Under the pieces are notes generated by a model, which had not been told where the DNA came from, did not search any database, and worked only from the letters and a program-made list of their open reading frames with translations. The position numbers and the translations under genes were made by a program. A stretch of 32,963 bases of DNA from a bacterium HR28 (GTDB lineage: Bacteria; Chloroflexota; Chloroflexia; Thermomicrobiales; Thermomicrobiaceae). This document shows, piece after piece, positions 1 through 32,963 of the stretch (within the stretch, counting starts at the first letter, position 1; each line of letters starts with the position of its first letter). The DNA lies in assembly GCA_002898255.1 (NCBI GenBank), contig BEIE01000008.1:1-32963 (forward strand). The letters are read 5' to 3'.

Positions 1-97
1 AGGGGGTAAGGCCCCGGGGAGATGACCCGGTAGCGAGGCGGCAGGTGGACAGCGGGTAACCGACTGGAGCCGAGCCGTCCTCATGGCCGAGGCCAGT
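1..97 (+). rRNA. 23S ribosomal RNA, 3' end (partial)
   Basis: The first ~97 bases match the 3' end of domain VI of 23S rRNA. The run ggtaaggccccggggagatg, followed by the gagccgagccgtcctcatggc region, has the order and spacing of the conserved 23S terminus (the usual 'gguaaggccccuggaagacgacc ... accgguacuaauggaccg' pattern). The 5' part lies outside the window, so the 3' end near base 97 is approximate. The 5S gene follows after a spacer of about 90 bases, as expected of one rRNA operon. Confidence 0.85.
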
Positions 98-186
98 CCC
101 AGTCTTCGCTCGTTCACAGGTAAGTGGGCACAGCAGAGCTATCCTCGCTTCGAAACCCGTGTCGAGCAGGTGACGCTTCCCGTCAG

Positions 187-312
187 GTGTGCGCGTGGTC
201 GAGAGCGGTGTGGAAACACCCCGTCCCATCCCGAACCGGGTCGTGCCCCGCACCAGCGCCGGAGAGTACTGCGCGGGGGACCGCGCGGGAGGCGAGGCCA
301 CTGCGCGCACAC
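187..312 (+). rRNA. rrf: 5S ribosomal RNA
   Basis: The segment contains the 5S hallmarks: gagagcggtgtggaaacacc, then cccgtcccatcccgaaccgg, then accagcgccggagagtactg. Helix I is visible as gtgtgcgcg (187-195) pairing with cgcgcacac (304-312). Just outside it, cccgtc (179-184) can pair with gacggg (315-320), so the precursor has an extended stem that probably serves as a processing site. At about 126 nt measured across helix I it is slightly long, so the mature ends may lie a few bases inside. It sits between 23S and initiator tRNA. Confidence 0.93.
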
Positions 313-352
313 CCGACGGGAAGTCTCACGTTGACGCATCCACTCGCTACGA

Positions 353-427
353 CGCGGGGTGGAGCAGTGGCAGCTCGCTGGGCTCATAACCCAGAGGTCG
401 TGGGTTCGAATCCCACCCCCGCTACCA
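353..427 (+). tRNA. Initiator tRNA-Met (CAU)
   Basis: A complete 75-base cloverleaf with encoded CCA. The anticodon arm is ctggg-ctcataa-cccag, giving anticodon CAU flanked by the three consecutive G:C pairs typical of initiator tRNA. The first acceptor base C1 faces U72 and is unpaired, the other initiator hallmark that blocks EF-Tu and allows formylation. The T arm is gtggg-ttcgaat-cccac. It is downstream of 5S and probably co-transcribed with the rRNAs, followed at once by a terminator. Confidence 0.96.
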
Positions 428-430
428 GGA

Positions 431-467
431 GAGCTCTCGTGGAACAACGAGAGCTCTTTTCTTTTTT
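431..467 (+). terminator. Rho-independent terminator of the rRNA/tRNA operon
   Basis: A perfect 10-base-pair stem, gagctctcgt (431-440) with acgagagctc (447-456), closes a six-base loop and is followed at once by ttttcttttttg. This is a textbook intrinsic terminator three bases after the tRNA-fMet CCA. It separates the stable-RNA transcript from the next gene, which starts at 501. Confidence 0.93.
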
Positions 468-500
468 GTTCTGCCCAGAAAATGAAAATGAAAGAGAGCC

Positions 501-3161
501 ATGTCATATCGAATGATAACTTTTGCTTATGAACGGCTCCGTTCTTGGTTCCCACGCGTCGCTCTTCTGCTGTTCATCGGGCTTATAGCGCTCTTCTTGT
601 TCCGTCGACGCTGGGAACTCGAGTCTCTCTGGCATTTGCAGCTTGTGCACCCCCGGTGGCTCCTACTCACCGTACTGGCTCAAGGATTCGTGCTCTCAAG
701 TATCGCCGCGCAGCTGCAACTTCTCCTCGCCCGCCTCGACCGGCGCTTACCTCTGCGGACTGTTCTCGCAGCTGACCTCCACCGTGTCGCTGTGTCCAGT
801 GTCGTTCCAGCAGGTGCAGCGGTTGGTGCCCTCGTCTTTGCACGCCAATTGGAAACCCAAGGAATCCGCCGTGAAGCGAGCCTCACAGCAATCCTTCTGT
901 ATGGCGCCCTGGGCGCAGTTTCTTTCTTTGCCTTCACTCCCTTGACACTCTTCTTCGTTGCCCGACAAGACACTATCCCGATTGCTCTCCGGTCAACGGT
1001 AGCCTTGCTTGCGGGCATTGGTCTCCTGGCTGCCCTTCTTCTCGGCGGTGCACTGGTGTTGTCGCGACGAATCCGTACGTCTGTGCAGCGGTGGCCGAAG
1101 GTGAACACTCTCTTGTCGGTGAGAGAGGCTATCCCTCACCGAACATTGGTCGCGGTCTTTCTTTTGGCGATCGCTGTTGATCTCTTGAACGTTTTGATTC
1201 TCGGGGGTGCGTTGCGTGCGTTAGGGTATCCCGTTTCCTGGGACAAGGTTTTGATTGCCTATCAACTTGGTTACTTCTTCGCTTTTGTCCTTCCTGTCGC
1301 GCAAGGTACAGGAGCAGTCGAACTCGCTGGAAGTGCGACCCTCCACATGCTCGGTCTGCCAGGTTCTGTTGCAGTGGCAGCCATCTTGCTCTGGCGTGCC
1401 CATGAATTCTGGGCTCCACTACTCGCAGGTACCGCTCTATGGCTTCAGCGAGAGCCGCTTGTGCGGCGGGCTGTCGATCGCTTCCCTGCACTCCTGCTCT
1501 TTTGGTCGGGTTTTGTAAGTATCTTCGGACTACTCGAGCCGCATCATCATCGGGTGTTCCCGCGTGGACTTGAACGTGCCGTTCTCTTGGAGCCGTGGGA
1601 ACTTTCCCGCCATACGGAGTTACTGCTCGGCTTCGGCTCGCTCCTCGTCGCACAACAAGTTTGGCGACTGAAGCGAACCGGGTGGTTCCTCGCTGTCCTG
1701 CTATCGGGAATCACAATCGTTCAGCAGGCGCTTGGTCGTCGGGATCTGCTCGTGCTTGTTCTGTCCGGCTTGGCGTTCAGCGTACTTGTCGTCCGCTGGC
1801 GCGCTTATCGGGTGCGCTCGGATGTTCCTTCCATACTCCGAGGAGTAAGTTTTGCTGCATTCAGCATCCTCGTCGTCGTTGCATATGGAGCCACTGGCCT
1901 TGTGCTTCTCAGTCGCCACGCACTTGCGCCGCCTATCCACCAATGGTGGGAGGCCGTTCACATCCTGATCGTGAGCGGATTTGGCCTTGGAACATGGCCG
2001 GTACATGCGGAGACACGATATGGTGCCTGGTTCCTGGATTCCGTGGGAGTACTCGCAGCGGCAGCACTTCTGAGTGCCGTGTGGAGTCTTGGGCGGCCTG
2101 TAGTCTGGCGCTACTGGGGGCATCCGGCAGAGCGAGCGCGGGCTCGGGTACTCATTGAGCGGTGTGGCAATTCGTCATTGGATTTCTTCAAATGGTGGCC
2201 AGACAAGGTATTCTACTTCTCGCGCGATGAAGATGGCGTGGTCAGTTATCGTCCTCTGCGCGGCGTGGCTCTGGTTCTGGGAGACCCCAATGCTTGTGGT
2301 GAAGAAGCGTTTGATCGTCTGTTGCGGGATTTCCTTGACTTTTGTGAGCTAAACGACTGGGAACCGGCATTCCACCAGGTCGGGACGCGTTTTCTTCCTC
2401 GATACGCTGCGTACGGCTTTAAGTGGCTCAAAGTTGGGGAAGAGGCCATCGTCGATCTCGGCGAGTGGTCGCTCGAGCGGCCAGGCTTCAAGGAGCTCCG
2501 GTACATGGTTCGGCGGTTACGGCGGCAGGGGTACCGGTTCGAGGTGAGGCAGCCACCGCAGGACGATACACTTCTTCGAGAGCTGGAGGAGGTGAATCGC
2601 GAGTGGCTGACTGTACCGGGACGCCGCGAGCGTTACTTCACACTCGGACAGTTCTCCCCAAGTTACCTCCGTACGACTCCAGTGGCGCTACTGCGGGATG
2701 CCGCAGGGAAGGTTGTGGCCTTTACGAACTTGATCCCGAGTGGCGTAGATGGGGAAATCACGATCGATCTCATGCGACGGCGCCTTGAGCCGCACGGGGC
2801 AATGGAAGTGTTGCTCGCTTCTGTGCTTGACTACTGCCGAGAAGCAGGCTACCAACGATTCTCACTTGGACTTGCGCCACTCGTTGGGGTAGAGCTTCCT
2901 GTGCCAGGGATGGACCCGGTGAGGGAGCGCTTCTCTCGCGCACTTGATCATCTCTTTTCGTTTCGCGGACTCTACCACTTCAAAGCGAAATTTAGTCCAC
3001 GATGGGAGTCGAGATATTTGGTCTACCGGTCTGTCGCCACACTGCCAGCAGTCCTCCTGGCGATCGTCGAGGCGACGGAGGGGCGAAGTAGCCGGACGCG
3101 CGCAACGGCGGTCTTGGAGGATCCCCATTCAGACTGGTTCCTTCTCCCCCAAAACGACTAG
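501..3161 (+). CDS. mprF: MprF-like phosphatidylglycerol lysyltransferase/flippase
   Basis: An 886-residue membrane protein with the two-part layout of MprF. An N-terminal region of many hydrophobic helices (about residues 15-535) corresponds to the lysyl-PG synthase/flippase membrane domain. A soluble C-terminal DUF2156/GNAT-like catalytic domain follows (about 545-870). In the catalytic part FKWWPDKVFYFS, then VALVLGDPNACGEEA, GYRFEVRQP and FRGLYHFKAKFSPRWESRYL follow the MprF order. Family members transfer an amino acid from aminoacyl-tRNA to phosphatidylglycerol and flip the product, lowering envelope negative charge. Which amino acid is used cannot be read from the sequence. ATG 501 is preceded by aaagagag. 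A second ATG at 516 is possible. The gene stands alone after the rRNA terminator, and I see no clear promoter in the 33-base gap. Several long opposite-strand frames within it are shadows. Confidence 0.85.
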   Translation: MSYRMITFAYERLRSWFPRVALLLFIGLIALFLFRRRWELESLWHLQLVHPRWLLLTVLAQGFVLSSIAAQLQLLLARLDRRLPLRTVLAADLHRVAVSSVVPAGAAVGALVFARQLETQGIRREASLTAILLYGALGAVSFFAFTPLTLFFVARQDTIPIALRSTVALLAGIGLLAALLLGGALVLSRRIRTSVQRWPKVNTLLSVREAIPHRTLVAVFLLAIAVDLLNVLILGGALRALGYPVSWDKVLIAYQLGYFFAFVLPVAQGTGAVELAGSATLHMLGLPGSVAVAAILLWRAHEFWAPLLAGTALWLQREPLVRRAVDRFPALLLFWSGFVSIFGLLEPHHHRVFPRGLERAVLLEPWELSRHTELLLGFGSLLVAQQVWRLKRTGWFLAVLLSGITIVQQALGRRDLLVLVLSGLAFSVLVVRWRAYRVRSDVPSILRGVSFAAFSILVVVAYGATGLVLLSRHALAPPIHQWWEAVHILIVSGFGLGTWPVHAETRYGAWFLDSVGVLAAAALLSAVWSLGRPVVWRYWGHPAERARARVLIERCGNSSLDFFKWWPDKVFYFSRDEDGVVSYRPLRGVALVLGDPNACGEEAFDRLLRDFLDFCELNDWEPAFHQVGTRFLPRYAAYGFKWLKVGEEAIVDLGEWSLERPGFKELRYMVRRLRRQGYRFEVRQPPQDDTLLRELEEVNREWLTVPGRRERYFTLGQFSPSYLRTTPVALLRDAAGKVVAFTNLIPSGVDGEITIDLMRRRLEPHGAMEVLLASVLDYCREAGYQRFSLGLAPLVGVELPVPGMDPVRERFSRALDHLFSFRGLYHFKAKFSPRWESRYLVYRSVATLPAVLLAIVEATEGRSSRTRATAVLEDPHSDWFLLPQND

Positions 3162-3254
3162 CCACCTGGTACGTCGACCCCATTGAGAGCTGGTCGAACT
3201 GATCCGTTTCTTCCGTCATGGGAAGGATTTGCCGCCACCTTGCCGGGAGGGTGC

Positions 3255-4241
3255 ATGCTGCGAGGAGGCCGACTTTATCTGGTGGCTGGAGTCGTCCTGG
3301 CTGGTCTGGCGGTGCTGCTTGCTTTGCTTGCCTTTCAGCGGCAGCGCCAACCAGCCACGATTGAGCCGACTACGACCCCCTTGGTATCGGTTGTGGTTGC
3401 GGCGCGAGATGTTCGGGCGGGGACTGTTCTGACGCTTGAGGACGTGAAGACTGTAGAGGCTGATCCAGCATCGATTGCGCCGGGAACGGCACGGCAACCT
3501 GATCAGGTGGTCGGGCTGGTGGCGGCGGGTGATCTCGTTGAGGGACAGCGCATTCTCATGGCGAACCTCGTGACACCAAGTGTCTCCAATCTCTTGCAGC
3601 CGGGGAAGCGTGCTGTTGCGATCCCCGTTGATCGTGTCAACGCGGTCGGTGGCTTGCTCCAACCGAACGATCTGATCGACCTTGTCTATGCTGGGCGGGT
3701 CGATGTCATGCGGGTGTTGCCGACGGAACCGCTCGAGATGGTCGACAGTGGACAAGGCTTCAGTCCGGCGCAAGATGCTATTCGGCTTCCTGAACCGGGA
3801 ACATCCACTGGGCGGAGCTACCCCTATCCGGGAGCGCCTGGATCGCGTGTGGTCGTAACGGATACTGGCGAAGGGCAGCTCGTTACGAAGATTATCGTCC
3901 AGAATTTGCGTGTCCTCCAAGTCATCGCCGGGACGTCTGTAGTGGGGAATGCACCGGCGAGCGTTCAGCCTGTTGCTGCAGGGATCGGTTCCGAAGCAAC
4001 GCCCACACCGACGGGTGAGTCCGCACTGCCACCCGTTGACTTGCTAATCGTGGAGGCAGACCCGGCTCAGGCTGAACTTATCACGTTTCTCTTGGACCAA
4101 AACCTCCGATATCAAGTGCTGTTGCGGGCTCGTGGTGATGACCAGGCAGTGGAAACCGAGGGAGTCACCTACGACAGCCTTGTTCGCGACTATGGTTTAC
4201 CGGTTCCTGGACCGGTCGAGGTCGGTGGGGGGGCGCGGTGA
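3255..4241 (+). CDS. cpaB: Tad/Flp pilus assembly protein CpaB (RcpC)
   Basis: 328 residues. One N-terminal membrane helix (about 5-27) is followed by a SAF domain (about 45-110, VVVAARDVRAGTVLTLEDV ... GLVAAGDLVEGQRI) and the RcpC/CpaB region (GKRAVAIPVDRVNAVGGLLQ, then a Pro/Gly-rich insert). The C-terminus around VDLLIVEADPAQAELITFL is also typical. CpaB is a periplasmic or cell-surface component that assists Tad secretin and pilus assembly. The start is ATG 3255, because gggagg lies just upstream and the membrane helix starts directly. An in-frame TTG at 3183 would add 24 residues of non-family sequence. It is first in a five-gene Tad operon. The stop overlaps the next start by four bases (gtga), indicating translational coupling. 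Confidence 0.9.
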   Translation: MLRGGRLYLVAGVVLAGLAVLLALLAFQRQRQPATIEPTTTPLVSVVVAARDVRAGTVLTLEDVKTVEADPASIAPGTARQPDQVVGLVAAGDLVEGQRILMANLVTPSVSNLLQPGKRAVAIPVDRVNAVGGLLQPNDLIDLVYAGRVDVMRVLPTEPLEMVDSGQGFSPAQDAIRLPEPGTSTGRSYPYPGAPGSRVVVTDTGEGQLVTKIIVQNLRVLQVIAGTSVVGNAPASVQPVAAGIGSEATPTPTGESALPPVDLLIVEADPAQAELITFLLDQNLRYQVLLRARGDDQAVETEGVTYDSLVRDYGLPVPGPVEVGGGAR

Positions 4242-5503
4242 GCAGCGCACCGATCATCCGCGTTCTGATCGTGGACGATGTTCAGGAGAGTCGGGACAAC
4301 ATCGAACGACTGCTGAGCTTCGAACCGGACTTCCGCGTTGTCGGTAAGGCAGCGAGAGGCGAGGAGGGCATCGAGCTCGCATTGCGGCTCCAGCCGCATG
4401 TGGTGTTACTGGACCAGACTTTGCCGGACCTGGACGGTTTCGAGGTTGCAGCGGCGATCACAGCGCGTGCCCCCGGTATCGGAGTGATTCTCCTAGCCCT
4501 CGACCCCGATCCTGACATGTTGCGGCGGGCTATGCTCGCTGGGGCACGTGAGTACTTGACGAAACCATTCAGCTATGAGGAGTTCGTCGAGGCCGTTCGC
4601 CGGGTGGGTCGACTCGCGAACCCTGGTGTGGCGGTCTCGGTTCCAATTCACAGCCCATCAGCTCCAGAGAGGAGTGTGCGTGAAACGGCGGGGCGCGACG
4701 GGCGGGTTATCGCCGTGCTCGGCGCCAAGGGAGGCGTGGGACGAACGTTCCTTGCGACGAATCTCGCGATCGCCTTACGACGACGAAGCGGTGCAGAAGT
4801 GACGCTTGTGGATTGCGATTTGATGCGCGGAGACGTAGGAGTACTGTTGAACTTGAATCCACAGCGGTCATGGGTTGATTTGGCGCGCACCAGTGGGATT
4901 CTCGATGGAGAACTCGTCGAAGAGGTGCTGACTCGGCATGCGAGTCAAGTCCGGGTGTTGCTGGCACCCGCGTATCCCGATGAGGCGGAGCAAATCACCG
5001 CTGATCGAGTCCGAGAGGCACTATTGGAGCTCCGCAGCCGGAGCGATTTCGTCATCGTTGATACAGCCGGCGGCTACGAGGAAGTCACTCTTGCTTGCGC
5101 TGACATCTCGGACATCCTCGTCTGGGTATTTACACTAGAGATGACCGCCATAAAGGACACAAGACTGTTCATCGAGTTCCTTGACCGATTAGGTTATAAA
5201 AGCAAGCGGCTGATTCTCGTCTTGAATCAAGTCAATCATGTCGCAGGTCTGTCACCGGATGACGTCGAACAGAGTCTGCGCTTCCCGGTAGGAGTACGAA
5301 TTCCCTTCGATCCAGCTGCGGTGATACGCAGCATCAACGAAGGGACACCCTTGGCATGGGAACAGCCTCAGCATCGAGTGGTTGCGGAGATTGATCGTCT
5401 CGCTGATCTCTTACTGGAGACGAAAGAGGTAAACGAACAGCCGGCAACGACGCGACGGCGACGCTTCTTGCCCCGATTTGGTGCAAGTGCCATCGTCCGG
5501 TGA
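4238..5503 (+). CDS. tadZ: TadZ/CpaE-like receiver-ATPase fusion protein
   Basis: 421 residues. Residues 7-120 form a response-regulator receiver domain with the acidic pair D13/D14, phospho-acceptor D59 (LLDQTLPDLDG) and K109 (YLTKPF). Residues 155-400 form a ParA/MinD-type ATPase with a deviant Walker A GAKGGVGRT (K164-T170) and TLVDCD and FVIVDTAGG strands. TadZ/CpaE places the Tad machine at a cell pole by recruiting the TadA ATPase. Two oddities are visible. The P-loop lysine is Arg169, and the usual Ser/Thr switch position of the receiver is Ala87 (VILLALD), so both nucleotide use and phospho-switching may be altered. The GTG start at 4238 overlaps the cpaB stop. tadA follows 18 bases after the stop. 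Confidence 0.88.
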   Translation: MSSAPIIRVLIVDDVQESRDNIERLLSFEPDFRVVGKAARGEEGIELALRLQPHVVLLDQTLPDLDGFEVAAAITARAPGIGVILLALDPDPDMLRRAMLAGAREYLTKPFSYEEFVEAVRRVGRLANPGVAVSVPIHSPSAPERSVRETAGRDGRVIAVLGAKGGVGRTFLATNLAIALRRRSGAEVTLVDCDLMRGDVGVLLNLNPQRSWVDLARTSGILDGELVEEVLTRHASQVRVLLAPAYPDEAEQITADRVREALLELRSRSDFVIVDTAGGYEEVTLACADISDILVWVFTLEMTAIKDTRLFIEFLDRLGYKSKRLILVLNQVNHVAGLSPDDVEQSLRFPVGVRIPFDPAAVIRSINEGTPLAWEQPQHRVVAEIDRLADLLLETKEVNEQPATTRRRRFLPRFGASAIVR

Positions 5504-5521
5504 GGAGAAAGGTAGTGACCT

Positions 5522-6970
5522 ATGTCGTTACTAAGACGACTTGGCAATACCACCGAGACGGGACCGCTGTCTACTGATCGCTCGCCGGATACGACAGAGA
5601 CACAGGAGCTTGGAGGGGCGACTCGTTCCCCACAACTCGCCCAGGTATTGAAGCGCCCACAAATGCGTGCACCGAGTCAGCATCCAAGCACGGACGACAC
5701 GGTGCAGCAGCTGAAAGCGCGTATCCAGAACCGCATTATTGCCGAACTCGATCCGCGAATGGATTTGAGTGACGAGCAACGAGTACGTCGGACATTGGAG
5801 GAGACCTTCCTTTCGGTTCTGGAATCTGAGGGCATCGCACTGAGCCGGATTGAGCGGCACCGGTTGTTTGAAGCTATCGTTGCGGAAATTCTCGGATATG
5901 GGCCAATCGAACCCCTGCTCAAAGATGACACAGTAACCGAAATCATGGTAAACGGCCCGAAGCAGGTTTGGGTAGAACGCAATGGGAAACTCGAAAAGAC
6001 ATCGATTCAGTTCGACGATGACGAACACGTCATGCGTATTATCGACCGCATCGTCTCGCCGCTTGGCCGGCGGATCGACGAGAGTTCTCCAATGGTCGAT
6101 GCTCGGTTACCCGACGGTTCAAGAATCAACGCTGTCATTCCGCCGATTTCATTGGTAGGACCGTGCTTGACAATTCGGAAGTTCAGTCGCGATCCCTTGA
6201 CAGTCGACGACCTTATCCGCTTCGGCACGATGACGCCGGAGATTGCCCAGTTCTTGAAGGCCTGCGTCGAGGCGCGACTCAACATTGTCGTTTCGGGCGG
6301 AACGGGTTCAGGGAAGACGACGCTACTCAACGTCCTTTCATCGTTCATCCCGGGAGACGAGCGGATCGTCACGATCGAGAACGCAGCGGAGCTCCAACTC
6401 CGCCAGGAGCATGTCGTCACACTCGAATCGCGACCTCCCAACATCGAGGGGAAAGGCGAGGTCACGATCCGCGACCTGGTCATTAACGCGTTGCGGATGC
6501 GGCCGGATCGGATCGTGGTTGGTGAGTGTCGTGGCGGCGAAGCGCTCGACATGCTCCAAGCCATGAACACAGGCCATGATGGTTCGATGACGACGATCCA
6601 CTCAAATAGTCCTCGCGATACGCTTCACCGACTTGAGACGATGGTGTTGATGGCTGGGATGGATTTGCCTGTTCGCGCAATTCGCGAACAGATTGCGTCA
6701 GCTCTCGATCTTATTATCCATATGGCAAGACTGAAGGATGGCTCCCGCAAAATCGTTGCCATCACTGAGGTTCAGGGCATGGAGGGAGATGTCATCGTCC
6801 TGCAGGACATCTTTGTCTTCGAGCAAACCGGTTACGAGAACGGGAAGGTCATCGGGCGGATCAAACCGACGGGTGTTCGTCCGAAGTTCGTCGAGAAGTT
6901 CGAGGTAGCCAATATCTACTTGCCGCCAACGATCTTTGGCGTGTCCTATCCCCGTGGGTTCGGGCGGTGA
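5522..6970 (+). CDS. tadA: Tad pilus assembly ATPase TadA/CpaF
   Basis: 482 residues, the size of CpaF-type type II/IV secretion ATPases. A variable N-terminus (about 1-70) precedes the N-terminal domain (EILGYGPIEPLLKD, then TEIMVNGPKQVWVERNGKL). The RecA-like domain follows, with Walker A VSGGTGSGKTTLLNVLS near residue 260, an Asp/Glu box, Walker B RIVVGECRGGEALDML near 328 and the His box TGHDGSMTTIHSN near 350. TadA hydrolyses ATP at the inner membrane to drive pilin assembly or retraction through TadB/TadC. ATG 5522 has the ribosome site gaggagaaaggt. It sits between tadZ and tadB in the same orientation, four bases before tadB. Confidence 0.95.
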   Translation: MSLLRRLGNTTETGPLSTDRSPDTTETQELGGATRSPQLAQVLKRPQMRAPSQHPSTDDTVQQLKARIQNRIIAELDPRMDLSDEQRVRRTLEETFLSVLESEGIALSRIERHRLFEAIVAEILGYGPIEPLLKDDTVTEIMVNGPKQVWVERNGKLEKTSIQFDDDEHVMRIIDRIVSPLGRRIDESSPMVDARLPDGSRINAVIPPISLVGPCLTIRKFSRDPLTVDDLIRFGTMTPEIAQFLKACVEARLNIVVSGGTGSGKTTLLNVLSSFIPGDERIVTIENAAELQLRQEHVVTLESRPPNIEGKGEVTIRDLVINALRMRPDRIVVGECRGGEALDMLQAMNTGHDGSMTTIHSNSPRDTLHRLETMVLMAGMDLPVRAIREQIASALDLIIHMARLKDGSRKIVAITEVQGMEGDVIVLQDIFVFEQTGYENGKVIGRIKPTGVRPKFVEKFEVANIYLPPTIFGVSYPRGFGR

Positions 6971-6973
6971 GGC

Positions 6974-7948
6974 ATGGTGGGAGATCCGCTCGTGGTGCTC
7001 GCGATCTCATTAGCTGGTGCCTCGGCGGTCCTTCTCGCTGCCGGTCTCCGTGGCACTTTGCGCGGAGACGCGGTCAACCGGCGTCTTGAGCGATATGCCG
7101 GGCGCGAGGAGAAGCCCGAATTCGAGTCACTCGAAGGCCCCAACCTGATCGCTCGACATGTCGACCGAGCCGTTCAGGGGAGAGGTTTTGCGGAAGCTCT
7201 CCGCACCAATCTCCTGCGTGCCGATCTCCGACTGACGGTCGGTGAATTCCTGTTGCTCCGCACGGCGGTGGCCCTGGGCGCGTTCTTTTTCGGTTTCGTT
7301 GTCGGACGCGGGCTCACGCGACCGATTCTAGGGCTCTTTGTCGGCATGCTCTTTGCGATCGGCGGTTGGTTGCTGCCCCACTACTACGTGTTGTGGCGGG
7401 CTCGGCGTCGACTGCACCAGTTTGTCAATCAACTTGGTGACACGATTGGACTGATGGCGAATTCATTACGGGCGGGTTATAGCCTCCTTCAGACAATGGA
7501 TCTTGTGGCACGAGAGTCCGCACCACCGATCGCCGACGAGTTTCGACGCGTAGTACGGGAGGTGGGGCTCGGCGTGCCGATGCAGGAGGCGTTGGAGCAC
7601 CTCTTACGGCGCGTTCCCAGCGAGGATTTGGACCTCCTGGTTACGGCAATTGCGATTAACCACGAAGTTGGTGGAAACTTAGCGCAGATTCTTGATGTGA
7701 TTGGAGAGACGATACGCGAACGGGTGCGGATCAAGGGGGAAATTCGCGTTCTTACTGCGCAACAAAGCCTCTCCGGTTACATTATTTCCCTGTTACCCGT
7801 GGGTTTAGCTGTTCTGATCTTTTTGTTAAATCCTGACTATCTGACGAGTCTCTTTACCTGGCCATGGATCTGTATGCCGATCGGTGCGGTGATCTGCATG
7901 GTCGCAGGTTTCCTTGTGATGCGCCGTATCGTGGCTATCGAGGTGTAA
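6974..7948 (+). CDS. tadB: Tad pilus assembly inner-membrane protein TadB
   Basis: 324 residues. Hydrophobic helices lie near residues 5-25, 93-140, 260-280 and 290-315. A T2SF (GspF-type) domain occupies about 160-285 and contains QLGDTIGLMANSLRAGYSLL and INHEVGGNLAQILDVIGETI, the characteristic paired F-domain signatures. TadB and TadC form the inner-membrane platform on which TadA acts. ATG 6974 lies three bases after the tadA stop, with ggtgagg as ribosome site. The tadC ATG starts two bases after its stop, so expression of the three is coupled. Confidence 0.93.
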   Translation: MVGDPLVVLAISLAGASAVLLAAGLRGTLRGDAVNRRLERYAGREEKPEFESLEGPNLIARHVDRAVQGRGFAEALRTNLLRADLRLTVGEFLLLRTAVALGAFFFGFVVGRGLTRPILGLFVGMLFAIGGWLLPHYYVLWRARRRLHQFVNQLGDTIGLMANSLRAGYSLLQTMDLVARESAPPIADEFRRVVREVGLGVPMQEALEHLLRRVPSEDLDLLVTAIAINHEVGGNLAQILDVIGETIRERVRIKGEIRVLTAQQSLSGYIISLLPVGLAVLIFLLNPDYLTSLFTWPWICMPIGAVICMVAGFLVMRRIVAIEV

Positions 7949-7950
7949 CG

Positions 7951-8871
7951 ATGCCGATCATGCTCGTTTTGATCAGTCTCGTTCTAGCGCTTGGAAGCAT
8001 TGTATTGATTCTCCTTGGTGTCCGGGAGCAGCGACGCCAACTTGTTTTGGAGCAGCGCCTCGCGCATTTCGGACACCGCGTTCCCTCGCTCGATGAGCTG
8101 GAACTCCAGTTCCCCTTCCGACAACGAGTTCTCTATCCAATGCTCGAGCGCCTCGCGCAGATCGTCTTGCGCTTCACTCCTGGCTCATCGTTGGAGCGAA
8201 TGGAACGGCGTCTTATTGAGGCGGGTTTGGCTGGCTCATTACGTCCTATGACCTTCTTGGGAATCCGATTCGGCCTCGCCCTCTTGCTGGCGGGTTTGGG
8301 TGCGTTTCCGATGCTTTCGGGAAGTGGGCCGATTCTGTATCGTCTTGGGATGCCGCTGACGCTGGCCATACTCGGTTGGGTGTTACCCAATACCTGGCTC
8401 AGCCGGCGGGTGGCACAGCGAAAGCGTGCAATCCAGCGCGCACTGCCGGATGCGATTGACCTGCTGGTCATCAGTGTTGAAGCCGGGCTGGGCTTCGATC
8501 AGGCGCTCTTACGAGTGGTCGAAAAGTGGGACAACGAGTTGACCAAGGAGTTTGCGCGCACGCTGTCCGAGATGCGTATGGGAGTCCCGCGACGGCAGGC
8601 GCTGCGTGACCTTGCGCAACGTGTCAATGTCGATGATCTGAACGTCTTCATCGCGTCGCTCGTCCAAGCTGATCAACTTGGCGTAAGCATCAGCCAAGTG
8701 CTACGTGCCCAAGCGAACCAAATGCGTCTGCGCCGACGACAGCGTGCCCAAGAGCTGGCGCACAAGGCACCGATCAAGATGATTTTCCCAATGGTGTTTC
8801 TGATCTTCCCGGCTATGTACGTTGTGATTCTGGGACCAGCGATCCCTCGCATCGTGGAAGCGTTCCGCTAA
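7951..8871 (+). CDS. tadC: Tad pilus assembly inner-membrane protein TadC
   Basis: 306 residues. There is an N-terminal helix (about 3-24), a central helix pair (about 105-150) and a final C-terminal helix. The T2SF domain is at about 165-295, with ALPDAIDLLVISVEAGLGFD and SLVQADQLGVSISQVLRAQA. It is the partner of TadB in the platform. I chose ATG 7951, preceded by gaggtgt, because the frame's earlier ATG at 7864 lies inside tadB and adds non-family residues. It is the last Tad gene. Its TAA shares the four bases ctaa with the stop of the convergent copper gene, so there is no room for a separate terminator. No pilin or prepilin peptidase gene is present in the cluster. Confidence 0.92.
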   Translation: MPIMLVLISLVLALGSIVLILLGVREQRRQLVLEQRLAHFGHRVPSLDELELQFPFRQRVLYPMLERLAQIVLRFTPGSSLERMERRLIEAGLAGSLRPMTFLGIRFGLALLLAGLGAFPMLSGSGPILYRLGMPLTLAILGWVLPNTWLSRRVAQRKRAIQRALPDAIDLLVISVEAGLGFDQALLRVVEKWDNELTKEFARTLSEMRMGVPRRQALRDLAQRVNVDDLNVFIASLVQADQLGVSISQVLRAQANQMRLRRRQRAQELAHKAPIKMIFPMVFLIFPAMYVVILGPAIPRIVEAFR

Positions 8872-11030
8872 TCACCACTGGCATAGTTTGGGTCGACAGG
8901 TGGTACCTCGATCACGATTTCTGGATCGTCGAATCGATCGAAGCGACCAATCATGTAATGTCCAGGAGCCATCATCTCGTATCGCCTCACAAGAAAGTCG
9001 CCAATTCCGATCCACAGGCGATAGTGAGTCTCGCTAGTTGGGTCGTAGAAGGCGACCTTGTAGCACGATGTTCCTTCAATTGGTTCAATACCTAGAAGGC
9101 GAACGTCTTCCGCGGTCTGCGCATACCGGAAGGCCGGCCAGCGGAACGGGGTGCTGCCGGGCCAAGGGCTCGTCGTCCAATCACCACCCGCGACGCGATC
9201 ATACCGTCGGTCACCAATGATGATAGTTTCCGATGCTGGTCTCCCAGGAGCGGCGACCGAGTACGCTGCCCGATTCGGGGCCCGATACCGAATCACTGTC
9301 TCGACCACAGGGCCGCCGCTTGTCAACTCTGTGCGTTCCTCGGCCGCCTGTAGCCGGTTCATAGCGGCATCAGCCAATTCCAGCAACGCGCGGCTGTCAG
9401 GAACAGGGACAGGAATCTCAAAGCGTGCCGGTGGAACGTCACTGGTGTTCGGTCGCTGAACGTAGATTGCCATCGACCAGAGGTTTGCCATCAGGTCGAC
9501 CGTGGTCGCGTAGAAGGGTGAACTTCGCTGCAACTCGATGAGACGCGGTCCGTCGGGTGTCGAGAGTTCGAGCGTCACGCGTGCATCACTGACTGTCGTG
9601 CCATCAGGTGCGGTGACGTGTACCGAAAGCCGATTTGTACCAGGCTGTGCGGGATCGATACGGAGCGTCACAAGATAGGGGCCTGCATTTTGCGCTAACG
9701 TGAGGGCAGTGGATGCCGCAGGAAGCGGCTGCAGCGATGACCGTGTCGGAGGAAACGTCACGAGTATGGTTGCTGCCGGCAAAATGAGGAAGGCGAAGAG
9801 GGCTTTGAGCCGCAGGAGTTGCAGTGACGCACGCTGCTGACGAAGCCAGCGCAGGGTAACAATGCCGGTTGCCGCCGCAAATGCCAACACAGCGGCAAGC
9901 TTCACCAGGAGTGTCCGGCCGTAAGGGGTATTCCACAGGTCCTCAGGCGCTGCAACATTCGTCCAGAGGGCGTAGGCGCCACTAATAGTGACGAGTTCAG
10001 CGAGCGGTACCGCTGCGAGTGCGAATCGGCGAGTGAGTTGTTCGACAGTCAGGCGGATCGAATCCTCTTCGTCCTGTGTTCTCCGAGCGAGAAACAGGAG
10101 AGCTAGGGAGCTGCCGATCAATATGGCCGCGCCGCTTGTATGAACGCTTGCCAGGAGAATGCTCAATATGGGGACATCCGTTGTGGCTGCATGGCCGGCT
10201 GCTGCCCTGCCAAGCGCCAGCGCCGTGGCGCACACAGTCCATGTTGCCAGGTGAACAGATGCTGGTAATGGGGCTGCCAAGACGCCGTAACAGAACAGTG
10301 CGAGGAAGAAGCTCCCGGACCAGATTGCACCGGAGCGTGTGGTGAGGAGTTGTCGCAACGCCTCTGGATCGGAGAGCGTTGTGAGATCCCCAACATAGGC
10401 GATGAGGATTAAGCTGCTGGCGAGCGCAGCGAGGAGCACACCACGCCGGGCGACACTTTGGACATAGGTCCGAATGAGATAGCTTCCCGGCAGGCGATAC
10501 GCAGTCAGAGACAGTGCAGCTGTCCCAAAGAGGAGTGCGAGTGCAAGGAGATGAAGCAAGCGTGCCCAAGCTCCAAGAAAGGTTGCCCATCGACTCAGGT
10601 CTCCATGGTCCTGAGGTGCTGAGGTGTAGCCGACTGAGAAAACATAGCGTCCAGTAATGAGGTGCCCGTCACGCCCGAGCACCGAGTAGCGCACCACATA
10701 CGTGCCCTGGGCCGTGAACGCTTCAAGTGGCACGCGAAGCTCGGTGTGGTCCTGTCGCGAACGTGAACTAGCAGAATCGAGTTGGATGCGGCGACCATCG
10801 GGAGCAATGACGGTCACCCCTGCACCAACCGGGTCGACCGGTTCGGAAAACCTGAGTGTCACAGCGATCGGAACCTGGTCGAGAAGAGCGTTCGGGCTAG
10901 GTTCGGCATCGAGCAAAATGGCGTGGGCAAGGGCCTTTCGCGGGAAGCCGATGCCGACGATAATGGTCAGTAGAAGAAGTGCTCTGAGGAGTCGCTGGTG
11001 CTGTTTCACAACGTGCATGACCTGTGGCAT
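8868..11030 (-). CDS. CopC-CopD copper protein with extra C-terminal domain
   Basis: 720 residues in at least three parts. A signal peptide (1-35) ends in ALA, so the mature protein would start at His36. A CopC domain follows (36-135), with the probable Cu(II) ligands His36, Asp121 and His123 (RDGHLITG). Next is a CopD-type membrane region of about eight helices (about 150-415, HLLALALLFGTAALS, ASVHTSGAAILIG). A beta-rich extracellular segment (about 430-525) and a last domain (about 530-720, TIIIGDRRYDRVAGGDW, IEGTSCYKVAFYDP) complete it. That final domain has the flavour of LolA/LppX lipid-carrier folds, but I am not certain. CopC/CopD proteins bind and import copper across the membrane. 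GTG/ATG choice: ATG 11030 gives a complete signal peptide. It is divergent from the DUF192 gene by 46 bases. Confidence 0.82.
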   Translation of the reverse strand: MPQVMHVVKQHQRLLRALLLLTIIVGIGFPRKALAHAILLDAEPSPNALLDQVPIAVTLRFSEPVDPVGAGVTVIAPDGRRIQLDSASSRSRQDHTELRVPLEAFTAQGTYVVRYSVLGRDGHLITGRYVFSVGYTSAPQDHGDLSRWATFLGAWARLLHLLALALLFGTAALSLTAYRLPGSYLIRTYVQSVARRGVLLAALASSLILIAYVGDLTTLSDPEALRQLLTTRSGAIWSGSFFLALFCYGVLAAPLPASVHLATWTVCATALALGRAAAGHAATTDVPILSILLASVHTSGAAILIGSSLALLFLARRTQDEEDSIRLTVEQLTRRFALAAVPLAELVTISGAYALWTNVAAPEDLWNTPYGRTLLVKLAAVLAFAAATGIVTLRWLRQQRASLQLLRLKALFAFLILPAATILVTFPPTRSSLQPLPAASTALTLAQNAGPYLVTLRIDPAQPGTNRLSVHVTAPDGTTVSDARVTLELSTPDGPRLIELQRSSPFYATTVDLMANLWSMAIYVQRPNTSDVPPARFEIPVPVPDSRALLELADAAMNRLQAAEERTELTSGGPVVETVIRYRAPNRAAYSVAAPGRPASETIIIGDRRYDRVAGGDWTTSPWPGSTPFRWPAFRYAQTAEDVRLLGIEPIEGTSCYKVAFYDPTSETHYRLWIGIGDFLVRRYEMMAPGHYMIGRFDRFDDPEIVIEVPPVDPNYASGD

Positions 11031-11076
11031 CGTCCCTCATTCCGCTTGAGATGGTAGCAGTCGAAAGAGTTGCCCG

Positions 11077-11472
11077 GTGGTTACTGCTCCGCGTCAATTC
11101 TTCGCCATCGTGGATCAGGAGACTGGCGTACGAATCGCCTGGCGGGTGGTGGTGGCCGACCGCTGGTGGAGTCGCTTGCGCGGACTGTTGGGACGAGCCG
11201 GTCTCGAAGAGGGCGAAGCGCTTGTCCTGTCACCCTGCTCAGCAATTCACACCTTGGCCATGCGCTTCCCGATTGACGTGCTGTTCCTTGACCGGCGGGG
11301 AATGATTCGATGCGCGCGGCGGGCCGTGCCACCCTGGCGCCTTGGGCCGATCTGCCGCGGTAGTGTCGTTGCAGTGGAACTGCCGGTGGGGACGATCGAC
11401 CGGTACGGCCTTGAGCCGGGCAGAATACTGCGTATCCAGCAAGAAAGTAGTGACGCTCCATACGAGAGGTAA
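11077..11472 (+). CDS. DUF192 family protein
   Basis: 131 residues spanning the whole DUF192 fold. The family core is seen in ADRWWSRLRGLLGR (about 27-40), then CSAIHTLAMRFPIDVLFLDR (about 54-73) and VAVELPVGTIDRYGLEPG near the C-terminus. The biochemical role of the family is not established. No signal peptide is seen here. The start is GTG 11077, with gaaagag eight bases upstream. A nearby ATG at 11051 is in another frame. The comF-like gene follows eight bases later, so they form a two-gene operon. The 46-base gap to the divergent copper gene must hold both promoters. Confidence 0.85.
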   Translation: MVTAPRQFFAIVDQETGVRIAWRVVVADRWWSRLRGLLGRAGLEEGEALVLSPCSAIHTLAMRFPIDVLFLDRRGMIRCARRAVPPWRLGPICRGSVVAVELPVGTIDRYGLEPGRILRIQQESSDAPYER

Positions 11473-11479
11473 TTGTCCG

Positions 11480-12202
11480 TTGCTGACGCGAGCCATTTCC
11501 TGGCTCGTTACCAAGGTAGAGCGAGCGGTCTTTGCGCCGACATGCGGTGGTTGCGGGTGGCCAGGCGTTTGGTGGTGCGATCGGTGTTTCCGTGAGCTGA
11601 GACCGCTCTCCGTGTTCACTCATCGTTGTCAACGTTGTGATCGTCCTTTGACATCAGATCACAATCGCTGTCCTGATTGTTCAAGTTGGCCGTCGCCTCT
11701 CGTGCAGGCTCGTGCGCTGTACCTCTATGAGGGGCCGCTGCGGACGGCGTTGCACCGTGTCAAGTATCGCGGTGAGCGTCGGCGTGGTGAGTTTCTCGGA
11801 GAACTTCTCGCTTCCTCGGCCGACGTGTTGGTCGGTAACCAATGCGCAGCAGTGCATTGTGTCGTGCCGATTCCGTTGCATGACACGCGCCTGCGCGAGC
11901 GGGGGTTCAACCAGAGTTCCTTGCTTGCTGCTGCAGTCGCTCGCAAGCTTGCTCTGCCGCTGGAGGAGGGGCTCGTGCGTCTCCGTGCGACTGCGACGCA
12001 AGTGAGCCAAGATCGGGCCGCGCGATGGGAGAACGTTGCCGGGGCCTTCGCATGGGTTGGTCAACCGCTCGAGGGAACGGTGCTTCTTGTCGATGACGTC
12101 GTTACGACCGGGGCGACAGTCATCGCGGCGAGCGAGGCACTGATCACCGCGGGAGCTCGTGCAGTCATTGTGCTCGCACTGGCTCGTGCTGCAGCAGTCT
12201 AG
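11480..12202 (+). CDS. comF: ComF family phosphoribosyltransferase-like protein
   Basis: About 240 residues from a TTG at 11480. The N-terminal half has four CxxC/CxxxC pairs (C22/C25, C33/C36, C50/C53, C64/C67), typical of the zinc-binding part of ComF proteins. The C-terminal half is a type I phosphoribosyltransferase-like domain with VPIPLHDTRLRERGFNQS and the PRPP loop VLLVDDVVTTGAT (near 196-208). ComF is needed for DNA uptake in competent bacteria, where it acts inside the cell. gagaggt overlapping the previous stop is the likely ribosome site. CTG 11483 is an alternative start, and the open frame runs back to 11342 inside the DUF192 gene. The stop overlaps that of dxr in the four bases ctag. 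Confidence 0.87.
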   Translation: MLTRAISWLVTKVERAVFAPTCGGCGWPGVWWCDRCFRELRPLSVFTHRCQRCDRPLTSDHNRCPDCSSWPSPLVQARALYLYEGPLRTALHRVKYRGERRRGEFLGELLASSADVLVGNQCAAVHCVVPIPLHDTRLRERGFNQSSLLAAAVARKLALPLEEGLVRLRATATQVSQDRAARWENVAGAFAWVGQPLEGTVLLVDDVVTTGATVIAASEALITAGARAVIVLALARAAAV

Positions 12203-13356
12203 AGCGCTCGAGTCAGCTGTGAGATGCGCTCTTCTGTCGCCGCACGGGCCCACTCGTCAGCCTCGAGAATGGCTTCCAAAGTAAGGGGGCCACTTGGCGG
12301 ACGGTGTTGCTCAAGGACAGAGTGCACGACCGGTACGATGTCAGTGAAGCGAAGATGGCCGGCGAGGAATGCCTCGACCGCCACTTCGTCTGCTGCACTC
12401 AGCACAGTGGGGTATGTGCGACCGGCAAGACCGGCCTCCCGGGCCAATTGGAGGGCTGGAAACCGCTCGGGATCGGGAGCGTAGAACTCTAATCGACCGA
12501 TTTGTGACATATCGAGTGGGAGAACCGGACTCGGTACACGCTCTGGATAGAGAAGCGCGTACTGGATCGGCAAGCGCATATCCGGATACGCAGCGTGAGC
12601 AACCGTGGAGCCATCGCGGAAGGTGACGAGTGCGTGGACGATGCTTTGGGGATGGATCGTAACGTCAAGAAGCTCGTAGGGAAGATCGAAAAGCCAGTGA
12701 GCCTCGATGAGTTCGAGTCCCTTGTTCATCAAGGTTGCCGAATCGACCGTCACTTTTGGCCCCATGCGCCAGGTTGGGTGGGCGAGGGCATCGGCTGGGG
12801 TGACACGCTCGAGTTGCTCTCGGGTCGCCAAACGGAACGGCCCACCGGATGCGGTGATTGTCACCCGCGCGAGCTCCTGGCGCTGGTGCGGGAATTGGAG
12901 AAGTTGCCACAGGGCGCTGTGCTCACTATCGACCGGCCGGATCTGAGCACCGTGCTGGCGCGCCGCGGACATGAGGAGTTCGCCGGCACAGACGACGCTT
13001 TCCTTATTGGCGAGAGCGATCGTCTTCCCAGCGTGTGCGGCGGCGAGCGTTGGGCGTAGGCCGCTATTGCCAGCGAGCGCGATAACGATGATGTCAGCGT
13101 CAGGGTACGTTGCGGCAGCAATCAGACCTTCGGTGCCCACAAGCACCGTTGGTGCCTCAATTCGCGATCGATCGCTTTCGTTTCCGACGACGACAAGTTC
13201 GGGTCGGAATGCTGTGACCTGAGCGGCAAGAAGTTCGACATTCCTGCGCGCAGCGAGTGCAACGACGCGGAAACGCTCAGGGTGCGTAGCGACGACTTCA
13301 AGAGTCTGCCGTCCGATTGAGCCGGTCGAGCCAAGAATGCTCACGCGAAGGGCCAC
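12199..13356 (-). CDS. dxr: 1-deoxy-D-xylulose 5-phosphate reductoisomerase
   Basis: 385 residues, full family length. The NADPH-binding start is [19 protein letters not shown]. The LALANKES segment (here IALANKESVVCAGELL), SGGPFR, HPTWRMGPKVTVDSATLMNKG and HPQSIVHALV are the expected Dxr signatures and include the metal- and substrate-binding Asp/Glu/His region. Dxr makes 2-C-methyl-erythritol 4-phosphate, the committed step of the MEP isoprenoid pathway. The GTG start at 13356 follows ccggaggaac. It overlaps the end of cdsA by 16 bases and is the last gene of the rpsB operon. It supplies precursors for the undecaprenyl synthase encoded two genes upstream. Confidence 0.96.
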   Translation of the reverse strand: MALRVSILGSTGSIGRQTLEVVATHPERFRVVALAARRNVELLAAQVTAFRPELVVVGNESDRSRIEAPTVLVGTEGLIAAATYPDADIIVIALAGNSGLRPTLAAAHAGKTIALANKESVVCAGELLMSAARQHGAQIRPVDSEHSALWQLLQFPHQRQELARVTITASGGPFRLATREQLERVTPADALAHPTWRMGPKVTVDSATLMNKGLELIEAHWLFDLPYELLDVTIHPQSIVHALVTFRDGSTVAHAAYPDMRLPIQYALLYPERVPSPVLPLDMSQIGRLEFYAPDPERFPALQLAREAGLAGRTYPTVLSAADEVAVEAFLAGHLRFTDIVPVVHSVLEQHRPPSGPLTLEAILEADEWARAATEERISQLTRAL

Positions 13357-14222
13357 GGCGTTCCTCCGGAGAGGAGTGTAGCAAGCAGGAGCGTGGCCGG
13401 TACGGTGACGAGGAGCGCATCAATACGATCCAACACGCCACCATGTCCTGGTATCGATCGGCCGAAGTCCTTCAATCCCAGCCCGCGCTTCAGGAACGAT
13501 TCGGCGAGGTCACCAAGTTCGGCCAAGACTGCAATAGCCGCCCCGGCTGCTCCACCGGCAGCCGGAGAGAGCGGCACTCCGAAGAGCCATGCTCCGAGCA
13601 TACCGACGAGGAGACCGGTCAAGAACCCAGCAACAGCTCCCTCCCACGTTTTCCCCGGGCTCAAGCGGGGAGCGAGTTTTCGATGTCCATACCTGCTTCC
13701 TGCAAGGTAGGCGAAGGTGTCGGTAAGCCAAGTGACAGAAAGGGCCCAGGCGAGCCAAGCGAGTCCGAGAGCGGTCCGTTCGGTTCCCAAGAGTGCTGCG
13801 AGGCGCTGGAGCCATGCGGCATGCCCAATTCCCTCGATTGAACGCAGGAGAATGGCAGCGGAAAGAGGGGCACCAAGATAGAACGCACCGAACGATGCGA
13901 AAACGCCTCGTTGCAGCCCGTCGCGGTGGTCGGCAGTGCGGGCGTGCCAGGCGATCGGTAACAGGGAAGTACTGATGGCTGCGACCAGAATGACGGCACG
14001 CGAGTCAGTTATCTGAACCGTAATGAGCAGGATGCTGGCTGCAAGGACGATGCTGAGCGGTTGGATTGGTTCACGAGTCACGCGAGAAAAACCACGTGCG
14101 AGTTCGCGTGCGCCTTGCATAAGCACAGCGAGGATGAGGACGAACCATGCCCAGGTGCCGAGCACCAGCGGCACGAGCGTCACGACAACGACCAAGGTTG
14201 CGCTTAGGGTGCGCTGGCGCAC
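13341..14222 (-). CDS. cdsA: Phosphatidate cytidylyltransferase
   Basis: 293 residues, mostly hydrophobic with about eight predicted helices. The CdsA signature is present near the C-terminus ([17 protein letters not shown], then [20 protein letters not shown] and [15 protein letters not shown]). It makes CDP-diacylglycerol from phosphatidate and CTP in the membrane, the entry to phosphatidylglycerol. Phosphatidylglycerol is the lipid that the MprF-like protein earlier in the window would modify. The start GTG 14222 lies inside the uppS end (19 bases overlap), so coupling is likely. Its stop overlaps dxr. Confidence 0.95.
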
Positions 14223-15001
14223 GGTTCCGAAGCCGCGTGGGATCGAACCGGATTGCGCAATCCACCGAAGCGACGTTCTCGTCGCTGGAAATCACGAATT
14301 GCGGCCTCGAATTCCGCAGGGGTGAAATCCGGCCAAAGGGTTGGCGTGAAATAGTATTCAGCGTAGGCAGCCTGCCACAGCAGAAAGTTACTAATTCGCA
14401 ATTCCCCTGAGGTGCGAATAATAAGATCCGGCTCGGGCATACCCGCAGTGTAGAGATATCGTTCCACGGTGGCCTCGTCGATGGCCTCCGGGGGGATACC
14501 CTCGCTCACGATACGCCGGATCGCGTGGACGATCTCAGCGCGTCCACCGTAGTTGAAGGCGATGGTCAACACAATCCGGTCATTGTGTTTTGTGAGTTCG
14601 ATCGCGTTCCGAATCTGCTGCTGCAGCGCTGGTGACAGTCCCTCCAAGCTTCCGATGTGTCGAAGCTGTGCTCCGTGACGGTGGAGTTCCTCTGTTTCCC
14701 GTTCAATCACCTCGCTCAAGATCTGCATCAGCCCTTCGACCTCTTCACGCGGGCGGCGCCAGTTTTCGGTCGAGAATGCCCACAGGGTCAGATACCGGAT
14801 TCCGAGCTCCGCAGCCTTGAAGGTGATTGGGCGGATATTCTCGGTGCCTGCGCGGTGACCGGCAAGCCGAGGGAGGCCGCGCCGCGTTGCCCAACGACCG
14901 TTTCCATCCATGATGATGGCGACGTGGGTTGGGACCAGGCCGACGCAGGTCTGATCATTTTGGTCACTCGTGGGGGAGCGCTCAGACTTCGAGGATGTCA
15001 T
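14204..15001 (-). CDS. uppS: Isoprenyl transferase (undecaprenyl diphosphate synthase)
   Basis: 265 residues from ATG 15001. The catalytic motif [13 protein letters not shown] is near residues 26-38, with Asp32 as the metal-binding residue. [27 protein letters not shown] and [19 protein letters not shown] follow in the standard order. The enzyme condenses eight isopentenyl units on farnesyl diphosphate in the usual bacterial member. An open frame runs upstream to 15094 inside frr, but the extra 31 residues are not family-like. ATG 15001 has agaaggag nearby, though its spacing is short, so the exact start is uncertain. It overlaps frr by 20 bases. Confidence 0.93.
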
Positions 15002-15539
15002 GCTCCTTCTGCTTTCCGAGCTTTTCAGCCTCACCGATATACCGGTTGGTAAGATCTTGGAGGCGTTGCTCTGCTCGCCGCTCATCGTCCTCACTGATCT
15101 GCTTTGTTTTAAGGAGCTCTTTGATGTCAGCGAGTGCGTCGCGTCGAATATTGCGAATAGCGACTTTCGTTTCCTCGACCTCCTCGTGAACGAGCTTGAC
15201 GAGTTGGCGACGGCGCTCCTCGGTCAACGGTGGAAGTTGAATTCGCAATGTCTGGCCATCGACCGATGGGTTCAGTCCGAGTTCTGACTGGCGGATCGCC
15301 TTTTCAACGGCACTCACCGCATTGCGATCCCAGACCTGGACAACAAGCAGCCGTGCCTCGGGAGCGCTAATCGTCGCCAGTTGATTAAGCGGTGTTGGCG
15401 TCCCGTAGTAGTTCACCTCGAGATGCTCGAGGAGGCTCGGGGTCGCACGACCAGCACGGATACCAGCAAGCTCCTGCCGGAGCAGTTCGATACTCTTTTT
15501 CATCCGCTGTTCAGCATCGCGGAGGATTTCGTCGATCAT
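14982..15539 (-). CDS. frr: Ribosome recycling factor
   Basis: 185 residues, the exact family length. [20 protein letters not shown], then [40 protein letters not shown] and a C-terminal helical arm ([20 protein letters not shown]) match RRF throughout. It splits post-termination ribosomes with EF-G, which is encoded at 30557. ATG 15539 follows ggaaggag at a spacing of eight. The gap to pyrH is 34 bases. Confidence 0.97.
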
Positions 15540-15573
15540 CGCGATCGCTCCTTCCGATGACCGACCGCTCGTT

Positions 15574-16874
<1,301 letters not shown>

Positions 16875-16910
16875 TCCCCCTTCCCATCAATCCCCTACTC
16901 GAGGCACAAA

Positions 16911-16936
16911 TTGACCGGCAGGATCCTGCCGGTCAA
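16911..16936. repeat. 26-base perfect palindrome between rpsB and tsf
   Basis: Bases 16911-16936 read identically on both strands (arms ttgaccggcagga and its complement). In RNA it would fold to a very strong GC-rich hairpin, 37 bases upstream of tsf. The - strand continues with only ttt, so it is at best a weak terminator or attenuator that would reduce tsf relative to rpsB. It could also be a protein-binding or RNA-processing site. Confidence 0.8.
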
Positions 16937-16948
16937 TCCAGTCCACGT

Positions 16949-17821
16949 TCAGTACTTGTGCTTTGGCAAGCGTGCCTCGAGCGAGTCGTGCTCTTCTTCT
17001 TCGACTTCCTCGTCCAATTCCTCCTGCAGTTCGACGTACTCCTCGTCGAACAACTCGTAGCTCGGCGCGAATTCCTCCTCGGGGTAGGCTTCCGCCGGTA
17101 CACCGACGGCAGACTCGAACTGGGTGCGACCGGCGAGGATCGCGTCAGCGATCCGTGAAGTGATGAGACGGATCGAGCGAATCGCATCGTCGTTGGCGGG
17201 GATCACATAGTCGATAACATCGGGATCACAGTTGGTATCCACCATGGCGATAATCGGAATACCGAGGCGCCGCGCTTCGGCGACGGCAATTGCCTCACGC
17301 TTCGGATCGACGACATAGAGGGCGTCTGGCAAGCGGGTGAGGCCCCGCAGTCCGCCGAGGGTCCGCTGGAGCTTCGACAATTCGCGAAGCTTCCGCATCT
17401 GCTCCTTCTTAGGGAGCACAGCAAAAGTGGGGCTGCGCACTTCTTCTTCTAGCTGCACCATGTAGCGGAGTCGCTGGCGAATTGTGGTGAAGTTGGTTAG
17501 GGTACCACCGAGCCACCGTTCGGTGACGGAGTACATCCCACAACGCTCGGCCTCACTGCGGATGATTTCTTGCGCCTGCTTTTTTGTCCCTACGAACACG
17601 AACAGGCCGCCTCGCGCGGCTAGGTCACGCGCGAACGCTTCCGCTTCCGCCAAGAGCCGAGCGGTCTGGCGAAGATCGATAATGTGGATACCGTTGCGCT
17701 CACCGAAGATGTACGGGCGCATTTTCGGGTTCCAGCGCTTGGTCTGGTGTCCGAAATGCACCCCAGCTTCGAGGAGCGACTTCAAGGGGAGCTGTTCCGT
17801 TTCATGTTCCGCAATGGACAC
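16949..17821 (-). CDS. rpsB: 30S ribosomal protein S2
   Basis: 290 residues from GTG 17821. The S2 fold is clear: [68 protein letters not shown], then [20 protein letters not shown] and [21 protein letters not shown] strongly acidic C-terminal tail of about 60 residues ([14 protein letters not shown]) extends past the usual core. The open frame starts at 17908 without any ATG. GTG 17821 was chosen because aaggggtg lies six bases before it. GTG 17830 and 17842 are in-frame alternatives. It heads the tsf-pyrH-frr-uppS-cdsA-dxr operon and has its own promoter. Confidence 0.95.
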
Positions 17822-17884
17822 GGCCGTCACCCCTTCGCTCACAAACCGGTGTTCGTCATCCGTGCCCTTCACCCTGCGTGTCCA

Positions 17885-17905
17885 CCGCGAGCATGTTGCT
17901 CGCGG
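17885..17905 (-). promoter_or_regulatory. Hairpin in the rpsB leader
   Basis: On the - strand ccgcgagc and gctcgcgg form a perfect eight-base-pair stem with the five-base loop aacat. It lies about 60 bases after the predicted transcription start and 64 bases before the chosen rpsB start. S2 represses its own operon through the leader in E. coli, so this is a candidate control element. The link is inferred from position only. Confidence 0.45.
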
Positions 17906-17960
17906 CACACCGGACGCAGTCCAGGCACGTGTTCATTCCGGCACATCGGCCGGCGTCCCG

Positions 17961-17969
17961 AGTATACCA
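17961..17969 (-). promoter_or_regulatory. Extended -10 promoter of the rpsB operon
   Basis: The - strand reads TGG TATACT, an extended -10 of the TGnTATAAT type. No good -35 is seen at 17 bases. It leaves a leader of about 130 bases before rpsB. The element lies only about 15 bases beyond the stop of the upstream SH3 gene. Confidence 0.6.
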
Positions 17970-17982
17970 CGTAGTTCGATCC

Positions 17983-18891
17983 TCAGGGCTGGGCGAGTTG
18001 GAGATAGTCAGCCACGACGTAACCGCTCTGGTCGCTGTACTTCACCGGCCACCAGACGTAGCCATCTGCCGAGACCGACTCGCCCACGACTGTGAGTTGG
18101 GTGCCCTCAGGGAGCCGCTCGATGACATCGGCGCTCGTACTGGGAGCAGCTCGGAGGTTGACGCCAGCACCATCGGTATTCGCGACCACCACGGTTGCCC
18201 CAGGGCCGATCGTCGTGCGAGGGGTCGGTGAGGCGCCAACAGTGGGAGTCGGGTTAGTGGCACCAGGTGTGATAACAATGAGTCCGGCAGGTGTACCGCT
18301 GGGGGTCGGTGTAGGGCCGGTGAGAACCTGTGTTGTGGTCGGGGTGGGGATGCTCTCCTCTCCTCTCCCGAGCAGCTGGTTAATCCAGAACCATGCCAAG
18401 CCGAGCATCAGGATAACGCCGAGGACAGGCGCTGCGATTCGGAGATAATCGGTCCAATAGCGGTCGTCGGTATGGTACGTGAACGACCGCTCACTACCGA
18501 AGGGTGAACTGCCTGCTGGACGACTGCTAAAAGGTGGGATGGTCGGTTCGTCCTGATCAGGCTCGCGTCCTGGGGGATTTTCGCGGAAGAAGCTCATCGT
18601 CGACCCTCGCTCCCGTTCCGTGCCGAACCGGCCACCTCCCCCGTCCCCCCCTCCAGACTCTGCGGGCCGCACGATTTGGTACTCGTGCGTCACCTCTTCG
18701 AGCCGTTCCCGTGCTGGTTGCTCGGCTGGTTCCCAATAATTCGTCATGCCACGATCGCAATCGAGATCATCCTCGCTCACGAGGTGACTCTGGTGCGGTG
18801 CGTACAAGAGCGGGTGACGGCACCAACCCTTCCGCCACAGCGGTGCAGGTTCAAAGTATTTACATGTTCCACACTTGCGTTCCACTGTCAT
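17983..18891 (-). CDS. Cys-cluster, single-pass membrane protein with C-terminal SH3b domain
   Basis: 302 residues in four parts. An N-terminal Cys cluster (C7, C10, C24, C45; CGTCKYFEPAPLWRKGWCRH) looks metal-binding. A charged and Gly-rich stretch follows (about 60-140), then one membrane helix (about 150-172). A Pro/Thr/Gly-rich linker (180-230) leads to an SH3b domain (about 232-302, GAGVNLRAAPSTSADVIERL ... GYVVADYL). SH3b domains often bind peptidoglycan, so the C-terminus would be outside and the Cys cluster in the cytoplasm. No family name is recognised. ATG 18891 is preceded by ggagtgatgg. It lies between the bactofilin pair and the rpsB operon on the same strand, and may act in envelope organisation (inferred). 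Confidence 0.75.
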   Translation of the reverse strand: MTVERKCGTCKYFEPAPLWRKGWCRHPLLYAPHQSHLVSEDDLDCDRGMTNYWEPAEQPARERLEEVTHEYQIVRPAESGGGDGGGGRFGTERERGSTMSFFRENPPGREPDQDEPTIPPFSSRPAGSSPFGSERSFTYHTDDRYWTDYLRIAAPVLGVILMLGLAWFWINQLLGRGEESIPTPTTTQVLTGPTPTPSGTPAGLIVITPGATNPTPTVGASPTPRTTIGPGATVVVANTDGAGVNLRAAPSTSADVIERLPEGTQLTVVGESVSADGYVWWPVKYSDQSGYVVADYLQLAQP

Positions 18892-18943
18892 CGCTGGCCC
18901 ATCACTCCATCCGATTGGCCCTCCGTGGCCTGTTCGACCGTGG

Positions 18944-18949
18944 AGTATA
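18944..18949 (-). promoter_or_regulatory. Possible -10 element of the SH3 gene
   Basis: The - strand reads TATACT about 50 bases before the ATG, with no TG extension and no good -35. It matches the -10 used upstream of rpsB and the bactofilins, but is weaker as a prediction. Confidence 0.3.
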
Positions 18950-18963
18950 CCCGTCCGGTGAGA

Positions 18964-19419
18964 TCAGGGATCGACTAACTCGCTTTCCACGGGATTTTGC
19001 TCTTCGGATGGACCGTGGGTCGTTGCTGTGAAACGTCCTAGCGCTGGTCGAGCGTGCGCGGGCTCGCCCGTTGGCATCGAGAGATCACCCTCACAGCGAC
19101 CACCTTCCTCGATCACCAGCGTTCTCGTGGTGATGGTCCCTGAGACGAATCCGGTCTTGAGAATGTGTAGTTTACCGCGGCAGTCGATCGAGCCTCGCAA
19201 GGTCCCTGCGACAGTGATCCCCCCTGCCTCCACCGTTGCGTCGACTCGTGCGCCTTCAGCGATCTGGATCGATCCCTCGCACCGGAGTGTCCCACGCAAT
19301 TCGCCCTCGATCCGGATGTCACGGCTTGAGGTCAAGGTTCCTTCGACCGTAGTGCAGCGATCAATCAGGGTCAGGCTCTCGACTGCACGTGTGACGCCTG
19401 GTACTGGCTCGTAGGTCAT
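18964..19419 (-). CDS. Bactofilin (second of tandem pair)
   Basis: 151 residues with a central bactofilin (DUF583) beta-helix at about 18-118, seen as repeating short strands such as IEGELRGTLRCEGSIQIAEG and VDATVEAGGITVAGTLRGSI. The ends are disordered, and the last 30 residues are polar. Bactofilins polymerise without nucleotide into cytoskeletal filaments that often sit under the membrane and help place cell-wall or motility machinery. The ATG overlaps the stop of the upstream bactofilin as atga. Confidence 0.88.
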   Translation of the reverse strand: MTYEPVPGVTRAVESLTLIDRCTTVEGTLTSSRDIRIEGELRGTLRCEGSIQIAEGARVDATVEAGGITVAGTLRGSIDCRGKLHILKTGFVSGTITTRTLVIEEGGRCEGDLSMPTGEPAHARPALGRFTATTHGPSEEQNPVESELVDP

Positions 19420-19979
19420 GGGCGCCCTCCCGTTGTCACCTCCCGTTCGTCCGTTTCTCCAGAGCCCATCTTCAGCTTGCCCGTCAGGCGTGCTCCTTCG
19501 TGCACAATAAGGGATGGAGCGATAACTTCACCAACGACTTCACTGCTGGGGTGAATCTCCAGCCGTCCGCGTGCTTCTATCCGTCCTCTGACAGAGCCAT
19601 GGACAATCACGTTCTGGGCAGCGATCTCGGCATCGACAGTTGCCCCTTCGGCGATGGTGACATCATGAGCGGCTCGTACCGTTCCCTGCAGGTGACCATG
19701 AATCACCAGCGATCCTTCGGTCTGGATGGTTCCTTCCCAGCGCGCATTTGCAGCAAGCACGCTCATGCTCCGATCCACTGGACCAGGAACAGTTGGGCGA
19801 GTGATGGATTCCGGTGCTGGCCGAATTGGGGTGCGTGGCGCGGCCACCGCCGGCTCACTCACCGTAGCCGACGGAAGCTCTTCGTCAGGCGCAAGTTCTT
19901 CCAATGCGGACTGCTCAAGTTGCTGGCGCAACTGCGAAAGTTGCCGCTCCAGCGGGTCGCGCGAGTCTCGACGGAACAT
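19416..19979 (-). CDS. Bactofilin (first of tandem pair)
   Basis: 187 residues. The N-terminal 70 residues are charged then Pro-rich (RQQLEQSALEELAPDEELPS). The bactofilin beta-helix follows (about 72-175, with WEGTIQTEGSLVIHGHLQGT and IVHGSVRGRIEARGRLEIHP). It is longer than its neighbour and only part of the core is alike, so this is an old duplication. ATG 19979 has the ribosome site ggaaggag. The two bactofilins probably form mixed filaments, as tandem copies do elsewhere (inferred). Confidence 0.88.
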   Translation of the reverse strand: MFRRDSRDPLERQLSQLRQQLEQSALEELAPDEELPSATVSEPAVAAPRTPIRPAPESITRPTVPGPVDRSMSVLAANARWEGTIQTEGSLVIHGHLQGTVRAAHDVTIAEGATVDAEIAAQNVIVHGSVRGRIEARGRLEIHPSSEVVGEVIAPSLIVHEGARLTGKLKMGSGETDEREVTTGGRP

Positions 19980-20097
19980 GGCAACACTCCTTCCGATGGT
20001 CGAAGCCGAGTTCTGAGGAAAGCCGAGTCAAGGTCGTGTAGACTGGCGGCGTGCCGGTACGGGACTTCTGCGACTCGACTTCCCCGGCGACGCTCGC

Positions 20098-20106
20098 AGT
20101 ATAGCA
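20098..20106 (-). promoter_or_regulatory. Extended -10 promoter of the bactofilin operon
   Basis: The - strand reads TGC TATACT about 120 bases before the first bactofilin ATG. The hexamer 17 bases upstream is a poor -35 (TGATCC). The form TGnTATACT is the same as at the rpsB promoter. Confidence 0.5.
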
Positions 20107-20141
20107 GGGATGTACGAACAGGATCAGGGGAGCGAAGGGCA

Positions 20142-20456
20142 ATGGTCGCAGGTTATTCAACGGAGTACACTCAAAATATGGAGGACAGAGCGGTTTGGCG
20201 TCAGCTCGCATGGTGGTTCGGCGGGATCGTCGTGGGATTCAAAACCTGGACGGTCCTCCTTATCTTCGTGTTTTCCGTCGACTGGTCAACGGCCTGGTAC
20301 CTAATCCTCAATCATGTCGCATGGCTGATCGGGATCATACTTGTGGTCTGGGGACCGCTTTTCTTCTGGTACCGGTTGGTGCGTGTACGCTTGCGCCGTG
20401 AGCGGCTCGTTCGGTCCGAGTGGGAGATTTCAGAGACGATCCGACGTCGACGCTGA
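20142..20456 (+). CDS. Small two-helix membrane protein, function unknown
   Basis: About 104 residues. Two hydrophobic helices are seen (about 23-45, FGGIVVGFKTWTVLLIFVFS, and 52-77, YLILNHVAWLIGIILVVWGP). A basic C-terminus follows (RLVRVRLRRERLVRSEW), expected to stay in the cytoplasm. ATG 20142 has ggggag nine bases upstream. ATG 20178 is an alternative that keeps both helices. I recognise no family. Gene status rests on its hydrophobic pattern and charge distribution only. It faces the tRNA-Arg gene and lies divergent from the bactofilins. Confidence 0.55.
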   Translation: MVAGYSTEYTQNMEDRAVWRQLAWWFGGIVVGFKTWTVLLIFVFSVDWSTAWYLILNHVAWLIGIILVVWGPLFFWYRLVRVRLRRERLVRSEWEISETIRRRR

Positions 20457-20485
20457 ATAACCGTTGTGCACTCGGCATTGCAGGG

Positions 20486-20561
20486 TGGTGCGCCCGGCAG
20501 GACTCGAACCTGCAACCTTTTGCTCCGGAGGCAAACGCTCTATCCATTGAGCTACGGGCGC
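20486..20561 (-). tRNA. tRNA-Arg (CCG)
   Basis: On the - strand a 76-base cloverleaf starts gcgcccgtagctcaatgg and ends with an encoded CCA. The anticodon arm is tttgc-ctccgga-gcaaa, so the anticodon is CCG, reading CGG. The T arm gcagg-ttcgagt-cctgc and acceptor gcgcccg/cgggcgc are perfect. Confidence 0.97.
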
Positions 20562-20576
20562 GCGTTCCGGTGGGGA

Positions 20577-20606
20577 ACTATACCATAGCCGGTCCCTTTG
20601 GTGCAA
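20577..20606 (-). promoter_or_regulatory. Promoter of tRNA-Arg
   Basis: On the - strand TTGCAC (-35), an 18-base spacer and TATAGT (-10) preceded by TGG as an extended -10. It lies just upstream of the tRNA, with the start expected about 10 bases before the mature 5' end. Confidence 0.7.
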
Positions 20607-21188
20607 GGCACTGCGCTTTCATCGGTTCCGTCCCTACCCGTCTTCGTTGCCGAGGGGGTCCAGTGCATCCGTGAATACATGCTGTGGCGCTTTGCCGAGC
20701 AGAGGCTTGCTGTTCCATCTCTGGATCGCGTTCGGCAAACCCATTTCACTCGTGCGAGCACATGTGAGCGGGTTCTCTAAGGGAAGTCCCGGTGACTGGG
20801 ACTCGAAGCGCGGGTCCAAAAGACTCGGCCTCCTCGAAGGGAGCCAGGGGGATGTGCTCCCGGGCTAGTCATCTTTTGCGCAACGAGCCAAGAACTGCAA
20901 CCGGTTCAGTCAACCTGTGGTTGGGATCTTGTGCCCTCTATCACCGGGGTGTGCAGCCACACCTGGCCGTAGCTACGCCGAACTTGAAGAATACGCTGTG
21001 TCACTCTTCTCCGGTGGCGTGCTCCGTCAGAGATCATGCGAGAGACTGAGTCGGTCATCGGCTGTGTGACAGCCAATCGTCGAGCGTGGAGTTCGTGCGA
21101 TGTGGTACCCCACATCTGAGGTGAAGCCCGCCGCGCTGGCTTGCTGCATCTCGCTCGATAAAGGAAAAGGGTCCGACTGGCAGTGACC
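20607..21188. other. Gene-poor stretch upstream of rpoB
   Basis: About 580 bases between the tRNA-Arg promoter and the rpoB promoter. I find no convincing coding region. Frames on both strands lack ribosome sites and family resemblance. Short inverted repeats occur, for example agtccc/gggact (near 20785-20805) and ggtgtg-cagc-cacacc (20948-20963), but no known RNA family was recognised. It could hold an unrecognised small RNA or the remains of a gene. Confidence 0.5.
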
Positions 21189-21217
21189 TTGACGGGCAGA
21201 GGGAGTCGTGGTATGCT
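21189..21217 (+). promoter_or_regulatory. Promoter of rpoB-rpoC
   Basis: TTGACG (21189-21194), a 17-base spacer and TATGCT (21212-21217), the latter preceded by TGG as an extended -10. This is the best promoter match in the gap. It predicts a leader of about 215 bases before rpoB. Confidence 0.75.
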
Positions 21218-21288
21218 GGCCATTTGCGAAGAGGTGACGCGCGCGCATGCTGCGGCGTGACACACAGGGGAATCATTCAGGGTGTGGG

Positions 21289-21323
21289 CCGAGCGGCTGC
21301 GAGCTGCTCGGGGTCTGGTTTTT
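21289..21323 (+). promoter_or_regulatory. Hairpin with T-run in the rpoB leader (candidate attenuator)
   Basis: ccgagcggc and gctgctcgg form a nine-base-pair stem with one G:U pair and loop tgcga (21289-21311). A run of five T follows eight bases later (21319-21323). The gap makes it weaker than a standard terminator. It is better read as a pause or attenuator site in the leader. Confidence 0.4.
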
Positions 21324-21439
21324 CCCTGCGCAGCAGCGTTGGTTGCGGCGCGGGTGGTACGACCCCATTCCATAGCGTCGCCAGTTTTCACCCCGCATCG
21401 AACGGATCGTGACAATCCGAGACAGTGAAGGAGAGCGAA

Positions 21440-24400
21440 ATGGCCGTGACGACAGGGGCGATCGTGACAGCATCGTCCGGAATTCGGCAAGTGCGGTCGA
21501 ATCTGGGCGTTGGGCGGGTTTCCTTCTCACGGATTCCGACCGTTCTGGAGATGCCGAATCTCATCGAACTTCAGCTCAAGTCGTTCGAATGGTTCAAGAC
21601 AGAGGGATTGCGAGAGCTCCTTGAGGAGATCTCACCGATCATCGACTACAACCAGAAGCTCGAGCTCCACTTTTTGCGTCACTGGTTTGAGAAGCCGCGG
21701 TACAGCCCAGACATTTGCCGCGAGCGTGACATGACCTATGCAGCGCCCCTGTATTTTCGAGTGCGCCTGGTGATCCGGGATACAGGGGAAGTCAAGGAGA
21801 GCGACATTTATATCGACGACTTCCCGATGATGACGGAGACGGGCACCTTCGTCATCAACGGAGCTGAGCGAGTCGTCGTCTCGCAGCTTGTGCGCTCTCC
21901 TGGTGCGTACTTTGAGCTGGAGACTGATCCAACGACTGGTCGCCAACTGTGCATGGCGAAACTCATTCCGACCCGAGGCGCGTGGCTCGAATTCGAGACC
22001 TCCAACCGCGACGTGCTCTCGGTGAAGATCGATCGGAAGCGCAAGATTCCGGTCACGGTGCTCCTGCGGGCAGTCGGCTACGGTCGGGACGAGCAGCTGT
22101 ACGAGCTCTTCGCCGATGTCGACACGGATCCCGATCACCGATATATCGCGGCGACGATCGAGCGTGATCGGACCAAGAGCCGCGAAGAGGCCCAGATGGA
22201 GATTTACAAGACACTCCGACCTGGGGATCCGCCGACGCGGGAGAACGCTGCGGCGCTGATCGAACGGCTGTTCTTCAACCCACGGACCTACGATCTTGGG
22301 AAGGTGGGACGGTACAAGTTGAACAAGCGGCTCGGTCTGTCAACGGCAGCCGATGTCCGCGTGCTCACCCCGGAAGATCTTGCGGCGGTCGTGCGCACAA
22401 TGATCCTCGTCAACCGGGGTTTGGATCGTCCTGACGATATCGACCATCTTGGTAACCGCCGCGTGCGCACGGTGGGAGAGCTCATTCAGATCCATCTCCG
22501 CACTGGCTTGCAACGGCTGGAACGGGCTATCCGGGAGCGGATGACGATTGTCGATGTGGAAACAGTAACGCCCGCCAGTCTCATCAGTAGCACTCGGCCG
22601 TTGCGAGCAGCGATTCGGGAGTTCTTTGGGGGAAGCCAGCTCTCCCAGTTCATGGATCAGACGAATCCGCTCGCTGAGTTGACGCACAAGCGGCGTGTGT
22701 CGGCCCTTGGACCTGGCGGGCTCAACCGTGAACGTGCGGGCTTCGAGGTCCGTGACGTGCACGACTCGCACTATGGGCGCATTTGCCCGATCGAGACACC
22801 AGAAGGTCCGAACATCGGGCTGATCACCTCGCTGGCGACGTACGCCAAGGTGAACGAGTACGGCTTCATCACGACGCCGTACCGGCGGGTGTATCGCTCG
22901 CTGGAGTTGCCGACCCAAGCGGACCTTTTGCTCGGCCAAATCATCCGGACCGATGTGGTCGATCCGGCTACTGGCGAGGTGTTGGCGGCGCGCGGGACGA
23001 TGGTTGATGCCGAGCTTCGGGATCGCCTGGTCGCGGCGGGTGTCACACGCGTGGACGTCGTCCCCTTCGTGAGTGACGAAGTGGATTACCTGACGGCCGA
23101 TCAGGAAGAGCACTACACGATTGCGCAAGCGAACACACCGCTCGACGAAGGGATGCGGTTCGTCGCGAGCCGGGTCGAGGCTCGGCGCGCTGGCAAGTTT
23201 GTTCTTGAGGTACCGGAGAAGATCGACTATATGGACGTGTCGCCGAAGCAGGTCGTTTCTGTCTCGGCGGCGCTGATTCCGTTCCTGGAGCATGACGATG
23301 CGAACCGCGCGCTGATGGGTGCGAACATGCAGCGGCAAGCGGTGCCGCTGCTCCGCCCGCGCGCTCCGATCGTTGGCACGGGTGTTGAGTACCAGGCGGC
23401 ACGTGATTCGGGCCAAGTAGTTGTTGCCCAGAAGGGTGGCATCGTCAAGTCGGTGACCGCTCGCCGTATTGTGGTGCTCGAGGACGACGGGAATGAGCGG
23501 GTCTACGAGCTCCGCAAGTTCGTTCGCTCCAATCAGGACACGTGCATCAACCAGCGCCCGATCGTGCAAAAGGGCCAGCGTGTCGAAGCGGGCGATGTGA
23601 TTGCTGATAGCTCGAGCACTGAGAACGGTGAGTTGGCGCTTGGGCAAAACGTCCTTGTGGCCTTCATGTCTTGGGAGGGTGGAAACTTCGAGGACGCGGT
23701 GCTCATTAGCGAGCGCCTCGTCCGCGAGGACGTGTACACCTCGATCCACATTGAAAAGTACGAATGCGAAGCCCGCGACACCAAGCTCGGACCTGAGGAG
23801 ATAACGCGAGACATTCCGAATGTCGGCGAGGACAGTTTGCGCAATCTGGATGCCGACGGAATCATCCGGATCGGAGCGGAGGTCCGACCGAACGATATCC
23901 TTGTCGGCAAGGTCACCCCGCGGGGTGAGACGGAACTCTCGGCCGAGGAGCGTCTCTTGCGGGCCATCTTTGGTGAGCGGGCGCGCGATGTGAAAGACAC
24001 CAGTCTCCGGGTGCCGCACGGTGTGCACGGCATCGTCATCGATGTGAAGCGGTTCCGGCGTGATGACGAGAATGGGGTGGAGCTCCCGGCCGGTGTCAAC
24101 GAGATGGTGCGTGTCTTGATCGCCCAGAAGCGCAAGATTTCCGAGGGCGACAAGATGGCGGGTCGGCACGGGAACAAGGGGGTTGTCTCGCGAATCGTGC
24201 CGATCGAAGACATGCCCTACCTCCCGGACGGAACACCGGTCGACATCATCCTGAATCCGATCGGTGTGCCGTCGCGGATGAATCTCGGACAGATTCTCGA
24301 GACCCATCTCGGCTGGGCAGCGCATACCCTTGGTATTAAGGTGGCGAGCCCGGTTTTCGACGGGGCGAAAGAAGAAGAAATCCGCGAACTTTTGCGCAAA

Positions 24401-24928
24401 GCAGGTTTGCCGGAGGACGGGAAGGTCGAACTTTACGATGGTCGAACGGGCGAGAAATTCGATCGGCCCGTGACCGTCGGCATCATCTATATGATGAAGC
24501 TTGTGCACCTTGTGGAAGACAAGATCCACGCTCGATCGACCGGACCATACTCGCTGGTCACCCAGCAGCCGCTGGGTGGGAAGGCTCAGTTCGGTGGTCA
24601 ACGCTTCGGCGAGATGGAGGTGTGGGCGCTTGAGGCGTATGGAGCAGCTCACACGCTCCAAGAGATGCTGACCGTGAAGTCTGACGATGTCGTCGGACGG
24701 GTGAAGACGTACGAAGCGATTGTCAAAGGTGAGCCGATCGTGGAGGCTGGGGTACCGGAGTCCTTCAAAGTGCTGGTGAAGGAGCTCCGGAGCCTTGGTC
24801 TCTCGGTCGAGGTGCTCAATGAGGACGAGGAGCCGATCGAGTTCGGCGAGGATCATGGTCGCGAGCGAGAGATTCTCTCGCATCTCGACCGTATCAACCT
24901 CAGCGGTTTCGAACGCACGGAAGAGTGA
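21440..24928 (+). CDS. rpoB: RNA polymerase beta subunit
   Basis: 1162 residues, full length for the compact bacterial type. The order of conserved blocks is intact: [20 protein letters not shown] at the N-terminus, then the rifampicin region [18 protein letters not shown] and [20 protein letters not shown] (about 397-435). [40 protein letters not shown] and [20 protein letters not shown] follow. The usual resistance positions (Asp, His, Ser equivalents) are the sensitive type. ATG 21440 was preferred over GTG 21425 because gaaggag lies five bases before it. rpoC follows 19 bases after the stop. rplJ and rplL, often upstream in bacteria, are absent here, so rpoB starts its own transcript. Confidence 0.98.
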
Positions 24929-24947
24929 CGAGTAGAGGTGAGGACGT

Positions 24948-27900
24948 ATGAGCACTGTTACACGGCAGCGGGACGCACGCAAGTCGGTCGACGTCAACAA
25001 CTTCGAAGCGATTCGGATCGGGCTGGCGTCGCCGGAGGCGATCCGCAGCTGGTCGTATGGCGAGGTCACCAAGCCGGAGACGATCAATTACCGCACGCTG
25101 AAGCCCGAGCATGGTGGCCTCTTCTGCGAGCGGATCTTCGGGCCGACGAAGGACTTTGAGTGTTATTGTGGGAAGTACAAGCGGCAACGATATGCGGGCA
25201 CCATCTGTGACAAGTGTGGTGTGGAAGTTACCCGGTCGAAGGTCCGCCGGGAACGAATGGGTCATATTGAACTGGCGTCCCCTGTTGCGCACATCTGGTA
25301 TGTGAAGGGAACGCCGAGTCGGCTGGGGATCCTGCTCGATATCACACCACGGAATCTGGAGCGAGTCCTCTACTTCGCCTCTTACCTTGTCACACGGGTC
25401 GACGAGGCGAAGCGACAAGAGCTGATCGAAAACATCCGGCAGGAGCTGCAGGCCGAGCTCGAGGAGCTCGATCGGCAGCTGGAGGCAAGGCGTCGAGAAC
25501 TGGAGGAAGCGCAAGGGGCGGAGCTGGCTGCGCTGCGAGAGCGCCGCAGCGCGCTGGAGCGTGAGGCGCTGGAGCGCGCCGCGAGCGCCCGCGAGCGGGT
25601 GCGGCGGCAAGCGGCTGAGGTGCGCGAGCACCTCCAACACCTGCTTGGTCAGGAGGCCGCAGCAGATATTACCTTCGCCGGTCGACTGATCGTTGGCGCT
25701 GGAGAAAGGATCACTGAAGCACATCTCTCCGCGCTGGACGAGGCCGAGCAGGAAGCGGTTGAGGAGGCCGAACGCACCGGGCGCAGCACAGTGACCGGCG
25801 AGCAAGCGCTCGTCGAGGTTGAGCAGGATCTTCTGGTTGCCCGGCTAACCGAGCAACTCGCGACCTTCCAGAACGAAATCGAGCGGCAGAAGGCGGATCT
25901 ACGCGCGGAAGCTGACGAACTGATCCGGCAAGTGCAGGAGATCCATGAGTTGCAGGTACTCACGGAGCAGCAGTACCGGGAGCTCATGGATATCGCCCCA
26001 GGGGTTTTCGAGGCCAAGATGGGGGCGGAAGCGGTCTACGAGGTCGTCTCGCGTATGGATCTCGACCAGCTCTCCGCGCAGCTACGAGCCGAAATGGCGC
26101 AGGCGACGGGGCAGCGACAGAAGCGGATCGCCAAGCGGTTGCGCCTCGTTGAGGCACTCCGGAAGAGCGGGAATCGGCCGGAATGGATGCTCTTGACCGT
26201 GCTCCCGGTCATCCCGCCAGATCTCCGTCCGATGGTGCAGCTTGACGGAGGTCGATTCGCAACGTCGGACCTCAACGATCTCTATCGGCGGGTCATTAAC
26301 CGGAACAACCGGCTCAAGCGGCTGATCGAGTTGGGAGCGCCGGACATCATCATTCGAAACGAGAAGCGCATGCTGCAGGAGGCGGTCGACGCGCTCATTG
26401 ATAATGGCCGCCGTGGGCGTGTCGTGTCCGGGACGAGCAAGCACAAGCTCAAGAGTCTCTCGGACATGCTGAAGGGGAAGCAGGGGCGCTTCCGCCAGAA
26501 CCTCCTGGGCAAGCGAGTAGACTACTCGGGCCGCTCGGTGATTGTGGTAGGCCCAGACCTGAAGTTGCACCAGTGCGGTTTGCCGAAGCGGATGGCGCTC
26601 GAGCTTTTCAAGCCGTTTGTGATGCAGCGGCTGGTGGTGCACGGGCATGCGCACAATATTAAGGCAGCCAAGCGACTCGTGGAGCGGATGGATCCGCGTG
26701 TCTGGGATGTCCTTGAGGAGGTCACCCAGAATTACCTTGTCCTACTCAACCGAGCGCCAACACTGCACCGTCTGGGTATCCAGGCGTTTGAAGTGAAGCT
26801 GATCGAAGGGTCGGCGATCCAGCTGCATCCTCTGGTCTGTGCGGCGTTCAATGCCGACTTTGACGGAGACCAGATGGCGGTGCATGTGCCGCTCTCGGCC
26901 GCAGCGCAGCGTGAGGCGCGGGAGCGCATGCTCTCCACGCGGAACCTCCTTGACCCCTCGGACGGGGAACCAGTGATCGCACCCACTCTGGACATCGTTC
27001 TCGGGTGCTACGTGATGACGCTCCCGAATCCGGAAGCAAAGGGGGCGGGCAAAGTTTTCGCGAACCGAGACGAGGTTGTGCTGGCCTATCAGAGTGGTGC
27101 GGTTGATCTCCAGGCGCCGATCCGCTTGCGAATGGAAGTGGACGGAAGCGGCCCGCAGCTCGTCGAGACGACCGTTGGACGAGTGCTCTTCAACGAGATT
27201 CTGCCCAAGGAACTCGGCTTCTGGAACGAGCTGATGGACCGCAAAGCGTTGCGGCGGCTTATTGCCGAGTGCTACCAGAGACTCGGTCCGGACGAGACAG
27301 CACGACTAGCTGACCGCATCAAGGATCTCGGCTTCCACTATGCCACGAAGAGCGGAATCACGATCGGCGTGACCGATGTGCACATTCCGCCTGAGAAGGC
27401 GGAAATCATCGCGCGCGCTGATCAGCGGGTGGCTGAGGTCGAGCGGCAGTACCGACGCGGCCTCATCACCGACGCTGAGCGCCACCGGGAGGTGGTGGCA
27501 ATCTGGAACGAGGCGCGTGACGAGCTAGCCCAAGTGGTGGAGCGGAGCCTGGGCGAGCAGAACAGCCTCTACATGATGAGTAAGTCCGGTGCCAAGGGGA
27601 ACATCAACCAGATCAACCAGATGGCCGGAATGCGAGGCTTGATGCTCGACCCGAAGGGGCAGATCATCGAGCTTCCGATCCGCTCCAACTTCCGCGAAGG
27701 GCTTTCGGTCCTGGAGTACTTCATCTCGACGCACGGTGCTCGCAAAGGCCTAGCAGACACTGCGCTGCGAACGGCGGACTCCGGGTACCTCACGCGGCGT
27801 CTCGTCGACGTGGCGCAGGACGTCATAGTGACGATCGACGACTGCGGCACCGAGGACGGAATGTGGGTACGGCTGGAGGACGTGCCTGATCGCGAGACGT

Positions 27901-29303
27901 ACGCCGACCGCATCCTCGGGCGCGTCGCGGCACGCGACTTGATTGATCCAGCGACCGGGGAGCTCTTGGTGCGGCGCAACGAGGAGCTGACCGAGCCTAT
28001 TGTGGCGCAGATCGTTGCCTCGCTCGAGCGGCCGGATCCGGCACAGCGGATCACTGCAGTGATGATCCGCACGCCGCTGTACTGCACAGCCGATTATGGG
28101 GTGTGCCGGCTGTGCTACGGCCGGAATCTGGCGACGCGGCAGATCGTCGAACTCGGTGAAGCGGTTGGCATCATCGCCGCGCAGAGCATCGGTGAGCCGG
28201 GAACCCAGTTGACGATGCGCACCTTCCACACGGGTGGGGTAGCCGGTGAGGACATTACGACCGGTCTGCCGCGCGTCGAGGAGTTGTTTGAGGCCCGAGA
28301 ACCGAAGGGGAAGGCGATCCTGGCGAAGATCGACGGCGTAGTGCAGATCGTCGAGGACGAATACGGGCGGAAGGTCGTGGTGCACGATGACCGGCTCGAA
28401 ACCGAGACACACCGGGTGCCGGAGGGGTACGTGCTCCTCGTGGGTACGGGGGAGTCGGTCGCCGCAGGACAGGTACTCGCTCAGCCGGCAGAAGGACAAG
28501 AGGGAGAGCCGATCGTTGCCACGCTGGATGGCGAAGTGTTCGTGGACGGGAACGAAGTCGTTATCCGGCGCGAAGAGCAGCGACGCGAGGAGTACCAGAT
28601 TCCGGCGGCAGCACACCTGCTTGTCAGCGACGGTGACCGCGTCACTGCTGGCCAGCCGCTGACCGATGGAAATGCCAGCCCGGAGGAGCTTCTTTCGACA
28701 CTCGGCCGGGATGTGGTGCAGCGGTACATCCTGGACGAAGTACAAAAGGTTTACAAGTCACAGGGTGTGGTTACCAACGACCGGCACATCGAGATCATTA
28801 TCCGACAAATGTTGCGTAAGGTCGCGGTGACCGATCCGGGAGATACAGATCTCTTGGTCGGGGAGATGCTCGACCGGACGCAACTGCTGCGGATCAACGA
28901 AGAGGTCATCGCGCAGGGTGGTGTACCGGCAACTGCCCAGCAAGTTTTGCTGGGGATTACCAAGGCCTCGCTTGCGACGGAGAGCTGGCTCTCGGCGGCT
29001 TCCTTCCAGGAGACGACGCGAGTCCTGACCGAGGCGGCAATCCAAGGCAAGGTCGACTACCTGCGCGGTCTCAAGGAGAATGTCATCATTGGCAAGTTGA
29101 TTCCCGCCGGTTCTGGGTTCTGGGAGCGGAAGCGCCGACGCGAGGCAGCGCTGAGTGCGCTTGACGAGGTGACACTCGCGGGCTTGGCCGCGGTGGGGCT
29201 TGGCCCTGGTGGAGAGCCGCTGCCCGGGCCCGCGCAGAGTGCAGAGGCCGGTGGGCAACAAGGGAATCCGGACGAGGCTGCGGATTCCAAAGCCAGCGCG
29301 TGA
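24948..29303 (+). CDS. rpoC: RNA polymerase beta' subunit
   Basis: 1451 residues. The zinc site 1 Cys are C72, C74, C87 and C90 ([19 protein letters not shown]). Zinc site 2 is C966, C1046, C1053 and C1056. The catalytic motif NADFDGDQM has its aspartates at 637, 639 and 641. A charged, Glu/Arg-rich coiled-coil insertion of roughly 150 residues lies between [12 protein letters not shown] (about 145) and [12 protein letters not shown] (about 338), where E. coli has only a short linker. The C-terminal tail is Gly/Pro/Ala-rich. ATG 24948 follows gaggtgagg. It is the last gene of this transcript. A separate promoter for the str genes lies about 60 bases downstream. Confidence 0.98.
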
Positions 29304-29360
29304 GCAACCGAGTGGTGCAGCTGGTGGTAGGGCAGCGCCTCTCGGCAGCCGGCAAGTTGC

Positions 29361-29389
29361 TTGACGGTTCGGGAATAGTGCTGTAGACT
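29361..29389 (+). promoter_or_regulatory. Promoter of the str operon (rpsL-rpsG-fusA-tuf)
   Basis: TTGACG (29361-29366), a 17-base spacer and TAGACT (29384-29389). The -35 is identical to that of rpoB. The predicted start (about 29396) falls inside the left arm of the inverted repeat at 29391-29424. Confidence 0.7.
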
Positions 29390-29390
29390 T

Positions 29391-29424
29391 TACCCTCGTG
29401 ACCCGGGTTCGGGTCACGAGGGTA
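29391..29424 (+). repeat. 14-base-pair inverted repeat after rpoC, overlapping the str start site
   Basis: taccctcgtgaccc (29391-29404) and gggtcacgagggta (29411-29424) are perfect complements around the loop gggttc. In a transcript coming from rpoC this is a strong hairpin, followed by tgttattgtt, so it may end rpoC transcription. In DNA it covers the expected str start site and could be an operator. Confidence 0.75.
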
Positions 29425-29446
29425 TGTTATTGTTCAGAGTAGAGGG

Positions 29447-29466
29447 AGCGCTGGGGAACCAGCGCT
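29447..29466 (+). promoter_or_regulatory. Hairpin with GGAA tetraloop in the rpsL leader
   Basis: agcgctgg and ccagcgct form a perfect eight-base-pair stem capped by the GNRA-type tetraloop ggaa. It ends five bases before the rpsL ribosome site (ggagagagagg, 29471-29481). A stable hairpin so near the site may control translation or protect the 5' end. Confidence 0.6.
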
Positions 29467-29487
29467 GGGCGGAGAGAGAGGCCCGAC

Positions 29488-29916
29488 GTGCCGACGATCA
29501 ATCAGCTGGTGCGCAAAGGCCGGGAGAAGCGGACCAAAAAGTCCAAGGCACCTGCGCTCCAATTCATCTATAGCCGTGTCGGTCGAAACGCGGGCAAGTT
29601 GCGCCAAGTGCCAAAGGGGAATCCGCAGAAGCGCGGTGTCTGCATCGCGGTGCGGACAATGACGCCAAAGAAGCCGAACTCGGCACTGCGCAAGATTGCT
29701 CGTGTCCGGCTGACGAACGGTATTGAGGTGACGGCGTATATTCCGGGTGAGGGGCACAATCTGCAAGAGCACTCGGTCGTTCTCGTCCGCGGGGGCCGCG
29801 TGAAGGACTTGCCGGGTGTTCGGTACCATATCGTACGGGGCGCACTCGATGCCAAGGGGGTCGAGAACCGGCGGCAGGGGCGCTCCAAGTACGGGACGAA
29901 GAAGCCCAAGCAGTAG
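29488..29916 (+). CDS. rpsL: 30S ribosomal protein S12
   Basis: 142 residues. [14 protein letters not shown] at the N-terminus, [20 protein letters not shown], then [20 protein letters not shown] and [20 protein letters not shown] are S12 throughout. The lysine positions that decide streptomycin response (TPKKPNS and GRVKDLPG) are the sensitive type. Compared with E. coli (124 residues) there is an insertion of about 18 residues after PALQ ([19 protein letters not shown]). An insertion at the same place occurs in Bacillus-type S12. The GTG start has a strong ribosome site. First gene of the str operon. Confidence 0.98.
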
Positions 29917-29958
29917 GCCCGGCGAACGCTGGCCTGCGCGAAGCTGAGCGATTGTCGG

Positions 29959-30009
29959 CAGACGAAGCGCGGCATCGGGAGAAGGCTCCAGGGTTGCCGG
30001 CTTCGTCTG
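29959..30009 (+). promoter_or_regulatory. Long stem-loop between rpsL and rpsG (candidate S7 site)
   Basis: cagacgaagc (29959-29968) pairs perfectly with gcttcgtctg (30000-30009). After one bulged G, cggca pairs with tgccg, giving a 15-base-pair stem. The loop contains a small ggag-aagg-ctcc hairpin. In E. coli, S7 binds the rpsL-rpsG spacer and represses translation of its own gene. The position here is the same, but the structure was not compared with that site. Confidence 0.55.
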
Positions 30010-30051
30010 TATCATGCCGAACGAGGAACAGTCATAGGGAGGCAGCGAGCG

Positions 30052-30522
30052 ATGCCAAGGCGACCGAAGTACGAGCGGCGGACTATTCCACCTGATCCGA
30101 AGTACGGGAGTGAGCTCTTGCAGCGCTTCATCAACAAGGTCATGAAGCGTGGCAAGAAATCACTCGCGGAACGGATTGTCTATTCTGCGTTGGACATTGT
30201 GGCCCAGCGCACGGGGCAACACCCGCTTGAGGTTTTCCAGCGGGCGATTCACAACGCTTCTCCGCTGCTCGAGGTGAAGCCGCGACGCGTCGGGGGCGCC
30301 ACGTACCAGGTGCCAGTGCAAGTTGAACCGCATCGCCGGGTCTCGCTCGCCATGCGCTGGCTCATCCAGTCGGCGCGAAACCGCAGTGGCTACAACTTCA
30401 TCGAAAAGTTGGCGGCGGAGATCATTGACGCTGCCAACAATACGGGAGCTACCATCAAGAAACGGGACGACACGCACCGGATGGCGGAGGCGAACCGTGC
30501 CTTCGCGCATTACCGGTGGTGA
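30052..30522 (+). CDS. rpsG: 30S ribosomal protein S7
   Basis: 156 residues, the usual length. [40 protein letters not shown] and [20 protein letters not shown] are the RNA-binding S7 signatures, and the C-terminus ends at AFAHYRW. S7 nucleates assembly of the 30S head. ATG 30052 has gggaggcag upstream. The long stem-loop in the 135-base gap to rpsL suggests self-regulation. Confidence 0.98.
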
Positions 30523-30556
30523 AAAAGATCAATCACCGAGACAGGGGTCAGGACGG

Positions 30557-32665
30557 ATGAGTACGGTACAGCCACAAATGACTGAAGCCAGGCGTGTGCT
30601 CTTACAACGCACACGGAACATCGGCATCATCGCGCATATCGACGCTGGGAAGACGACAACGACGGAACGCATCCTGTTCTACACCGGGAAGGTCCATCGT
30701 CCCGGCGAGGTTCACGAGGGTACGGCGACGATGGACTGGATGATCCAGGAGCGGGAGCGGGGTATCACGATCACGGCCGCCGCGACGACCTGCTTCTGGC
30801 GTGACCATCGCATTAACATCATTGACACGCCTGGTCACGTGGACTTCACGGTCGAGGTAGAGCGCTCGCTCCGAGTGCTCGACGGGGGGGTCGTCGTCTT
30901 TGACGGTGTCCACGGCGTGGAGCCCCAGTCGGAGACGGTATGGCGGCAGGCCGACAAGTACCATGTGCCCCGCATCTGCTTTATCAACAAGCTGGACCGG
31001 GTCGGCGCGAACTATGTGCGCTCGATCGAAATGATCCGTGAGCGGTTGCGGGCTAACCCGGTCGCAATCCAGTGGCCAATCGGGCTGGAGTCGGAATTCC
31101 GCGGCATCATCGATCTCATCGAGTTCCGCGCCAAGATCTACCATGACGACCTCGGTCAGCACATTGAGGACACCGAGGTGCCGGCAGATTACGTCGAGGT
31201 TGCGCGCGAGTGGCGACACAAGTTGATCGAGCAGATCGTCGAAACAGACGAGGAACTTATGCTGCGCTACCTCGAAGGGGAGGAGCCGACTCCAGAGGAG
31301 CTCCGGCGTGCGCTGCGTGCAGCGACGATCCGTGGGCAGCTTGTCCCAGTGCTCTGCGGATCAGCACTGAAGAACAAGGGAGTTCAGCTGCTCCTGGATG
31401 CAATTGTCGATTACCTGCCTTCGCCGCTCGATATCCCACCCGTGAAGGGAACGCACCCTGTAACCGGGGAGGAAATCACGCGCGAGGCAGACGATGAAGC
31501 ACCATTCGCCGCGCTAGCGTTCAAGATTCAGTCCGATCCACATGTTGGACGCTTGACCTACGTCCGGGTGTACTCAGGGCGACTCCACAGCAGTTCGTAC
31601 GTCTACAACTCGACCAAGGGGGAGCGAGAACGGATTTCGCGCCTCCTTCGAATGCACGCCAACCACCGTGAGGAGGTCGAGTGGATTGGCGCCGGTGACA
31701 TCTGTGCAGTCATCGGGCTGAAGAAGACATTCACTGGTGATACCCTTTGCGATCCTGAGCATCCCATCCTCTTGGAGCCGATCCAGTTCCCGGAGCCAGT
31801 CATCTCTGTTGCGGTCGAACCCAAGACGCGGGCGGACCAAGACAAGCTGGCACTGGCGTTGCAGCGGCTTGCCGAGGAGGATCCGACGTTCCAAGTACGG
31901 ATCGATCCGGAGAGTGGGCAGACGATCATCTCCGGAATGGGCGAGCTGCATCTTGAGGTTATTGTTGACCGCATGCAGCGAGAGTTCAAGGTTGCTGCGA
32001 ACATCGGTCGGCCGCAGGTTGCGTACAAAGAGACCATCACGCGGCCGGTGCGTGTGGAGGGGCGGTTCGTTCGGCAGACTGGTGGGCGCGGCCAGTACGG
32101 ACACGTGTGGTTGGAGCTCGAACCGCTTCCGCGTGGAAGTGGCTTCGTCTTCGAGGATCGGATTGTCGGCGGTGTCATCCCGAAGGAGTTCATTCCTGCG
32201 GTCGAGGCGGGTATCCGTGAGGCGATGCAGAGCGGTGGCGTCGCTGGCTACCCGGTGATCGACATCAAGGCGGTCCTCGTGGATGGTTCGTACCACGAGG
32301 TGGACTCTTCGGAGATGGCGTTCAAGATCGCCGCGTCGATGGCTCTCAAGGAGGGTGTGCGACGCGGTCAGCCGGTCATTCTCGAGCCGATCATGCGTGT
32401 TGAGGTCGTGACACCGGAAGAGTTTACTGGTGACGTGATCGGTGACCTCAATGCACGTCGCGGACGCATTGAGGGAATGGAGATGCGTGCCGGGGCACAG
32501 GTGATCCGTGCTATGGTGCCGCTGGCCACGATGTTCGGGTATGCGACCGACCTGCGCTCCATGACGCAAGGTCGGGGCACGTACACGATGGAGTTTGACC
32601 ATTATGCGCCGGTGCCAGAAAGCCTGGCGCAGGAGCTCTTGGCAAAGGCCGGCAAGGCAAGCTGA
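30557..32665 (+). CDS. fusA: Elongation factor G
   Basis: 702 residues from ATG 30557. The GTPase motifs are intact: AHIDAGKTT (26-34), the RGITI switch I segment, DTPGHVDF and NKLDR. Domains II to V follow, with [11 protein letters not shown]-like domain IV sequence ([18 protein letters not shown]) and a C-terminus at [17 protein letters not shown] moves tRNA and mRNA on the ribosome and acts with the recycling factor encoded at 14982-15539. The same frame is open back to 30323 inside rpsG, but that part is not EF-G. The ribosome site is aggacgg. It lies 34 bases after rpsG. Confidence 0.98.
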
Positions 32666-32723
32666 GGTAACGCGTGCGTGAACGATTGTCGGACGGAAGC
32701 AAGATGGAGGAAGGGGCTAGACG

Positions 32724-32963
32724 ATGAGCAAGCCGCGGTTTGAGCGGACGAAGCCGCACGTGAACGTAGGGACGATTGGGCATGTCGATCATGGGAAGAC
32801 GACGTTGACGGCGGCGATTACAAAGGTGTTGAGCTTTAAGGGGTTTGCGAACTTCAAGCCGTACGAGCAGATTGACAAGGCGCCGGAGGAGCGGGCGCGG
32901 GGGATTACGATTGCGATTAGCCACGTGGAGTATGAGACGGAGAAGCGGCACTACGCGCATGTC
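32724..32963 (+). CDS. tuf: Elongation factor Tu (partial, 5' part)
   Basis: The first 80 codons only, cut by the window end. [31 protein letters not shown] and [20 protein letters not shown] contain the G1 and switch I motifs of EF-Tu. ATG 32724 has ggaggaagg upstream. Codon choice differs from the preceding genes: all Ile codons in the fragment are att, and ttt, ttg and ggg are frequent, whereas fusA and rpoBC prefer atc and ttc. EF-Tu delivers aminoacyl-tRNA, and its exchange factor is encoded at 16326. Confidence 0.97.

Follow-up and report, generated by a model that had tools for sequence, protein, structure and literature searches.

A hairpin at the predicted str operon start site between rpoC and rpsL, lengthened in one clade into a probable start-site-gated terminator

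Operons of the ancient RNA polymerase and ribosomal-protein gene cluster may share the sequences that end one transcript and begin the next, and terminator-promoter overlaps between operons of this cluster have been mentioned for Salmonella (Brandis, Cao and Hughes 2019, cited in PMC7055797). Stem-loops at the 5' terminus are also described as stabilising mRNAs, as in ompA and papA (Emory 1992; Bouvet and Belasco 1992; both cited in PMC3997798), whilst in E. coli the site through which S7 controls its own operon, str, is reported to lie between rpsL and rpsG (PMC10931766). A literature search that covered few subscription papers returned no account of the rpoC-rpsL junction in the lineage considered here.

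We analysed this junction in a window, by which we mean the whole 32,963-nucleotide stretch from bacterium HR28 (Chloroflexota), whose genome comprises 3.12 Mb in 8 contigs; a 400-kb sample of it (~13%) served as background. Pfam identified the neighbouring genes as rpoB, rpoC, rpsL, rpsG and fusA (Table 1), and the true start of fusA probably lies further in, because its open reading frame overlaps rpsG. An earlier note on this DNA had described a perfect inverted repeat with 14-base arms just behind the -10 element of the str promoter. The repeat is real and 34 bases long in total, with 100% complementary arms, a GGTT loop and 10 GC pairs, but each arm has 15 bases rather than 14, and a single base (29390) intervenes between the -10 and the repeat. 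RNA covering 29386-29440 folds at -32.3 kcal/mol (z -6.1), with none of 200 shuffles as good, and one promoter-like site was found in the surrounding 800 bases, against 0.1 expected. The next longest arms inside the window measure 12 and 11 bases. The 400-kb sample yielded 25 perfect repeats with arms of at least 10 bases and loops of 3-8, four of them with arms of 14 and none with arms of 15 or more; a promoter-like site just upstream was found at none of the 14 listed sample repeats with arms of at least 11. Behind the right arm, the tail is of mixed composition, with no unbroken T run longer than two, and at least 7 T in 10 bases occurs at 0.19% of window positions.

Table 1. Features of the rpoC-rpsL junction and adjoining genes (positions in the window)
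Feature	Position	Strand	Description	Basis
rpoC	24948..29303	+	upstream gene, stop codon 29301-29303	ORF; Pfam RNA_pol_Rpb1 domains 1-5
-35 element TTGACG	29361..29366	+		sequence and promoter scan
-10 element TAGACT	29384..29389	+	spacer to -35 of 17; sigma-70-type promoter	
Discriminator TTACCCTC	29390..29397	+	29391-29397 also outer left arm	
Left arm of inverted repeat TACCCTCGTGACCCG	29391..29405	+	15 nt	
Right arm of inverted repeat CGGGTCACGAGGGTA	29410..29424	+	15 nt	
Most likely transcription start, G	29398	+	position 9 after -10	predicted from conservation
Core start-site hairpin GTGACCCG-GGTT-CGGGTCAC	29398..29417	+	order-wide core; predicted in both transcript kinds	
T-rich tail TGTTATTGTT	29425..29434	+	7 T of 10	
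Second short leader hairpin AGCGCTGG-GGAA-CCAGCGCT	29447..29466	+	seen in the window species and G003	
rpsL (S12)	29488..29916	+	str operon gene 1, GTG start	Pfam Ribosom_S12_S23
rpsG (S7)	30052..30522	+		ORF; Pfam Ribosomal_S7
ORF containing fusA (EF-G)	30323..32665	+		Pfam EF-G domains

The DNA upstream of rpsL was compared in 42 genomes of the order, window included, with a script that selected the best promoter from the 330 bases preceding rpsL (one per genome, 42/42). A TTGAC-type -35 was called in all 42, weakly in L032 and L122, and T1, A2 and T6 of the -10 were likewise present throughout, A2 and T6 being demanded by the search. Counted without gaps from the -10, position 9 is G in 41 genomes and position 11 in all 42, while T occupies position 10 in 40 and position 7 in 36. 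The complete motif YYGTG at positions 7-11 was found in 39/42 (exceptions L118, L125 and L129) and mostly opens a hairpin whose stem begins at about position 7-11, its loop in several genomes being of GNRA type; the predicted stem is weak in, or absent from, the best fold of L021, L026, L027, L120 and L128. Among 18 genomes outside the clade of the window, 95% of core-stem cells pair compared with 85.9% after shuffling, and 15 cells have changed on both sides compared with 5.9 (0/500 shuffles reach either value), with three double-changed pairs that are not above shuffles (250/500). Since the register is fixed to the -10, the pairing is RNA-like and a G stands at a plausible +1, the hairpin is likely to form the 5' end of the str mRNA; its register with the -10 would fit a 5'-terminal stem-loop beginning at the predicted 5' end.

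Pattern searches suggested that this promoter-hairpin module is confined to the order. When the promoter followed by YYGTGNCC was searched for as a strict pattern, it occurred once, upstream of rpsL, in 19/21 family genomes and never in reversed form; the other two (G005 and G017) have broken contigs on which rpsL is cut or partial. Scanned over 131 genomes of the class, the pattern matched in 37 (reversed control, 3): 26 of the 42 order genomes, with 24 matches at rpsL and two elsewhere (G021 and G042), and 11 of the 89 genomes outside the order; by these pattern matches the module appears specific to the order. The one out-of-order match inspected (G053:C90) had neither rpoC nor rpsL within 1.4 kb, and of 12 distant, mostly Chloroflexi rpoC loci, L033 alone showed the rpsL start motif. 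Within the genome of the window itself, a looser pattern of promoter plus TGRCC was found at rpsL and at one unrelated place (C1:1221624), and BLAST of 29300-29490 recovered the query and its own reverse palindrome, with no other copy. Rfam 15 gave one chance match on 28800-29900 (ROSE_3, 16.6 bits against a gathering threshold of 43) and chance matches only on 10 relatives.

In the genus of the window (g1, six genomes) and its sister g3 (four), the stem is prolonged back through the discriminator to 15-18 bp in 10/10 genomes. The clade alignment, which includes a further genus, g4, has 11 rows (10 distinct), and all five pairs with changes on both sides fall at positions 1-8 after the -10. 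Across the outer stem, 13 cells have changed on both sides against 5.1 in shuffled alignments (0/500), and 96% of cells pair compared with 29-54% after sliding the arms; further pair types are not in excess of shuffles (353/500). The core is uninformative on covariation within this clade because it is invariant there. One answer to why promoter bases that are predicted to go untranscribed should pair is that the rpoC read-through transcript contains them. Directly downstream of the extended stem, 10 bases contain a mean of 5.3 T (range 4-7, with just 4 in three g3 genomes), against a mean of 1.8 after the separate hairpins that follow rpoC in 16 other genomes. The loop is inverted between very close relatives, reading AACC in L003 and GGTT in L004 (1397-1442 in both), an exact reverse complement of the kind that template switching or inversion of a hairpin loop would produce.

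The extension is inversely distributed with separate hairpins downstream of rpoC. The fetched upstream DNA contained rpoC in 27/42 genomes (seven of the remaining 15 had only ~600 bases), and one script scored the best hairpin between the rpoC end and the -35 against 60 shuffles each. A separate hairpin scoring at least 27 was present in 15/17 other genomes and in 0/10 of g1 and g3, and one that beat all 60 shuffles in 14/17 and 0/10, respectively; conversely, a start-site hairpin scoring at least 35 occurred in 10/10 of g1 and g3 and 0/17 of the others. Over the 27 genomes, Fisher's p was 8e-6 and Spearman's coefficient -0.72, values that overstate independence because the 10 extended genomes are one clade and the pattern amounts essentially to a single gain and a single loss; the 17 other genomes by themselves show a weak trend (Spearman -0.38, p 0.13). 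No strong separate hairpin was found in L017 (12.0) and L016 (20.8), of which L016 has the longest start-site stem among the remaining f1 genera (33.6) and L017 is without an extension as well. The window has a moderate upstream helix of 25.6 (reached by 2/60 shuffles) that is missing from L003, its closest relative (16.6; 29/60). Because their tails are T-poor, the separate hairpins of other genera are likewise no more than presumed terminators. At the same junction in L014 (g5), upstream of 1395, a different kind of terminator-promoter overlap was observed: the -35 takes in the downstream end of the separate rpoC hairpin, whose right arm ...GCGCGTTGA is followed by the CA of TTGACA.

Genus g4 offers a natural case. 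The RpoC tree unites g1, g3 and g4 in one clade (support 100/99), in which g4 has a long branch and is placed next to g1 (86/78). In the g4 genome (G009), an L-lactate permease gene with its full domain lies on the opposite strand between rpoC and rpsL (L164:2822-4660), and rpoC has its own 14-bp hairpin directly downstream, with a score of 39. The g4 start-site hairpin scores 19.2, its left arm, within the promoter, being kept as in g3 and its outer right arm having decayed. On the sequences compared, this single case matches the prediction of the terminator reading.

Other structured leaders and terminator-like sites were encountered along the way. In other genera of the order, the str leader (L023:1365-1503 and relatives; alignment A2, model R1) carries a structured RNA of ~125-195 bases with an invariant GCAGCTG...CAGAGCACGG and 24 predicted pairs, seven of them changed on both sides, which is possibly an undescribed ribosomal-protein leader. 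Model R1 has hits in 28/61 order genomes, of which 18 are the model-building sequences and one (G000) is a weak partial match elsewhere; Rfam 15 returned no match to this RNA in 10 relatives, five of whose loci are among the 18 of the model and the rest of which are not all members. The RNA is mostly missing from the clade of the window: when R1 was run against g1, g3 and g4 leaders, L011 (23.1 bits) and L009 (13.7) gave weak matches at the leader, and the six g1 loci, L010, L012 and L013 gave none there. Within the window, a promoter-like site for rpoB (TTGACG-17-TATGCT, 21189-21217) precedes a terminator-like hairpin in the rpoB leader (21289-21311, then GGTCTGGTTTTT), a possible attenuator. 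A canonical terminator-like site with 14 pairs and the tail CTTTTTTGTT is found at 427-460, an indication that the organism probably uses U-tract terminators.

We consider it probable that the inverted repeat at the junction serves as a start-site-gated terminator, which would end RNA reading through from rpoC and leave a short 5' hairpin on str RNA. Its inner part, from ~29398, would be a hairpin of long standing with which the str mRNA begins, held in fixed register with the -10 across the order. In the clade to which the genus of the window belongs, the stem would have been lengthened upstream into the discriminator, and a T-rich tail lies behind it. A polymerase arriving from rpoC would transcribe both arms, giving a 15-bp stem followed by a U-rich tail at which the rpoBC transcript would end, and a polymerase from the str promoter would start inside the left arm, leaving ~8 bp, no termination and a paired 5' end. 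The position of the 5' end would in this way select between termination and a 5' hairpin. The computed folds are -30.9 kcal/mol for RNA from 29391 and -15.5 kcal/mol for RNA from 29398; the latter should not terminate because its 8 bp are followed by GAGGGTA, seven bases that precede the T-rich stretch. The discriminator (29390-29397) is predicted to lie outside RNA made from the str promoter. As in an intrinsic terminator, the stem-loop is stable and GC-rich (15 bp, 10 GC pairs) and directly followed by a U-rich tract (7 T of 10, which passes a threshold of 5 T in 8), and by anatomy alone the putative terminator and the promoter share bases, the discriminator and predicted start site standing within the stem. 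The fuller account, to which we give about even credence, would have one hairpin read in two ways according to where the RNA starts, having evolved by backward lengthening, replaced an rpoC terminator and reverted after gene insertion. The anatomy, the fixed register, the covariation of the outer stem and the inverse distribution are established by sequence and comparison; we infer the exact start site, termination itself and a role of the 5' hairpin in protecting or regulating the mRNA.

These results bear on what the earlier note had proposed. Its placement of the transcription start inside the left arm receives indirect support from the conserved G at position 9 (29398), in fixed register with the -10, and its suggestion of looking for the repeat in related genomes is borne out by a promoter-repeat arrangement that recurs in relatives. 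Of the jobs it had offered for the repeat, rpoC terminator and rpsL start-site hairpin appear best supported, given the inverse distribution, the covariation, the tail and the decay in g4, whereas the operator comes out weak. The comparisons do not demonstrate the coupling of polymerase to ribosome gene expression that it had envisaged; a terminator at this place would instead insulate str from rpoBC.

Several other explanations of the repeat deserve consideration. It may act solely as a 5' hairpin for stability or regulation of the str mRNA, the outer stem being a by-product of template switching and rpoC remaining unterminated here, which we regard as unlikely. Template switching is described as homogenising arms and inverting spacers (PMC8604942), and the loops of L004 (GGTT) and L003 (AACC) bear this signature; the process could also keep arms matched without selection, and the core does occur across the order without the extension. 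Template switching may indeed have helped to build the repeat, but it does not predict the link to rpoC, and a 5' hairpin by itself leaves unaccounted for the coincidence of the extension with a missing separate rpoC hairpin, the T-rich tail and the decay in g4. A role in processing or protecting the 3' end of rpoC mRNA, with no termination, would agree with separate rpoC hairpins elsewhere that have no T-rich tails, so that evolution may have preserved the ability to form a hairpin. The T-rich tail of the clade and the canonical terminator-like site at 427-460 speak against it, and we judge it the least credible of the readings considered.

Two further explanations place the effect of the repeat on the str promoter itself. 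A dimeric protein could bind the palindrome as DNA and repress or activate transcription, as its position over the start site and the half-site GTGACC, invariant in the clade, might suggest; yet neither the arm-to-arm distance nor the loop is constant (3-5 bases in g1), and genomes outside the clade often show G-U pairs and changes in the right arm. Operator palindromes would have fixed half-sites and fixed spacing at several promoters, whereas the promoter-plus-motif was found once in the genome. No second copy was detected in 19 family genomes with a pattern that includes the promoter and would miss a lone operator. The variable spacing and single occurrence thus make an operator very unlikely. 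About as unlikely is an attenuator of the str operon, for which a start at positions 1-5 after the -10 would place at least 11 bp of stem in the transcript and stop it early unless an antiterminator acts. RNA from 29395 does fold at -22.0 kcal/mol, and T predominates in the tail. Against this, so short a distance between the -10 and the start (1-5 bases) would be out of the ordinary, the conserved letters indicate position 9, and a non-systematic look for alternative antiterminator pairing found none.

If the start-site-gated terminator is real, it would insulate a strong ribosomal promoter from the preceding polymerase operon compactly, with hardly any intergenic DNA, and would provide a concrete evolutionary path from a start-site hairpin to the terminator of a neighbour. 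It would also mean that the need to terminate a neighbouring gene can constrain the discriminator of a promoter, and that rpoC and rpsL would be kept together because the terminator is immovable without the promoter.

Compared with described systems, the repeat resembles intrinsic (Rho-independent) terminators in its GC-rich perfect stem, 4-base loop and T-rich tail, and differs in that the stem contains a predicted promoter start and the tail TGTTATTGTT is mixed, with no T run. Like the ompA and papA stem-loops, as these are cited, it would stand right at the 5' terminus of its transcript, a position predicted here; unlike them, it is a stem conserved at one operon only. As for S7 in E. coli, mRNA structure could conceivably control this operon after transcription, although the hairpin here lies in the 5' leader and the reported S7 site in the rpsL-rpsG gap. 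With respect to the overlaps in Salmonella, both the junction (rpoC-rpsL) and the phylum differ, and the feature described here has its predicted start within the terminator stem and the discriminator as part of one arm. The junction would be a variant of the terminator-promoter overlap, new by virtue of a predicted start site within the stem.
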